NCBI RefSeq assembly: GCF_016917355.1
Contig: NZ_CP070304.1
Coordinates: 434,001 to 498,000 of the forward strand
Length of the DNA: 64,000 nucleotides
Direction of reading: 5' to 3'
From: Glaciimonas sp. PAMC28666
GTDB taxonomy: Bacteria > Pseudomonadota > Gammaproteobacteria > Burkholderiales > Burkholderiaceae_D
Below, one piece after another: positions 1-64,000 of this stretch. The translations under genes were made by a program, and so were the position numbers. The stretch's first letter is position 1, and each line of letters opens with the position of its first letter. The notes below the pieces were generated by a model. The model was not told where the DNA came from and did no database searches. It saw nothing but the letters and a program-made list of their open reading frames with translations.

Positions 1-985
1 GCGATAGCGTTGAGTACGCCACCACGCGTTTGATGTCGGTCTGGATCATTCCCAGGAAACCCATAAACAGCGCTGTGATCGAGCCAATAATCAAAATAAA
101 TGACAGTGCAGTATCCGACAACTCAAATAATGGCGACATCCGCGTCACCATGAATATACCTGCCGTCACCATGGTCGCCGCGTGAATCAGTGCCGAGATC
201 GGGGTTGGACCTTCCATCGAATCTGGCAACCACACATGCAGCGGGAACTGCGCAGATTTTCCCATTGCGCCGATAAATAAACAGATACATGCGACGGTCA
301 GCAACATCCAGTTACTACCGGGAAGCGTCAATTGGGCCAGGGCCCCTTTTTGCGCGAACACCTCGGTGTAGTTCATCGAACCGGAATATGCCAGCAACAG
401 GCCAATACCCAGAATGAAGCCAAAATCCCCAACCCGATTAACCAAAAACGCCTTCATGTTGGCTACGATTGCAGTAGGTCTTGTGTACCAGAAGCCAATC
501 AGCAAATACGACACTAGTCCGACAGCTTCCCATCCAAAAAATAGCTGGAGGAAGTTGTTGCTCATGACCAGCATCAGCATTGAAAACGTGAAAAGGGAGA
601 TATAAGAAAAGAAACGGTTGTAGCCGTCGTCGTCCTTCATATATCCGATGGTGTATATATGCACCATGAGCGACACAAAAGTCACGACACACATCATCAT
701 CGCGGTAAGACTATCGACCAGGAACCCTACTTCCAGCTTGATTCCGCCAACGGTCATCCAGGTATAAAGAGTGCCATTAAACGTGGCGCCATCTATCACT
801 GCAAACAAAGTCTGAATCGAAATGATGAACGCGATCAACACACCGAGGATCGTAACGGTGTGCGAAGTCTTGCGTCCTATCAAATTGCCAAAAAAACGCG
901 TACCGAACAAGCCTGCAATCGCAGCACCAACAAGGGGTGCCAACGGTACGGCCAGAAGTAATTGTGGGTTAAGTTGCCCCGCCAT
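1..985 (-). CDS. nuoL: NADH-quinone oxidoreductase subunit L (partial, C-terminus outside window)
   Basis: This is the N-terminal 328 codons of the ND5-like, antiporter-type membrane subunit of complex I, which takes part in proton pumping in the inner membrane. The translation begins MAGQLNPQLLLAV and shows successive hydrophobic helices. It contains the NuoL/M/N family stretches GWEAVGLVSYLLIGFW and LPDSMEGPTPISALIHAAT. The ATG at 985 follows an AAGG-type ribosome site. The gene is the last visible one of the nuo operon and runs off the left edge, so roughly half of a usual protein of about 670 residues is missing here. It is separated from nuoK by an untranslated 226-bp spacer, longer than most gaps in the operon, containing several GAACAAT-like repeats. 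Confidence 0.95.
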   Translation of the reverse strand, partial: MAGQLNPQLLLAVPLAPLVGAAIAGLFGTRFFGNLIGRKTSHTVTILGVLIAFIISIQTLFAVIDGATFNGTLYTWMTVGGIKLEVGFLVDSLTAMMMCVVTFVSLMVHIYTIGYMKDDDGYNRFFSYISLFTFSMLMLVMSNNFLQLFFGWEAVGLVSYLLIGFWYTRPTAIVANMKAFLVNRVGDFGFILGIGLLLAYSGSMNYTEVFAQKGALAQLTLPGSNWMLLTVACICLFIGAMGKSAQFPLHVWLPDSMEGPTPISALIHAATMVTAGIFMVTRMSPLFELSDTALSFILIIGSITALFMGFLGMIQTDIKRVVAYSTLS

Positions 986-1211
986 GATGAACCTTATCTT
1001 TATTCGTTGTTCGCTTTGGTCGCACTATGCACGCCACACCATCTGGCTAGCTGTACGCTGTCACTTGTTTACTTATGAACGGCTACTTTTAATTGAACAG
1101 TGCTTCAACAGGCTTTCCGTTCGAAGCAATTGTTCATTTGCTTTATTGTTCAACGACATTGTTCGAGAATTCCGATCAATATCATCATTCAAGCCGCTCT
1201 GGTCTCCTGGG

Positions 1212-1520
1212 TTAACCCTTCAGGCTATCGAGGTCTTCTACGTTGATGGTGTCCAGATTGCGGAACAACACTACCAGAATCGCAAGCCCAATCGCCGCTT
1301 CAGCAGCTGCAACGGTCATAATGAAGAAGACAAAAATCTGCCCAGCCGCATCGCCCAGATAATACGAAAAGGCGATGAAGTTAATATTTACGGACAGCAA
1401 CATCAATTCAATTGCCATCAGCAATACGATAATGTTTTTTCGATTCAAAAAAATACCGACGATCGCGATGGCAAAAAGAATCGCCCCGAGTATCAAATAA
1501 TGTGACAGTGATAAAGTCAT
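1212..1520 (-). CDS. nuoK: NADH-quinone oxidoreductase subunit K
   Basis: NuoK is a small three-helix membrane subunit (ND4L homologue) of complex I that contributes to the proton channel between NuoH and the antiporter subunits. The 102-residue length is exactly that of the family. Three hydrophobic helices are visible. The two membrane glutamates needed for proton transfer are present at E38 (in [10 protein letters not shown]) and E74 (in AAAEAAIG). It lies 12 bp after nuoJ on the same strand, consistent with co-transcription. Confidence 0.97.
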
Positions 1521-1532
1521 GCTGCGTTCCTC

Positions 1533-2168
1533 TTATTTTTTCTCTGGCGACGGCGTCGTAGGTACGTCGAACGGCCGTTGCTCGGACTTCATCTTGACCA
1601 GGCGAATCCGATCACTGCTGCGTGCTTTGACTGCCTCGTGCGGTGCCATGCTCTTGGTATCTTTGCGGCGACGTAAGGTCAGCGCAACCGCCGCGACGAT
1701 CGCTACCAACAGGACCACTGCTGCAATTTCGAACGCGTACACGTATTGGGTATAAATCAGCAGGCCAAGGGCTTTGGTATTTCCGATGTTTGAGGAAATG
1801 GCCGGTACCTCGCTCTCAGGGGCCCAGAAGCCGCGCAGCAATACTGCGGCCATTTCCAGAACAATAATCACGCCCACAGTAGCCGCTAATGGAAAATAAC
1901 CCCAGAACCCTTCTCGTAGCTTGTCTAGATTAATATCCAGCATCATGACGACAAACAGAAACAGAACCATTACTGCGCCAACGTAGACGAGCACCAGCAC
2001 AATCGCCAGGAACTCGGCTTTGAGCAGCATCCAGATACCGGCCGCTGAAAAGAACGCCAATACCAGAAACAAAGCTGAATGCACCGGGTTTCGCGCGGTA
2101 ATGACACGTAGAGCGGCCATCACCAGCACCACTGAAAACGCATAAAACAAGAATGTCTTAAATTCCAT
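1533..2168 (-). CDS. nuoJ: NADH-quinone oxidoreductase subunit J
   Basis: NuoJ is the ND6-like membrane subunit of complex I. The 211-residue product has five hydrophobic helices within about the first 170 residues. The conserved core YVGAVMVLFLFVVMML lies in the third helix, which carries the pi-bulge in this family. The C-terminal tail (about residues 165-211) is charged and lysine-rich and is probably cytoplasmic; its end, PTTPSPEKK, is not conserved in the family. It sits between nuoI and nuoK in the standard order. Confidence 0.96.
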   Translation of the reverse strand: MEFKTFLFYAFSVVLVMAALRVITARNPVHSALFLVLAFFSAAGIWMLLKAEFLAIVLVLVYVGAVMVLFLFVVMMLDINLDKLREGFWGYFPLAATVGVIIVLEMAAVLLRGFWAPESEVPAISSNIGNTKALGLLIYTQYVYAFEIAAVVLLVAIVAAVALTLRRRKDTKSMAPHEAVKARSSDRIRLVKMKSEQRPFDVPTTPSPEKK

Positions 2169-2294
2169 AATCGACCAAAAAAGTCAGCTAAATTAGCTTT
2201 AAATTCAGGTTTGAGGTAAAGCGTCTTCCTCAATACCAGGAGCATCAGACCTCATCTGAACCATGTTGCCACTCAGAAGAAAGTGTAATGCCAA

Positions 2295-2783
2295 TTAACG
2301 GTATGCAGCATCCGCAGCACGGGCTGCGGCGATTTCAGGTTCGTAACGATCACCAACCGCAAGCAACATTTCTTTGGTGTAGTACAGGTCACCGCGTTTT
2401 TCGCCGTGATATTCAAGAATATGTGTTTCCACGATAGAGTCCACAGGACAAGACTCTTCGCAAAACCCACAAAAGATACATTTAGTCAGATCGATATCGT
2501 AACGTGTGGTCCGGCGCGAGCCGTCATCCCGTTGTTCTGATTCAATCGTTATCGCCATTGCAGGACATACAGCCTCGCACAATTTGCAGGCAATACAACG
2601 CTCCTCACCATTCGGGTATCGACGCAGTGCATGCAGGCCACGAAACCGGGGTGACTGCGGTGTCTTTTCCTCAGGGAACAGCACCGTAATTTTGCGCGCA
2701 AACAGATAACGGCCAGTTAGCCGTAATCCCTTGAGCAGCTCCAATAGCATCAAGCTACCGAAAAAATCCTTGATCGCTTCCAT
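2295..2783 (-). CDS. nuoI: NADH-quinone oxidoreductase subunit I (two 4Fe-4S clusters)
   Basis: NuoI is the ferredoxin-like subunit (TYKY homologue) of the peripheral arm; its clusters N6a and N6b pass electrons toward N2 in NuoB. The 162-residue product has two CxxCxxCxxxCP motifs, with cysteines at 63, 66, 69, 73 and 102, 105, 108, 112. An amphipathic N-terminal helix precedes them. The length matches betaproteobacterial NuoI. The gene starts 17 bp after nuoH ends and is followed by a 126-bp gap before nuoJ. Confidence 0.98.
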
Positions 2784-2800
2784 TTGCTATAAACCTTCCA

Positions 2801-3868
2801 TTACTTCCAGATATTCCACGGACTTTGAATCCAGGCTGCGACGATCACTAGATAAGCGAGTGTCAACGGGATAAATACCTTCCAGCCGAGGCGCATGATC
2901 TGGTCATAGCGATAACGCGGGAAAGATGCACGAACCCAGATAAACATCGATACCACAAGGAACGTCTTTGCACCAAGCCAAATCCAGCCAGGAATAAAGT
3001 CCAAAAATTGTACCGGTGATGCCCAACCGCCCAAGAACAACAATGTTGTAAGAATTGAGATCAGGATCATGTTGGCGTATTCAGCCAGGAAAAACATGGC
3101 GAACGACATGCCCGAGTATTCAATCATATGACCGGCAACGATTTCCGACTCACCTTCAACCACGTCGAACGGGTGACGGTTTGTTTCTGCGATCCCGGAA
3201 ATAAAATAGATCACGAATACCGGCAATAAAGACAACCAGTTCCACGACAGGAAACCAATCCCTTTATCGTAAAAGTAACCTTTGCTTTGCCCCATGACGA
3301 TATCGGTCAAATTTAAGCTGCCGGACACCATTAATACGATCACCAGCGCGAAACCCATCGCAATTTCATATGACACCATCTGTGCCGAGGCGCGCATTGC
3401 GCCGAGGAAAGCATATTTCGAGTTGGAAGCCCAGCCCGCAATAATCACGCCATACACTTCCATCGAAGTAATGGCCATCACAAATAATAAGCCGGCATTG
3501 ACGTTGGCTAGCACGGTTTCCGGACCAAACGGAATGACCGCCCACGCTGCGAGCGCTGGCATGATGGTCATGATCGGCGCAATAAAAAATAAATACTTAT
3601 TTGCACGTGAAGGCAAAGTCACTTCTTTGAGGAGCAACTTCAATGCATCGGCGATCGGCTGCAACAAACCGAATGGGCCAACCCGATTAGGTCCCAGACG
3701 AATATGCATCCAGCCGATTAGCTTACGTTCCCAGTACGTCAGATAAGCCACGCACAGCAAAAGTGGGACGACGATGATAACGATCTTGATGACGCTCCAG
3801 ATCAATGGCCAAATTAGCCCGAGATTATCCGTACCTGCTGCATTAATGGTCGCGATAAAGTGATCCAT
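2801..3868 (-). CDS. nuoH: NADH-quinone oxidoreductase subunit H
   Basis: NuoH is the ND1-like membrane subunit that forms much of the quinone-binding chamber at the junction of the two arms of complex I. The 355-residue product has eight or more hydrophobic helices. It carries the ND1 signatures [20 protein letters not shown] and the acidic loop [15 protein letters not shown]. Its ATG shares one base with the nuoG stop codon (TAATG on the minus strand), so translation of the two is probably coupled. Confidence 0.98.
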
Positions 3869-6213
3869 TATGCTTTCTCCACGGCGATAGAACCGAACAT
3901 CGCACCTAACGCCTTAGTCGCCGGATGGGCTGCTGCGATACGTACTACATTCGAAGGTAAGCCCAGATCGATTGCAGCCATCAGAGAGGCGACGCCCTGC
4001 CCTTGCTTCACATTCACAAGATCACCGGTGGCGATGCCAAGTTTTTCAGCCAGCGCTGCAGACAACCAGGCCTGCGGAGGCTGTCCATCGGTAGTGTCCT
4101 GTAGTGACGGAGCACGACGGACGATTGCATCGGAAAAATAGATAGGCACATCAGCGACACGCTCGATAGCACTGCCATCGTCGCCCTGCGAAGCTGCTTG
4201 CAGCGGAGTGTCTGACAGGTTGTTAAGAAGACCCGTTAGATTTGCTTCTGCCAAATTATTCGTACCAAGAACTTCTGCCCGAATCGCTTCGGAGGTATCG
4301 TAATCAAAACCTGGCAGGCCAAGCAAATTGCCTAACACGCGCAATACTTTCCAGGCAGGCCGGGCATCAGCTAATGGCCGCACAGTACCGTTAAAGCTTT
4401 GTGCACGCCCTTCGCAATTGACAAAAGTACCGGAAGTCTCGGTGAACGGTGCAATCGGTAGCAAGACGTCTGCATAGTCGGTAGCATGCTTGTACGCTGA
4501 CAACACCACAACCATCTCGGCTTGATTAAGCGCACTACGTGCAACCTGTGGATTGAAACTATCCAGCTCTGGTTCTACGTTTAATAAAACATAGGCCTTG
4601 CGCGGTTGCGCAAACATCTGCTGCGCATTCGCACCTTTGCCAACCGCTGGAATCGCTTGCGCCACATAACCGCCGACGGTATTCCCAGCCTCGGTCATGG
4701 TGCCAAATTTGGCATCGGTTTGTTGTGCGATCCATTGTGCCGCGGCATGTAATTGTGAGGCTTGCGGATGCTGCGCCGCAGCGTTACCTAGTAATACTGC
4801 CTTCGAAGATCCGGACAACAAGCTTGTCGCAATCTGTTTGGCGCTAGCCGAGGGGGCAACAGCTTCGAAGCCGGCAGGTATTGCCATGCTTTTTGCCTGC
4901 GCCACCGCAACGACAACCTCACCCAACATCGCTAACCATGCGGACGGTGCAGCAATGATCTTATTCGCAACAGGCATCAGCAAATCATCATCGGTTGCAT
5001 GCAAGATGCTCAACTTGGCCCCGCGTTTTACACTCAAACGGAGTCGAGCAGATAATAGCGGATGATCTTTGCGCAGGAATGAACCGATCACGAACGCCCG
5101 ATCAAGCTCGGCGAATTCGTTGATCGACATTCCCAGCCAAGGCGTGACTTTGCCATCTAATGCAAAGTCAGACTGGCGAGTGCGAAAATCAATATTCTCA
5201 GACCCTAGTCCCCGCACCACTTTTTGCAAAAGCGATAATTCTTCAAGCGTTGAATAAGGCGTGCCCAATGCGGCGATCGAGTCGGCACCATGTTCATGGC
5301 GGACATTGCGCAAACCATGCGCAACGTATTCCAAGGCTGTTTGCCATTCAACTTCTTGCCACTTTCCGTCCTGCTTGAGCATCGGCTTGGTCAAGCGCTC
5401 GGCGCTGTTCAAACCTTCGTAAGCGAAGCGGTCTTTATCTGACAACCAGCATTCATTGACGTCGTTGTTTTCCAGCGGTAGCACGCGCATCACTTTGGCA
5501 GATTTGACCTGAACGATCAAATTGGCACCTAGGCCGTCATGCGGGCTGATTGATTTACGACGCGACAATTCCCAGGTACGTGCGCTGTAACGGAACGGCT
5601 TGGAGGTCAATGCGCCAACCGGGCACAGATCAATCATATTGCCGGACAGTTCTGAATTAACTGTCTTACCAACAAAAGTGGTAATTTCGGAGTGCTCGCC
5701 GCGACCGACCATGCCAAATTCCATGACACCGGCAATTTCCTGTCCGAACCGCACACAGCGGGTGCACTGAATGCAACGTGTCATCTCCTGCATCGAGATC
5801 AGCGGGCCAGCGTCTTTAGGGGACACGACGCGTTTTTCTTCTTCGTAGCGGGAGGATGATTTACCGTAACCAACTGCCAGATCCTGCAATTGACACTCGC
5901 CGCCCTGATCGCAAATCGGGCAATCAAGCGGGTGATTAATCAGAAGAAATTCCATCACGCTTTTTTGCGCTGTGACCGCTTTGTCGCTAGCAGTGCGGAC
6001 AATCATGCCAGCGCTAACCGGCGTGGCGCAGGCAGGCAAGGCCTTCGGCGCTTTTTCTACCTCGACCAGACACATGCGGCAGTTTGCCGCAATGGAGAGT
6101 TTTTTGTGATAGCAAAAATGGGGAATATAAGTGCCAATTTTGTTGGCAGCATCCATTACCATGCTGCCTTCCTGGACTTCCACTTTTTTGCCGTCTATTT
6201 CGATTTCGACCAT
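3868..6213 (-). CDS. nuoG: NADH-quinone oxidoreductase subunit G
   Basis: NuoG is the large iron-sulfur subunit of the peripheral arm, carrying clusters N1b, N4 and N5. The 781-residue product begins with a 2Fe-2S ferredoxin domain whose cysteines lie in [17 protein letters not shown]. This is followed by [14 protein letters not shown] and [13 protein letters not shown] motifs for the further clusters. The remainder (about residue 220 onward) is a molybdopterin-oxidoreductase fold that is catalytically inactive in this family. It overlaps nuoH by one base. Upstream, a 139-bp gap to nuoF contains a tandem 17-bp repeat. Confidence 0.97.
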
Positions 6214-6317
6214 GGCTTTTGCTTTTCTTGCCTAAGTATGTTGCTTACTGTTTCGAATTACGCCATCACAAACACCGTTGACTTCGCTGAATCAGAGTGC
6301 CATATAGTCGCGCAGTA

Positions 6318-6351
6318 AATTTTTAGCGCCGCCCAATTTTTAGCGCCGCCC
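6318..6351. repeat. Perfect tandem 17-bp repeat in the nuoF-nuoG gap
   Basis: Two adjacent identical copies of AATTTTTAGCGCCGCCC lie at 6318-6334 and 6335-6351, directly after the nuoF stop codon on the minus strand. No reading frame crosses them. They look like a simple slippage duplication. Confidence 0.9.
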
Positions 6352-6352
6352 T

Positions 6353-7648
6353 TTACACATACGCTGGCACCAGGCAATGCTTATGCTCAATGTGATATTC
6401 GAACTCTTCGCGATAGTGCTTCAGGAACCCACGTACCGGCATCGCCGCCGCATCACCCAGCGCACAAATAGTACGGCCCATGATATTGCCAGCGACAGTA
6501 TCCAGCAAATCGATGTCTTCGGGATGGCCCTGGCCATTTTCGATGCGGTGTACCAGTCGATAAAGCCAACCTGTGCCTTCACGGCATGGCGTACATTGGC
6601 CGCACGACTCTTCAAAATAAAAGTATGACAACCGCTGCAACGCCTTGACCATGCAACGGGTGTCATCCATCACAATCACCGCTCCAGAGCCCAGCATTGA
6701 GCCTGCTTTTGCAATAGCGTCATAATCCAGATCGGTATCCATCATGATCGCGCCGGGTACAACCGGTGCCGACGATCCGCCTGGAATCACAGCTTTAATT
6801 TTTTTACCGCCGCGCATACCACCAGCAAGTTCCAATAATTTCGCAAATGGCGTGCCTAGAGGTACTTCATAATTGCCGGGCAATTCGACATCGCCTGAAA
6901 TTGAGAAAATTTTGGTACCGCCGTTATTGGGCTTTCCTATTCCCGCATAGGCAGGACCGCCCATGTTCAATAGGAATGGCACCGCCGCAAAGGTTTCGGT
7001 GTTGTTGATCGTTGTCGGTTTGCCGTACAAGCCGAAACTAGCTGGAAATGGCGGCTTAAAGCGCGGCTGCCCTTTTTTTCCTTCTAACGATTCCAGCAGT
7101 GCTGTTTCTTCACCGCAAATATAGGCACCGTAACCATGAAACGCGTGCAACTGAAAGTTGAAAGCACTCCCAAATATATTGTCACCAAGTGCACCTGCTG
7201 CGCGTGCTTCATCCAGCGCCTCTTCAAATCGCGCATAGCCAGACCAGATTTCGCCATGGATATAGTTATAGCCGACCGTGATACCCATCGCAAACGCGCC
7301 AATCGCCATACCTTCAATCAACGCATGCGGATTGTAGCGAATAATGTCGCGATCTTTAAATGTGCCGGGTTCGCCTTCGTCGGTATTACATACCAGGTAT
7401 TTTTGGCCCGGGAACTGGCGGGGCATGAAGCTCCACTTCAAACCAGTTGGAAATCCTGCACCACCCCGACCACGCAAAGAACCCGCTTTCAATTCTGCGA
7501 TAATTTGTTCGGCAGTAACACCGTCATTGAGAATACGCTTCAACGCTGAATAACCGCCGCGCTTGACATAATCTTCGTAATGCCAGTTATCACCATCGAG
7601 ATCCGCGAGGATCAATGGATTGATATGTCTATTATGCAGACTGGTCAT
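6353..7648 (-). CDS. nuoF: NADH-quinone oxidoreductase subunit F (FMN and NADH site)
   Basis: NuoF is the 51-kDa-type subunit that oxidises NADH through FMN and cluster N3. The 431-residue product has the NADH/FMN glycine-rich loop [15 protein letters not shown] near residue 60. It also has the second nucleotide motif [15 protein letters not shown], and the 4Fe-4S motif [11 protein letters not shown] near the C-terminus. The length is normal. Its start codon overlaps the end of nuoE by 4 bp, so the two are probably translationally coupled. Confidence 0.98.
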
Positions 7649-8136
7649 GTTGGACTCGCTTCGCTCAATTCCGCTAGCAAGCCGTCGATCTTCTCGTTCG
7701 ACATCCAGCTACACATGCGCTTGTTGTTAACCAATAGCACCGGGGCATCACCGCAAGCGCCCATACATTCGCCTTCCATCAACGTGAATTGGCCGTCAGC
7801 GGTGGTCTCGCGGTAATCAATGCCTAACTTATGCTTTAGATGTGCCGCCGCTTTTTCCCCGCCGGACAACTGGCATGGCAAATTGGTGCAAATCGTGATC
7901 TTGTGCTTGCCGATCGGCTTAGTGTTGTACATGTTATAAAAGGTCGCAACCTCTTGCACAGCGATGGCCGGCATGTCGAGATAATCGGCAATGTCGTGCA
8001 TAATTTCCGGCGATACCCAACCAGTTTCATCCTGTGCAATCGCCAATGCGGCCATTACTGCCGACTGTTTTTGGTCTGCAGGAAATTTCGCTACTTCGCG
8101 ATCAATTTTTTTGTATGTATCTTGACTTAACAACAT
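7645..8136 (-). CDS. nuoE: NADH-quinone oxidoreductase subunit E (2Fe-2S)
   Basis: NuoE carries the off-path 2Fe-2S cluster N1a next to NuoF. The family cysteines appear in [11 protein letters not shown] and [12 protein letters not shown] place the start at the ATG at 8136 ([15 protein letters not shown]), giving 163 residues, which matches family length and the usual N-terminus. The frame is open further upstream to a GTG at 8217, and another ATG lies at 8148. Those would add 27 or 4 residues with no recognisable homology. None of the three starts has a strong ribosome site, so the exact start is uncertain. Confidence 0.93.
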
Positions 8137-8305
8137 GTTGTTGGCCATTCGTACGCGGTGGTCTGCGGTAGTTATTGGTAAATTCACGGTGAGCGCGATA
8201 GTGCGCGCTAAATTCACGGAAACATGTATTCACACCTGACTGAACCTAAAGAAGCTGCCCTGGAATCTTCGTGGCGGAAAGACCACTCAATTTCTCTGCG
8301 CCGTA

Positions 8306-8327
8306 GATTTGGACTATCGTCCAAATC
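8306..8327. other. Perfect 9-bp stem, 4-nt loop hairpin between nuoD and nuoE
   Basis: GATTTGGAC and its exact complement GTCCAAATC flank the loop TATC in the 224-bp gap between nuoD and nuoE. No T-run follows on the minus strand, so it is unlikely to be an efficient intrinsic terminator. An mRNA processing or stability element inside the operon is the more likely reading, but this is inference. Confidence 0.6.
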
Positions 8328-8360
8328 AGCTTCGCTGCGGCGGCAAATCGGAACATATTC

Positions 8361-9614
8361 TTAACGGTCAATCTCTCCAAACACAATATCTTGCGTTCCG
8401 ATAATCGTTACAGCATCAGCAATCATGTGACCTTTTGCCATTTCGTTCAGACCCTGCAAATGCGGAAAGCCCGGTGCGCGGATTTTCAAACGATATGGCT
8501 TGTTAGCGCCGTCGGAAACAATGTACACACCAAATTCACCTTTTGGATGCTCAACGGCAGCGTACGCTTCACCTGGTGGCACATGAAATCCTTCTGAGAA
8601 GAGTTTGAAATGATGAATCAACTCTTCCATGTTCGATTTCATGTCAACGCGGGACGACGGGGCAACCTTGTGGTTCGTTGTCATCACCGGGCCGTCATTG
8701 TTTCGCAACCATTCTACGCACTGCTTGATAATGTGGTTTGACTGGCGCATTTCTGCGACGCGAACGAGATAACGATCATAACAATCGCCGTTCTTGCCGA
8801 CTGGGATATCAAAATCCAGAAGGTCATAAACTTCGTAGGGTTGCTTCTTGCGTAAATCCCATTCGATACCAGACCCGCGCAGCATTGGGCCGGTAAAACC
8901 CATCGCCTTTGCACGTTCCGGGGATACGACACCGACGCCAACGAGTCGTTGCTTCCAGATCCGGTTATCTGTCAGCAAAGTTTCGTATTCGTCGACGTAT
9001 GTCGGAAAACGTACGGTAAAGTCTTCAATGAAATCCAGCATCGAACCCTGGCGATTTTCATTCAACGCCTTGATGGCTTTTGCATTACGAACAATCGATG
9101 CTTTATGCTGCGGCATCTGATCCGGCAAATCGCGATAAACGCCACCGGGACGATAGTATGCTGCATGCATACGTGCGCCGGACACTGCTTCATAGCAGTC
9201 CATTAAGTCTTCGCGCTCACGGAATGCGTACAACAACACAGCCATCGCGCCGACGTCAAGCGCATGCGCGCCGATCCACATCAGGTGGTTCAACAATCGG
9301 GTGATTTCGTCGAACATGACGCGAATGTATTGTGCGCGCAAAGGCACTTCGAGGCCCAGCAACCGCTCGATCGCCATCACGTAGCCGTGCTCATTACACA
9401 TCATGGAGACGTAATCGAGACGATCCATGTAAGGCACTGACTGCAGATAAGTCTTTTGTTCCGCCAGCTTTTCCGTACCGCGATGTAATAAGCCGATATG
9501 CGGGTCGGCACGCTGGATGACTTCTCCATCCAGTTCCAGCACCAGACGCAATACGCCATGCGCCGCGGGATGTTGCGGACCGAAGTTCAGCGTGTAGTTC
9601 TTAATTTCTGCCAT
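8361..9614 (-). CDS. nuoD: NADH-quinone oxidoreductase subunit D
   Basis: NuoD is the 49-kDa-type subunit that, with NuoB, forms the quinone-reduction site of complex I; the fold is related to hydrogenase large subunits. The 417-residue product begins [20 protein letters not shown] and contains the conserved [11 protein letters not shown] segment. The end [12 protein letters not shown] is typical of the family. nuoC and nuoD are separate genes here, not fused as in enterobacteria. The ATG overlaps the nuoC stop by one base (TAATG). Confidence 0.98.
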
Positions 9615-10210
9615 TATTTGATCCCGTAATTTTCTTCGCGAATCACGCGTGGCGTGATTTCACGCGGGTCTATCGTCACAGGCTGATAAATCACGCGTTT
9701 TTGCTCTGGGTCATAACGCATTTCAACGTAACCAGATACCGGGAAATCTTTACGGAATGGATGACCGATGAAACCGTAATCGGTCAAAATTCGACGTAAG
9801 TCATTATGTCCTTCGAAAAGGATACCGAAGAAGTCGAATGCTTCGCGCTCATACCAGTCAGCGGCAGACCAAATTCCCGTCAACGACGCCAGGATAGGCA
9901 ATTCATCGTCAGGTGCAAATACGCGTACGCGCAAACGCCAGTTATGCTCAAGAGACAGCAAATGAGTCACGGCAGCAAAACGCGCACCGTCCCAGATTCC
10001 GTCGCCGTAAGTTGAGTAGTCAACGCCGCATAAATCGATCAATTCTTCAAAGCGGGTATCGGCATGATCGCGCAGTACGCGCATGGCCGACAGATAGTTC
10101 GACGCTTTGACGATGATAGTGACTTCGCCGAAGGCAACAGTCAGACTTTGAAGATCATCTCCGAGCGCATTGCGCACAGCTGCTTCAAGGGTTTCCAGTT
10201 TCGTCGTCAT
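9614..10210 (-). CDS. nuoC: NADH-quinone oxidoreductase subunit C
   Basis: NuoC is the 30-kDa-type structural subunit of the peripheral arm. The 198-residue product has the family signature [10 protein letters not shown] followed by [10 protein letters not shown] around residues 125-150. The tail is typical of betaproteobacterial NuoC. It follows nuoB after 9 bp and overlaps nuoD by one base, placing it firmly inside the operon. Confidence 0.97.
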
Positions 10211-10219
10211 TCGGTTCTC

Positions 10220-10696
10220 TTAGCGCGCAATGGTATTAGTGCGGCGAATCTTGTTTTGCAGCTGAATGATACCGTACAGCAGCGCTTCGGCAGTCGGAGG
10301 GCAACCAGGGACGTAAATGTCGACGGGCACAATGCGGTCGCAGCCACGCACCACGGAATAGGAGTAATGATAGTAGCCACCACCGTTGGCGCACGAACCC
10401 ATCGAAATCACCCAACGTGGCTCCGGCATCTGGTCGTACACCTTACGTAACGCAGGTGCCATCTTGTTACACAGTGTGCCAGCGACGATCATTACGTCGG
10501 ACTGGCGCGGTGAAGGTCGGAAGATGACGCCGAAACGATCCATATCGTAGCGCGAGGCTCCGGCATGCATCATCTCGACGGCGCAACAAGCCAAACCAAA
10601 CGTCATCGGCCATAAAGATCCGGTACGCGTCCAGTTGATAAGCTTGTCGGCCGTAGTGGTCACAAACCCTTCGTTCAATACACCTTCAATTGACAT
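10220..10696 (-). CDS. nuoB: NADH-quinone oxidoreductase subunit B (cluster N2)
   Basis: NuoB (PSST homologue) holds the terminal 4Fe-4S cluster N2 that reduces quinone. The 158-residue product has the tandem cysteine pair in [11 protein letters not shown]. It also has the cysteines of [11 protein letters not shown] and [14 protein letters not shown], giving the complete ligand set of the family. It lies 3 bp after nuoA and 9 bp before nuoC. Confidence 0.98.
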
Positions 10697-10699
10697 GAT

Positions 10700-11059
10700 T
10701 TACTCCCAATCCAGCGCGCCCTTCTTCCATATGTACCAGAAGCCGACAACAAACTCAGCGATGAATACCATCATCGTGATGAAGCCAGCCCAGCCGAGAT
10801 CTCGCATAGCGACACCCCAAGGGAAGAAAAAGGCAGTTTCCAGATCGAACAAAATGAACAAAATGGCGACGAGGTAATACCGCACATCAAATTTCATGCG
10901 CGCGTCTTCGAATGCTTCAAAGCCGCATTCGTATGGAGAATTTTTCTGAGCGTCGGGCCGGTGTGGTCCAAGAATACGACCGAGCAATTGCGGCATCACA
11001 CCAACCGCAATACCGATCAATATAAATAATAAAACGGGGAAGTAATTTTCGAGGTTCAC
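10700..11059 (-). CDS. nuoA: NADH-quinone oxidoreductase subunit A (first gene of the nuo operon)
   Basis: NuoA is the ND3-like three-helix membrane subunit at the arm junction of complex I. The 119-residue product has the ND3 signatures [12 protein letters not shown] and [13 protein letters not shown]. It is the first gene of the nuo operon. A 158-bp spacer separates it from the upstream tRNA-Leu gene on the same strand, so the operon promoter should lie in that spacer or upstream of the tRNA; no clear sigma-70 elements stood out. Confidence 0.96.
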
Positions 11060-11217
11060 GATTTTTCGCCAATAATTTGAACGGTTAGCAAATTGATGTC
11101 AAGGTAAGCATCGCACGGCAACCAAACTACCCGCAACGCACTTTACCTCTTCATTCAACACTACTAGTTCCTCGACTACAAATCAGCGTAGGAACAACTT
11201 TGCTGACTCTTATAACT

Positions 11218-11302
11218 TGGTGCCGACGGCGAGACTCGAACTCGCACAGCTTTCGCCACTACCCCCTCAAGATAGCGTGTCTACCAATTTCACCACGTCG
11301 GC
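11218..11302 (-). tRNA. tRNA-Leu (anticodon GAG)
   Basis: On the minus strand an 85-nt sequence starts GCCGACGTGG and ends GTCGGCACCA, forming a seven-pair acceptor stem with encoded CCA. The anticodon loop TTGAGGG closes on a CTATC/GGTAG stem with anticodon GAG (bases 11266-11268 on the plus strand). The long variable arm and the GTTCGAGTC T-loop fit a class II leucine tRNA. It lies between secG and nuoA, a common betaproteobacterial arrangement. Confidence 0.97.
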
Positions 11303-11386
11303 ATAAGGGCATATTTTAACCTGATTTCGCATTTTTGTTCAATGCACAATTTGATTAAAACCCAGTAAATACGTTCTAATTCGAAC

Positions 11387-11824
11387 TTATTTTGGGATTT
11401 GATTCGAAGGGTCGGTACTGTGCCCGGATGCGGCAGGATTTACCGATGCTGCAGGCGCGCTGGCGGCCGGAGTCGATGACGCACTACCGGCAGCACTTGG
11501 CACAGGAACCGTGGTCGATGGAATAGATGCGGCCGGCGCAGATGCGGCTGGCAAACTATCCATTACGCCGCCAGTTGCTGCAGTGCGATGACTTCCCAAG
11601 TAGACCAGACCCAACGTCGCGCAGAAAAAAATCAGCGCAGCCAGGCCAGTCGACTTAGACAAAAAGTTCGACGATCCGGTCGCTCCAAACAAACTACCTG
11701 AAGCGCCGGAGCCAAAAGCTGCACCCATATCAGCACCTTTACCGTGCTGCAATAAGACGAGTCCGATAATCGTCAACGCTGACAACACCTGAACGACCAC
11801 GATAATAGTAAGTACTGAGTTCAT
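11387..11824 (-). CDS. secG: Preprotein translocase subunit SecG
   Basis: SecG is the small accessory subunit of the SecYEG inner-membrane channel. The 145-residue product has two hydrophobic helices (about residues 3-23 and 55-73) around the family loop LLQHGKGADMGAAFGSGAS. The C-terminal half (from about residue 88) is a low-complexity Ala/Pro/Ser tail, longer than in E. coli SecG (110 residues) and typical of betaproteobacteria. It lies downstream of tpiA and upstream of tRNA-Leu. Confidence 0.95.
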   Translation of the reverse strand: MNSVLTIIVVVQVLSALTIIGLVLLQHGKGADMGAAFGSGASGSLFGATGSSNFLSKSTGLAALIFFCATLGLVYLGSHRTAATGGVMDSLPAASAPAASIPSTTVPVPSAAGSASSTPAASAPAASVNPAASGHSTDPSNQIPK

Positions 11825-12063
11825 TTAATGATTTTCCAATGGAGAAGATACTTCTGATTTTTACAATTTAATTCTTTTAACACTTTTTACTGCGATTCAG
11901 ATGCATCGGCGAACTGGTTACTGCCTGGCCTACCAATGCTATTTCGACTAACATTTTGTAAGCCAATTTAGCGTCGACAAAAACCACTAATAACATCGGC
12001 ATGCACGCCGGCCATTATGCTACGGAGCTCATCCAAATTTCCGGCCTGACGGCGACCCAAGAC

Positions 12064-12819
12064 TTAGGCTACCGCAATAATAGAAAGAAAATCTATCGCC
12101 TTCAATGCTGCGCCACCAATTAAACCGCCATCGATATCAGGCATTGCCATAAGTTCGGCTGCATTGTCAGGCTTCATACTGCCGCCATATAAAATCTTTA
12201 CTATCGCAGCAGACTCGCCGTCCCTTAACGATACTCTGTTCCGTAAAGCTGCATGGACGTCCTGCGCCATTTGCGGAGTTGCTGTCTTACCTGTGCCAAT
12301 CGCCCAAACCGGCTCATAGGCGATAACAATATTCTTGATTTGCGAAAGGTCAATCAGCGCCAAAACGGCATCTAACTGCGCGCCGACTACCACATCGGTT
12401 TGCCCCGCCTCACGTTGCGCCAAAGTCTCGCCCACGCAAACGATCGGCGTCAAGCCCGACTGCAAGGCCACTAGTGCCTTTTGCGCCACCAATTGGTCAG
12501 TTTCGCCATGATACGCGCGTCGCTCGGAATGGCCGACAATCACGTACTTGCACGCAAAGTCCACCAGCATGGAGGCGGCAACGTCGCCCGTGTAAGCGCC
12601 GGATACATGGACTGAGAGATCCTGACCGCCCAAAGCTACTACGGTTCCAGCGAGTTCCGCCTGGCACTGGGCCAGATACGGAGAAGGAACACAAACGGCA
12701 ATATCGCAGCCGACAGATTCAAGGCCAGCCTTGAGTTCCGACAGCAATGATGCGTTGGCAGCCAAGCTACCATTCATTTTCCAGTTACCAGCTACGAGAT
12801 TGCGGCGCATTATTGGCAA
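12064..12819 (-). CDS. tpiA: Triosephosphate isomerase
   Basis: This enzyme interconverts dihydroxyacetone phosphate and glyceraldehyde 3-phosphate in glycolysis. The 251-residue TIM barrel has the substrate lysine in NWKMN, the catalytic histidine in VIVGHSERR and the catalytic glutamate in [10 protein letters not shown]. The phosphate-binding loop ILYGGSMKP is near the C-terminus. The start could be the ATG at 12819 or the one three codons later ([13 protein letters not shown]). A 239-bp spacer with no gene separates it from secG. Confidence 0.97.
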
Positions 12820-13030
12820 GGCCCACTATTTTAATAACCCGACATTCTAACGCGGGACGACCAAAGCGGTCAAACTGTGGGGTTATTGCGCAAATTTTTC
12901 ATAGGCTGTCGGCCAGGAAATAATAGTATGCCAATTTGCGAAACATGCAATGCGAAGAATGTACGATGCGCTTTGTAAATATCCCAAAATTTGCCCATTG
13001 CTTCGTGTTATTACACGGTAATGACTGTTT

Positions 13031-13807
13031 TTATGCGGCTAAACGACGCCTAAATACCCAGCGCGTCGCATCAGAGTCTTTTTCGGTAAATTGATAGCCC
13101 TCGACATTGAAGTCTTTCAATTGCTCTGGGTCGATGACTTTATTTACCGTAGCGTAGCGTGCCATCAAACCCCGCGCGCGCTTTGCATAAAAAGAAATAA
13201 TCTTATATTTACCGTTTTTCCAATCTTCAAACACCGGCGCCACAATGCTGGCCTGTAAAACTTTCGGTCGAACGACTTTAAAATACTCATCCGATGCAAG
13301 ATTCACAAGAACCTCAGCGTTTAATTTTGCCAATTCCTGGTTTAACCCCAGTGTTACGGTGTCATGCCAAAAAGCATACAAATTCTTTCCGGCGGCATTA
13401 ACCAGTTTGGTCCCCATTTCGAGCCGGTACGGTTGCATTAGATCAAGAGGTCGCAACATGCCATATAGCCCCGATAAGATTCGCACGCGATCTTGCGTAT
13501 ACGATAACTGTTTGGGATTTAATGAATTCGCGTCAAATCCCGCGTAAACGTCGCCGTTAAATGCCAAAATTGCCTGTTTGGCGTTAGTGCTGCTGAACTT
13601 TTTAGACCATGAGGAAAACCGCGTGGCATTCAGATGCGCCAGCGTGTCCGAAATATGCATTAAGCCGCCGACCTCAGCTGGTGACATTTTTTTTAATACA
13701 TCAATCAATTCCGACGAGCGTGAAATGAAATCAGGTAACGTGTGAACGTCAGTGGTCGGTGGCGTGATGTAATCGAGCGATTTGGCAGGCGATAAAACAA
13801 TTAACAT
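13031..13807 (-). CDS. yaaA: Peroxide stress protein YaaA (DUF328/UPF0246)
   Basis: YaaA-family proteins lower intracellular iron-driven damage during hydrogen peroxide stress in E. coli. The 258-residue product has the family N-terminus [12 protein letters not shown]. It also has the internal stretches [22 protein letters not shown] and [15 protein letters not shown], and its length matches the family almost exactly. It is transcribed away from the PIN-domain gene, with about 70 bp of AT-rich sequence between the two starts. Confidence 0.93.
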
Positions 13808-13876
13808 AGATAATATCCGTACTTATATATTCAAAATTATTTAAAAAAACAACTACATTAAAAAGAATTGTTCACA

Positions 13877-14320
13877 ATGATACCGAAGCGCATCGTCATC
13901 GACACTAATGTCTGTCTAGATTTATTTGTTTTCCAGGATCCGCGCTGGTCGGGGCTGATGGCCGCGCTTCAGTCTGGTGAAGTCGAAGCGGTAACGCGGG
14001 CCGACTGTCGTATGGAATGGCAACTAGTATTACATTATTCGCATCTTCCGATCAGCGACGAGACCCGACCCGGGTTCAACGCGGCGTTCGAAGCGCACAT
14101 TAAATGTATCGAGGCGGAGGCGCTATCACCCCGCACCGACGTACGCTTACCACTCTGTTCCGATACGGATGACCAAAAATTTTTAGAATTAGCCCTTGGG
14201 GCACATGCCTCGACGCTCATCACCAAGGACAAAGCTCTTTTAAAACTGGCTCGCAAGACGGCTAAACTCGGGCTTTTTTCGATTATAGGGCCTCAAAGCT
14301 GGTGCCTTCCGCAACCGTAA
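13877..14320 (+). CDS. PIN-domain protein, putative toxin component (COG1569-like)
   Basis: PIN domains are small magnesium-dependent ribonuclease folds, often the toxins of VapBC-like systems. The acidic residues expected at the metal site are visible: D in VIDTNVCLDL, E in CRMEWQLVL, D in CSDTDDQKFLE and D in LITKDKALL. I prefer the ATG at 13877 because a purine-rich AAAAAGAA lies about 10 bp upstream; a TTG at 13868 would add three residues. No antitoxin gene is adjacent, as yaaA diverges and the next gene is 256 bp away, so it may be an orphan or a housekeeping nuclease. Confidence 0.8.
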   Translation: MIPKRIVIDTNVCLDLFVFQDPRWSGLMAALQSGEVEAVTRADCRMEWQLVLHYSHLPISDETRPGFNAAFEAHIKCIEAEALSPRTDVRLPLCSDTDDQKFLELALGAHASTLITKDKALLKLARKTAKLGLFSIIGPQSWCLPQP

Positions 14321-14576
14321 TCGCGCGCCGAATATGGACCCAGCCACAAACGGCTAGAATAAACACGTAAGAACAAAAATGTAGCTGGTAGGAAATATTT
14401 CCGTTTTCTTCGCAAACATTTCAACAGCGCCCTTGTCAAAATTTTCCACGCCCAATAGTATTGATGCACGCAGCCCCTTGAATGTTGGCGGGACCTATGC
14501 CGATGGTTCTCGGCGGGCTTTGACGCAATAGGCGCTATACGCAATTTTTCATCACCACAAACAACTCACATCAAAC

Positions 14577-15782
14577 ATGACCAAGCAGCTCAATGTCGCC
14601 GCATTCACGGCTCCTCTCGCGCCTCCTAAGTCTCTGACCCTACGGTCGAAACTGCCAGACGTCGGCACGACCATTTTTACGACGATGTCAGCGCTCGCTG
14701 CGGAGAAAAATGCTGTCAACCTGGGGCAAGGCTTTCCCGATTTCAATTGTGATGCAGCACTCGTTGGCGCGGTCAGCGACGCCATGAAAAATGGACTGAA
14801 TCAATACCCCCCGATGGTAGGCATACCGTCACTACGCTTGGCTATTGCCGATAAGATCGCGAAGCTGCATGGCCATAACTATGATCCAAACACCGAAATC
14901 ACGGTCACTGCGGGAGCCACTCAAGGGCTGCTGACCGTTATCATGTGCGTCGTACATCCTGGCGATGAAGTAATCGTCATCGAACCTGCCTATGACAGTT
15001 ACGTGCCGGCGATTGAATTAGCTGGCGGCAAACCAATCTTCGTTCAAATGCATCTGGGTGCTGACGGTTACTCAGTGCCATGGGACCAGGTTACAGCGGC
15101 GGTGAGTCCGCGCACGCGCCTTATAATAATTAACTCCCCGCACAATCCGACCGGTAGCCTGCTGATAGCAGATGATATAGCAGCCTTGGCGGACATCGTG
15201 CGCGGTACTGATATTCTGATTCTGTCAGATGAAGTATATGAGCACATGGTGTATGACGGGTTGGCACATGAATCCATCAGCCGCCATCCAGAGTTGGCTG
15301 CGCGGGCTTTTATTGTTTCCAGCTTCGGTAAAACTTATCACGTTACGGGTTGGAAAATCGGTTTCGTCGCGGCCCCCGCAGCACTCTCGGCAGAATTTCG
15401 GAAGGTCCATCAGTTCAACGTGTTTACGGTCAACACGCCTGTTCAGCATGGAATTGCCGAATATATGCGCAATCCCGCACCTTACCTCGAACTTTCCGCG
15501 TTCTACCAGCGTAAGCGCGACTTATTTCGGAGCGGTCTGCAGGACTCGCGTTTCAAGTTGCTGCCATCGGATGGCACCTATTTTCAGTGCGTCGATTACT
15601 CGGCGATTTCGTCCGCCAGCGAGGTGGAGTTTGCTACGTGGCTCACAAGCGAAATTGGTGTGGCCGCAATTCCTGTATCCGCATTCTATTCAACGCCACG
15701 TCAATCCGGCATCGTACGTTTTTGTTTTGCGAAACAGGATGAAACTTTACACAAAGCGCTACAACGTCTGAACACCATTTAA
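14577..15782 (+). CDS. PLP-dependent aminotransferase, probable methionine aminotransferase (YbdL-like)
   Basis: This is a fold-type I, class I/II aminotransferase of 401 residues that probably transfers the amino group of methionine or aromatic amino acids to a 2-oxo acid. Visible motifs are NLGQGFPDF at the N-terminus, TVTAGATQGLL, NSPHNPTG, the DEVYEHMVYDG segment, and the PLP lysine in SSFGKTYHVTGWKIG. These match the YbdL/KAT subgroup better than AspC. The start lacks a strong ribosome site. The gene is followed 59 bp later by a glutathione-transferase gene on the same strand. Confidence 0.85.
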   Translation: MTKQLNVAAFTAPLAPPKSLTLRSKLPDVGTTIFTTMSALAAEKNAVNLGQGFPDFNCDAALVGAVSDAMKNGLNQYPPMVGIPSLRLAIADKIAKLHGHNYDPNTEITVTAGATQGLLTVIMCVVHPGDEVIVIEPAYDSYVPAIELAGGKPIFVQMHLGADGYSVPWDQVTAAVSPRTRLIIINSPHNPTGSLLIADDIAALADIVRGTDILILSDEVYEHMVYDGLAHESISRHPELAARAFIVSSFGKTYHVTGWKIGFVAAPAALSAEFRKVHQFNVFTVNTPVQHGIAEYMRNPAPYLELSAFYQRKRDLFRSGLQDSRFKLLPSDGTYFQCVDYSAISSASEVEFATWLTSEIGVAAIPVSAFYSTPRQSGIVRFCFAKQDETLHKALQRLNTI

Positions 15783-15841
15783 AGCTGTCAATTGCCTTCG
15801 GCATTGCAGCACTAATTGATTACCCTGCTAAGGAAATAGTG

Positions 15842-16534
15842 ATGATAGATGTCTATAGCTGGCCAACACCCAACGGCCATAAAATACATATCATGCTGGA
15901 AGAATGTGCCCTGCCTTATCGCGTGCACCCGATCAATATTGGCGCTGGCGATCAGTTCACCGCAGATTTTTTATCAATCTCCCCCAACAACAAAATCCCA
16001 GCCATTGTTGATCAGGACGGCCCCGATGGCGAACCCATTTCGTTATTCGAGTCGGGTGCGATTTTGCTTTACCTGGCCAGCAAGACCGGTGAGTTCCTCG
16101 GCGGCACGGATCGCGAACGATTTAAAACATTGGAATGGCTGATGTTTCAGGTCGGCGGCGTGGGTCCTATGCTCGGACAAGCACATCACTTCCGAATGTA
16201 CGCGCCAGAACAAATCGCTTACGCTGTTGATCGCTACACCAACGAAGCCAAACGTCTCTACGGACTCATCGATAAGCAGCTTTCAAAGAATGCCTATCTC
16301 GCCGGTAGCGAGTATACGATTGCCGATATCGCTACGTTCCCGTGGCTGCGCTCATGGAAAAATCAAGGAGTTGAATTGAGCGATTTTCCGTACCTGCATG
16401 AATGGTTCGATACCATCAGTCAACGCCCGGCGGTCATCCGGGGCGTGGAGGTGCTGGCGAGTTTGCGCAAGCCATTGACCGGTGAAAAAGAGCGGGGCGT
16501 TTTGTTCGGCAATCAACAATACGAAAAAAGATGA
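15842..16534 (+). CDS. yfcG: Glutathione transferase family, YfcG-like disulfide-bond oxidoreductase
   Basis: The 230-residue product closely follows E. coli YfcG, a nu-class glutathione transferase with GSH-dependent disulfide reductase activity. Shared stretches are PTPNGHKI at the N-terminus, SPNNKIPAIVD, and LFESGAILLYLA in the thioredoxin-fold domain. The C-terminal helical domain has QVGGVGPMLGQAHHF. The start is the ATG at 15842, preceded by AAGGAAAT; an in-frame GTG at 15839 is less likely. Converges with the beta-propeller gene. Confidence 0.88.
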   Translation: MIDVYSWPTPNGHKIHIMLEECALPYRVHPINIGAGDQFTADFLSISPNNKIPAIVDQDGPDGEPISLFESGAILLYLASKTGEFLGGTDRERFKTLEWLMFQVGGVGPMLGQAHHFRMYAPEQIAYAVDRYTNEAKRLYGLIDKQLSKNAYLAGSEYTIADIATFPWLRSWKNQGVELSDFPYLHEWFDTISQRPAVIRGVEVLASLRKPLTGEKERGVLFGNQQYEKR

Positions 16535-16624
16535 GCAAAGCTGTCGTCCTGCTGCCATGTGCTGACTCCCCTTTGCTCAGGATGGGAAGACGCACAGTCA
16601 GTGAGGTGGTGCCTGATGATTATT

Positions 16625-17710
16625 TCAAGGAGAAACGGTTACTAATGTCAGCGTATTCGGAACAAAACGTGGACGCGACGCGGATTTTTTTTGTGTTGGT
16701 TTCATCGTAGGGTCAGTTTCAGCTGACAGTACATAGATTTTATGGGAAACCGGATCAATCGCCATGGTTCTTGCTCCCCGCATGGTATTAACGGTCTGCT
16801 TGAGTTGATAGTGCGTCGCATCACGCGCGCTAAAAATATTGAGGGTGCCGTCGTCATTCGAACTGAATGCCAATCTCGCCGTCGCATCAAATGCGGTCGC
16901 ATCGCTACCACTACCAATAGGTACAGAATCCATTACTTTTCCTGACTTGCCGTCAACCACAACCATTTTCTGGTTGTGGCAACCGACAAATAGCCGCTGC
17001 GTCGCCAGATCGATCGAAAGCCCCGCAGGCTCGTCGCAAGTCGCAGATAAATCGATCCGCTGAATAATCTCCAAATTTTTCGTATCGATCACCACAATTT
17101 GGTTCTTATCTTCCAGATTCACAAACAGATGTCCCTTTCCATCTACCGCTAAAAATTCCGGCTTGCCACCCAACGCAATCGCCGCAAATGACTTCCCGGC
17201 GCTTGCATCGATGGGGGTCATACTGTCCGATCCACCATTCATGGCAAAAACGCGCTTGCTAAGCGCATCGTAGACAATTCCATCGGGTTTCTTTTCTGTG
17301 GCTGCGGTGCCGATGATTTTAAGTGTCGACAATGCAAAAATGGTCACGGAATTGCCTTTCCCGTTGCTGGTGAATCCGCGGTCCAGATCGGAGGCTACCG
17401 CGACCCCATGCACACCCGGTGTATCCAGAATGGCACCGATCATTTTCTTTTGATCGACATCATAAACTTCCACCCGATCGCCGTGTGTAATGAACAGATG
17501 ACGGCGGTCGCCATCCATGCTTAGATAATCCCATTTCAGCTCACCATCCACATGTTGCCTATCAATAATGTGATAGTGCCCCTCATCGCCAGACGGCACA
17601 GCAGCGCCATTTGCGATAGATCCGACCGGGCTTAGCAGACCAACTATCGCAACAGAAGCAATAGCGAAAGATACGACTGTGTGCGCATTACGCAGCGAAC
17701 GAAAGGCCAT
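16625..17710 (-). CDS. Exported YncE-like beta-propeller protein
   Basis: The 361-residue product starts with a signal peptide (hydrophobic core about residues 12-30). It then carries repeated short beta-propeller blades of the YVTN/YncE type, with recurring segments such as IDRQHVDG, VAVASDLDRGFTSNG, IVYDALSKRVFAMNGG and LAVDGKGHLFVNLED. Such proteins are periplasmic; E. coli YncE binds DNA in vitro and lies near a TonB-dependent receptor gene. Here it is the last gene of a minus-strand group containing a TonB receptor, ExbBD-TonB and an acid phosphatase. The actual ligand is unknown. Confidence 0.82.
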   Translation of the reverse strand: MAFRSLRNAHTVVSFAIASVAIVGLLSPVGSIANGAAVPSGDEGHYHIIDRQHVDGELKWDYLSMDGDRRHLFITHGDRVEVYDVDQKKMIGAILDTPGVHGVAVASDLDRGFTSNGKGNSVTIFALSTLKIIGTAATEKKPDGIVYDALSKRVFAMNGGSDSMTPIDASAGKSFAAIALGGKPEFLAVDGKGHLFVNLEDKNQIVVIDTKNLEIIQRIDLSATCDEPAGLSIDLATQRLFVGCHNQKMVVVDGKSGKVMDSVPIGSGSDATAFDATARLAFSSNDDGTLNIFSARDATHYQLKQTVNTMRGARTMAIDPVSHKIYVLSAETDPTMKPTQKKSASRPRFVPNTLTLVTVSP

Positions 17711-17892
17711 CCTCTGAATCCTTTTTTGTAATAAAAAATCTGTCTTTTAATAATAGTAAATTAGAGCAAGTAAACATTCTTAACGTTTCAAGCAAAGCCA
17801 GCGGAATTTATGCAAAAAAACTGCCAGAACCGAAGGTTCCCTAATCCCTTTTTGTTAAGAACCCATATTAATTACCTTTACTTATCGTTTGC

Positions 17893-18636
17893 TTAGCGTT
17901 TATCGTTAATTACTGATACGGACGAACCATCGTCCAAACCTAGTTTTTTACGTAACTCAACTTTAGCTGATTCAAAGCCTACTCGAAATTCGTCACGCGT
18001 TAGAAGGTTCGCAGCGATCAATGTACCGACAATACGGCCTGCTTCAATGTCGGATGGATAATGAACGCCGCCAACAACACGATTATTTGCATATTCACGT
18101 GCCCGTGCCATAATTTCTGGCCGCTTTTCCGGCACCATATTCGCCAGAACTATTCCCATTAACGTACCCGCAGTTGCGTGCCCGGAGGGATAAGAACCAG
18201 ATGCGGTCATTTTTACCACTGGCTTAACCAAATCGCTGTATAAATAGGGACGCGGACGCTGCCAGACGTCTTTAGATACGTCAACTACGGCTCCTTCCGA
18301 ACTAACAACACGCGCGAAAAAAGCAGCACATTCAGGTAAGTTTTCGGCCGTAAAATATTCTCCCATCACATCAGAAAAACGCCATATATTTTCGACTGCA
18401 TCGGCCTTGGCCCGCGCCACCATTTCTGGCGTACGCGTAACTTGTAGGGTTAATATTTCGCCCAATTCAGCCTTGGTCTGGGCAGAATCACTCCGCGGCG
18501 GGGGCGGCAATAGCTTTAGTAAGTCGATATCGCCTGCCGAAACAAAAGGTTCGGCCCCCTTCGCGCTTGCGGACGAATGGAGCAGGGTTGATGCTGCGAC
18601 CAGACAGAACAGTACAGACGTAAAAAAATGGCGCAT
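17893..18636 (-). CDS. Class A (PhoN-type) nonspecific acid phosphatase
   Basis: Class A bacterial acid phosphatases are periplasmic PAP2-fold enzymes that strip phosphate from organic phosphoesters. The 247-residue product has a signal peptide ending near the ASA at residues 23-25. All three parts of the PAP2 signature are present: KDVWQRPRPY, GSYPSGHAT and NNRVVGGVHYPSD. The catalytic histidines are in PSGH and GGVHYPSD. It lies 48 bp downstream of tonB on the same strand, which suggests that released phosphate or dephosphorylated ligand relates to the uptake genes upstream. Confidence 0.92.
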   Translation of the reverse strand: MRHFFTSVLFCLVAASTLLHSSASAKGAEPFVSAGDIDLLKLLPPPPRSDSAQTKAELGEILTLQVTRTPEMVARAKADAVENIWRFSDVMGEYFTAENLPECAAFFARVVSSEGAVVDVSKDVWQRPRPYLYSDLVKPVVKMTASGSYPSGHATAGTLMGIVLANMVPEKRPEIMARAREYANNRVVGGVHYPSDIEAGRIVGTLIAANLLTRDEFRVGFESAKVELRKKLGLDDGSSVSVINDKR

Positions 18637-18684
18637 AACAATTCCGTTAAAGTTAAGTTTTATCTAATGAGGTAGTTGCGCTGC

Positions 18685-19374
18685 TTAGCGTATAAATTCA
18701 ACCCAGACCTGATACACCTTATCGCTACCCTGCAGATCCGCCGGGGGCAGTGGATATTGGGCATTTTGTACCGACTGCAGCGCTGCGCGATCGATCATTC
18801 CAATGGTGCTCGAGATCATCACCCTGGCTTGCGATGGCGCTGCATCCCGCAAATGAAATTCCACCCGCACGCGGCCAGCAAAACGCAAAGCCGCTGCTGC
18901 CGGTGGATAAGCAACGGCCGCCTGCACTGCAGCACGTATCCTGGCTGCATACTCAGCACTTACGTCAGCTTTGGCAGTAGTGGCCGTTGGTGGGGTTGGC
19001 GGTGAGGGTGGCGCCGACATAGACGCTGGCTCGGAAAATGCTGATGGCGCTAGCGCGGTTGGCATAGGGATTGACGGAGCTGTGACAGGTTTCGACGGAG
19101 AAGTCGGCGTCTGAGGTTTGCTCCGGGTCACATGCGTCTTGGAAGTTGGCTGAGATTTAGGCGGTGAGATTGGCTCGGGCTTCTTTGGAACCGGGACCGC
19201 TTCCGACACTTTTTCTTCATTTAACAATGTGATTTGCACCGGCTCCGATAACGCGGGTTTCGACGGCGTGGTGGCAAGAATAATTCCCCCGATCGTTACC
19301 AGTGCAACCTCGACCAGAACAGCTAAACCAAACGCTTGGAAGGGAAAACGACGAGTGCGGATAATTGCAGACAT
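18685..19374 (-). CDS. tonB: TonB-family energy transducer
   Basis: TonB spans the periplasm and passes proton-motive force from ExbBD to outer-membrane receptors. I start it at the ATG at 19374 (MSAIIRTRRFPF), preceded by AAGGA; a longer frame open to 19446 overlaps exbD and lacks support. The 229-residue product has one N-terminal helix (about 11-33), a Pro/Lys/Ser-rich linker, and a C-terminal TonB domain with PPAAAALRFAGRVRVEFHL. It ends YQVWVEFIR. It follows exbD by 7 bp. Confidence 0.9.
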   Translation of the reverse strand: MSAIIRTRRFPFQAFGLAVLVEVALVTIGGIILATTPSKPALSEPVQITLLNEEKVSEAVPVPKKPEPISPPKSQPTSKTHVTRSKPQTPTSPSKPVTAPSIPMPTALAPSAFSEPASMSAPPSPPTPPTATTAKADVSAEYAARIRAAVQAAVAYPPAAAALRFAGRVRVEFHLRDAAPSQARVMISSTIGMIDRAALQSVQNAQYPLPPADLQGSDKVYQVWVEFIR

Positions 19375-19381
19375 AGTATCC

Positions 19382-19780
19382 TTACTTAGCGTTGGCTGTG
19401 CGGGTTGCGAGACCAATTTCGGTCGCTCCGCCGTTCCGAATTGCATCGATTACCTCCATTACCTGCTGCAATGAAGCAGTCTGATTTCCAGCGATGGTGA
19501 CAGACGTTTTGCTACTCTCACGCTGACGCAACAGCGCCGTGAGTTGAACGGCAGTCACGGGATGATTTTCAACCAGTAATGAACCATCCGGGGCAATTTC
19601 AACCAGTAATTTAGGCGGTGGCATGGTTATCGCTGTCGAACTGGTCGGCAATTTAGTGACATGTCCCGAAGTTGGAATCATGCGCAGCGTCAACATTGCA
19701 AAAAAAACGAGTAAAAACAGCATAATATCGATCATCGGAATGATCTCTATACGGGCCTTTCTGGTGTCGAGATAACGCAT
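19382..19780 (-). CDS. exbD: Biopolymer transport protein ExbD
   Basis: ExbD forms, with ExbB, the proton-driven motor that energises TonB. The 132-residue product has the single N-terminal helix with the essential membrane aspartate in IPMIDIMLFLLVFFAML. A periplasmic ExbD/TolR domain follows, with VEIAPDGSLLVENHPV. The length is normal. It starts one base after exbB ends, so the two are surely co-transcribed. Confidence 0.94.
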   Translation of the reverse strand: MRYLDTRKARIEIIPMIDIMLFLLVFFAMLTLRMIPTSGHVTKLPTSSTAITMPPPKLLVEIAPDGSLLVENHPVTAVQLTALLRQRESSKTSVTIAGNQTASLQQVMEVIDAIRNGGATEIGLATRTANAK

Positions 19781-19781
19781 A

Positions 19782-20501
19782 TCAGGCCCTTACCTGCAGT
19801 GCGACCGACTTAATCGGGGCCGCGGAAGAAGGGACGATCGACGACACCTGCGGCGCAGCCTGCAAGCTATTAAGCGCAGCTGCCTGCGAGGTCATCCGAT
19901 CATGACGGTTGACCAGCATAATCTTGATGGTCTCCAGCTGATGGAATACGATTCGTACGCGGGTGTGCAGGGCATTGAAAAAGACCAGGCCGATCATCGC
20001 GATCAATAGGCCAGAAGCGGTAGCAATGAGTGCTTCCGCAATGCCGCCGGTAATTTGCGCAGCGCCACTCTGTGCATCCCCCAATACGTGAAATGCATTG
20101 AACATACCGATGATGGTGCCAAATAACCCGAGCAAAGGCGCTAACGTAATGACGGTATCCAGTACCCACAAAGAGCGATCAAGTATGGGCACTTCATGCA
20201 TGATCGCTTCTTCCAGCTGACTGTCAAAGGTATTCCGGTCGGCGCTCGCCGGTTCCTTTCGCAATACGTCAAACAATTGGGCATGCGGCAATTTAGATAA
20301 TTTTTTGGGGACGGACAAAGCACCTGGGTGCAGGCTATCCTTTTTTAGTAAAGCAATTAACTTTTCGCCACCTTGCTGCATATTGGATAAATGTTTGGTG
20401 CGCTCGATGATGACCGTTAAAGCAACCAGCAATAAAACCATCATTACATATAATGTGCCACCGGAATCATTGGCTAACTCGAGTAGGTGTGAAATATTCA
20501 T
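19782..20501 (-). CDS. exbB: Biopolymer transport protein ExbB (MotA/TolQ/ExbB family)
   Basis: ExbB is the multi-helix proton-channel subunit of the TonB motor. The 239-residue product has three hydrophobic helices, at about 14-34, 115-135 and 155-180. The family core is TLAPLLGLFGTIIGMFNAFHVLG and GGIAEALIATASGLLIAMIG, split here across helices two and three. It follows the TonB-dependent receptor gene by 76 bp on the same strand. The four genes receptor-exbB-exbD-tonB form a dedicated transport set. Confidence 0.94.
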   Translation of the reverse strand: MNISHLLELANDSGGTLYVMMVLLLVALTVIIERTKHLSNMQQGGEKLIALLKKDSLHPGALSVPKKLSKLPHAQLFDVLRKEPASADRNTFDSQLEEAIMHEVPILDRSLWVLDTVITLAPLLGLFGTIIGMFNAFHVLGDAQSGAAQITGGIAEALIATASGLLIAMIGLVFFNALHTRVRIVFHQLETIKIMLVNRHDRMTSQAAALNSLQAAPQVSSIVPSSAAPIKSVALQVRA

Positions 20502-20577
20502 GATTTAATGTAGACAAGAAATAGACGAAAATTGAAAAAATGGGGAAGCACGGCTTCCCCGCTATCAGTTCACAGAA

Positions 20578-22812
20578 TTAGAAATCGAGTGTGAGTGTCA
20601 ACGAAGTGCTCCGCGCTGGCAGCAGAGTCAGTTGGTCACCCGGTGCGGGGATTGAAGTTGTCGTTGATGCAGGTGTCACGCCGACGATACTGTGATTATC
20701 AAATAGATTATTGACGGCGAACTGAAACTTCGCTTGCTTGGCCCAGCTCACAGGATTCTTCCATGTATAGTTGACGAACAGGTTCGACAGCAGAAACGGA
20801 TCGATTGATACAGCCTGGTGGGTGCCCCCATTGTCGTTGTACATTTTGCCGACACGCTTCGTAAACCAGCCGGTGTTCCATGCACCTTGCTCGTAGCTAA
20901 GGCCGAGTGTTTCAGTGTCGCTTGGTGCACTGGCGACCCATAGGCCGCTGGCATACTTGGAACTACCGTAAGTACCATTGATATATAAATTAAAACCGGC
21001 GCCCAGAATGATGTTGCTTTCTGCTTCGACGCCTTGAGTAACTGATGTTCCATTGGCATAAAACGTGGTGTTGCCGCTGGTATCGGTAGACGATGAATAG
21101 GCGTTATCAAACTTGATGTGGTAAGCATCGACGTCGAGTGTAAATTTGTCGGACTTCCATACCGTCCCGATTTGGAAAGTTTTGGTTTTAACCATCGCAG
21201 GCAAGACCGTGACGTTCGCATTTTTAACGTCAAACACGTTGGTTGGTGGAATTTCGCTGCCTGTCGCAAATTGGGCATAAGCGGACCAATTCTGCTGCAA
21301 TTTATAATGCACATCCAACGAAGGAAGCGTCGAATTGTAAGTCGCCGCGTGCGAAATGCTAGGAAGGCCACCCAGATTGCCGACAGTCTTACCGTTGTCA
21401 GCAAACTGCGTGAAATCCTGGCGATAAGATGCGTACTTCACTCCTGGAGTAATCTTCAGATCATTCGTGACGTTGAACTCATATTCGACAAACGGCTGCA
21501 ATGTTGTAGTTTTAAATTTTTCATGAAAGTTTGGCAAAGCGGCATCGATCCAGGTACGCGGATCGGATGGCACCTGATACCGGTTGGTGTCCGCATATTC
21601 CGACCACAACCCGGTACGAAAAGTCCCTGTCCCTGACTCTTGACTAAGACGCAGCAAATTGCCGTAAGTCCGATAAGCATTGAGCTTGTCTGTACCACTT
21701 GTTGTGCTAATCGTGGTGCCGTTATAATTTTGCTGGTTGTGATACGCGTAAGTATACAACTTGTCGTCCAACTTCCAGCCGTTGCCCAGATTCGATGTTA
21801 AACCAAGATATTCAAAATCCGAAGTAACGTGATAAAAATCATACCCGTAATAGTTGGCTTGACGAGGATCGCCACTCATCAAATAATTGTCCCCGTACTG
21901 TGCCACTTGCGCACGGGTTGGTCCTTTGGTATTTGGGGTATTGGTGTGCAAATCAATTGAAGACGCGAACACGGTCAGTGCCGTATTGTCGGTGACTGCG
22001 AACTGGTATTTTAGAGAAATGGCATCGCGCTTTTGCTTATTGTAAGTTTCGTAACCGTCGGATTTCATCTCATGTACATTGAACAGGAGGTTTGATGAAC
22101 CGTCGGTACCGAACTGCCCTGTTTCATGTTCAAGACCAATCAACGACGTGTTCCAGGTTCCGTATGAACCCGTCACACTGGTGCGTTGTTGCGGATCAAG
22201 GTTACGCGATAATAAATTGATTGAGCCTCCAAAATTGGCGGGACCAATTGTAGCAGCCGATCCAGGGCTCCGATCCACAACTGCGCCACCGATAAACTGC
22301 GCCGGGAAAAATGCCCAAGTGTGATGTGTCGGACTATTGGTATCCTGAAATGGAATGCCATCAAAGGTGACGGAATAGTCGCCATCCTGAAAGCCGCGAA
22401 AGTAAGTCTTCGTATCACCGAGACCGGGGCCGTTAGGACTGTAACTGTAAACGCCCGGCGTCATTTGGATCACTTGGCTAAAGTCCGCAATCGGCGACGT
22501 GTAGCTGCGGATGAATGCTTCACTGACTTCAGATTGCGCCGATCGCGCATCCAATGAACCTTGGGAGGGCGCACTTTTGGCAGCGGCAGGAACACGCGAT
22601 GCCAGGGTTGCAGAACCAGAACCATCGCTGGCGCTGACAGCGCCCAGGTCAGTGGCTTGCTGTGCATATCCAATCACCGGCGTGACGATGCACAGTACGG
22701 CGATGGCGCGTAGGATATTGGCGTTGCATGCTTTGACACGTGGCGCGGAGTGCAGGTGAAAACTTGGCTTGACACCAGATGCGGGTGTTGGCTTGATGCT
22801 ACGAACGTTCAT
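20578..22812 (-). CDS. TonB-dependent outer-membrane receptor
   Basis: The 744-residue product has a signal region ending near GYAQQ (about residue 52) and a plug domain with IQMTPGVYSYSPNGPGLG and TYFRGFQDGDYSV. A long 22-strand-type barrel follows, ending in TLTLDF with the C-terminal Phe typical of outer-membrane proteins. The N-terminus before the signal core is unusually long (about 30 residues). It heads the exbB-exbD-tonB-acid phosphatase group. The ligand cannot be read from the sequence; the neighbouring phosphatase suggests a phosphorylated compound, but a siderophore or other chelate is possible. Confidence 0.9.
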   Translation of the reverse strand: MNVRSIKPTPASGVKPSFHLHSAPRVKACNANILRAIAVLCIVTPVIGYAQQATDLGAVSASDGSGSATLASRVPAAAKSAPSQGSLDARSAQSEVSEAFIRSYTSPIADFSQVIQMTPGVYSYSPNGPGLGDTKTYFRGFQDGDYSVTFDGIPFQDTNSPTHHTWAFFPAQFIGGAVVDRSPGSAATIGPANFGGSINLLSRNLDPQQRTSVTGSYGTWNTSLIGLEHETGQFGTDGSSNLLFNVHEMKSDGYETYNKQKRDAISLKYQFAVTDNTALTVFASSIDLHTNTPNTKGPTRAQVAQYGDNYLMSGDPRQANYYGYDFYHVTSDFEYLGLTSNLGNGWKLDDKLYTYAYHNQQNYNGTTISTTSGTDKLNAYRTYGNLLRLSQESGTGTFRTGLWSEYADTNRYQVPSDPRTWIDAALPNFHEKFKTTTLQPFVEYEFNVTNDLKITPGVKYASYRQDFTQFADNGKTVGNLGGLPSISHAATYNSTLPSLDVHYKLQQNWSAYAQFATGSEIPPTNVFDVKNANVTVLPAMVKTKTFQIGTVWKSDKFTLDVDAYHIKFDNAYSSSTDTSGNTTFYANGTSVTQGVEAESNIILGAGFNLYINGTYGSSKYASGLWVASAPSDTETLGLSYEQGAWNTGWFTKRVGKMYNDNGGTHQAVSIDPFLLSNLFVNYTWKNPVSWAKQAKFQFAVNNLFDNHSIVGVTPASTTTSIPAPGDQLTLLPARSTSLTLTLDF

Positions 22813-22866
22813 GTTGCCTCCTGTAGAAAAGAAGGCATGCTAATGAACCAATATTTCATCCTCATG

Positions 22867-22886
22867 ACGTTGTCTAACTACAACGT
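22867..22886. promoter_or_regulatory. Inverted repeat, possible operator upstream of the TonB receptor
   Basis: ACGTTGT and its exact complement ACAACGT (7-bp arms) are separated by six bases, 54 bp upstream of the receptor start codon. Dyad size and position fit a regulator-binding site. No known Fur or Pho box consensus is matched, so the regulator is unknown. Confidence 0.5.
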
Positions 22887-22985
22887 TTATTACTCTTATG
22901 GTCATTTATCTTTTTGCTAAAGCAAGTAGTTGAGCTACCCTCTCACCGCTTAATAACGATAAAAGTGGCAAACGGGCGCAAAACG

Positions 22986-23549
22986 TTACTCTTGATTGGG
23001 CGCTGGATAGCCAACAGTCAATATCGCTAATTCATCCAAACCTGCGGGCGTCATCAATGTCACCGACTCTCCCTCATGGGCTTTAGTCAGTGCGCGCGCA
23101 ACCGGTGAAATCCAGCTAATTTTCCCATGCAGCGGATCAAGCTCATCAATGCCGACGATGGTGACCGTGTGCTCTTCGCCTGCGTGATTTTGATAGCGAA
23201 CGGTGGCCCCAAAGAAAATCTGATCACGGCCATGATGAATACTCGGATCTACTATTTCGGCCTGATCCAGACGCTTGGTCAAAAAACGAATTCGTCGATC
23301 GATTTCACGCAACCGGCGCTTACCGTAAATATAATCGCCATTTTCAGAGCGATCGCCGTTGGAGGCGGCCCATGAAACAATCCGCACCACTTCGGGCCGT
23401 GCGTTATCGATCAAATCGAGCAACTCCGCCTTCATGCGCGCATGGCCTGCGGGCGTCATGTAATTCTTGGTTCCAGCCGGAATCGGCGGCAATCCAAACT
23501 CCAGATCGTCGTCATCGCCATCGGATTCTTTGACAAAGGCTTTATTCAT
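22986..23549 (-). CDS. greB: Transcription elongation factor GreB
   Basis: GreB rescues backtracked RNA polymerase by stimulating transcript cleavage. The 187-residue product has the N-terminal coiled-coil with the acidic tip in SWAASNGDRSENGDYIYGK. The C-terminal FKBP-like domain has VGIDELDPLHGKISWISPVA. An acidic N-terminal extension (ESDGDDDDLEFG) of about 30 residues precedes the usual start of the fold, as seen in betaproteobacterial GreB. It stands alone, divergent from the next gene. Confidence 0.92.
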   Translation of the reverse strand: MNKAFVKESDGDDDDLEFGLPPIPAGTKNYMTPAGHARMKAELLDLIDNARPEVVRIVSWAASNGDRSENGDYIYGKRRLREIDRRIRFLTKRLDQAEIVDPSIHHGRDQIFFGATVRYQNHAGEEHTVTIVGIDELDPLHGKISWISPVARALTKAHEGESVTLMTPAGLDELAILTVGYPAPNQE

Positions 23550-23698
23550 ATCTAGTATTGTAGTGCGATTTCGCCATCACCCGCAAATTCGCCGAAAGTC
23601 GTCACCGAGCCAGCGAAAATTCAGCACCAGAGTGCTGGATCATTGATCGCCAATCGGGAGGCGCCCACATTTTCTCCTTCATTTGGACATACAGCCAT

Positions 23699-24619
23699 AT
23701 GCCAGTTACATCTGCCAGCGATCGTCGCCGCTACCGCATCGGGTTAGCCTCAAGCCGCACGCATCAAGACGCCCCGCACTCTCCGCTCGCGCAATTAATA
23801 AACGGCAGCCGTGCGGCAATTGAACAGCATTTGCAGCCAAATTTAATCGTCGTCGGCCGCACCCTGGATGCGATTAATCAGCTCGGCTTGCTGGATGGTT
23901 ATCCGCATCTGGAACGCTTTCCATATGGACGTCAAGGCGGTTTGATGAAGCTGGTTTCACGCGTCGTTGATAGCGATCCAACGCGCACGCTTGATGCAGT
24001 GATTTATTTGATGGACCCCGTGGACCCGTCATCAACTTTTCCTGAAGCCGTGGCCTTGAAACGTCAATGTGTGATTCATGGAAAGCCCTTTTTATCGACG
24101 TTGGCAGGCGCTCAGGAATGGCTGGAGCTGGAATCCATCGGGCTTGGGGCTGCACCGAATTCGGAACTTGACCTGACCTTTGATCTGGCGAATGAGGGCA
24201 TCGCGCTGATTGCACACGATGCGATGAAAGAGCGCATGCTCACCATCGCTGAACGCCATTTCCACCTACTCGATCAATTTGCGTTTCGCTGCGCTACCGG
24301 CACCACCGGCAGTCTGCTAAACAAACTGGCGCAAAGAATCAAAGGGGAAGAAGCCGGTCGAAATTGGGTAAAACCGTTTTTAAGCGGCCCGATGGGCGGC
24401 GATGCGCAAATCGCTGAATTGATATTGGATCGCCAACAATGTCGCCGCGTACTGTTTTTGGAAGACCCGCACGTTGCCCGCCAACACGAAGCGGATATTC
24501 AATTGCTCGAACGCGCAGCGCGCACAGTGACTGATTATGCACTGTGTATTAACGATGCGGGATGTGGTGAGCGTTGGCTGGAGTTGTTGCACAAGCGGGT
24601 TGGAATGCAAGGTTCCTGA
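23699..24619 (+). CDS. Methylglyoxal-synthase-like protein with two MGS-type halves
   Basis: Methylglyoxal synthase turns dihydroxyacetone phosphate into methylglyoxal and phosphate. In this 306-residue protein the C-terminal half (about 165-295) matches MgsA: AHD at 172-174, ATGTTG at 199-204, SGPMGGD with the catalytic Asp at 235, and a His at 263 where MgsA has its conserved histidine. The N-terminal half (about 12-145) resembles a second, degenerate MGS domain, with PYGRQGGLM in place of GPMGGD. E. coli MgsA is only 152 residues. The second copy may be regulatory. Activity is inferred, not shown. Confidence 0.75.
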   Translation: MPVTSASDRRRYRIGLASSRTHQDAPHSPLAQLINGSRAAIEQHLQPNLIVVGRTLDAINQLGLLDGYPHLERFPYGRQGGLMKLVSRVVDSDPTRTLDAVIYLMDPVDPSSTFPEAVALKRQCVIHGKPFLSTLAGAQEWLELESIGLGAAPNSELDLTFDLANEGIALIAHDAMKERMLTIAERHFHLLDQFAFRCATGTTGSLLNKLAQRIKGEEAGRNWVKPFLSGPMGGDAQIAELILDRQQCRRVLFLEDPHVARQHEADIQLLERAARTVTDYALCINDAGCGERWLELLHKRVGMQGS

Positions 24620-24736
24620 ATACCGCTTCAATCGCCCTGCTTTGTCCCTATGCGTTGCGCCGATCGACGCAACGGAGGGAGCTGCCGTTTCCAGGGAACG
24701 CGAAAAATCGTCAGCAATGACTTCGTTTAACCCAAA

Positions 24737-25642
24737 TTAAACGCGTCGTGTTCCCGTATTCACCGCAGCAGTCGCACCCGACTCCAGCGTAAATCCTGCG
24801 CCCGAGTCTGTTCCAAGCGTCTTCACGAGGTACGGCATCAACTCTTTAAGGAGCGGCTCAAGCGTCCAGGGTGGATTAAGGACAAACATTCCGCTACTGT
24901 GTAGACCAAAGCCATCCGGCGAGGGGGTCTTGACAGTCAGCGTGACGTTGAGCCAGCCATTAGCTTTGAGACGTTTCAGTTTATCCGGCATTTGACGTGA
25001 TTCCATGCGATTCAACACTGGATACCACACAGCATACGTTCCCGTTGAAAAGCGTAGCAGTGCATCTTCCAGCGTATTCTTTACCAGTCGATAATCATCC
25101 TTCACCTCGTAAGGCGGATCGATGAGGACCAGTCCGCGGCGGGAAGGCGGCGGTAATAACGCCTTCAAACCCAGAAAACCGTCACCTTGCGTAATCATGA
25201 CGCGTTTGCCACGGCTATTACTGCGGGCGCGCTGGGCATCCAGCTTGCGAAAGTTATCTGTCAATATTTTGCTGTCGCTAGGATGCAACTCAAATAGCCG
25301 TAGGCGATCCTGCTCACGCATAGTGATATCAGCACAATACGGAGAGCCTGGATAAAAACGCAGTTTGCCGTCTGGATTGAGTTTGCGCACTACATTGACA
25401 TACTCAGCCAGTGCTGGCGGTAAATCCTTGCGACTCCAGAGACGGCTGATACCGGTTTCGAATTCGGCATTTTTTGACGCATAACCGCCGTCCAGCGCGT
25501 ATACGCCTGCGCCTGCATGCGTATCGATAACTGTGTAAGCGGTATCCTTCTGGCCGAGGTAATCAAGCAATTGGATGGTCACTAGGTGCTTCAGCACATC
25601 GGCATGATTGCCGGCATGGAAAGCGTGGCGATAACTCAGCAT
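24737..25642 (-). CDS. rlmJ: 23S rRNA (adenine-2030-N6)-methyltransferase RlmJ
   Basis: RlmJ methylates A2030 of 23S rRNA. I place the start at the ATG at 25642 (MLSYRHAFHAGNHADVLKH), the family's conserved N-terminus, giving 301 residues; the frame is open 44 codons further but that part is unlike the family. The methyltransferase catalytic motif is LIDPPYEVKDDY and the AdoMet region is VIDTHAGAGVY. E. coli RlmJ is 280 residues; the extra length is a C-terminal tail rich in Gly, Ala and Thr. Confidence 0.9.
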   Translation of the reverse strand: MLSYRHAFHAGNHADVLKHLVTIQLLDYLGQKDTAYTVIDTHAGAGVYALDGGYASKNAEFETGISRLWSRKDLPPALAEYVNVVRKLNPDGKLRFYPGSPYCADITMREQDRLRLFELHPSDSKILTDNFRKLDAQRARSNSRGKRVMITQGDGFLGLKALLPPPSRRGLVLIDPPYEVKDDYRLVKNTLEDALLRFSTGTYAVWYPVLNRMESRQMPDKLKRLKANGWLNVTLTVKTPSPDGFGLHSSGMFVLNPPWTLEPLLKELMPYLVKTLGTDSGAGFTLESGATAAVNTGTRRV

Positions 25643-25984
25643 AAAAATATCTATCTTGGTAAAGGGGTGATTCCACCTGCATATCGGCCGTACGGCAGCG
25701 TTTTCGTCGATATTATTCAGCGAAAAATAGCGCCTCCGCCTCACACGGCAATTGCCGTATTCAATACGTTGCAATTCGTGGCTAGCGCAAGTTTTACTGA
25801 TCAGGCTCTCAAGGGCATAAATTAGCCCAGATAACTGCTTTGCAATGGAGAAGATGCGTATTTTAACAATTTAAGCGTCAGGATGGCAGATATACCGCCT
25901 TAAACGCCCGTATTAAGCTTTAAGTGTGCATTCTGAAGTCATCTTTTCGGCGTTTAGCATCGTTCCGAGAAGCGACGGTCGCGC
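25643..25984. other. 342-bp intergenic stretch with no recognised gene
   Basis: This lies between the chosen rlmJ start and the end of the EcsC-like gene. Part is the open but unsupported upstream extension of rlmJ. Short frames on either strand have no ribosome site or recognisable product. The rlmJ promoter is presumably here, but I could not pick it out. Confidence 0.6.
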
Positions 25985-26533
25985 TTAATCAGTTGCCGCG
26001 CCTGAATTTAATTGCATTTTACGCAACTCATCAGCCACTTTGCTACAAGCATCAATATGCCGGTTACCAACTGTACGAAAAGCAGAGTAACCGATCGCAG
26101 CAGAGACCGCCTGCCCGGCTATCGGCACCAGTCTGACGGCATTTTTGCTGACCAGTTTGACCCCACTGCGCATGAGTATTTTGAGTAATAGTTCACGTGT
26201 AACTACACGACCGACGAGGGTACTACCGGCCCCGACGATGACGCTGTAAATGGCGACTTTGCGGGTTGGATGCAAAAGTTCTATTTGCTCTGGCGACAGG
26301 CCGAATTCGGCATTTATTTCCTCAATCAATCCTGACAACAAATGAATATCGACCGCGATATCGACGCCGAACACCGGCAGCGCTGAAGCACCGGCCGACC
26401 ACAATGCACGACGGGCGACCAGCGCCCGGCAGCGGCGGCGAACGGCTTGTAAGGCGAGCTCGGAGTCGGGAATAGACGCATCGGTAAGCACTTTCTGCTC
26501 AGTACGACCAGGCAACCACTTGAGGTTTAACAT
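25985..26533 (-). CDS. EcsC/DUF697-like small membrane-associated protein
   Basis: The 182-residue product has a basic N-terminal region, hydrophobic stretches at about 46-66 and 100-120, and a glycine-rich amphipathic segment LVPIAGQAVSAAIGYSAFRTVG. This pattern is seen in EcsC-family and DUF697-family proteins, whose function is poorly known. It lies between rlmJ and the clcB-like gene on the same strand, 137 bp after the latter. I cannot decide between the two families by eye and infer no role. Confidence 0.6.
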   Translation of the reverse strand: MLNLKWLPGRTEQKVLTDASIPDSELALQAVRRRCRALVARRALWSAGASALPVFGVDIAVDIHLLSGLIEEINAEFGLSPEQIELLHPTRKVAIYSVIVGAGSTLVGRVVTRELLLKILMRSGVKLVSKNAVRLVPIAGQAVSAAIGYSAFRTVGNRHIDACSKVADELRKMQLNSGAATD

Positions 26534-26669
26534 TGGAGCTTGCCTTTCATTTCCCTGGAAAGGGCACTGGGGATCATCTCTTTGGGAACAATTTACTTCA
26601 GCCGTTAGAGCCGTCCCCTGCCGATTAATTCAACATTGCGCTAAACCAGGTGGTAACTTCAAAAGTATT

Positions 26670-28415
26670 CTAGCCCGCATATCCCTTTACGTTATCGAGA
26701 CGGAAGTAAGCCTCCAATAATGCGCTCTTAAATATTGCCCCCAGCAAAACTGGTTCGGCACGGCTACGAACAATTGGCAAGCGCTCGCCTTGATGATCCA
26801 AAAATAGTTGCAAGGCATTGCCCAGCGACATGTCAGGCGTGATGACATGCAAGAATTCTTTCCGTAAAAAATCGGCCGCGACACGGTTAGCGGTCTCGCT
26901 CTTGTCCAGTAATACCGATGTGATGTCCTGCAACGCCACTACGCCACAATAATGCTCGTCGTCGTCAACAATATAGATATATTTCACCGGATATTTCAAA
27001 AACAGGCGGCTAATTTCATCGAACGGTGCGCTCATCGCCAATACCGTATCCGCAGGGCGAATAAGATCACTCATATGGATGCCCCGCAAACGCATGCGCT
27101 CTTGCGCGTCCCGATTGCGTTTTAACGTGACGTCATACATTGAAGCGCCGTCCAGACTACGCGCGATAAAATAAGCGACCACGCATGACAGCATCAAGGG
27201 CAGCATGACAGAATAACTCAACGTCATTTCGAAGATCATCAAAATCGCCATTAAGGGTGCGCTGGTCGCAGCGGCCAAAAACGCGCCCATGCCGACGATG
27301 GCATAGGCAAACGGGGGCGAACTAATATTTGGAAGCAGCGCATGCACCGCCATACCGAACAAAAATCCGATCGCTGCCCCCACGAATAAGGTCGGGGTAA
27401 AAATACCGCCAACGGCACCCGAACCAGCTGTTACCGCAGTTGCAATGACTTTTGCCACCAAAATCAGGACAACGCTCCACCATAGCCAGGACGTATGCAG
27501 CAGGGAATTAACAACGCTGTAGCCGTTTCCCCAGACTTCGGGCACCCAGACAGACATGAGCCCAACGATTAAACCGCCCAGACCTAACCGAACAGGAAGT
27601 GGCAAACCGGTTTTCTGAAACTGCTTTTTAGATGTATTAAGCAGTCGCAAGAATTGCGGGGCAGTGACGCCAGCCAAAATACCGAGCACCACGAAGAGCG
27701 CTATCTCTGCACCCGCAATCGTCGGAAAAGCAGGCATTTCATAAGCAGGTTTGTAGCCTGGCAAAGCACGCATGGTGATATTAGCGACAACTGAAGCAAC
27801 GACCACCGGGCCGAAACTTTCCATTACGATCGCGCCCAGAACAATTTCAGTCACGAAAAAGGCACCAGCAATTGGGGCGTTGTACGCAGACGTAATCCCT
27901 GCCGCTGCACCACACGCGACTAAAAGTCGCAATCTACCCGGCTCAAAATGGGTAATGCGGCCGACCAGCGAAGCGGCCAGCGCAGATAACTGTACCATCG
28001 ACCCCTCACGCCCGATCGATCCACCCGACGCGATAGTGGCTAACGAAGACAAACTGCGCAAGAGGCTATGGCGCACGGGGATATTGCCGTCACCAATGGC
28101 GACCGCCTCCATGTAATCAGAGGTGGCGGCTGAAGGAACGCGTTTTGCCAACAACAGAATCAGACCCGCCACGATTCCACCTCCGGTCGGCAATATCACC
28201 CGCAAATGCCACGGTAAACTCTTGGCAATGGCGACAAAGCTACCACTTTTCCCTGTCAGCAGAATCTGCAGGCCAAGGATGCATTCCCGGAACAGGATAG
28301 TTGCCAGAGCGCCTAAAAATCCAACGACTACCGCCCATAGCAACATCGAATGGCTGGAAGAAAAATGAAATAGGCGCTGAATGCGGATTCGGTATTCAAG
28401 AAGAGTGGTCCGCAT
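26670..28415 (-). CDS. clcB: ClC-type chloride channel or transporter with C-terminal CBS domains
   Basis: ClC proteins exchange or conduct chloride across the inner membrane. The 581-residue product has at least ten hydrophobic helices. It has the selectivity-filter motif GSIGREGSM, whose E137 is the expected gating glutamate, and the GSGAVGGIFTPTLFVGAA motif. The C-terminal 160 residues form two CBS domains, starting near SDLIRPADTVLAMS and DFLRKEFLHVITPDMSL. The GREGS variant points to the ClcB subgroup rather than ClcA. The CBS pair is absent from E. coli ClcB and suggests nucleotide regulation. Confidence 0.85.
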   Translation of the reverse strand: MRTTLLEYRIRIQRLFHFSSSHSMLLWAVVVGFLGALATILFRECILGLQILLTGKSGSFVAIAKSLPWHLRVILPTGGGIVAGLILLLAKRVPSAATSDYMEAVAIGDGNIPVRHSLLRSLSSLATIASGGSIGREGSMVQLSALAASLVGRITHFEPGRLRLLVACGAAAGITSAYNAPIAGAFFVTEIVLGAIVMESFGPVVVASVVANITMRALPGYKPAYEMPAFPTIAGAEIALFVVLGILAGVTAPQFLRLLNTSKKQFQKTGLPLPVRLGLGGLIVGLMSVWVPEVWGNGYSVVNSLLHTSWLWWSVVLILVAKVIATAVTAGSGAVGGIFTPTLFVGAAIGFLFGMAVHALLPNISSPPFAYAIVGMGAFLAAATSAPLMAILMIFEMTLSYSVMLPLMLSCVVAYFIARSLDGASMYDVTLKRNRDAQERMRLRGIHMSDLIRPADTVLAMSAPFDEISRLFLKYPVKYIYIVDDDEHYCGVVALQDITSVLLDKSETANRVAADFLRKEFLHVITPDMSLGNALQLFLDHQGERLPIVRSRAEPVLLGAIFKSALLEAYFRLDNVKGYAG

Positions 28416-28615
28416 AAATAGTGGCGTGTTCCGAGGCTATACGTTGGTTAAAAGGATAATGAGGCGGTTCAGCCTCATTTTATAGATATGTATCGTTAAT
28501 CCTCGCAATTAAACTGCAGAAGTCAGCAAATTCGGCAACTTCAGCGAATATTGCCTAACGTGCCGAATGCAACTGAATGCGCTAATACCTCACGGTGACC
28601 TTCGTCAAGACGTTT

Positions 28616-28984
28616 TTAATCAGGATCGGCCTCACCTGTAATCACCATCAGCGATTCAAAATACGCCATATCCGGCGCTATCGCGGCTTCAGCCTTCGCG
28701 CTCATGTGCGCATATCGCATTAGCATTGCTTGCGCCAATGCGGTGATATGGGCGCCTCCACCATTGGCGCCACCCGTCGCAGTTGCCACCAACGGCTCCC
28801 GAAAACTAGCGTTCATTTCTTCCACTAGCAACCAGGCGCGGCGATACGACATCGCCAGCGCGCGCGCTGCAGCCGAAATTGAACCGTGCTGCGAAATAGC
28901 GAGCAGCAACGCCGCTTTCCCTGGACCAAATGCGATAACGTCGTCCCGCATTACTCTTAGCCGTATCGATTTTGAATGTCTCAT
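28616..28984 (-). CDS. modE: ModE-type winged-helix regulator (DNA-binding domain only)
   Basis: The 122-residue product matches the N-terminal winged helix of ModE: GPGKAALLLAISQHGSIS, then AARALAMSYRRAWLLVEEMN. Full-length E. coli ModE has 262 residues and carries two Mop/TOBE molybdate-binding domains; none is present here, and the stop is followed by non-coding sequence. The gene diverges from modABC, with a ModE-like operator in between. It probably represses or tunes modABC; how it senses molybdate without a Mop domain is open. Confidence 0.85.
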   Translation of the reverse strand: MRHSKSIRLRVMRDDVIAFGPGKAALLLAISQHGSISAAARALAMSYRRAWLLVEEMNASFREPLVATATGGANGGGAHITALAQAMLMRYAHMSAKAEAAIAPDMAYFESLMVITGEADPD

Positions 28985-29104
28985 ACCCCGATTGTAGCAA
29001 GCCGAAGGCAGTCTCCACTAGCCACTTATGACTATCCCCGGACTATCTGACATGATTGCGAGACCACTGCTCATAGTTATTCTTATCGATTATTCCGGTT
29101 GACG

Positions 29105-29132
29105 TTCGTTATATCCTGCCATATATTTCGCT
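29105..29132. promoter_or_regulatory. Predicted ModE box in the modE-modA intergenic region
   Basis: The half-sites TTCGTTATATC and TATATTTCGCT are separated by six bases. Compared with the E. coli consensus as I recall it (ATCGCTATATA-N6-TATATAACGAT), each half agrees at 8 of 11 positions with exact spacing. It lies 169 bp before modA and 121 bp before modE, between the divergent genes. The rest of the 316-bp gap holds no gene. Confidence 0.7.
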
Positions 29133-29300
29133 ATCGTTTTTGCGCTATCCGCGTTACTTTCTTAAAACCCACACAAAATCGCCGAAGCTATAGGATTCCC
29201 AATCCTGCCGACGAAAATTACTGTGGCGAGAAAATCACGACGCTCACTGGGGCGATTTTACGTAAAGCCCGATTCTTGTACTTACCTCGGAGATAATCTA

Positions 29301-30080
29301 ATGATGCCACGCAAGTTGCCACGTTTCACACGCTTTGCCGTCGTTGCCTTAACCACATTGCCACTTATGCTGTCGACCACTTCCGTGCAAGCTGCGGATC
29401 TCATCGTTTCGGCCGCATCCAGCCTGACAAACGCGTTCAAAGAAGTGGCGCAAGATTTCGAAGCGCAACATCCGGATACCAAGGTCGTCCTGAACTTTGC
29501 TGCTTCCGACGTTTTATTGCAACAAATCGTCAAAGGCGCGCCCGCCGATGTTTTTGCCTCTGCCGACCAGGATGCGATGAACAAAGCCGAAACCGGAAAG
29601 TCCGTGCAATCCAGCAGCCGCAAAAATTTTGCAAGCAATCAAATTGTATTAATCGTGCCGGCGGATAGCAAACTGAACATCACCGAACTCAAGGATCTAT
29701 TGGCACCGACGGTCAAACGTGTCGCTTATGGCGATCCGGCTTCGGTCCCGGTAGGCCGTTACACCAAGGCTGCGCTGGAACGTGACAATTTATGGACTGC
29801 TGTAGCAGCGAAAGGAATTCCTGCGCAAAACGTCCGGCAAAGTCTGGATTACGTCGCCCGCGATGAGGTCGACGCCGGTTTTGTATTTTCGACCGATGCC
29901 GCTATCATGCCAGGGAAGGTCAAAGTTGCCGTCCGCGTGCCTTCCACCACGCCAGTAATGTATCCAATCGCCGTGACCGCCGATACCAAACAGTCGGCAG
30001 TTGCAGCGCAATTCATCACTTACGTACTATCACCAAAAGGTCAGGCAACCCTTGCACGCTACGGTTTTTTAAAACCATAG
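29301..30080 (+). CDS. modA: Molybdate ABC transporter substrate-binding protein
   Basis: ModA captures molybdate in the periplasm for import by ModBC. I start at the ATG at 29301, with GGAGA about nine bases upstream; a longer frame open to 29223 would put 26 extra residues before the signal peptide. The 259-residue product has a signal peptide ending SVQA-ADLIV. The ModA signature SAASSLTNAFKEVAQDFE follows, and VGRYTKAAL and SLDYVARDEVDAGFVF are present further on. modB follows after 87 bp. Confidence 0.93.
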   Translation: MMPRKLPRFTRFAVVALTTLPLMLSTTSVQAADLIVSAASSLTNAFKEVAQDFEAQHPDTKVVLNFAASDVLLQQIVKGAPADVFASADQDAMNKAETGKSVQSSSRKNFASNQIVLIVPADSKLNITELKDLLAPTVKRVAYGDPASVPVGRYTKAALERDNLWTAVAAKGIPAQNVRQSLDYVARDEVDAGFVFSTDAAIMPGKVKVAVRVPSTTPVMYPIAVTADTKQSAVAAQFITYVLSPKGQATLARYGFLKP

Positions 30081-30167
30081 ATGGTGATTAAACTTGTTAG
30101 CCACTGACTACTTACCTTTAACGACCGAAATAAGCCCGACCAAGAAAATACCGATGAGTGATTTACG

Positions 30168-30839
30168 ATGAATGCCGTTTGGATCCCGCTTGCTCTTTCG
30201 CTTAAAGTGGCGGGTTGGGCGACGCTGTTGAATTTGTTGTTCGGTGTTGCTATCGCCTATGGCTTGGCGCGCTGGCGCTCTTCAGCACGGGATTTGGTAG
30301 ACTCCATCCTGACGCTGCCGCTCGTCTTGCCGCCAACGGTGCTCGGCTATTATTTATTAGTTGTTTTGGGGCGCCGCGGCGTAGTCGGCGAATGGCTGGA
30401 AAAATGGGGCATTGAGCTGGTTTTTACGTGGCAAGGAGCCGTCATTGCGTCCACCATTGTCGCATTCCCGCTCGTATTAAAATCGGCCCGTGTGGCTTTT
30501 GAAAACGTTGATCCGCAACTGGAAAACGCTGCACGTGTTTTAGGAATTTCTGAGGCTGCTGTGTTCTTCCGCGTCACGCTACCGCTCGCATCGAAGGGGA
30601 TTGCAGCCGGCGTTCTGCTGGCGTTCGCCCGCGCGCTTGGCGAATTTGGTGCTACCTTAATGATTGCAGGAAATTTACCGGGCCGAACTCAAACACTATC
30701 AGTGGCTATTTATGCAGCGGTACAGGCAGGCGATGACAACACCGCTAATTTGCTGGTATTGATTACCTCCGTAACCTGCGTTTTACTCCTGCTGATCGCA
30801 GGACGTTTGGTGCCGAAAAGCCAGCGTCGGGCATATTGA
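30168..30839 (+). CDS. modB: Molybdate ABC transporter permease
   Basis: ModB is the membrane channel of the molybdate importer. The 223-residue product has five to six hydrophobic helices. The EAA loop that contacts ModC is at EFGATLMIAGNLPGRTQT. LTLPLVLPPTVLGYYLL near the N-terminus is highly conserved in the family. Length is normal. It is followed 7 bp later by modC. Confidence 0.95.
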   Translation: MNAVWIPLALSLKVAGWATLLNLLFGVAIAYGLARWRSSARDLVDSILTLPLVLPPTVLGYYLLVVLGRRGVVGEWLEKWGIELVFTWQGAVIASTIVAFPLVLKSARVAFENVDPQLENAARVLGISEAAVFFRVTLPLASKGIAAGVLLAFARALGEFGATLMIAGNLPGRTQTLSVAIYAAVQAGDDNTANLLVLITSVTCVLLLLIAGRLVPKSQRRAY

Positions 30840-30846
30840 ACAAACC

Positions 30847-31539
30847 ATGACAATCCAAGTTCAAATTCGCAAACAATTGCAAGCCGATGATCGTCGTTTC
30901 CAACTCGATATTGACTTCACGTCCGATAGCAAACGCATCGTCTTATTCGGTCCCTCCGGTGCGGGTAAAAGTTTGACGCTGCTTTCCGTCGCAGGTTTAT
31001 TGACGCCCGATCAGGGCGTCATTCGCATCAACGAGCGTCAATTATTTAACCACGATAGCAATATCAATTTACCGCCGCAACAACGGAAGGTCGCGTATCT
31101 CTTTCAAGATTACGCACTATTTCCACACTTGACTGTGGCACAAAATATTGCATTCGGCCTGCAGTGCGGATGGTTAAATCCGCACAAGGCCAACAGCTCT
31201 CCTGTTGTAAAAAAATGGCTAGCGTTATTCGAGCTAAACACAACTGCCAATAGCTACCCACACCAACTCTCCGGCGGTCAACGACAGCGCGTGGCTTTAG
31301 CCCGTGCGTTGGTTCTGGAGCCGGATATATTATTGCTGGACGAGCCTTTTTCGGCGCTCGACCCGGCCCTGCGAGATCGCATGCGCAACGAGTTAAGTTC
31401 TCTTCAACAGCAACTTGATGTACCAATGTTAGTGATTACCCACGATCCAGCCGACGTCGCCGTATTAGGGGACGCCGTATTTGAAATTCGGGACGGAAAA
31501 ATTGCCTCGACCGGATTGTCATCGTCGCGATGGCTCTGA
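30847..31539 (+). CDS. modC: Molybdate ABC transporter ATP-binding protein (short, no Mop domain)
   Basis: ModC hydrolyses ATP to drive molybdate import. The 230-residue product has Walker A GPSGAGKS, the Q-loop LFQDYALFPHLTV, the signature LSGGQRQRVALARAL, Walker B ILLLDEPFSALD and the switch histidine in VITHDPADV. E. coli ModC is about 350 residues and has a C-terminal Mop/TOBE domain; this protein stops right after the ATPase domain. Together with the short ModE, this locus lacks any Mop domain. Confidence 0.92.
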   Translation: MTIQVQIRKQLQADDRRFQLDIDFTSDSKRIVLFGPSGAGKSLTLLSVAGLLTPDQGVIRINERQLFNHDSNINLPPQQRKVAYLFQDYALFPHLTVAQNIAFGLQCGWLNPHKANSSPVVKKWLALFELNTTANSYPHQLSGGQRQRVALARALVLEPDILLLDEPFSALDPALRDRMRNELSSLQQQLDVPMLVITHDPADVAVLGDAVFEIRDGKIASTGLSSSRWL

Positions 31540-31624
31540 CCTCTGCTGACAGCATCGATCCGGGCCTCCTGCAAAAGCGTTATGGATAGTCCAATTTCTC
31601 GACGAAAATCTTCCAAACTTCCTA

Positions 31625-33985
31625 TTAAAAAGATTTAGTCATCGCCATGTACAGGCCGCGACGTTGTCCAAATTGCGGAGCGCCAACACCTATCCCAGAG
31701 CCGTCGCGAATTTGATAAACGCGGTCAAACACATTGATTGCACTTAGCCGCGTCGTCAGCTTTCCTACCGGAGAATCTTTAAAAATATGGCTAACGCCCA
31801 GATTGACTTCAGTATAAGAAGGCAAATGTTCGGTGTTGGCAAAGCCGCTACGCAACCCACTACCGTACAAAGCGTCAGCACTGTAGGTTGTTCCTCTCCA
31901 AAGATAAGAGACACCGGTTGATGCGGTCATGCTCTGATCATGATCCAGATGAACCCAATGACTGGACACATAATCCAATTCACTCTGTTCAAAATTGTAC
32001 TGGCTTGAGGTTATATTTTTACCCATCGCCGACGAGCGTGCGACATTCAGATACGCGCCGAAATTGTCGTTGCGATAGTTCAGCGTCAGCTCCAGACCGA
32101 CCACCTTCCCTTGCGCATAGTTAAAAGGGGTAAATAGCAAAGCCGAACCAAACTGCCCTTCATCCAGCATATTTTTCACTTTTTTGTAATAACCATCCAA
32201 TCCGATCGTCAGATTTTGCGTCAATTGATGCACCACGCCAAGATCAAAATAATCAGAACTTTCGGCCTGCACCGCATCATTCTGGTTGGTCGCAGCAGCG
32301 TTGGTAGTGCCATTGAAGCTGGCGACAGTCGTCGCGGCGATTAACTCGCTGGTCGGTGGCGTAAAATATTTTGCATAGCCAGCGTGAAAGGTCGTTCGGG
32401 GCGTCATCTGATACACGACTCCGACGCGGGGACTCAACTGGTTGGCCGACACATAGGCGTTCAACCAATCCATGCGGGCGCCGTAATTGACGGTGAACTG
32501 ATCACTCAGCTTCCATTCATCCTGCAAATACACGCCGGTCTGATTAGTCGTTTTTTGACCTTGATCGTTAATCGAGAATGGTTGCGTACCCATTTGATTG
32601 CCGCTGACATCTGCGGTAAACGTGAGTGAATCGTTGCTATTTTTCAGGCTCTCACGGCTATAAGAAATACCAGCGCGCAAGGTGTGACTATCATTGAGCC
32701 GATAGCTTCCATCTGCTTGCAAGCCATTAGCCAACCCGGTACGTAATACTCGCGAGGCGACGCCGGTGTAAAGCAAATCGCCAATCGTATCAGGTTCAAA
32801 CAATACCTTGGTATAGCGGCTAAACGCAGCAACCTGATAGTCTATATCGTTGCCGATAACGCCCTGCAAAGCAAGAATGCCGTATCGATTGGTTTCTCGC
32901 TGACGTTCGTTCAGGTTCGCCGATGGATAATCAGCGAAGCCATCGCGTTGAAAAGTTGCTGTTTCACCTGCCGTATTTGGAATCTGAAAGCGACCGTCCG
33001 AGCTGCCAAGGATCAGACTCACTCGCGTATCTGGATTAATGAGATAAGAGAAGTAACCGAAGCCCTTATTCTGTAAGGTACGATCGTGCAGCGCGGTCGA
33101 AGTACCGGTCGGATTTTCAATACCGAGATTATTTGCGTCAAACGAACCGTTGATGTAATAGCTGAATCCATCATGAGAACCACTCACGTCGCCACTGATC
33201 TGTCGGGTATTATTACTGCCGAACGCGATACCGATATTGCCGCCGTTTTCAATTTGACCGGTTTTGGTGTGGATATCGACGACGCCAGCGGTACGATACC
33301 CATACTGAGCTGGCAACGCACCGGTCAACAAATTCACGTTATCAACGAAACGCGTGTCGAGCGTCTGACCAAATCCAGAAATACTCTCCGGCAACAAAAT
33401 GCCATTCAGGCGATACTGCAAATTGGCATGGTCGCCGCGTACGTGTAATTGCCCATAAGAATCCTGCGCAACTCCCGGTGCGCGCAACAGAACCTGATTA
33501 AACGGCGTATCGTCCCCTTGCGGCAACGCTGCGATATCCTTGCGTCCGATACGATAAATACTGCTGCCAGTTTCAACAGAGATACCGTTCCTCGCACGAT
33601 CAAGGCGTTCGCTCGTGACGACTATCTGCCCCAGAGTTTCAGCAGCGATCAAGGTCATCGAGACCTGTGCGGCAGCCGCTTTTTTCGTTACGATGACTAC
33701 TCCCGTTGCATAGGCTGGCTTATCGACGGCGAGGGCGTAACTACCCGGAACGATATTCACAAATGTAAAATTTCCTTGCTGATCACTAACGGTAGTCGCC
33801 AATGCGTGACCGCTTGTATCCTTCAGATTAATTTGCGCATCCGACAATGGATGGCCAAGAGCATCGTGGACCAGGCCGTTGATGCGTTCGGGAGAAACCG
33901 GCGCAGTCTGTGCAAATACGATAGGCGTAGAAATACCAGTGGAGAGCGCAATCAAGGCGCTCAACCGTAACAAACGAGTTTTCAA
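31625..33985 (-). CDS. TonB-dependent receptor with N-terminal carboxypeptidase-regulatory-like domain
   Basis: The 786-residue product has a signal peptide ending near FAQ (residue 25). A carboxypeptidase-regulatory-like beta-sandwich follows (about 35-115, with GLVHDALGHPLSDAQINLKD). The plug contains GQLHVRGDHANLQYRLNG, and the barrel ends in MTKSF. Receptors with this extra domain are often used for large ligands such as peptides or glycans, but the ligand here is unknown. It is convergent with modC, so a molybdate link is only positional. Its upstream region carries palindromes and direct repeats. Confidence 0.88.
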   Translation of the reverse strand: MKTRLLRLSALIALSTGISTPIVFAQTAPVSPERINGLVHDALGHPLSDAQINLKDTSGHALATTVSDQQGNFTFVNIVPGSYALAVDKPAYATGVVIVTKKAAAAQVSMTLIAAETLGQIVVTSERLDRARNGISVETGSSIYRIGRKDIAALPQGDDTPFNQVLLRAPGVAQDSYGQLHVRGDHANLQYRLNGILLPESISGFGQTLDTRFVDNVNLLTGALPAQYGYRTAGVVDIHTKTGQIENGGNIGIAFGSNNTRQISGDVSGSHDGFSYYINGSFDANNLGIENPTGTSTALHDRTLQNKGFGYFSYLINPDTRVSLILGSSDGRFQIPNTAGETATFQRDGFADYPSANLNERQRETNRYGILALQGVIGNDIDYQVAAFSRYTKVLFEPDTIGDLLYTGVASRVLRTGLANGLQADGSYRLNDSHTLRAGISYSRESLKNSNDSLTFTADVSGNQMGTQPFSINDQGQKTTNQTGVYLQDEWKLSDQFTVNYGARMDWLNAYVSANQLSPRVGVVYQMTPRTTFHAGYAKYFTPPTSELIAATTVASFNGTTNAAATNQNDAVQAESSDYFDLGVVHQLTQNLTIGLDGYYKKVKNMLDEGQFGSALLFTPFNYAQGKVVGLELTLNYRNDNFGAYLNVARSSAMGKNITSSQYNFEQSELDYVSSHWVHLDHDQSMTASTGVSYLWRGTTYSADALYGSGLRSGFANTEHLPSYTEVNLGVSHIFKDSPVGKLTTRLSAINVFDRVYQIRDGSGIGVGAPQFGQRRGLYMAMTKSF

Positions 33986-34242
33986 TCTTAAACTCCGATA
34001 TGGCGAAATAGCGAAACGGTTAAACGAAGCAACCGGGTCTTAGCCTAGCTGTCATCACCGATTTTTTTCAAACCTGGTGAGGAACTGGTGAGGAATTCAT
34101 TGCGCAATCACTGCATAAGTCAGCACTCAAAATAAGCTCAGAAGCGCTTGCGTCATGAGAAAACGCCTAACGGGTTTCCGCGCTTCCTCACCCATGCAAT
34201 GCTGTCTAGTGTAGATGTCTGAGAGGTTTGCATCAACAAAAA

Positions 34243-34279
34243 TGCAACTGAGTTGCAATTTAAATGCAACTCAGTTGCA
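34243..34279. promoter_or_regulatory. Two perfect 15-bp palindromes spaced 22 bp apart
   Basis: TGCAACTGAGTTGCA at 34243-34257 and TGCAACTCAGTTGCA at 34265-34279 are each a perfect dyad around one central base, and each is the reverse complement of the other. Their centres lie 22 bp apart, about two helical turns. They lie in the 513-bp gap between the TonB receptor and the thioesterase gene. This looks like a double operator for a dimeric regulator that I cannot name. Confidence 0.7.
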
Positions 34280-34333
34280 AAATTGATACAACCGACTAAA
34301 TTGATACAACCGACTAAATTGATACAACCGACT
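34280..34333. repeat. Three perfect 18-bp direct repeats
   Basis: AAATTGATACAACCGACT occurs three times in a row, at 34280, 34298 and 34316, directly beside the double palindrome. The periodicity (18 bp) is not a multiple of the helical turn. No replication gene is near, so a plasmid iteron is unlikely. The rest of the 33986-34498 gap, apart from a short ACTGGTGAGGAA-like direct repeat near 34077, shows nothing. Confidence 0.9.
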
Positions 34334-34498
34334 AATTACTTGACTTCCGTCGCGCGCTGGCTGCTCCCCGGCTGCTTAGATGGCTAGGTCAGCGCAAATC
34401 CCGCCATCAAGGCATAATCATTTCCACGCAACGCACTACCTTTCACGAACATTGCGCTACGTATCATTTCTTTCATTAAATTTAGAATAAGGACACCC

Positions 34499-35029
34499 AT
34501 GACTAACCGCGAAGAAACACTGGCGCTTTGGAAGGAACAAGAAACGGGCGTAAGAGCGCGACTAGCGGCACCCGGCGTGGCCACGTTAGCGCAACTGAAA
34601 GAGCGCAGCGGAATGGAATTTCTGCAGGATATCTGGGACGGCAAACTGCCCTCTGTGCTTATTGGTGAGACGCTGGATTTCATTCCGATTGAAGGTGAGC
34701 CGGGACGCATCGTGTTTCAAGGCACGCCAGGACGTAAACACTACAATCCACTTGGTAGCGTCCATGGCGGCTATTTCTGCACACTCCTCGACTCGGCGCT
34801 AGGCTGCACTGTGCACTCGATGCTACCGAAGGGTATGGGGTACACCACACTGGAAATAAAAGTCAATTTACTGCGCCCTCTTACCGAAAAAACCGGCCCG
34901 GTTCGCGCCATTGGGAAAGTGATTCAGGTCGGCAAACAAGTTGGTGTGTCGGAGGCAAATATCGTAGATGTTGACGGCAAAATATACGCGCACGCGACGA
35001 CTACCTGTTTAATTTTTCCGCTCCCCTAA
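34499..35029 (+). CDS. PaaI-family hotdog-fold thioesterase
   Basis: PaaI-type hotdog thioesterases hydrolyse acyl- or aryl-CoA thioesters in the cytoplasm. The 176-residue product has the family helix GSVHGGYFCTLLDSALG with the HGG motif. The strand GYTTLEIKVNLLRP is also present, and the protein ends in CLIFPLP. An N-terminal extension of about 40 residues precedes the domain. A purine-rich AATAAGGA precedes the ATG. It stands alone between the repeat-rich region and the cupredoxin gene, and its substrate is unknown. Confidence 0.82.
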   Translation: MTNREETLALWKEQETGVRARLAAPGVATLAQLKERSGMEFLQDIWDGKLPSVLIGETLDFIPIEGEPGRIVFQGTPGRKHYNPLGSVHGGYFCTLLDSALGCTVHSMLPKGMGYTTLEIKVNLLRPLTEKTGPVRAIGKVIQVGKQVGVSEANIVDVDGKIYAHATTTCLIFPLP

Positions 35030-35049
35030 TTTTTATCCTTAATAACAGG

Positions 35050-35142
35050 ATTGCTCGGTATTCTGATTCCAGCTTCTTAATCGTTCTGATTCAAGACGCA
35101 AACCAAAAGAAATAGAACAGAGAGACTATCTCACCGAGCAAT
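35050..35142. other. 10-bp inverted repeat enclosing a 73-bp spacer between convergent genes
   Basis: ATTGCTCGGT at 35050-35059 is mirrored by ACCGAGCAAT at 35133-35142 between the thioesterase and cupredoxin genes. The interior has TTCTGATTC twice and no reading frame. It could be a long-range terminator arm or a very small miniature element; neither is shown. Confidence 0.4.
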
Positions 35143-35171
35143 TTATTTGAATTAAAATACATTAGGATCGC

Positions 35172-35558
35172 TTAAGTCACCACTAGCACGCCCGTCATGT
35201 CCTCGTGGCCCGAGCCACAAAACAAATCACAATGAAAAACAAATTCGCCCACCTTATCCGGCGTAAAGCGCACGCTTGATTCCTTGCCTGGAAAAATATC
35301 GGTACGAACGCCAAAATCAGGGGCATTGAATCCCATCGGCATATCCAGCGTCGAAAGCGTCAACACCACCGGTACCCCTCGCTTCAACATAATGCGATTC
35401 GGCGCGTAGGTAAATCTGCTAGCGACAACCTTAATCATCACCGCTTTTTCTTGCGCCAACGCAACATTTTTGATGTTGGAGGCAAAAATACTACCCACCC
35501 CTAATTTCATCGCGCCAATCAGAATCCCGCGACGCTCTCGGTTTATGTTCATGATCAT
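35172..35558 (-). CDS. Exported cupredoxin-domain protein (CoxII CuA-like)
   Basis: The 128-residue product has an N-terminal export segment (residues 7-36, RERRG then a hydrophobic core). A cupredoxin fold follows that resembles the copper domain of cytochrome oxidase subunit II. The ligand spacing Cx3Cx3Hx2M is intact at C110, C114, H118 and M121 (CDLFCGSGHEDM). At the position of the first CoxII histidine the protein has M75 (DMPMGFNAPDFG). It begins on the ATGA overlap with the metallophosphoesterase stop, so the two form an operon. It probably binds copper in the periplasm; the role is unknown. Confidence 0.82.
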   Translation of the reverse strand: MIMNINRERRGILIGAMKLGVGSIFASNIKNVALAQEKAVMIKVVASRFTYAPNRIMLKRGVPVVLTLSTLDMPMGFNAPDFGVRTDIFPGKESSVRFTPDKVGEFVFHCDLFCGSGHEDMTGVLVVT

Positions 35559-36454
35559 CCCTTCGATATCGGCAATTCGGTTAAATTAAAAGTGGGATTC
35601 TTTTGCGATGTTGCAACCTCGCGAAAGCCAAGACCGCGATAAGGTTGCGCGCTATCCCACGCCAATGGCGTGCGCTTAAGCTGCGATCCCGGAGCCGGCA
35701 ATGCGAAGATTAGCGATTTGGAAGAATGGTGAGCGATATGTCCAGTCATGTGGTGATTTTCCTGATGAATATGGCCGTAAAATACCGTAACGTTTGCGTA
35801 CGGCATCAATAGCGCAACCGCCTTTTCGCCATCACGCGTAGCCCAATCCCATTGAGGATAAAGATCAAACAGCGGACGATGCGTGAACACGACTATCCTA
35901 GCGTCCGGTGCCAATTTATCCAGGTCCGCTTTCAGCCAGGTTAGTTGCTCTTCTCCAATGCTTGCCGCGGGATCAGAGACATTATCGAGGACGATAAAAT
36001 GCACCCCTTTATGATCGAAGGTGTAATGTGTTTTACCGAAAAGCTCCTGATACGCTACGCCCTGATCCAATCCTGCATCATGTTCACCGGGCATAAAATA
36101 GACTTGTTTTACTTTTAATGCCGACACGATCGTCTTGAACTCTGTCATGCGCTTGCGACGTTCCTGCGGATCGTCTGTGGTATGCGTCAAGTCCCCGGTA
36201 AAGACGATAAAGTCAGGTAATTTCTCAAGCGCATTCACTGCGGCGACGGCTTTAGGTAACGTTCCATGCGCATCCGGATTCGGAGCACCCTCAAAGCCCC
36301 AATGGGAGTCGGACAATTGCACAAAGAAGAAATCCTCGGCAGCATTTGCAGCGCCGTTAGCTGCGTTCGTCCAACCACTCAAACCGGAAGCAAACACTGC
36401 GCCGCCGAGCCCTGCCAGCCTGATAAAACTGCGTCTATTTAAAGTGGTAGTCAT
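35555..36454 (-). CDS. Tat-exported calcineurin-like metallophosphoesterase
   Basis: I start at the ATG at 36454 (MTTTLNRRSFIRLAG), preceded by GAGGAGA; the 299-residue product then opens with a twin-arginine signal NRRSFIRL. The metal-ligand motifs are all visible: LSDSHWGF, FTGDLTHT, MPGEHD, VFTHRPLF and FYGHIHQENH. The substrate cannot be inferred. It is transcribed with the cupredoxin gene and away from the ECF sigma gene, from a promoter that has the same elements as the sigma gene's own. Confidence 0.88.
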   Translation of the reverse strand: MTTTLNRRSFIRLAGLGGAVFASGLSGWTNAANGAANAAEDFFFVQLSDSHWGFEGAPNPDAHGTLPKAVAAVNALEKLPDFIVFTGDLTHTTDDPQERRKRMTEFKTIVSALKVKQVYFMPGEHDAGLDQGVAYQELFGKTHYTFDHKGVHFIVLDNVSDPAASIGEEQLTWLKADLDKLAPDARIVVFTHRPLFDLYPQWDWATRDGEKAVALLMPYANVTVFYGHIHQENHHMTGHIAHHSSKSLIFALPAPGSQLKRTPLAWDSAQPYRGLGFREVATSQKNPTFNLTELPISKG

Positions 36455-36507
36455 TCGATTCTCCTCAGATTTCCTATAAGTGCCGATCATTCGAGCGGTA
36501 AAGCCTA

Positions 36508-36534
36508 ATACCGACATCAGATAAAATTTATTCC
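36508..36534 (-). promoter_or_regulatory. Predicted ECF promoter for the metallophosphoesterase-cupredoxin operon
   Basis: On the minus strand GGAATA (36534-36529) is followed after exactly 15 bp by CGGTAT (36513-36508). The -10 element lies 53 bp before the start codon. The -35 resembles the GGAA-type element of many ECF promoters. The same two hexamers with the same spacing occur facing the other way at 36576-36602. Confidence 0.7.
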
Positions 36535-36575
36535 ACGATGATTAAAAATTAATCCAAATATTTTTTACTATTCCG

Positions 36576-36602
36576 GGAATAAAATCAGAACTCGAGCGGT
36601 AT
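36576..36602 (+). promoter_or_regulatory. Predicted ECF promoter for the sigma/anti-sigma operon
   Basis: GGAATA (36576-36581) is followed after exactly 15 bp by CGGTAT (36597-36602), 27 bp before the sigma start codon. The copy is identical in both hexamers and spacing to the divergent one at 36508-36534, while the spacer bases differ. This supports autoregulation by the encoded sigma factor. Confidence 0.7.
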
Positions 36603-36629
36603 GATGAAGAGAAGACAGGAAATTGCCGC

Positions 36630-37274
36630 ATGATGCACTCGACCAAAGAAAACCGCTTCCAGGCCATCGTTATGCCGCATTTGAATTCGGCGTTTAACCT
36701 GGCCCGTTGGCTCACGCGCAACGGACCGGATGCTGAAGATGTTGTGCAAGAAGCGTATTGTCGTGCGTTTACTTTTTTTGACAGCTTCTATGGGGAAGAT
36801 GGACGTGCGTGGTTGTTGACCATCGTGCGAAATACGTTCTACACCTGGCATCAGCGAAATCAAACGCAAAATACCGAATTTGATGAGCAGTTTCACAGTC
36901 CCCACGGAGAGAGCGTTGCCGTCAATGACAAATCGGACAATAATCCGGAAAGTATCCTGTTGCAAAAGGATAGTCAGCAGCAACTATTACAGGCGCTCCA
37001 AACGCTACCGTTGGCATTTCGCGAAGCAATGGTGTTACGAGAACTGGAAGAACTCTCCTACAAGCAAATTGCCGCGATCATCGGAATCCCGGTGGGTACC
37101 GTCATGTCGCGTTTGGGACGCGGTCGTGAATTACTTCAAAAACAGCTGCTAGAGGCGCAAAAACCGAATGATACGTTACGGAACACTACCGTTCGCGATG
37201 GATATTCAGCGGCATCGGTGCCATCTGCACCCCCTACGGAGCCAGCAGCGACATCAATGCAGCGGGAGATATGA
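36630..37274 (+). CDS. ECF-type RNA polymerase sigma factor
   Basis: The 214-residue product is a two-domain extracytoplasmic-function sigma factor. Region 2 has DAEDVVQEAYCRAFTFFDSF with a polymerase-binding helix. Region 4 has LPLAFREAMVLRELEELSY and the recognition helix IAAIIGIPVGTVMSRLGRGR. A Pro/Ala/Ser-rich tail of about 35 residues follows region 4. An AGGA ribosome site precedes the start; the second ATG three bases on is an alternative. Its stop overlaps the start of the anti-sigma gene, so their amounts are probably coupled. Confidence 0.93.
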   Translation: MMHSTKENRFQAIVMPHLNSAFNLARWLTRNGPDAEDVVQEAYCRAFTFFDSFYGEDGRAWLLTIVRNTFYTWHQRNQTQNTEFDEQFHSPHGESVAVNDKSDNNPESILLQKDSQQQLLQALQTLPLAFREAMVLRELEELSYKQIAAIIGIPVGTVMSRLGRGRELLQKQLLEAQKPNDTLRNTTVRDGYSAASVPSAPPTEPAATSMQREI

Positions 37275-38164
37275 TGGAACATGACGAAGTACTTGAACTC
37301 TTACCCGCCTACGTCGATCAGGAACTGAGCGTGTCAGAGACAATACAGATCGAGCGGCATTTGAATAACTGCATCGAATGTCAGCAAGATTACGTCCAGC
37401 AAAGCCAACTCAGTGCTCAGCTGAAAGCACCTGCATTTCGCTTTGAAGCACCGGCTGGCCTGGCGCAACGCATCAACGAAGCGTTGCCTCGGGCGGTCCT
37501 ACCTGGAGCGGTCCTACCTGAAGCGGTCCTACCTGAAGCGGTCTTACCTATAGCGGCCCTACCTGAAGCGGCCCTACCGAAAAAGCAGTCAAACCTTTCT
37601 GCAAGAACCTCCAGGTGGTCGCACCTTGTAGAGAAGTCAGGCTGGCGTTTTGACCGGTTCCATCTGGGCGCATTAATGGCGACCTTACTCGCTGTGCTGT
37701 GGAGTATTGGCATTTTTCTTTCTGTACCCAACGATCAGGATCGACTGACCGATGAGGTCATCGCAAACCACGTACGCTCCCTTCAGGTAGATCATTTATC
37801 CGATGTCGTCTCCACCGATCGCCACACCGTTAAACCCTGGTTCAACGGCAAGCTCAACTTTTCCCCGCCCGTGATTGAACTCGCACCACAAGGCTTCCCG
37901 TTGATCGGTGGACGGCTTGACTATGTTAATGGCCACCCGGTTGCTGCGTTGATTTACCGTCGCCAGCTGCACCCAATTAATTTGTACGTTTGGCCTACTG
38001 GCAGTCACAACACCTCATCGTCCATACTCACCCGGCAAGGCTATCAAGTCGCGCACTGGACCAGCGGGGACATGACGTATTGGGCAGTCTCGGACGTCGC
38101 GGCGGAAGATCTAACCACCTTTGAATCACTATTGCGGCAGCAGATTAAAGAGGTTTTGCATTAG
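37271..38164 (+). CDS. Zinc-type anti-sigma factor, membrane-anchored
   Basis: The 297-residue product starts with an anti-sigma domain whose zinc motif HxxxCxxC is H30, C34 and C37 (IERHLNNCIECQQ). A pentapeptide repeat region (about residues 75-104) follows, then a single helix near 135-155 (LGALMATLLAVLWSIGIFLSV), then a periplasmic domain. It should hold the upstream sigma factor at the inner membrane until a signal arrives. The periplasmic part has YRRQLHPINLYVWP and GYQVAHWTSGDMTYWAVSD, a pattern I have seen in transmembrane anti-sigma regulators. Confidence 0.88.
   Translation: MMEHDEVLELLPAYVDQELSVSETIQIERHLNNCIECQQDYVQQSQLSAQLKAPAFRFEAPAGLAQRINEALPRAVLPGAVLPEAVLPEAVLPIAALPEAALPKKQSNLSARTSRWSHLVEKSGWRFDRFHLGALMATLLAVLWSIGIFLSVPNDQDRLTDEVIANHVRSLQVDHLSDVVSTDRHTVKPWFNGKLNFSPPVIELAPQGFPLIGGRLDYVNGHPVAALIYRRQLHPINLYVWPTGSHNTSSSILTRQGYQVAHWTSGDMTYWAVSDVAAEDLTTFESLLRQQIKEVLH
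37493..37582 (+). repeat. Six 15-bp in-frame tandem repeats in the anti-sigma gene
   Basis: The unit GCGGTCCTACCTGAA, with minor variants, repeats six times and encodes the pentapeptide AVLPE/AALPE between the zinc domain and the membrane helix. Two central units are identical, showing recent slippage. Copy-number change would keep the frame and change linker length. Confidence 0.92.
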
Positions 38165-38285
38165 CTCCACAACGCAGGTTTAGAAATTGACTGGAGACCT
38201 TCCGGCACGCAATACAGATTGATCCTTCCGGCACATAGCGCTTCGCGTCCGTATCGAATAGGCTACTAACGTCTCCTTGTTCAGC

Positions 38286-38484
38286 TCACGCAGATAATGC
38301 ATTTTGGCTTCGCTTTAAACCCCCAATGGATACAGCTTTCATATCTTATAGTCCGATGGCAAGGTAAACCGCATAGATAAAACCATTCCGGCGATGACTA
38401 AAACAACAGGTCATCGCCTGATAATATTTTGGAGTGTCATCATCAGCCTTTTCTGGCAATAAAATAGAAGAAATTTTTTGACGA
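38286..38484 (-). pseudogene. Decayed tandem copy of the DUF2515-like 3' end and of the small membrane gene
   Basis: Just downstream of the intact gene at 38510-39124, the minus strand carries a degraded second copy. A tail reading KNFFYFIARKG-stop matches the last residues of the upstream gene (ENSLYVIAGRG-stop). Then ATG at 38440 opens MTLQNIIRR-stop-PVVLVIAG, matching MTLKNISRRWRVVLVVIG in the intact copy, with Trp turned into TGA. After a frameshift, KAVSIGG matches VAVSIGG. The rest of the 345-bp gap after the anti-sigma gene shows only a CCTTCCGGCAC direct repeat. Confidence 0.8.
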
Positions 38485-38509
38485 AGTTGTACGAGTCGTG
38501 TGCCTTATT

Positions 38510-39124
38510 TTAAAAATCATTATTTTCATAGACTAAATCGCTGATGCTAAAAGTGATGAGATAACGCACTTCATTAGGTTTTTCATCAATCCAGAAGCAA
38601 CGAATATTGAGAAGAATCTGGTATTTGTCGCCAGCCTGCCAATAACTTGATGGGTCTGAGCATTGTCCTATTGCTGAACGCATTTTTTCGGTTTTCTCAA
38701 ATGGCGGATCAGTATCCACATTGAATGGAAGCCAACCACCTTTGCGGAACTGATCCTGCAAATCGAAGACGATGGTTAGCGCCTTATCAAGTGAAAGTAT
38801 TTTCACCTGCGGTGATATTCTTACGGTTGCGACAGATCCATTTTCGTCATAGCTAACTGACAGAAATTTCGCTGCAGGTGTAATGAATCCGTACTGTGAA
38901 TCAACAAAACGCAAGACCGAGGGCCGGGTAACAAATCCACCCCAATAGTGTCCAGGTTCAGAGGGAGACAAGGTATTTCCCAATCGCGCTTTTTCATAAG
39001 ATCCACCAATGGACACAGCCACCACATCGTATGGTCTGATCGCGATGTAAGCTGCATAGATAATGGCTATCCCTATGACGACTAAAACTACGCGCCATCG
39101 CCTGCTAATATTTTTTAGTGTCAT
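38510..39124 (-). CDS. Small membrane-anchored protein, candidate T6SS immunity or accessory protein
   Basis: I do not recognise the family. The 204-residue product has one N-terminal helix (about residues 11-29) and then a soluble domain, presumably periplasmic, that contains two cysteines (in IGQCSDPSS and LNIRCFWID). It begins 2 bp after the end of the DUF2515-like gene at the far end of the T6SS operon, and a decayed copy lies directly downstream. This position, anchoring and duplication history fit an immunity protein for a periplasm-acting effector, but that is inference. Confidence 0.7.
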   Translation of the reverse strand: MTLKNISRRWRVVLVVIGIAIIYAAYIAIRPYDVVAVSIGGSYEKARLGNTLSPSEPGHYWGGFVTRPSVLRFVDSQYGFITPAAKFLSVSYDENGSVATVRISPQVKILSLDKALTIVFDLQDQFRKGGWLPFNVDTDPPFEKTEKMRSAIGQCSDPSSYWQAGDKYQILLNIRCFWIDEKPNEVRYLITFSISDLVYENNDF

Positions 39125-39126
39125 CG

Positions 39127-40125
39127 TCAGCCTCTGCCAGCAATAACATATAGGGAGTTTTCAACGAAAAGACCCTCTTGGGGATCCTGCAATAGGGTAT
39201 TGAATCTATCCGCAGCCCGCATCACAAACTTCATCCGTTGGACCGGGTCGGCAAGATTTGCCAGAGGCTGATTACTAAACGTTTCTTTTCGCGCGCTTCT
39301 TCCTTCAACCGAGCATTCGCTTGCTAGCGTCAACTGAATTTCCTTCGCCGTTCCACTGGGGAAACTCACCACCCACGAGAAATGATTCGCACGCATCAAG
39401 ATGGCAAAGTACCGGTCGTCATACAAGGCAGGTTGTAAAATGTTGTTCTGCTCATGCCAGGCCAACCTTTCAAGCCCTCGTACAATATTTCCGGCGTCTA
39501 TCGCCTCAAATCCTTGAGTGACCTCAGGCCACGGAAAGCCAAATTTGACCTCGCGAGCAATTGGCCATAACACCGACCCATTCAGTTTTTCCCTCTTTTC
39601 CAAACAATGCTTGAATCGCCCTAATCCAAATGCTTTGTAAAACATGTGTAACGGCCAGATATCCAAAAACAGGGCCATGTTGCCTTTGGCGAGCATTCTG
39701 TAAGCAACGTCAGAAGCATCCCCAGCGCCCTGATCGACCATCGGCATGCGAGGGGAGGCAAAAGGGGATAACCGCTCTAGCGGAAAACTTTGCTTTCCCC
39801 AGCTCTGGTAGCGATCACGTTGTTGATTCGATTTTTGCATGATCTCTGCCGCATTGAGCAAACCGCAACCCACCTGCTTCGAAGCGAATGCTGCAAGCCC
39901 TGCCCACTGGAAACGACGGTCATCTATCCATAGTTGTGCGTAAGCTGCATTAATACGCCGGTTAATCGCGATCGGATCACCATTCCCGACTATCGCTTCA
40001 GCTTTCCTCTGATAGAAACGCCAACAAGTTTCGCAGTCCTGTCTATCATCCTCAACGCGTTGCGCCGCTTGTTCTTGCCAATCTGGATAACAAGTGTCAC
40101 ATTGAAGATCTTCACATTTTTCCAT
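39127..40125 (-). CDS. DUF2515-like protein, candidate T6SS effector or accessory
   Basis: The 332-residue soluble product has no signal peptide or helix. It opens with cysteine pairs (C4, C9, C12 and the CETC pair near 33-36) that could bind zinc. The central part, with INAAYAQLWIDDRRFQWAGLAAFASKQVG and NMALFLDIWPLHMFYKAFG, resembles DUF2515 proteins such as B. subtilis YppC, though I am not certain. It follows tssJ by 87 bp on the same strand and is paired with the small membrane gene. No enzymatic motif is evident. Confidence 0.6.
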   Translation of the reverse strand: MEKCEDLQCDTCYPDWQEQAAQRVEDDRQDCETCWRFYQRKAEAIVGNGDPIAINRRINAAYAQLWIDDRRFQWAGLAAFASKQVGCGLLNAAEIMQKSNQQRDRYQSWGKQSFPLERLSPFASPRMPMVDQGAGDASDVAYRMLAKGNMALFLDIWPLHMFYKAFGLGRFKHCLEKREKLNGSVLWPIAREVKFGFPWPEVTQGFEAIDAGNIVRGLERLAWHEQNNILQPALYDDRYFAILMRANHFSWVVSFPSGTAKEIQLTLASECSVEGRSARKETFSNQPLANLADPVQRMKFVMRAADRFNTLLQDPQEGLFVENSLYVIAGRG

Positions 40126-40212
40126 TCACCTATCCCATGTAATGTGTTCATGCCGTTACCGTTCAAGACGGATATCTTCAAATCAGCTGCTCGCTTCAAC
40201 CGATCCCAGTCG

Positions 40213-40752
40213 TTACTCCGAATACTCGTTCGGCGAGTCATTTACGCCGATCAACTTGTTGTCCATCAAGGCATATTTCAGCGCACGATCTGCCGATAGC
40301 ATCTTTCTCTCAACGACACGACGCCAATTTTCATCCATCGTCGCCTCCCTGAAAAACACCACTGTCGCTACAAACTTAGTGCGATCGTCCATCGGCTGCG
40401 ACAGACTCGCTGCGGCCCCGGGATTCACGACTGCACCATGAGTACCCAACATATCCTGGGCCAGGATGATCTTGTCGTTTGTCAGCAGATCGTTGTAGGT
40501 CGCTGCATCGAACGCTTTCCGATCCTTCAGTTGATACACGCGCACGACAACGGATAGTGATTTTTTATTTTCGCTGGTATTAAGCGCATCGCGGGCTTTG
40601 AAATCGACGTTGAGGACTTTTACCTGCTTGTTGAAGATAGCCTTGGTCGCGCTGACGGTCGTGTCGGAGGCAGCCTGCCAGGCGCCGCACGCGCTTATCA
40701 ACGGGCCGATCAGGAGGATGAATATCAGGGACTTAATTGACGTGAAACGCAT
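40213..40752 (-). CDS. tssJ: T6SS lipoprotein TssJ
   Basis: TssJ is the outer-membrane lipoprotein that anchors TssM in the T6SS membrane complex. The 179-residue product has a lipoprotein signal with lipobox LISAC (C22). The TssJ/VasD fold follows, including NVDFKARDALNTSENKKSLSVV, read here across two strands, and the conserved VVRVYQLKD. It follows tssG by 31 bp on the same strand. Confidence 0.9.
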   Translation of the reverse strand: MRFTSIKSLIFILLIGPLISACGAWQAASDTTVSATKAIFNKQVKVLNVDFKARDALNTSENKKSLSVVVRVYQLKDRKAFDAATYNDLLTNDKIILAQDMLGTHGAVVNPGAAASLSQPMDDRTKFVATVVFFREATMDENWRRVVERKMLSADRALKYALMDNKLIGVNDSPNEYSE

Positions 40753-40783
40753 TGAAATTCCTTACTCTGTTTTCTTGAAAAAA

Positions 40784-41857
40784 TTAGGCTGCAATGCTGC
40801 CGTAACGTCCTAATGAAATACTGACGATACGATCTTTGGTCGGTTTTAGTAGGGTGGTCCAGGCTAAGCGTGGCCTTGGCTGAACTTCTCCGTTTACAAT
40901 GGCTGCCTTGCTTAGTGATAATTGCGGTGCGATCATCGCCGACAATGCCATTCTTAATTCGGCATCGACTTTGTAGCCAAGATAGACACGTATCAAATTG
41001 CGCATGTCGCGATGTAATCTGGCGTCGGGCAATATATCATTGGCTTGCCGCGCGTTTGCAGGCTGGATCGTCACCAGCACCGTCTGGGTTTTATCCATCA
41101 CCCCACGACCAATGACATGACCGTCACCCAAACCACGAGGCATGCTGCCTTGTTTGTTACTGCTGCGAAGACCGAACGGTTGTTCCAAACGTACCCAGAT
41201 CGGATGAAACTCCTTTACCAATACCCCGGCACCTGGCAACAATTGCCGAATCACTCCAACCAAACCCTCGGCAGTGCGCGTACGCTGTGTCAACAAACCG
41301 AGCATGGATAATATTCGGGCAGGTGACACACCTTGTTTGTGTTCCGCATTACCTATTCCAAATCCTGCCAGAGATAGCAAATATCCGGACATATCGTCTT
41401 TTCCGCCGGGCCTGAAACCAACTGGATAACGATACTTGCGCCAACTGCGATAAAACAGGGTGGCAATGCGATGGTTAAAAATATCCAGAAACGCCGCTAC
41501 CGCCTCACTACCCTCGCGCCGTAAAACAATATCTTCAATAAAATGATGCGGCATCGCAGCGTTGACGCCGTAAAGGCCCAAAAAGGTGGTCCGTACCGAT
41601 GGCGTCGCGAGTGGCCGATCTTCATCGAGTTCAACCGCTGACATTTCGGTGCTGGGGAAACCGACTTTAGGAAATGGTCGAAAGCGTACCGACTCTGCGC
41701 CCGGCGAATCAACGCTGCCGAGCAAAGGCAGTTGTGGTGCATGCAATTCCAACAACTGGCAGAATTGAAAAAAATTCATTTGCGGTGCCCGGTCAAGCAG
41801 TTCTTTCATGAAATGCGAGATCTGACCGTGTGCCTCTGAATGCGTATCGGAAGTCAT
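40784..41857 (-). CDS. tssG: T6SS baseplate subunit TssG
   Basis: TssG is a baseplate wedge component that works with TssE, TssF and TssK. The 357-residue product has the typical N-terminal FFQFCQLLELHAP segment, VRFRPFPKVGFP, and GLYGVNAAMPHHFIEDIVLR. The last of these is very conserved in the TssG/ImpH family. It overlaps the end of tssF by 4 bp. The length is at the upper end of the family range. Confidence 0.93.
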   Translation of the reverse strand: MTSDTHSEAHGQISHFMKELLDRAPQMNFFQFCQLLELHAPQLPLLGSVDSPGAESVRFRPFPKVGFPSTEMSAVELDEDRPLATPSVRTTFLGLYGVNAAMPHHFIEDIVLRREGSEAVAAFLDIFNHRIATLFYRSWRKYRYPVGFRPGGKDDMSGYLLSLAGFGIGNAEHKQGVSPARILSMLGLLTQRTRTAEGLVGVIRQLLPGAGVLVKEFHPIWVRLEQPFGLRSSNKQGSMPRGLGDGHVIGRGVMDKTQTVLVTIQPANARQANDILPDARLHRDMRNLIRVYLGYKVDAELRMALSAMIAPQLSLSKAAIVNGEVQPRPRLAWTTLLKPTKDRIVSISLGRYGSIAA

Positions 41858-43629
41858 AATGGCGCCGCCTCACTCTTACTAGCGGGCCAACTAATTCGCC
41901 GACCCGACGGCAGGCTGACCATAACGAATTGGGTAAACAAGTTTAAATCAGCATACAAAGCGAAGAAGCGGTGCAGTAATTCGCCAAACAACATCACATC
42001 CCCCTCCCCGGAAAATGCATGGCTATCAAGCGTCACGGTGATTTGCACGCCGCGTTCCATTGCACCGCCGCTAATTTGCCGCAATGCCTTGTGCGAAACG
42101 TGCTGAATACCCGTCAGGCGGCGGCGATTAAGTGCGTCGTCCGTCCAGTCATATAGGGCCAGTGCGCCACGCAGGACCTCGGCATCCATCAATGACAGGA
42201 AATTTGGCGCCAGATGCGATAACACGCGCCACTGAAATCGATCGCTGGTCGGTGGATACAAAGGTAACGTTGGCGCGGCCAAATTGCGCACTTTACTGAC
42301 ATTCTGGAGTCCGCCAACGAATTGATTTATACCGGCTTCGCGCAAAGCTTTCCGCGGCAACATTCCGTTGGTACCGATAACTTGTAAGGACAAGGTTTCT
42401 TCTGGCAGACTCCCCATGGATTCCCAGGCATGACCGCCGAGGATCAGCCAGGTGTCATACAAACCCTTTGCACCCTGCCGCACCCGCGTATGAAAAAAAC
42501 GTTCTGGTGCTTCATGGCGCAACATCCCGCCGCGATGGCGGAAAGTGGAAAATGGCACGTAGTCTATGCGTTCGCCGGTCAAGTGATCAATCGCATCAAC
42601 CGATGTGACTGTATAGGTTTCCACGTGCCTGCCATGATGCAAGACTGGCAGCACCCTATAGTCGGTTTCATGATGGTTGACACGGATCGGTTCGGAATCC
42701 AGTTTGAACAGGTTGATAATTGGCGTACAGAACAACCGCAGATTCTCAGCAGTAAAGCGCATATCAGAAGGATAGGATGTATCCAATATCGCTTCGATCT
42801 CAATGTAATCGCACTTCGCTGGCAAACCAGGAAAGTCGATGCCAAAAAGATCTACGAAGAGAAACTTTTCAGGAAAGGTAAAATACTCCAGAAGTAACTG
42901 ATAACCGCCAAAGGCATTATCTGCCTTCGGCCATAATCGATCAGTATCGGCAAATCCCGCAGCAGCAAAGCGCCCCTCCGGCATGGGCTGCAATGCACCA
43001 TCGCGCATACCAGGAATACGTAACCCCATCTGCGTCACTTGTCGCGTTAACGCAAGATGCAAGGCTGCGGCCACTGGACGATCGGCGTTCAAGTACAACC
43101 GCACACAAGGAATCGCCATCGCTTCACGCTGCGCTTCTGGAGAAATCGTAAAACGCAAGCGGACCGCAGATCTTCCGTCAGCCAAGTTAATCGCACTTGC
43201 CTCACTCAATGTAATGGGCAGCAGTTGCACTGCTTGTGTGGTGCGATAAGTACAAAGTATGGCGTCATTACCTATCGCATCCGAGCGGACTTCCATCCCT
43301 GGCGAAACTTCCTCCAACTTCTGCAAGCTAGCAGAATCAGGACAAATTTCCAATATCGATAGCGAGGGAATCATGCGTAAATAATGCGGCCACAGCAAGC
43401 TGACCAGCCCCTCCGTCAATTCCGGCAACTCGTCGTCGAGCTTTTGTCGCACGCGCGCGGTCAAAAAGGCAAAGCCTTCGAACAAGCGTTCAACGTAAGG
43501 ATCGCGATCACCAACGCGATCAAGATTGAGCAGCCGAGCACGATCCGGATGCGCCTCGGAGAATTCTTTACCGGCTTCTCGCAGATAGCGCATCTCGGCT
43601 TCATAGTAACGCAGTATTTCGTCGTTCAT
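41854..43629 (-). CDS. tssF: T6SS baseplate subunit TssF
   Basis: TssF is the second major baseplate wedge protein (ImpG/VasA family). The 591-residue product begins with the family hallmark MNDEILRYYEAEMRYLREAG. It has the segment DPYVERLFEGFAFLTARVRQ and ends in a large C-terminal domain. Length is close to the usual 580-620. It lies 10 bp downstream of tssA and overlaps tssG. Confidence 0.95.
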   Translation of the reverse strand: MNDEILRYYEAEMRYLREAGKEFSEAHPDRARLLNLDRVGDRDPYVERLFEGFAFLTARVRQKLDDELPELTEGLVSLLWPHYLRMIPSLSILEICPDSASLQKLEEVSPGMEVRSDAIGNDAILCTYRTTQAVQLLPITLSEASAINLADGRSAVRLRFTISPEAQREAMAIPCVRLYLNADRPVAAALHLALTRQVTQMGLRIPGMRDGALQPMPEGRFAAAGFADTDRLWPKADNAFGGYQLLLEYFTFPEKFLFVDLFGIDFPGLPAKCDYIEIEAILDTSYPSDMRFTAENLRLFCTPIINLFKLDSEPIRVNHHETDYRVLPVLHHGRHVETYTVTSVDAIDHLTGERIDYVPFSTFRHRGGMLRHEAPERFFHTRVRQGAKGLYDTWLILGGHAWESMGSLPEETLSLQVIGTNGMLPRKALREAGINQFVGGLQNVSKVRNLAAPTLPLYPPTSDRFQWRVLSHLAPNFLSLMDAEVLRGALALYDWTDDALNRRRLTGIQHVSHKALRQISGGAMERGVQITVTLDSHAFSGEGDVMLFGELLHRFFALYADLNLFTQFVMVSLPSGRRISWPASKSEAAPL

Positions 43630-43639
43630 AATGTCCCTA

Positions 43640-45256
43640 TCAGAAAATTCCCAGGGCCTGTACCGGATTGAGCACGGTCAGTTCTGCCTGCAGTTGTTCG
43701 GCACGTCGCGTCACATCCGCTTTATCGGCATCTTTGCGTTGGCCACTTTGTTTGAGCAGACGGTGTAGATGGTGTTTGACTTCGAACACCAGAGTGGGCT
43801 CCCAGCGATTGAGTTGGTAGTGCTGCGTCAAACTATTCAGTTCAGTGAGCAGATGCAAGGCTGTATCCAGTTTTCCAGCGTGATCTGCCAGCCGCGCCAT
43901 CAACCAGCGCTGCAAGAATTGCTGACGCTCAGACTGCATGCCCGGTAAGCCCTGCAGCCAGCCGAACGCCGCTTCAAGTCCATCGCTAGACTGCAACTCA
44001 CGCACCTGCGCCTCCAATTCTTGCCAATGCGCAGCATCAGTGGCGGTACTTTCTCCGGATAAGGCCAACGGTGCCATCGCCTCACCCGCTTCGAGATCAC
44101 GCACCACCGCGTGACGGGCAATCCAATCCAAAGTGACATCGTCGGCAAAGGGGGTCCCTTCGTTAAATGCCAGACGCTCAATACCGTCCAGACGCTCCAA
44201 CATTAACGCAAAGTCACTTCTTAACAGATCGCTCCATTCTGTATAAGGCGATCCGACTTGCTCTAATGCCGAATGCTGAAAATACTGTAAGTCTAGCCAC
44301 AGGTGATTCGCCCCTTCGGTGTAAGCGCCCTCAACTCTTTCTAATAATTCATGCCATTGCTTTTGTAATACCAGCCGCTTGAATTGCTGACGCAATTCAG
44401 TCCGCGGCGGAACTAACCGGGTGCGCCCTTGTTGATCTGATGGCGGCAAATCATGAACAGTATCCCAACGCACGCAGCGAATTAACCGGGTCGAGGATAA
44501 ATAGCCGCGCTCCTGATTGCGCAGAAATTGCGCCATAACCCGCGCCTGCTCTAATACATCACGAGTAGAGGCAACCGCTGCAACCGGCAAACTATTGTCG
44601 CTCACTCCAGAGTCAATAGGAATTTCGGCGATTGCCCTACCCAGCAAACTCTGTGATGTGTTGTCCCTTTGCTCAAAGCGTGATATCAACGGTTGAAGAT
44701 TCGGACGGGCCCCTTCTGGCCAAAGAGCGGTGTGCGTTTCCAGCAGATGTAAGCTTCCTATGGCGCGCTCCAGATCAATTGGAGAAAAATCTTCAAAGCG
44801 CGACAGCTGGTCCAGGAGGCGCGTATTAGACAGCCACTCCAGCGCGCCTTTACGTGCTTCCGCGCGACTGGGATGTAATGCATCGCCGAAGCGATCAACC
44901 AGTGCAGCGGTCAACTCAATGCCATCAGCAAAACCGGTACTACCGTCCAGCTTCAGGCGAGCGAAGGTGTAATCCGCCGCTAACCGCAGATCCTTGCCGA
45001 CTTCTTTAAGCAACTGCTCGCAAGAACTGGCAATCAGGCTGTCGTCGACATTGGACAGCTTGCTTACTTCATCCTTGATCGTAAAAAAGGCATCTTCGTA
45101 GGCAGGGTCTCGACCAATCCCGCTGGCATTGCTTTGCTCAGCCCCTGACGGAAGCGGTTGCAGCCACATATGCCAAGTGTCCATGCGTTCACGCATCAGT
45201 TCATCTGGATTACGGCTAGTAAATAATTTGCTTAGAAATGTGGGTAACATACTCAA
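43640..45256 (-). CDS. tssA: T6SS protein TssA (ImpA N-terminal domain)
   Basis: TssA caps and organises sheath assembly from the baseplate. The 538-residue product has the ImpA N-terminal domain with GRDPAYEDAFFTIKDEVSKL. A middle region and a helical C-terminal VasJ-like domain follow, containing FGWLQGLPGMQSERQQFLQRWL. This architecture is the long, class-specific form of TssA. It lies between tssM and tssF, with 32 bp to tssM. Confidence 0.9.
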   Translation of the reverse strand: MSMLPTFLSKLFTSRNPDELMRERMDTWHMWLQPLPSGAEQSNASGIGRDPAYEDAFFTIKDEVSKLSNVDDSLIASSCEQLLKEVGKDLRLAADYTFARLKLDGSTGFADGIELTAALVDRFGDALHPSRAEARKGALEWLSNTRLLDQLSRFEDFSPIDLERAIGSLHLLETHTALWPEGARPNLQPLISRFEQRDNTSQSLLGRAIAEIPIDSGVSDNSLPVAAVASTRDVLEQARVMAQFLRNQERGYLSSTRLIRCVRWDTVHDLPPSDQQGRTRLVPPRTELRQQFKRLVLQKQWHELLERVEGAYTEGANHLWLDLQYFQHSALEQVGSPYTEWSDLLRSDFALMLERLDGIERLAFNEGTPFADDVTLDWIARHAVVRDLEAGEAMAPLALSGESTATDAAHWQELEAQVRELQSSDGLEAAFGWLQGLPGMQSERQQFLQRWLMARLADHAGKLDTALHLLTELNSLTQHYQLNRWEPTLVFEVKHHLHRLLKQSGQRKDADKADVTRRAEQLQAELTVLNPVQALGIF

Positions 45257-45288
45257 ACCTTTATAAGGAAAAGTTGCGCGGAGTGAGA

Positions 45289-48200
45289 TTAAAAGAACGA
45301 CTGCTCCCTCTCATTCGACAAGCCGTACCGGAAATTTTTTCTGAGCATCGAAGGGAGCAGTGTCGTTGTGCTTGCGGTCGCCTTGATGGATGCCACATTC
45401 CGCCCCATCGGGACAAAAATCTGGTTCGGTAAAATAAAATTGCGCAGCGTTAGCAACTCCAATGGACCGGCACCGGCCTCACTGCGCAACAACAGCCGCA
45501 ATGGCGTAGCGGGTGGCACGCCACCTAGCCCATCGGTTTGCCAGGTCAACTGATACTGCGCGCTGTCAAGCTGCGTCACTTTGGCCTTGGCCAGCAGACG
45601 GATCAAACCAAAACGGCCATTGGCGTCGAGTTCCGCACGCAAGCTACTTTGTTCGGTCTGCCATTCAAGACGCGATTCACCGGTCAGGGACTCGCCGGGC
45701 CACACCATCGGTTGCCACTCTTCACGTTGATTGAAATAATGTAGTTTTTGCGTTCCGCTCCTGACCAGCATATCGGTCACGCCGCTCGTCGGAATGGGCT
45801 TAAGCTCAAACCGTACCTGCGCATCGCCTTCAGAAAACAGATGATTGCTAATTCGCGTCAAGTGATTCAACGACGCGAGGAAGTAAGGATCGATGGTCAA
45901 CATAGCACCGCCGACGCCTTCGGTCGGGACCCATTCATCGCCTTGCCGCTCCAGCATACCGGCCAGTTGTGTGGTGACAAATCGCGAAATCAAGCCGCCA
46001 TCGCCACGCAGGAATCGCGCTAATTCAGGCAACGAAATGTCATTGTCAGAGTGGGCGAACGGATAGCGCCCACTAAACGCACTATTCCACGCAGCCACGA
46101 TAGCGCTACGCCAGGTGGCGTTCAGATTAGCCGCGGCCGGGCGCAATACCACCCCCCAGGTTTGGTCCAGCGGGTGTTCAAACATAGCACTGCCAAAACC
46201 GCTCCATTGTTGGCCCAGGCTAGCGCCCACGCGATTGGCATAGTCACGGCTGTCTGCGATATCCGATGTTTTTCCTTGCAAGATCGCCTGCGCGGTGATT
46301 CGCGACATGGCATCGGGATCGCTGCTCATCATGATTTGCTGGAGTTTCAGACGTACCGATGTCACCCGCTCCAGATAACGTGCCAGGCTCATTTCGGCAC
46401 TGCTACCGGATACCGGTTTTACTTCGACACCGGCCTGGTGAACATTGGTGCTATCGGTCAACTGCAATAGCGGCGCGAAGGCGGCTGCCAACGGTGCTTC
46501 GTCTACTAGGATGGCGCCCGGCTTAGACGGATCGGAGTCATTGTTTTTGATCAGTTGGTGCGCCTTATCGAGCAGGTCGTCCGACAGCGACCTAACCGTC
46601 GTACCCGCACCGGCCTGATAAGAAATTGCTTTAAACAGCGCCAACAACGGTGAGCGCTGGGCATCGGCCAGCAAGTTCAATTGGTCGATGGTCCCCGATA
46701 GAGTGCTGTCGCTTTGCCATTGCACGCTGTTAAGGAAGGTTTCCCAAGCGCGAGCATAGTCCGCAAAATAACGGTTCCTTAACGCAGTTTTTAAGTTCTC
46801 TGCGCCTGAATTGGCGACTCGTACGTCATCAGCTTTTAAATGGTTTTCTTTTATTTCACTATCGGACGCGGCATAGCCTATATTGACGGCGCCATCAGTC
46901 AGTACCCAATCGTGATCGACCTTACGGTGCTTCTCGGCGTCATCGATCGCTTTACTGATGTGCTGGTCCCACGCGGCCCGAGTAAAAATGCCAGGCACGG
47001 AGGTGTCGGTGTTAAATAGCCCACGACTACTGGTATTGCCCAACAGCGCTTGCATCGACAATGCTGGATGCTTACTACTAATATCGTCCAAAATAGCCTG
47101 GTACAACACATCGGTAGAGTTTTGCAATCCAATCACGCCAATTAAAGCCTCTCGCGCCGAATCGACGAGTTTTTCATCAGGCGAGATCGCCCAGTGACTA
47201 TTCGCTGCCAGATGACCAACATGAAAGGAGATCAGGCGCCGGCGAAGATCAATCCAGGCACCAATCGATAACTGTGTTTGCGAAGGCAGCATCGGTTGAC
47301 CGCTGGCTAGCCATTGGGGTATCAGAAACGCGGCATCGGTTTGGGATGGCGCGGCCAACATCAAATAGGTTTTAAGAGCCGCGTACGTCGCTTTAATTTG
47401 ATCCTGACCGCCGTTGGCTAACTCCTGGTTCGACATGGCACTGCGTTGTATTAGATCGACTTCTAATTGGCTGCGTAAAGGCGCGATCAACATACGATTA
47501 CTGATCATTGCGTAATGTGGCCAGATGGCCGATAACAACTGCTTATCGCGATTGAGGCCAAAACGGGAATACCACGGCGCGCCCTCACTTTGGCGCATTT
47601 CCAGGGCCGCGATCTGCTTTTGTAATTCATCAAGATCAAGCATCGCTGCGACTGGCGTCTGTGTGGTGTGCAGACGATTTAAAACCTCTGTTGCGTGGGC
47701 GATTAAGTTGCGATTTGCAGCTAGGGAAATGAGAATGCCCACAGCCCACAGACCGAAAAGAATAGTGGTGCTCCAGGCAAATATTTTCGAGAAAGCCCAA
47801 CGCGTGGTCGGTGCATGCAGCCCATGCGTGTCATGCGCAACCTTGTCCCATGCAGTCGCAATCGCTTGCGGTACAGGTTTTATCCACAGCCCTTCGTTTA
47901 TCTGTCCGGTTATGAGAGGTGCTGCCGGACGTACCTGCTGCCTGGCAAATAATATTGCCCGCAGTTGTTGACCTGAAAAGAGTCCCTGAGAAAATTCAGC
48001 GGTTCCGGCACTCCACTGTTTCCAATGATCTTCCAACTTGGACGATAAAATGGCAAAGCCCTGACGACCGCTTCGCGCGATATCGTCGGTGCCAATTTCG
48101 GCCAGATTTCGGCTCAGTTGCGCAAGCGCGACGCCGATTCGTTGCGGGTTGCGGGCATCGGCTCCCTTGAAAAAACAACCAACTACTTCAGGTAGCGGGT

Positions 48201-48819
48201 CGCCGTTATCCAGAGCAACGATCAAATATACTGGCAACGCACGTCGCAATGCCAACGACAATCCAGCAACCGACCGTTTAGCGTCGGCTGGCGTCGTGGC
48301 ATTAATATCTCGCGCTAATACCACTCCGTCGGCGGGACGTCGGAACCACCCGTGCAACCGATGCCAACCACAACTCGGTACTACTGACGACGATACCAAG
48401 ACCGCATCCACGGTGTCAAGCCAATGCACGTCGCATAACCCTGGGCAAAGTGCCTCGACGACGGCCGGTTCACCATGAATGATCAAAAAAATCTTCTTAC
48501 GCGCACCAGCATACCCATAGCGTCGACGCAATTGATCTTTCATCTCGGCATGCCAATCAAAGCCAACACTATCACCCTGTTGGGATCGGACGGTGCCGCG
48601 ATGCCCAAACCAGATCAAGATCGCTTCCCAGCAGATACAACCGAACGCAGCTACCCCGACCAATAGATACAAAAAAAAATCCGGCACATCGGCAAGCAGC
48701 GATTTCAATGGTCCCGGCTTGAACAGCACGAGCCCATACAGAATAGCGCTAATAACAACTGTCGTAATAGGATAACCGGCTCGCTGTTTGATCATTTTCG
48801 TTCTGCTTATTCGTTGCAT
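45289..48819 (-). CDS. tssM: T6SS inner-membrane protein TssM (IcmF family), no Walker A motif
   Basis: TssM spans the inner membrane and periplasm in the T6SS trans-envelope complex. The 1176-residue product has two N-terminal helices (about 18-34 and 48-70) and a third near 375-395, with a long periplasmic C-terminal part. At the place where many TssM proteins have a GxxGxGKT nucleotide loop, this one reads FLIIHGEPAVVEAL, so the Walker A motif is absent. The ATG at 48819 is used; an ATG at 48795 is an alternative. Membership of the family is clear from overall layout and gene context. Confidence 0.88.
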   Translation of the reverse strand: MQRISRTKMIKQRAGYPITTVVISAILYGLVLFKPGPLKSLLADVPDFFLYLLVGVAAFGCICWEAILIWFGHRGTVRSQQGDSVGFDWHAEMKDQLRRRYGYAGARKKIFLIIHGEPAVVEALCPGLCDVHWLDTVDAVLVSSSVVPSCGWHRLHGWFRRPADGVVLARDINATTPADAKRSVAGLSLALRRALPVYLIVALDNGDPLPEVVGCFFKGADARNPQRIGVALAQLSRNLAEIGTDDIARSGRQGFAILSSKLEDHWKQWSAGTAEFSQGLFSGQQLRAILFARQQVRPAAPLITGQINEGLWIKPVPQAIATAWDKVAHDTHGLHAPTTRWAFSKIFAWSTTILFGLWAVGILISLAANRNLIAHATEVLNRLHTTQTPVAAMLDLDELQKQIAALEMRQSEGAPWYSRFGLNRDKQLLSAIWPHYAMISNRMLIAPLRSQLEVDLIQRSAMSNQELANGGQDQIKATYAALKTYLMLAAPSQTDAAFLIPQWLASGQPMLPSQTQLSIGAWIDLRRRLISFHVGHLAANSHWAISPDEKLVDSAREALIGVIGLQNSTDVLYQAILDDISSKHPALSMQALLGNTSSRGLFNTDTSVPGIFTRAAWDQHISKAIDDAEKHRKVDHDWVLTDGAVNIGYAASDSEIKENHLKADDVRVANSGAENLKTALRNRYFADYARAWETFLNSVQWQSDSTLSGTIDQLNLLADAQRSPLLALFKAISYQAGAGTTVRSLSDDLLDKAHQLIKNNDSDPSKPGAILVDEAPLAAAFAPLLQLTDSTNVHQAGVEVKPVSGSSAEMSLARYLERVTSVRLKLQQIMMSSDPDAMSRITAQAILQGKTSDIADSRDYANRVGASLGQQWSGFGSAMFEHPLDQTWGVVLRPAAANLNATWRSAIVAAWNSAFSGRYPFAHSDNDISLPELARFLRGDGGLISRFVTTQLAGMLERQGDEWVPTEGVGGAMLTIDPYFLASLNHLTRISNHLFSEGDAQVRFELKPIPTSGVTDMLVRSGTQKLHYFNQREEWQPMVWPGESLTGESRLEWQTEQSSLRAELDANGRFGLIRLLAKAKVTQLDSAQYQLTWQTDGLGGVPPATPLRLLLRSEAGAGPLELLTLRNFILPNQIFVPMGRNVASIKATASTTTLLPSMLRKNFRYGLSNEREQSFF

Positions 48820-48850
48820 CAGAGATGCGTGTTCAAATCGGTGGCGCTTC

Positions 48851-50398
48851 TTATTCCGCCGCAGGTATCACATCAGTTGGCACCGCTGAAGCGGGCGCTT
48901 CAGCAACGTCAATAAAAGACGCACGCCTCAGACTGGAACGGCCGTTGCCCGGCGTCCCAGCGGTATAGCCAGCTTCATACATTTGGGTATCAATATAGGT
49001 GAAACGGGTCAAATAGCGTGTAAATAGGGTCACCGGCACTGCTGCGGCAACTATCACGGCACCCACTATTTCAGCGCTATAAGCGCCTGCATTTACAGCG
49101 GGATGATCGATAAATAGCCTGAGTCCGCCCATCACCATGATGGTGCCTACAGATGCCATCACGCCTCCCAGCGTAAAAAGACTTAACAATTTTTCCGACC
49201 CGGCAGTCGGAGTTGTTGGCGCGACACAACCGATTGGTGTCAGCGACATACCTTCAGGAGCGGCTTGAGCGATACATTGGGCTCCGTGGCCGGCCGCCAT
49301 CAGATCGAGCGCAGCAGCAAGGGTTAGCCAATAACTGATAGGGCCCGGTTTAGCTGTGGCACTGTCTATGTTATGCAAACCGGACAGGCCCCCGACGCCC
49401 TTCAATACCACTCCTGCTTCAAAAAATGCGGCCTGCAAAGCGATGCCTACGGACGCACTGATGCCGGTGGTCCAGACATGCCGTATTTTTCCGATGGGGA
49501 TCGGTTTAAAGGAATTTAATTGGATCGTACTTTCGGACAATTCATTCAGTCCCGAAATCATAGGCCGCAGCAGAACCGGAGCCCCATAACGCTCTGCCGG
49601 GACACGCATACGCGCATCGATCAATAATATACCCACCGCCCCCTCGGTATATTCCAGCGTGGAAGCGTTGTCCGGTTTAAGTTGCCAAGCCAACACCAGT
49701 CGCATGCCTGCAAATGGCTTGTCTATCCACGCGTCTAAAAAGTCGATAGGATCGGTGTTTGATTTCTCTGGCGTAAGAATGGTGGGTTGACCAGCTAAGC
49801 CAGCCTCATGCCATAACCGCTGAACGACAAGTTTGGCTTTCGCGTATTGACTGGCATCTCCAGTATGCAAAATCACTTCAATCGCCGCACAGTCAATACT
49901 TCGTAGAGTCGATTCCAGTTTAGTTAACAGCATCTGTAGAATTCTATCAATGCGGGCGCCGCCCTTTTCCGGCATCGGCACCGTCATCGGTTTTCTGGTA
50001 AGCGCTGGTAGGCCACCGCCATCAAGCCCCGTCAGACGCACCGCCAAATCGTCCTCCGCCAGGATCACCTCGTGCCCTAATACTTTCAGATATTGACGAG
50101 CCCACCTACCCCAAACTTCGAGATGCTGATCTCGTCGCAGGTTCCACACAACATGATCAAGCCGTCGGGCTTCGCGCTTTTCTATCCAGATGCCTAGCAC
50201 AATCAGCCATGCAGTCACTGGCCAATATATCATCGCGCCCCAAAACGGTAACGTCGCGCTGGTCTCGCCGATCGGCCAGGTAAATAAGGTCACCATAGCT
50301 GAAACCACTACAAAGACCAAAAGCAACCCTGACGGCCACCAGCCAACAGGTCGCCGGACAGTAGGCATGACCGGTATTTCAGGAGTTGGCCACGGCAT
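48851..50398 (-). CDS. Unrecognised multi-helix membrane protein in the T6SS operon
   Basis: I do not recognise this 515-residue product. The start is the ATG at 50398, just after the PAAR stop codon. It has two N-terminal helices (about 22-40 and 52-70), a long cytoplasmic or periplasmic region, and hydrophobic segments near 330-360 and 410-475. The C-terminal 40 residues are polar. It sits between the PAAR gene and tssM with short spacing, so it is probably co-expressed with the membrane complex. It may be a T6SS accessory or a chaperone-like partner of PAAR or Tle3; nothing in the sequence decides this. Confidence 0.75.
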   Translation of the reverse strand: MPWPTPEIPVMPTVRRPVGWWPSGLLLVFVVVSAMVTLFTWPIGETSATLPFWGAMIYWPVTAWLIVLGIWIEKREARRLDHVVWNLRRDQHLEVWGRWARQYLKVLGHEVILAEDDLAVRLTGLDGGGLPALTRKPMTVPMPEKGGARIDRILQMLLTKLESTLRSIDCAAIEVILHTGDASQYAKAKLVVQRLWHEAGLAGQPTILTPEKSNTDPIDFLDAWIDKPFAGMRLVLAWQLKPDNASTLEYTEGAVGILLIDARMRVPAERYGAPVLLRPMISGLNELSESTIQLNSFKPIPIGKIRHVWTTGISASVGIALQAAFFEAGVVLKGVGGLSGLHNIDSATAKPGPISYWLTLAAALDLMAAGHGAQCIAQAAPEGMSLTPIGCVAPTTPTAGSEKLLSLFTLGGVMASVGTIMVMGGLRLFIDHPAVNAGAYSAEIVGAVIVAAAVPVTLFTRYLTRFTYIDTQMYEAGYTAGTPGNGRSSLRRASFIDVAEAPASAVPTDVIPAAE

Positions 50399-50400
50399 CC

Positions 50401-50658
50401 TTACAACACTCCTGAATCTGTCAGCGTCGCGATCACAACACAACCACAGCGCGTGCGGCAGCGGTCGACTACGTATTCTCGACCATGCTCAATAGCGCCC
50501 GAAGCGCCCTCCACAATCGTACTTTCACCATGCAGATCGCAATGCACCAAGTCATTGACTAACGCAACTGTCAATCCTACGAATGAAGAAGATGAAGAGG
50601 CGGTTTTAACATAGCCACCGGGCTCCAATGGATCATTTAAACGAACAAAGGGGCGCAT
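50401..50658 (-). CDS. PAAR-domain spike-tip protein
   Basis: PAAR proteins sharpen the VgrG spike and carry effectors. I start at the ATG at 50658 (MRPFVRLNDPLEPGG), giving 85 residues; a longer frame open to 50862 overlaps the effector gene and is not PAAR-like. The repeats HGESTIVEGASGAIEHGREY and the cysteine-rich end DRCRTRCGC are typical of the family. It follows the Tle3-like gene by 79 bp and precedes the unknown membrane gene by 2 bp. No VgrG gene is present in the window for it to sit on. Confidence 0.85.
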   Translation of the reverse strand: MRPFVRLNDPLEPGGYVKTASSSSSFVGLTVALVNDLVHCDLHGESTIVEGASGAIEHGREYVVDRCRTRCGCVVIATLTDSGVL

Positions 50659-50737
50659 AATATTCTCATGTTTAATCAGGACTTTCGGGATACCCGCGCA
50701 TCTGCCAGAGCAGTCGATATGGCTTGTCGGAGTTGCA

Positions 50738-52528
50738 TCAACCTCCCCTCCAAAGTTCTTCTTCGTCACGCTTTTTCTGCATCGCCGAGGTAATCGTTTC
50801 TGTATCAATAGCTGAGGGCATCGATGAAGCGGTAGCCTTGCCCGTGAACCAATACATATCATCGGCCAACATCCAATCGGCCTGCTGTATCAGTTCGGCC
50901 CAAAAATCGCGCTCTAACCCGCTGTAGCAAAAACCTATCGGCACATCGTAGGCCACCACTTGCTGTATGAATGGCCCGTGCATTGGTAAGGTGCTGTGGT
51001 TAGTGGGGATGGGTCGATATTGTTCCAGTCGCGCCTTCAGTTGGGCACGTGTTTCGCGCACCTGCGTGGTTCGAAACATATCAGTCCGATGCGTCACCGT
51101 GAAGTATTTTTCGGGTTGATACGCGGCGACCAGATGGATGAATTCTGAATCTTTATAGGTACCCGTTTCAGAATTGATCTCTCCCATCGTTTCGGTTTTT
51201 TCGTTCAGATAAACGTCGAATTTGTTCAAATCCTCCGAAGTGAGGGGTACCGGTACTTTCTCCGCATTAATAAACACTTGTTTGCTCGGATCGGGCGTAC
51301 TCCATAAAGGACCGCCGGCACCGCTTAAAATGAGCAAATTGCCATTCCAGAAGCTACCTGGCTTCACCGGTTTACCGGTCGCTTTATCAACGTCGGCCGG
51401 ACGCACTAACGGCAACGTACCGAAATTTTGAAACCCGGGCGCATCTCCGCAGGGCGAACTGCGGGCCAGCATGCGTTGATACAGGTTGTATTCTTTGTTA
51501 TCCAGCATCGCTTTGGGCACGCCCTGCCAGCCGGTACTTTTCAGTGCGGTCATGCCCATTACCCGGTCATGCGGATTAAAGTAGACATACATACGACCGT
51601 TATTGTCACGCTCCGGCGTATCGTTAGCACCCATCACATCATCCCGCCACAAGGCGCCTGCCGCCGTCACGCCGACGTTCAGGCAGCCACCAAAGTCGCT
51701 ATAACTTTTGCGATCATCTTTTATCCGTTTGGCGACCGCTTCAAAGGTATTGACGCGCGCTGCCGGCGTGGAACGCTCCCAACCCAATTGAAAAAAATCG
51801 ATCCCAATGTCTTCCAGACGATACGGCGAATTCATGACAAACAACGCATCCGGCGCCCGAGTTTTACACGCTAACGTGGCGGCCATCGCCAGCATCGTGC
51901 CCTGACTGTGTGCGATCAACGTAATCGTATCTTCCTTGTGTCTCGTGCGAATTTTATCGATTAAATCCGCCAGTCGTTGGACCGCATGCGCGTAATAGTC
52001 CCGCGGTGGTGCGTCCTGCAATTGACGATCTTCCTGGGTGTTGAGCGATTGCAGATTAAACACCTTCCCCACGTGTTTTTTAAAACCACGTTTGCTCCAC
52101 AAGCTCGGCAAATCCGTGGTGCCGTTGACGAACGGCCCACCACCCCAATAGAACGGCCCCCGTTGAGCAGCCTTGTCTTTGAGCGGTTCCCACGGGCTCT
52201 CATCCTTAAAATTACGCAGTGCAATCAGGTAGTCTTTTTCTTGGCCGGCTGGTGCGGAGTAGCCCCAGTAAAACCGAAGAACGGGTGACTCCCCGAATTC
52301 CCCATCCTTATTTCTGATCATGCGCCTGAACCCAGAGGAGGTATTCATACTGGGAAAGGCCGGATTCGGTGCCGTTGTATAAGTGTTGGCGACGAGAGCC
52401 GATGAACCGCCTCTGTTAAGGCGATCGTTCAATCCCTTGCATAGATTTTGTTCCATCATATCAAACCATTCCCCTTGAGAGTTGACGCCATGCACCAGTA
52501 TGATGATGCCGGGTAAATCCTCGGGCAC
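50738..52528 (-). CDS. Tle3-like T6SS lipase effector (alpha/beta hydrolase), N-terminus probably lost
   Basis: Tle3 proteins are T6SS-delivered phospholipases. The 596-residue frame opens IIILVHGVNSQGEWFD and has the nucleophile elbow IAHSQGT with S208, as expected of the family. The annotated start is a GTG at 52528. The frame continues upstream without an ATG, reading PVGFPVRALCKVPEDLPG, which looks like homologous coding sequence, so the real N-terminus is probably missing or out of frame. The adjacent lipoprotein fragment runs into this gene in another frame. Paired with PAAR downstream, as is usual for Tle3. Confidence 0.8.
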   Translation of the reverse strand: MPEDLPGIIILVHGVNSQGEWFDMMEQNLCKGLNDRLNRGGSSALVANTYTTAPNPAFPSMNTSSGFRRMIRNKDGEFGESPVLRFYWGYSAPAGQEKDYLIALRNFKDESPWEPLKDKAAQRGPFYWGGGPFVNGTTDLPSLWSKRGFKKHVGKVFNLQSLNTQEDRQLQDAPPRDYYAHAVQRLADLIDKIRTRHKEDTITLIAHSQGTMLAMAATLACKTRAPDALFVMNSPYRLEDIGIDFFQLGWERSTPAARVNTFEAVAKRIKDDRKSYSDFGGCLNVGVTAAGALWRDDVMGANDTPERDNNGRMYVYFNPHDRVMGMTALKSTGWQGVPKAMLDNKEYNLYQRMLARSSPCGDAPGFQNFGTLPLVRPADVDKATGKPVKPGSFWNGNLLILSGAGGPLWSTPDPSKQVFINAEKVPVPLTSEDLNKFDVYLNEKTETMGEINSETGTYKDSEFIHLVAAYQPEKYFTVTHRTDMFRTTQVRETRAQLKARLEQYRPIPTNHSTLPMHGPFIQQVVAYDVPIGFCYSGLERDFWAELIQQADWMLADDMYWFTGKATASSMPSAIDTETITSAMQKKRDEEELWRGG

Positions 52529-52716
52529 TTTGCATAGGGCCCGGACCGGAAACCCAACAGGTGTAGAAATACAATGCCAGGAGCGATTACTTTGAGATAT
52601 GCAGGAGGAAAGGGCGGCGTTTGCAAATAGGCCGGATCGATACTAAAAGGCACGACGCAACCACTTAACAGCAACGTCGCAGTCATCATACATAAACCAA
52701 TTTTGATATATTTCAT
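52456..52716 (-). pseudogene. Lipoprotein gene fragment running into the Tle3 gene
   Basis: The 86-codon frame starts with a clear lipoprotein signal (MKYIKIGLCMMTATLLLSGC, lipobox LLSGC). After about residue 50 it stops looking like a protein and crosses the 5' part of the Tle3-like gene in a different frame. Immunity proteins for Tle effectors are often such lipoproteins and lie just upstream, so this is best read as a remnant of one. Confidence 0.55.
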
Positions 52717-52897
52717 CGTTCTCTCATTGATTAAAATCCTATATTTAAATGACTTTCGTGTGTGTCAAACGACTAGAGCGTCTGCCACAGTCATCGATCT
52801 GCATCGCCACTTCACGAACGACCACGCTATGTATATTTTGGAGTATCTGGCTTGTTATCAGCCACAGTTCGCTCTCCTGATATTGCTAGCGGTTATT

Positions 52898-53125
52898 TTA
52901 GTAATCGGGAAATTTGGGTAAACTCTTGTCATCGCAGGTGTAACGATCTTCGTTGGAAGGCGGCAGCGGCAAATTAAGTAAAGTATGTGAACTTGAATGA
53001 AGCCAGATTGCTGAGGGAGGGGTTAAGCGGTCAGATCCTACATACGGAAGATCTTTTGGCGCAGGGAATCCCCTACGGTACGAAACATCGTCAACGATGA
53101 TTTGATCCTTGGTTGCTGCCATCGT
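52898..53125 (-). pseudogene. Open 74-codon remnant after the broken tssC
   Basis: Directly after the point where TssC similarity ends, a different frame is open for 74 codons (MAATKDQIIVDDVSYRR ... SLPKFPDY, stop at 52898). It has no ribosome site of its own. It does not match the missing TssC C-terminus. It may be the 3' end of a lost immunity or accessory gene. The stretch 52717-52897 beyond it has no recognisable gene. Confidence 0.45.
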
Positions 53126-54155
53126 GGACCGGTAAGTCTTCCACTTTACCGCCTGCTTGCGGTCCACGGATTTGAACACACCAGCCATTTTTTATAAAGC
53201 TTCCCACCATGTTGGCGGCGAATGAAAATGAAGCATTTACCCACAGATAGCGACTGTGATCCGGGCCTTTCACGGCTTCGGTATAGTTGAAGGCGCGCAC
53301 CGGTACCGTATCCGGCCCGTATGGTAAACGTCCTAATACACGCGGCATGGTCAAGCCGACATAACGGGAATCGTCGGTGTCACGAAAACTTTTCCATTTG
53401 AGGTATTCGGCGCGGTCAAAGTAATTGCCGATGTCCTGGATAGCGGAGACTTCTTCCATTGTTTCTTTACCAAAGAAAGCAGGGCCGACAGAACCAACAA
53501 ACGGCATATGGGCGGAAGCAGCCACCTTGGAGACGTTCCGCAGTAACGCCATATCTTGTGGCGAGTTGCTGAACTCGTAATTGGAAATGATGGAGCCGAT
53601 AGGTTCACCGCCTGGTGTGTCATATTCCTGAATATACGTATGACGATACAAGCCGCTTTGCGTCACTTCAGGTGTGTCTTCAAAATCCTGATGCAAAGCA
53701 TCCTTGGAGACATCCAGTACTTCAATTTTGATGTTCTTGCGGAAATCGGTACGATCAACTAAAAATCGCAAACCCCGCCAGGCTGATTCAATCTGTTGAA
53801 ATTCCGGCGCATGCATGACGGCATCGAGTTGACGGCTAATCTGCCGGTCCAGAGTGCCAATATGAAAATCGAGCAACGTTTTGTCGAGACGATCAACTTT
53901 TTTGCTGGCATCGGCCACCATGTTAAGAAACACACCGACCGCACGCGCCATGCGCTCGTCGGCGGGTGATTCGGACAAAATATCGTTATCCTGAAACGCC
54001 TCCAGCGGACGCGCTTTATCGATAGGCTTGAGGTTAATTTTGTCGCACAGAGATTCATAGACGCTGCGCTCGGTTTGAGCGGATGCTGCGATCGTACCGA
54101 CCACTTCATTTTCTTCCATTGCTGCGATGTTCTGCTTAATTTCGTTGCGTGACAT
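53091..54155 (-). CDS. tssC: T6SS sheath protein TssC, C-terminally truncated
   Basis: TssC is the large subunit of the contractile sheath. I use the ATG at 54155 (MSRNEIKQNIAAMEENEV), with AAGGAAA in front; the frame is open to a TTG at 54173. The sequence is normal TssC through WRGLRFLVDRTDF, EYEFSNSPQDMALLRNVSKV-type segments and NGWCVQIRGPQAGGKVEDLP. It then leaves the family at about base 53,124 and stops after ten unrelated codons, giving 354 residues instead of about 495. The lost part holds the end of the sheath core and handle. No continuation is found in another frame. Confidence 0.88.
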   Translation of the reverse strand: MSRNEIKQNIAAMEENEVVGTIAASAQTERSVYESLCDKINLKPIDKARPLEAFQDNDILSESPADERMARAVGVFLNMVADASKKVDRLDKTLLDFHIGTLDRQISRQLDAVMHAPEFQQIESAWRGLRFLVDRTDFRKNIKIEVLDVSKDALHQDFEDTPEVTQSGLYRHTYIQEYDTPGGEPIGSIISNYEFSNSPQDMALLRNVSKVAASAHMPFVGSVGPAFFGKETMEEVSAIQDIGNYFDRAEYLKWKSFRDTDDSRYVGLTMPRVLGRLPYGPDTVPVRAFNYTEAVKGPDHSRYLWVNASFSFAANMVGSFIKNGWCVQIRGPQAGGKVEDLPVHDGSNQGSNHR

Positions 54156-54208
54156 ACTTTTTTCCTTTTTCAATGATCCTGATGCGCTAATGGAGTCAAC
54201 CGACTCTT

Positions 54209-54721
54209 TTAGCCATTGCCTGGTTGCATTTCAATGGACGCGATACGTCCAAGGTCAGCGCGCAGGCTGCCTGACAGGGATTCATCTTTAAGAATTTTTT
54301 CCAGCTCACGCCTAAAAGCGCCGTTATCGAGCAGATTTGATTTCAGATCACGTAGCAAATTGCGCATTGCCATCAAGGCTTGTAATTCAGGAATCTGACG
54401 CGCCACACTCTCAGGCGAGAAGTCTTTCATCGATTTGAAGTTGAGCGCTACACGCATCTCGGAATCGTCACCGGCCAAGGTGTTCAAGGCAATGATATTA
54501 GCTTGAGGATTGATATCTGCCAGTACCGCGTTGAAGTTGATTTTATTGATATTTACTTTTTTCCGATTGGCCAGTTGCATTTTTTCTTTACCGGCACTGA
54601 AATCGCCCATCACCAACAGCTTTAGTGGTAATTCAACACGTTTTTGCGCTCCTCCCGTATGCAGATCGAGCGAAATATTAACTCTTGCTTTAGGTATTTC
54701 TCGTTGAAAACTTTCAGCCAT
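54209..54721 (-). CDS. tssB: T6SS sheath protein TssB
   Basis: TssB is the small sheath subunit that pairs with TssC and is later removed by ClpV. The 170-residue product has the family core RVELPLKLLVMGDFSAG and RKKVNINKINFNAVL. The downstream helix FSPESVARQIPELQALM is also present. It heads the minus-strand T6SS operon, 53 bp before tssC, and diverges from tssK. Confidence 0.95.
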   Translation of the reverse strand: MAESFQREIPKARVNISLDLHTGGAQKRVELPLKLLVMGDFSAGKEKMQLANRKKVNINKINFNAVLADINPQANIIALNTLAGDDSEMRVALNFKSMKDFSPESVARQIPELQALMAMRNLLRDLKSNLLDNGAFRRELEKILKDESLSGSLRADLGRIASIEMQPGNG

Positions 54722-55213
54722 TTATAAATTCTCCTGTAAAAATTAAACACATATAAAGTTCTCTCATGAAAACTTGGAACGTATTTAAAATTTAACATGG
54801 ATTAATTATTTAAAAATGAAAATAAAGTTTTTTAGGGCTTTTACTTATGCTTATTCATCATTTTATGCATTGATTTAAAAGCACTAATACACGCGTCAAC
54901 AATACTTAATTGACAATATGAATTGATAATATTTTCATTTAAGTTAATTTTTTATAAATAACTTATATTCTCCTCAAATACATCAATATGCACAATATAT
55001 CAAGCTCATTAGTTAACCTGAAAAATTCGTTAAAACATATAAAAATAATATTAATTGTCGACAAAAATATATCAATGACTAATGCAACATAAGTAAAACA
55101 CCTAAATAGACATCTCAATCGCCGCATTTTATTGTTAAATAAGAAGAAAGACTTTAGTATTTTAAAAAACAATATCCATAAAGAAGCGACAGAACGATTA
55201 TTAACGGGAAATA
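54722..55213. promoter_or_regulatory. AT-rich 492-bp divergent spacer between tssB and tssK
   Basis: This spacer separates the starts of the two T6SS operons and is markedly more AT-rich than its surroundings. It must hold both promoters. I saw no sigma-54 -24/-12 pair (TGGCAC-N5-TTGC) and no obvious ECF element. The weak frames within it have no ribosome site and are very hydrophobic by chance of AT content. Silencing by a nucleoid protein is plausible but not shown. Confidence 0.6.
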
Positions 55214-56563
55214 ATGCGAACCTATAAACCACTTTGGCAAGAAGGCGTCATTTTGACGCCCCAGCATTTTCAGCAACAAGCACTGTGGGCGCAATTTAAC
55301 GAGCGGCTATTAATAAGTCTGACCGTTGCAGAGTCGTGGGGCGTCGTGCAGGTACAAGTTGATGAAGAAACGTTGGCCGCAGGTCGTCTAAAATTAAACG
55401 CCTTAAAGTTGCGCATGCCGGATAACACTGTGATTGACACCGCAATGGCCGATGTATTGCCACCCGGCCGCGATGTGGCGCGCGACCTTCCTGCCGCGCT
55501 GCAAAGTGCCATCGTGTATGCTGCGTTGCCATTGCTAAACGCAGATGGCGCTAACTGCCGCTTTGATGAAGAAAAGCTACCGCGACCGCGCCGTTACTTC
55601 CGCGAATACGTAAAGGTGCCAGATCTTTTCGGCGAAGGAGTCGAAGAGATCTCGGTGGAACGTCATGCAGTGCATCTACTCTTTGACTTCGAGACTCATG
55701 CGGACGACATGGTGTGTCCCGTTGCGCGGATCATGCGAAATACGGGCGGTCAATTTGAGGTCGACAAAGCTTACGTGCCGCCGTGCCTGGTTCTGGCAGC
55801 ACATCCACGCCACATTGAGCGGATGACGCGCCTGGATGATATCCTGCGCGGGAAAAGCCTCGCTCTATCAACTCGTCGACGTGAACGGGTTGATCAGATC
55901 GCTGAATTTGGTATCGCTGACGTATCGCTTTTCTGGCTTTTGCATTGCATTAATACCCACTGGCCAGATTTGTCGTTCCTGGTGAGTCATCCCAATCAGC
56001 CGCCAGAAAAACTCTACGCAGTGCTATCCCGGTTAGCGGGTGCGTTGATGACATTCTCCACTGACACCACCTTATCGACATTACCTGCCTATATCCATAG
56101 TGAACAGGACCTGGTGTTTGGGAAATTGGAAGCCTCGATTCGGGACCTGTTGGATACCATCATTCCATCGCGGGTCATAGCCATAGGCTTGACACAAAAG
56201 ACGCCAAGTATCTGGAGCGGCCTATTCAACGACGAACGCTTGCGAGGCGGCGCTGACTATTATTTGTCGGTTCAGGCGTCGGTCCCGGCGTTACAACTGA
56301 TCGAGCAAATTCCTAAATTGTGCAAGATCGGCAGCCCGGACGATATAGGACATATCGTCAATGCAGCGTTAGCCGGAATTCCTTTACGTGCTGTGCAACG
56401 GGTGCCAGCGGCGATCCCGGTGCGACTGGAAAACCAATACTTTGCGTTGGACACGCAAGACCCGGCACATGCACGCATGCTGGTTGCACACGCTTGCCAG
56501 ATTTATCTACCGTCATCAATGCCTGACGCCTCGCTTGAACTATTCGCGGTATTGAGAACATGA
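55214..56563 (+). CDS. tssK: T6SS baseplate subunit TssK
   Basis: TssK links the baseplate to the membrane complex. The 449-residue product opens with the family N-terminus WQEGVILTPQHFQQQALW. It shows the shell domain with FSTDTTLSTLPAYIHSEQDLV and the receptor-binding-type C-terminal domain after about residue 320. It heads the plus-strand operon, and its stop overlaps the start of tssL by 4 bp. Confidence 0.95.
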   Translation: MRTYKPLWQEGVILTPQHFQQQALWAQFNERLLISLTVAESWGVVQVQVDEETLAAGRLKLNALKLRMPDNTVIDTAMADVLPPGRDVARDLPAALQSAIVYAALPLLNADGANCRFDEEKLPRPRRYFREYVKVPDLFGEGVEEISVERHAVHLLFDFETHADDMVCPVARIMRNTGGQFEVDKAYVPPCLVLAAHPRHIERMTRLDDILRGKSLALSTRRRERVDQIAEFGIADVSLFWLLHCINTHWPDLSFLVSHPNQPPEKLYAVLSRLAGALMTFSTDTTLSTLPAYIHSEQDLVFGKLEASIRDLLDTIIPSRVIAIGLTQKTPSIWSGLFNDERLRGGADYYLSVQASVPALQLIEQIPKLCKIGSPDDIGHIVNAALAGIPLRAVQRVPAAIPVRLENQYFALDTQDPAHARMLVAHACQIYLPSSMPDASLELFAVLRT

Positions 56564-57297
56564 AAACGTTATCGGCTTTTCCCCGCGCGTTTTCGCCCGC
56601 CCCGGCTGATCCTGAGGTACCCACATCCACATCCGCGTCCAAATTCAACATCAGCATTCGTGCGCTATTCCGCGACACTGCATTACAAGTAGCATTGCTG
56701 GCACAAAACGCGGTCCCGGACGCTATAGATGAATTGCGTAAGGACTGTACGCTTTTAGTTGTCGCATTCCAGGACGCATTGGAGCTAAACAAGATCGCTC
56801 CGGATGTCATACATGATGCAGTGTATGCACAATGTGGCTTGCTTGATGAAACCGTGCTGCGTCATTTGCCGGACAAACAAAAATCGGTATGGGATGCAAA
56901 CCCATTGCAAGTAGAGCGTTTTCAAAATCACGATGCAGGAACCCGCATTTACGAACGCATCGTGGCCCGCATGCGCGAAACACCACCCAATCTTGGGCTG
57001 CTTGAGTGCTACAGCACAATACTTGGTCTCGGCTTTAAGGGCCGCTATGCGCGTGATGGTGAGTCAATACGTACGGATCTGATGGCTGCGCTTAATACGC
57101 AAATTGCACAGCTAAGTCCGATGTCTGATCAAAGTTTGATCATCGAGAACGCCGACCGCAAGGGACTAATTTTTTTATACCGCCTTTCGCCATGGGCCTT
57201 GCCAGGAGTCACCGTAGTCGCCGCGCTACTGCTTTATGTGTTGCTGGGTCATTCGCTAGACCTGCAACTGTCCCATCTGCTGCAACAAAAATTGTAA
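56560..57297 (+). CDS. tssL: T6SS inner-membrane protein TssL (DotU family)
   Basis: TssL is a cytoplasm-facing inner-membrane partner of TssM. The 245-residue product has a Pro/Ser-rich N-terminus and the DotU helical domain, with YAQCGLLDETVLRH and LLECYSTILGLGFKGRYA. A single C-terminal helix lies at about 213-232. No peptidoglycan-binding domain is attached; the OmpA-type domain is on the next gene. The stop overlaps that gene's start by one base (TAATG). Confidence 0.94.
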   Translation: MKTLSAFPRAFSPAPADPEVPTSTSASKFNISIRALFRDTALQVALLAQNAVPDAIDELRKDCTLLVVAFQDALELNKIAPDVIHDAVYAQCGLLDETVLRHLPDKQKSVWDANPLQVERFQNHDAGTRIYERIVARMRETPPNLGLLECYSTILGLGFKGRYARDGESIRTDLMAALNTQIAQLSPMSDQSLIIENADRKGLIFLYRLSPWALPGVTVVAALLLYVLLGHSLDLQLSHLLQQKL

Positions 57298-58997
57298 TGA
57301 ACAATTTTAATTCAGGCTATCCCACGCTCATCGCAATGCTGGCTACGATGCCGGGTTTACTGCTGGTATTGGGGGTGCTCAATTTGGCACCCACATTGAC
57401 ATCGATCTTGGTGACGATAATTTTGTTGTCGGCATGCAGCGTGCTTGCCTTGTGGTTGCTAAGCTTGAAGAAAATTCGTCAAAGCAGTGCTGAAATTTTA
57501 GAAGCACTAGGGGCCGCCACGACTGATCTTCCGCGAAGCTTGCGGACACAATTGCCGTTAATCCTGGTGGTCGGCGACGGCCTTGCACAACTATTTTTGA
57601 ACGGCAAAGGTAGCCAACTGGCGCATATTTCTGATGGCGCTATTTGGGTGCGAGTCGAACGGTCACAAGATATGTGCAGTTTGTCATTGTTGCTGCGCCA
57701 GTGGCGTGATGGCAGGGGACCTGACGGTATCGTACTGGCAATTGCCCCGGCTTTGCATGCCGACCTGCGTGCCTTAACCCAGTCCCTCCGTTTAATTCGT
57801 CAGGCAGCCAGCGACACAGGGCGGATGTTGGGAGCCCCTATTCCTGGCTACTTGGCACTATACCAGCGACTTTCCAGTGCCCAACCCACGCAGGACGACA
57901 GAACACCCGTATGGTATGGCATTTTGTCTGCAACACTTCCAGACCAACTGAAAAAAGATACGTGCGCTTTTGAACCGGTAATTCGGTGTATGGAGGCACA
58001 AGCCCACCGTTCTCAGGCGCAATCCGCCCCCTACTGGCGCGCAGCAGCCTTATCAAATTTAATGGGATGGACCCGCAACGTCGTCCTGACTACGTTACAG
58101 GATCAGCAACAACCTGCTGTAGCGTGGCCTCTGTTTGGTATCGCATGGACCGACTGCGGACCAGTGGCACACACACATTCCCTTTGGCACCAGCACCTGC
58201 ATGAACACACCCGCCTGGCACCGCCACCTTTCCTTGCCAGCAATGGCCGCTGGCCTTTACCAGCAACGTTCATCAATGCCTTACCACAACGTACCTGGAT
58301 TTCACCGCACCTACGAGTTTTGCCGTATGCGCTGACGCTAATAGTCATTTTCGCGGCATTAGCCGGATGGGGTGCAGCGCGAAACAATCGCTCCTTGGTG
58401 ATGCAGACGAGCGCAAACATAGCCCGTTTCAACCATATTCCTGTAGCGCACGACGCAGCCAGACGCGATGCTTTACTTACGCTGACCAAAGACCGCAACC
58501 GGCTAGAGAGTTATCAACGTAGTGGCGTCCCTTTGCATCTCTCCTTCGGTATGTATCGTGGCACTGTAATGTTGCCAGTATTAAATGCGACGATTGCTTC
58601 ATACCAGCCGCCAGCAGTATTACCGACCGTCGTCACCCTGGAAAGCATGTCGTTGTTCGCTAGCGGTGAAGCGCAACTAAAACCGGGATCAACACGTGTC
58701 ATGGTGGCGGCGCTGGAAATGATCAAAGCGCATCCGAATAATCGGATTCTGGTCGCGGGTTATACCGACAACACGGGCAACTCGGCCAGTAATTTACGCT
58801 TATCCATTGCCCGGGCAAGTGCTGTGCGCGACTGGCTGACGGAGGCGTCAGACATGGCACCTTCGCGTTTTGCGATTCAAGGTTATGGCGAGAGCCGGCC
58901 CTTGGCCGACAATCAGATTGGTGGGGGACGGGCCCGCAATCGCCGGGTTGAAATCACTTTGGTACCCGATATTCAAGAAAAGGATGTGCCTCAATAA
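57297..58997 (+). CDS. OmpA-domain membrane protein of the T6SS (TagL-like)
   Basis: I start at the ATG at 57297 (MNNFNSGYPTL), overlapping the tssL stop; a longer frame to 57192 lies inside tssL. The 566-residue product has two N-terminal helices (about 10-30 and 35-57), a large central region and a helix near 375-395. The OmpA-type peptidoglycan-binding domain lies at the C-terminus (AGYTDNTGNSASNLRLSIAR, QGYGESRPLADN, ARNRRVEITL). It probably ties the T6SS to the cell wall, replacing the extension found on some TssL proteins. Confidence 0.85.
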   Translation: MNNFNSGYPTLIAMLATMPGLLLVLGVLNLAPTLTSILVTIILLSACSVLALWLLSLKKIRQSSAEILEALGAATTDLPRSLRTQLPLILVVGDGLAQLFLNGKGSQLAHISDGAIWVRVERSQDMCSLSLLLRQWRDGRGPDGIVLAIAPALHADLRALTQSLRLIRQAASDTGRMLGAPIPGYLALYQRLSSAQPTQDDRTPVWYGILSATLPDQLKKDTCAFEPVIRCMEAQAHRSQAQSAPYWRAAALSNLMGWTRNVVLTTLQDQQQPAVAWPLFGIAWTDCGPVAHTHSLWHQHLHEHTRLAPPPFLASNGRWPLPATFINALPQRTWISPHLRVLPYALTLIVIFAALAGWGAARNNRSLVMQTSANIARFNHIPVAHDAARRDALLTLTKDRNRLESYQRSGVPLHLSFGMYRGTVMLPVLNATIASYQPPAVLPTVVTLESMSLFASGEAQLKPGSTRVMVAALEMIKAHPNNRILVAGYTDNTGNSASNLRLSIARASAVRDWLTEASDMAPSRFAIQGYGESRPLADNQIGGGRARNRRVEITLVPDIQEKDVPQ

Positions 58998-59051
58998 AAA
59001 TTTGAGGTTTTTAAACGCAGTATTTTATATTTAAACCAATAGGAGTACGAC

Positions 59052-59537
59052 ATGGCAGTTCCGGCATATATGTGGATCAAGGACGACGGCGGTGCAGACA
59101 TCAAAGGTTCAGCCCGCATTCAAGGACGTGAAGGCAGCGTCGAAGTAGTCGAGTTTAGCCACGCTGTTGAAATTCCGACCGATGGCAATACCGGAAAATT
59201 AACCGGCACCCGCATCCACAAGCCGCTGATTATCACTAAAGAATTTGATGCCTCCTCACCGTATTTATTCAAGGCTGTCACCAGCGGTCAGACCCTAAAA
59301 TCAGTGGAATTAAAGTGGTATCAAATCGATGATTCCGGCACGGAAAAAGAGTATTACAACATGAAACTTGACGGCGTGAAAGTGGTTGCGGTATCGCCAG
59401 TGATGCACAATATCAAAGACCCGGCTCGCGAAAAATACAATCATCTGGAAAACGTCTCGCTGCGCTACGAGAAAATTACGTGGACGTACAAAGATGGCAA
59501 CATCATTCACTCTGATAGTTGGAATGAAGGCCGTTAA
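59052..59537 (+). CDS. hcp: T6SS tube protein Hcp
   Basis: Hcp forms the expelled inner tube. The 161-residue product has the family features MAVPAYMWIKDDGGADIKG, EVVEFSHAVEIPTDGNTGKL and KWYQIDDSGTEKEYYNMKL. A good AGGAG ribosome site lies just before the ATG. The gene stands 54 bp after the OmpA-type gene and is followed by a hairpin, which fits a strongly expressed unit. Confidence 0.96.
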   Translation: MAVPAYMWIKDDGGADIKGSARIQGREGSVEVVEFSHAVEIPTDGNTGKLTGTRIHKPLIITKEFDASSPYLFKAVTSGQTLKSVELKWYQIDDSGTEKEYYNMKLDGVKVVAVSPVMHNIKDPAREKYNHLENVSLRYEKITWTYKDGNIIHSDSWNEGR

Positions 59538-59602
59538 TGGCTAATGTTTCCGTGATTATTAAGCATTAATCGTTCATCGTTCATCATTTACCGGTATCGC
59601 AT

Positions 59603-59638
59603 CCCTCGATCAGCGATATTGAATCGTTTCATCGAGGG
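59603..59638 (+). terminator. Candidate terminator hairpin after hcp
   Basis: CCCTCGAT at 59603-59610 pairs exactly with ATCGAGGG at 59631-59638 across a 20-nt loop. A modest T-rich run (CTTATTTGTCTGATT) follows. Stem length is good but the loop is long. It may separate high hcp expression from tssH. Confidence 0.55.
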
Positions 59639-59819
59639 CTTATTTGTCTGATTATTCACCTCATCTTTGGTCGGCTTGGCTCTTTACATTGCGCGGAGGG
59701 CAGGTATTCAACTATTTTATCGGCAGGTGTCGGAAGTAGAAAGTTATTATGAGGGGCGGAACGCCCCATCTACATAACGCGTAATGATGTATCGATTCGG
59801 GACAAGTGGATAAAAAATT

Positions 59820-59867
59820 ATCAAATTATCAAATCATCAAATCATCAAATCATCAAATCATCAAATT
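59820..59867. repeat. Six 8-bp tandem repeats upstream of tssH
   Basis: ATCAAATC, with T in the last base of the first and last unit, repeats six times, about 60 bp before the tssH start. It is a simple-sequence array in the leader of the operon's second half. The rest of the 390-bp gap between hcp and tssH holds the hairpin and no gene. Confidence 0.92.
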
Positions 59868-59927
59868 AACGTCCGATCCCCGTCTTTAACCATCACAATT
59901 TGAATCAAGCTCAATGCAAATATTTCT

Positions 59928-62786
59928 ATGACCCCACGTGACTCTACTCACCTCCTTCGTAAGCTCAACCTGCAATGCGCTAGTGCTCTGGAAGCGGCCG
60001 CCAATCTATGTCATGCCCGGACGCATGGGGAAATCACACTTGAACACTGGTTACTTAAACTGATTGAAACCGATACGGGTGATATTCCGGCTCTATTGCG
60101 CCATTATGAAATTGATATTGATCAGGTGTGGCATGGACTGCTGAGTTCGCTGGAACGGTTACCGCATGACAGGCGCAGCAAACCCGCACTGTCGCGCACG
60201 TTGATGGATGTATTGCAACGTGCATGGCTGATGGCTTCAATGGACGACGATGTGCGCACCATCCGCTCCGCCCATATTTTGGCGGCATTAGCGGAAGCGC
60301 CACACTGCCTGCGCGCCGTCGATGCGTGGCCACTATTAAGCACGACTTCGAATCAGATTCTTCGTTTGATTAACGCAGGCAGTGTAGTAAATTCACGATC
60401 CATAGAGTCGCAAAACTGCGAGCAGGATGACAATCAAGAAGCGATATTAAACGCTGGCTCTGAGCTGCCGCCCTTCACAACATCAACAACATCAACAACG
60501 TCTCCAACCCCTACAGCAACTACAGCATTAGCGGCAACAAGGGGCACCGCGGCTAATCTGGATACTGCGGCCGCGAATAACGTGCCACATAACGCTACAC
60601 GCACGACTTCCAACAATGGCAATGCACTGGCACGTTTTTCGATCGATTTAACAGCGAAGGCGAAACGCGGCGAAATCGATCCCATATTTGGTCGTGATCG
60701 TGAAATCCAGAGAATGGTCGATGTATTAGCCCGACGTCGCAAGAATAATCCAATTTTAGTTGGTGAACCCGGCGTCGGTAAGACCGCGCTGGTCGAAGGA
60801 TTGGCGTTACGGGTAGCGGAAGGAACTGTGCCGGCGGTGATCCGTGACGTGCGTATCCTGACCTTGGATTTGGGCTTGTTGCAGGCTGGCGCTGGCGTCA
60901 AGGGAGAATTTGAACAGCGTCTAAAAAATGTGATTGAAGAAATACAAACTTCTCCAGTACCAATTTTATTGTTTATTGATGAAGCACATACATTAATTGG
61001 CGCCGGAAATGCTGCGGGCGGTACCGATGCAGCCAATCTGTTAAAGCCCGCGCTCGCCCGTGGGGAGCTACGCACGATCGCTGCGACTACCTGGTCGGAA
61101 TATAAGGCCTATTTTGAACGCGATGCGGCGCTGGAGCGGCGATTCCAGGTCATCAAGATCGATGAGCCCGACGATGAAAATGCCATTTTGATGTTGCGCG
61201 GGGTATCGGCACGTTATGCGGATTATCATCAGGTCCATATCCGTGACGAAGCACTGATCGCCGCTGTCAAATTATCACGCCGGTATTTGACTGGACGACA
61301 GTTGCCCGACAAGGCGGTTGATCTGATCGATACCGCCGCTGCACGAGTCAAGATGGGATTGGAATCGGCACCAGCAGAACTGGAGCGCGCTCGTGCGAAA
61401 GTCGCTGGGCTGGAGCTGGAAATGCGTAAGGTCTGCGAAGATCAGGAAGCTGGGCTATTCGGTATGCAGGAACGCTACGATGTTTTGCAAATTGCAATCA
61501 ACAAAGCGCGTGCAGAAAACGCGCAGCTGCAACAATGCTATCAACACGAATTAACTTTGGTGAGCCGCTTACAAATCTGCAGAGAGCAATTTAAAGCAGC
61601 TGCAGCTCGCGCAAAGCATGACCAGGAAACGGCTGACATGGTCGTAGCGCAACAGGCGCTGACGGCGGCGCAAATGGCATTAAATGACGCGCAAGGAAAG
61701 TCACCTCTGGTATTTGTCGATGTGGACGCACAAGCGGTCGCACGCGTGGTGGCGGAGTGGTCAGGCGTGCCAGTCGGCAATTTGCTGGAAGACGAGTTGC
61801 GAGGACTACTTTCGTTCGAACCGATTATGGCAGCGCGGGTGGTAGCACAGACTGAAGCGTTGGCTGCGTTGGCCAGCAGCTTACGGACCGCCAAAGTCGG
61901 GCTGAAAAATGCGCATTCACCGTTAGGCGTATTTTTACTGGCCGGACCATCCGGGGTCGGCAAAACGGAAACTGCGTTGGCATTAGCTGATTTATTATTC
62001 GGTGGTGCCTCTGCGCTAACAACCATCAATATGTCCGAATATCAGGAGGCACATACCGTCTCACAATTAAAAGGCTCACCACCAGGATATGTTGGCTATG
62101 GTCGTGGTGGACTTCTCACCGAAGCCGTGCGACAGCGCCCGTATGGTGTGATCCTGTTAGATGAGGTGGAAAAAGCCCATCGCGATGTGCTAGAGATGTT
62201 CTATCAGGTATTTGATCGGGGTACCATGCGCGACGCTGAGGGCCGCGAAATCAATTTCTGCAATTGCGTCATCTTGATGACCTCTAATCTGGGAAGCCAG
62301 GAAATTATGGAAATGTGCGCCAACGATCCGGCGGTTTCACATAGCCAATTGATGGAGGTGGTGAACCCCATATTCTCGACCCATTTTCAGCCTGCTTTGT
62401 TGGCGCGCTTCCAGACTATCTTGTATCGCCCATTGCAAGCGGATGCACTGGCAAATATTTTGCGCATCAAACTGGCTGCAGTCGCTACCCGCCTCGAGCG
62501 CCAATACAGCATTACGCTAGGTTATAACGAAACGTTCTTAGCGTCTTTGGCGCAAGCATGCATATTGCGTGAAGCGGGTGCACGAAATATCGATAGCTTG
62601 CTCAACCAACAAATTTTTCCGGTGGTCGCAGTTAAAATATTGGAGCGTATCGGCACCGGTAGCATGCCGAAGGAGGTATATCTGTCGCATTCAAACTCAG
62701 GCAATGTAGTAGTGGATTTTTTTCCAAACGAAGAAGCCGCCAAGAGCATCCCTGTGTTTGCCACCTCATCCGCCAAAGTCAGCTAA
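59928..62786 (+). CDS. tssH: T6SS sheath-disassembly ATPase ClpV (TssH)
   Basis: ClpV pulls apart contracted sheath for reuse. The 952-residue product has an N-terminal Clp-N domain (about 1-150). Then comes AAA-1 with Walker A GEPGVGKTALVEG near 282, a coiled middle region, and AAA-2 with GPSGVGKTETALA near 675. Walker B motifs are LLFIDEAHT and ILLDEVEKAH. Between the N-domain and AAA-1, near residues 184-232, is a Thr/Ser/Ala-rich low-complexity linker (TTSTTSTTSPTPTATT). Its usual substrate helix on TssC is likely still present, since only the TssC C-terminus is lost. Confidence 0.95.
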   Translation: MTPRDSTHLLRKLNLQCASALEAAANLCHARTHGEITLEHWLLKLIETDTGDIPALLRHYEIDIDQVWHGLLSSLERLPHDRRSKPALSRTLMDVLQRAWLMASMDDDVRTIRSAHILAALAEAPHCLRAVDAWPLLSTTSNQILRLINAGSVVNSRSIESQNCEQDDNQEAILNAGSELPPFTTSTTSTTSPTPTATTALAATRGTAANLDTAAANNVPHNATRTTSNNGNALARFSIDLTAKAKRGEIDPIFGRDREIQRMVDVLARRRKNNPILVGEPGVGKTALVEGLALRVAEGTVPAVIRDVRILTLDLGLLQAGAGVKGEFEQRLKNVIEEIQTSPVPILLFIDEAHTLIGAGNAAGGTDAANLLKPALARGELRTIAATTWSEYKAYFERDAALERRFQVIKIDEPDDENAILMLRGVSARYADYHQVHIRDEALIAAVKLSRRYLTGRQLPDKAVDLIDTAAARVKMGLESAPAELERARAKVAGLELEMRKVCEDQEAGLFGMQERYDVLQIAINKARAENAQLQQCYQHELTLVSRLQICREQFKAAAARAKHDQETADMVVAQQALTAAQMALNDAQGKSPLVFVDVDAQAVARVVAEWSGVPVGNLLEDELRGLLSFEPIMAARVVAQTEALAALASSLRTAKVGLKNAHSPLGVFLLAGPSGVGKTETALALADLLFGGASALTTINMSEYQEAHTVSQLKGSPPGYVGYGRGGLLTEAVRQRPYGVILLDEVEKAHRDVLEMFYQVFDRGTMRDAEGREINFCNCVILMTSNLGSQEIMEMCANDPAVSHSQLMEVVNPIFSTHFQPALLARFQTILYRPLQADALANILRIKLAAVATRLERQYSITLGYNETFLASLAQACILREAGARNIDSLLNQQIFPVVAVKILERIGTGSMPKEVYLSHSNSGNVVVDFFPNEEAAKSIPVFATSSAKVS

Positions 62787-62800
62787 GGAAGGGACAAATT

Positions 62801-63208
62801 ATGGCTACCGGGCCGTCTTTATACGACATGCTGATGGGGCACGTGGGCGCAGTGCCTCTCGGTGATTACGATAACAAGACGCTGGAAATTCTCAGCGTAA
62901 TGGAAAATCTGCGGCGCATCCTGAACACGCGGGCGGGTTCGCTTAAGCACTTGCCCGATTTTGGGCTTCCTGATTTGACCAATGTTTACCGCAACCTCCC
63001 TGCTTCCGCACATGCACTCAAAAACCAAATGGAGGCGACGTTATTAATCTACGAACCACGTATCAGTGGCATAGAAATTGAGGTACTGCCAGCCGATCCC
63101 GGCATGGTAATTAGTTACGAGATGACCTGTCATTTACGCAAGCAAGGATTGGTGCGCTTCGGGACACATTTTGAGCCCGAGGGCCGGACTTTATTACAGT
63201 TGCGTTGA
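62801..63208 (+). CDS. tssE: T6SS baseplate protein TssE (gp25-like)
   Basis: TssE is the gp25-like lysozyme-fold baseplate wedge component. The 135-residue product has the family segment ENLRRILNTRAGSLKHLPDFGLPDL and the C-terminal strand region GMVISYEMTCHLRKQGLVRF, read as two separate stretches. It follows tssH by 14 bp and is the last visible gene of the operon. The 251-bp stretch to metE holds nothing recognised. Confidence 0.93.
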   Translation: MATGPSLYDMLMGHVGAVPLGDYDNKTLEILSVMENLRRILNTRAGSLKHLPDFGLPDLTNVYRNLPASAHALKNQMEATLLIYEPRISGIEIEVLPADPGMVISYEMTCHLRKQGLVRFGTHFEPEGRTLLQLR

Positions 63209-63459
63209 ATCAAGGCGGCAGGTCTGGAGAATAGCCAAACGCAACTATGCACGTTCCTTTTCAACCGGTTAAGGGGATTACATTGCGCTATAAGGGGCGT
63301 ATCGCATCAATCTCGATTTTGATACAGTCAACTTAGCTGACCGAACACTTTAGGCCGAAAGTTGATTGCCCAGACCGGATTGAAGTAAAAAAACGTAGTT
63401 TACCAAATACCCGCCAACGTATGGTCTTGTTCAATCTTCAATCCTCCCTAACATCCAGC

Positions 63460-64000
63460 TTACGCGGCCTTAAGCTCCGCTTCAACCTCGGCCCGCAAGC
63501 GCCGGGCTGCGGTAACCATATTTTCTAACGCCGCGTAGGTTTCGGGCCACCCGCGGGTTTTTAAGCCGCAATCCGGGTTTACCCATAGTCGGCGGTCTGG
63601 AATGACGCCACGGGCTTTCCTGAGTAAACGTTCCATTTCATCGACTTGCGCTACCCGCGGAGAATGAATATCGTAGACACCGGGACCAATATCGTTCGGA
63701 TAAGAAAATGCACCGAATCCATTAAGTAACTTCATATCCGAGCGAGAAGTTTCGATGGTGATAACGTCGGCATCCATGGCGGCGATCCAAGGCAAGATAT
63801 CGTTAAATTCCGAATAACACATATGCGTGTGAATTTGGGTTTCGTCGGCCACACCGGCGGCGCTAATCCTGAACGCCCGCACCGCCCAATCGAGATAGTG
63901 TTTCCATTCGCTCGCTTTAAGCGGTAAACCTTCACGGAATGCCGGTTCGTCGATCTGAATCATGCCGATGCCTGCTCTTTCCAGATCGCGTACTTCGTCA
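63460..64000 (-). CDS. metE: Cobalamin-independent methionine synthase, C-terminal part (partial)
   Basis: MetE transfers a methyl group from a folate to homocysteine to make methionine. Only the last 180 codons or so are in the window; the gene continues past base 64,000. The zinc-site residues are visible: H and C in [10 protein letters not shown] in [10 protein letters not shown] and C in [10 protein letters not shown]. The end [11 protein letters not shown] is a plausible natural C-terminus. It converges with tssE and is not part of the T6SS. Confidence 0.95.

What the first reader, a model, noticed from the sequence alone, without database searches (positions are those of the whole stretch)
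36508..36602. Divergent identical ECF promoters link a sigma factor to a metallophosphoesterase-cupredoxin operon
GGAATA-N15-CGGTAT occurs twice in one intergenic region, once per strand, each properly placed in front of a gene start (53 bp and 27 bp). Spacer bases differ while both hexamers and the spacing agree exactly. The sigma factor gene and its zinc-type anti-sigma lie on one side; a Tat-exported phosphoesterase and a copper-fold protein lie on the other. This defines a compact, apparently undescribed regulon with an envelope or copper theme.
Basis: partly seen in the sequence, partly recalled or inferred. Interest (0 to 1): 0.75.

Follow-up and report, generated by a model that had tools for sequence, protein, structure and literature searches.

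The report
Stress switch for a copper-linked phosphoesterase
Two back-to-back copies of one promoter let a bacterial stress regulator switch on both itself and a pair of exported metal proteins; the arrangement recurs in many related bacteria, and what the exported pair does is still an open question.

Summary
GGAATA-N15-CGGTAT occurs exactly twice in the 5.23-Mb genome, both times here, pointing apart. Of 80 related loci, 78 keep all four genes and 74 the divergent layout; of those 74, 60 keep the site before the phosphoesterase, 57 before sigma and 49 both (shuffle means 0.6 and 0.3). In 5 of 5 colinear loci only the operon head carries it. In three genomes whose phosphoesterase lies on another contig than the sigma match, its promoter still has the site. 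This fits a dedicated, self-amplifying ECF sigma/anti-sigma switch with a very small regulon.

The Tat-signal phosphoesterase keeps its metal ligands but has Glu for the Asn of GNH(D/E) in 114 of 114 copies (102 of 102 non-redundant). The cupredoxin is CuA-like, with Met for its first His ligand in 67 of 97. One Gemmatimonadota record fuses phosphoesterase and cupredoxin; 6 of 80 loci add a cytochrome c. I infer a redox-linked periplasmic metalloenzyme. Substrate, signal and redox activity are untested. In more distant loci the site was mostly not found.

The parts
36508..36534 (-). ECF-type promoter before the phosphoesterase-cupredoxin operon: -35 GGAATA (36534-36529), N15, -10 CGGTAT (36513-36508)
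   Evidence: conserved in 60 of 74 divergent relatives
36576..36602 (+). ECF-type promoter before the sigma/anti-sigma operon: -35 GGAATA (36576-36581), N15, -10 CGGTAT (36597-36602)
   Evidence: conserved in 57 of 74 divergent relatives
36630..37274 (+). ECF sigma factor gene, 214 aa (a second ATG follows at 36633)
   Evidence: Sigma70_r2 and Sigma70_r4_2 over Pfam cut-off; NCBIfam PRK12533 215.5 bits, under its 248 cut-off
37271..38164 (+). membrane anti-sigma factor, 297 aa: zf-HC2 domain, one membrane helix, periplasmic domain; start overlaps the sigma stop (ATGA)
   Evidence: zf-HC2; helix 129-151 and six-stranded C-terminal domain in the model, pLDDT 84; conserved in relatives
35555..36454 (-). 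phosphoesterase-fold protein, 299 aa, twin-arginine signal, GEHD instead of GNH(D/E)
   Evidence: PF00149, TIGR01409 20 bits against a cut-off of 16.7, metal-ligand columns, GpdQ/Rv0805-like fold
35172..35558 (-). CuA-like cupredoxin, 128 aa, C110-x3-C114-x3-H118-x2-M121 with Met75 at the first His position; start overlaps the phosphoesterase stop (ATGA)
   Evidence: Cupredoxin_1 and COX2; best PDB matches Thermus CuA 2lln and 2cua, E 3e-14; overlap

Best explanation
A dedicated ECF sigma/anti-sigma switch. At rest the membrane anti-sigma factor holds the sigma factor. A periplasmic signal releases it, and the holoenzyme starts from two identical divergent promoters: one raises sigma and anti-sigma (positive feedback plus reset), the other a small operon for two exported metalloproteins, a GEHD-type phosphoesterase-fold enzyme and a CuA-like cupredoxin, which I infer work together as a redox-linked periplasmic unit. 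Shown by comparison: the gene set, the paired promoters, their fixed geometry, and retention of the site when the genes are rearranged or separated. Inferred: sequestration and release, that these sites are start sites of this sigma, and the joint redox role. Unknown: signal, substrate, metals.
For: Gene set: 78 of 80 loci have all four genes; 74 divergent, 5 colinear, 1 other. Promoters: in 74 divergent loci the N15 site at 10/12 or better is in 60 (phosphoesterase side), 57 (sigma side), 49 (both); shuffles mean 0.6 (max 3) and 0.3 (max 1); spacers 11-14 and 16-20 give at most 8. Colinear loci: site before the phosphoesterase in 5 of 5, before sigma in 0 of 5. Separated genes: L161 12/12, L162 10/12, L163 10/12 before the phosphoesterase; sigma genes of two of those genomes, L029 11/12 and L017 10/12. 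Distance between the two -35 boxes varies from 4 to 506 bp, n=64, while the spacer is fixed. Partnership: cupredoxin beside the phosphoesterase in 17 of 18 phylum loci; fused in Gemmatirosa; cytochrome c gene upstream in 6 of 80 loci.
Against: No expression data. The 80 loci were the best 80 of 465, chosen by the phosphoesterase, mostly Betaproteobacteria and not independent. 25 of 74 lack one or both sites at the threshold; 20 of 64 sigma-side sites fit GAGTCT better, a variant I added after seeing the data. In more distant loci the site was mostly not found: L142, L143, L144, L151-L155, L157 and L159 gave no N15 site of 10/12 on the sides tested (several phosphoesterase starts there were not called). 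Sigma loci without the phosphoesterase within 1.5 kb exist: 9 of 30. L149 has the phosphoesterase without the cupredoxin. In L100 and L106 a 12/12 site lies between cytochrome and phosphoesterase genes, so the cytochrome is not always in the same transcript.
Confidence: 0.8

Rival explanations
1. Same switch, but the output is ordinary: the phosphoesterase is a periplasmic phosphodiesterase of the GpdQ/Rv0805 kind and the cupredoxin a copper carrier or store.
For: The model matches GpdQ and Rv0805 best; every other dinuclear-site ligand is kept.
Against: The Asn-to-Glu change is in 114 of 114, while three other phosphoesterases of this genome read GNHE, GNHD and GNRD (a fourth was not read). 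A CuA-like centre and a cytochrome c neighbour fit electron transfer better than storage. No assay either way.
Confidence: 0.4
2. The switch answers sulfite or another reactive sulfur species, as ECF26 factors RpoE1 and RpoE4 of Sinorhizobium meliloti do.
For: Published RpoE1/RpoE4 promoters read GGAATA-N15-(G/T/C)(T/C)GTCT in three of six listed (strings from the PMC6180224 table passage; read), the same -35 and spacer as here; that regulon holds a cupredoxin, azu2, with sorT. One Mycobacteroides plasmid has a sulfite-oxidase-family gene beside its sigma-cupredoxin-phosphoesterase cluster.
Against: No sulfite oxidase was sought or seen in the main loci. RpoE6, a documented ECF26 member, is only 35% identical over 137 aa, and its anti-sigma gave no match at E 1; the -10 differs (CGGTAT). 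Two ECF26 factors of S. meliloti are reported not to answer sulfite.
Confidence: 0.25
3. The facing GGGAATAA boxes are an inverted-repeat operator for a separate dimeric regulator, not two -35 elements.
For: They form an inverted repeat in most divergent loci.
Against: Arm distance varies from 4 to 506 bp while arm-to-CGGTAT distance is fixed; colinear and separated genes keep one arm with its -10.
Confidence: 0.03
4. The double match is chance.
For: The backward control pattern also occurs once in the genome; single-mismatch hits elsewhere are mostly background.
Against: Conservation in 5 of 5 genus genomes and across 74 divergent loci against shuffles.
Confidence: 0.01

Closest known systems
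ECF26 circuits RpoE1-EcfR1 and RpoE4-EcfR4 of Sinorhizobium meliloti (sulfite response)
   Same: Membrane anti-sigma encoded next to the sigma, very small self-including regulon, -35 GGAATA with N15 spacer in three listed promoters, a cupredoxin among the targets (passages of PMC3511301, PMC6527743, PMC6180224).
   Different: -10 is CGGTAT rather than xxGTCT; targets are a phosphoesterase and a CuA-like protein, not sorT; similarity to RpoE6 no better than to a general ECF paralogue.
SigM regulon member UpsH (YpbG) of Bacillus subtilis
   Same: A phosphoesterase-like protein under an ECF sigma with anti-sigma, tied to the envelope (abstract of PMC11898649).
   Different: No cupredoxin partner is mentioned in the abstract; sequences not compared.
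GpdQ, Rv0805 and purple acid phosphatases
   Same: Fold and dinuclear-site ligands.
   Different: Glu at the Asn ligand position, Tat signal, cupredoxin partner.
CuA centre of cytochrome oxidase subunit II and nitrous-oxide reductase
   Same: C-x3-C-x3-H-x2-M and overall sequence.
   Different: Stand-alone exported protein; Met for the first His in 67 of 97.
RseB/MucB periplasmic stress sensors
   Same: Foldseek ranks them 1 to 10 for the anti-sigma model, best E 6.7e-4.
   Different: TM-scores only 0.15-0.25; profile comparison weak (E 0.008, probability 5%); here the domain is part of the anti-sigma itself.
CorE copper-dependent ECF sigma factors
   Same: An ECF sigma with a copper link (passages of PMC10141476).
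   Different: CorE is regulated by a Cys-rich C-terminal extension, not an anti-sigma.

Membership tests
ECF sigma factor | regions 2 and 4, no region 1.1 or 3 | tested here: met
   Sigma70_r2 and Sigma70_r4_2 over cut-off, nothing else in 214 aa apart from overlapping region-4/HTH hits
Class I zinc anti-sigma factor | Hx3Cx2C in an N-terminal domain, encoded next to the sigma | tested here: met
   zf-HC2 over cut-off; H30, C34, C37 at 90% or more of 16; some relatives, such as L022, lack the motif
Class I zinc anti-sigma factor | binds and silences the sigma | not testable with these tools
   needs two-hybrid or deletion
ECF26 group | sequence placement in the group | tested here: inconclusive
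   35% over 137 aa to RpoE6, own general ECF paralogue 34%; no group model available
ECF26 group | target promoter GGAAT...CGTC | tested here: inconclusive
   -35 and N15 agree with three of six listed promoters, -10 differs; GAGTCT-like -10 on 20 of 64 sigma sides
Dinuclear metallophosphoesterase | DxH, GDxx, GNH(D/E), H, GHxH ligands | tested here: not met
   all but one: Asn is Glu in 114 of 114
Dinuclear metallophosphoesterase | fold | tested here: met
   model pLDDT 81.4, pTM 0.82; GpdQ TM 0.72, E 1.6e-15
CuA copper centre | two Cys, two His, one Met ligand | tested here: not met
   C110, C114, H118, M121 present; first His is Met75 in the window, His in 30 of 97 relatives
CuA copper centre | binds two copper ions | not testable with these tools
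   needs spectroscopy

The most novel reading that the evidence does not exclude
A phosphoesterase fold turned into a redox enzyme: the extra carboxylate (Glu124) tunes the dinuclear metal site for redox chemistry, and a CuA-like or blue-copper cupredoxin, sometimes with cytochrome c and once fused, carries its electrons. The ECF switch would then be a periplasmic redox-stress response with its own enzyme.
Probability: 0.3. Interest if true: 0.88.

Novelty: new variant of a known kind. Interest (0 to 1): 0.63.

Why it matters
A conserved stress circuit with only two target operons is unusually easy to dissect: delete one gene, read two promoters. It drives a protein pair whose function appears unrecorded, found here in Pseudomonadota, Gemmatimonadota and Actinomycetota, with a constant change at a catalytic metal ligand and a natural CuA ligand swap. 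If the phosphoesterase exchanges electrons with the cupredoxin, a large hydrolase superfamily gains a redox branch.

Tried and rejected
Chance and operator readings of the double site were tested and rejected. A wider regulon in the own genome was sought: 23 further single-mismatch sites, none scoring like the pair and most inside open frames. A copper-detoxification link to CorE or to Cupriavidus ECF factors gave nothing on these genes (passages). An ECF16/hypochlorite parallel (Brucella paper, passages) was dropped: that anti-sigma is of another type. RseB ancestry of the anti-sigma domain is left as weak. A Pfam search of relatives' anti-sigma proteins at E 1 found zf-HC2 and one weak deaminase hit; PHROGs had nothing for the anti-sigma. 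The TonB receptor and thioesterase genes nearby recur only in the nearest Glaciimonas loci (both in L033, receptor in L034) and are not part of the system. A neighbour survey found no other widespread partner: the largest cluster (11 loci, an ABC ATPase) lies 4-6 kb away.

Caveats on counts: 114 phosphoesterases and 98 cupredoxins include near-identical records; at 95% identity 102 and 89 remain. Two duplicate loci (L146, L147) were dropped before counting, and genes with stops in the matched stretch were not called.

Full report
Observation. They are the only exact matches in the 5.23-Mb genome; the pattern read backwards has one. At one mismatch the genome has 25 against 12 for the control, so a search by consensus alone would mislead; a matrix from 124 homologous sites separates the pair (27.4, 24.1) from the rest (20.9 and below).

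Genes. Sigma factor (Sigma70_r2, r4_2), zf-HC2 membrane protein, Metallophos protein with a Tat signal, and Cupredoxin_1/COX2 protein. Each operon has an ATGA stop-start overlap, which suggests translational coupling (inference).

Conservation of the gene set. In 300 genomes of the order, 30 sigma loci were fetched (L003-L032): 21 have a phosphoesterase homologue and 18 a CuA-like cupredoxin within the fetched flank. A scan of one genome per species with the phosphoesterase profile gave 465 relatives, of which the best 80 were kept; 78 of 80 have all four genes, the misses being L046 (contig ends) and L047 (no cupredoxin at the cut-off). 74 are divergent, 5 colinear, 1 other. In 398 genomes of the phylum 18 have the phosphoesterase at E 1e-30; 17 of these 18 have a cupredoxin and 15 a sigma gene beside it.

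Conservation of the promoters. In the 74 divergent loci 60, 57 and 49 keep the site on the phosphoesterase side, sigma side and both. The best score fell at a spacer of 15 in 68 of 80 phosphoesterase sides and 58 of 80 sigma sides under a looser threshold. All five genus genomes have the facing pair. In the 5 colinear loci only the operon head has the site, as expected if one promoter now serves all four genes. In three genomes the phosphoesterase-cupredoxin pair was found on another contig than the sigma match and still carries the site (L161 12/12, L162 and L163 10/12); the sigma genes L029 and L017 of two of them carry it too; the third sigma gene, a weak match, was not inspected. Against this, ten more distant loci gave no N15 site at 10/12 on the sides tested, so the motif is not universal.

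The phosphoesterase. Ligand columns D49, H51, D88, H192, H228 and H230 are invariant in 114 copies, and position 124, Asn in GNH(D/E), is Glu in all 114; H125 is Asn in one (L088); both arginines of the Tat motif are invariant. At 95% identity 102 remain, with the same result. Three of the four other PF00149 proteins of this genome read GNHE, GNHD and GNRD; one was not read. The model resembles GpdQ and Rv0805; the alignment to Rv0805 puts Glu124 on its GNHD Asn, N97 by the PDB titles of its mutants. Tat export suits a cofactor loaded in the cytoplasm (general knowledge).

The cupredoxin. It aligns best with Thermus CuA. C110, C114 and H118 are present in 94 of 94 copies that reach them, M121 in 92 of 95; the first His is Met in 67 and His in 30 of 97. 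Relatives of the more distant phosphoesterase type have blue-copper cupredoxins instead.

Signs that the pair works together. Adjacent genes in nearly all loci; a single 476-codon frame with both domains in Gemmatirosa, about 420 aa from the likelier start, in an unannotated record; a class I cytochrome c gene upstream in 6 of 80 loci, all of the His-type. ECF-like sites precede the cytochrome in 3 of 6; in two loci a 12/12 site lies after it. On a Mycobacteroides plasmid the place of the anti-sigma is taken by a Rieske-domain protein, and a sulfite-oxidase-family gene lies upstream; that this Rieske protein is an anti-sigma is not shown.

The anti-sigma. The model (pLDDT 84.2, pTM 0.57) has cytoplasmic helices, a membrane helix and a six-stranded periplasmic domain. 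Foldseek ranks RseB and MucB first (best E 6.7e-4) but with TM-scores near 0.2, and profile comparison is weak. It is a hint at the kind of sensor, no more.

Relation to known ECF groups. The -35 and spacer equal three of six listed RpoE1/RpoE4-type promoters of S. meliloti, whose regulon answers sulfite and includes a cupredoxin (passages). Similarity to RpoE6 does not exceed that to a general ECF paralogue. I therefore say that it works like an ECF26 circuit and leave membership open.

Verdict. A real, conserved, very small sigma-factor regulon; regulatory part well supported by comparison, output function open and interesting.

Noticed in passing
window 37483-37590: The anti-sigma linker before the membrane helix holds a run of near-identical 15-bp units (repeating LPxAV/LPEA), not seen in the aligned relatives; it could vary in length between strains.
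   Followed up: no
window 34240-34340: Inverted ATGCAACT(G/C)AGTTGCA repeats and a direct GATACAACCGACTAAATT repeat upstream of the thioesterase gene.
   Followed up: no
L170 7502-10241: Mycobacteroides plasmid cluster: sigma, membrane Rieske-domain protein in the anti-sigma position, blue-copper cupredoxin, GEHD phosphoesterase; a possible iron-sulfur-sensing anti-sigma factor.
   Followed up: partly
L142 1578-3008: Phosphoesterase and cupredoxin in one reading frame in Gemmatirosa, divergent from sigma and anti-sigma; GGGAATA boxes face each other there too but without the -10.
   Followed up: partly
window 31625-33985 and 34499-35029: TonB-dependent receptor with a CarboxypepD_reg domain and a hotdog thioesterase beside the operon; both recur in L033, the receptor in L034.
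   Followed up: partly
L149 1501-2550: Phosphoesterase of the main type followed by a periplasmic repeat-type protein instead of the cupredoxin.
   Followed up: no
window 38510-40125: Two adjacent minus-strand genes downstream of the anti-sigma; the first had no Pfam or NCBIfam match, the second was not searched.
   Followed up: no
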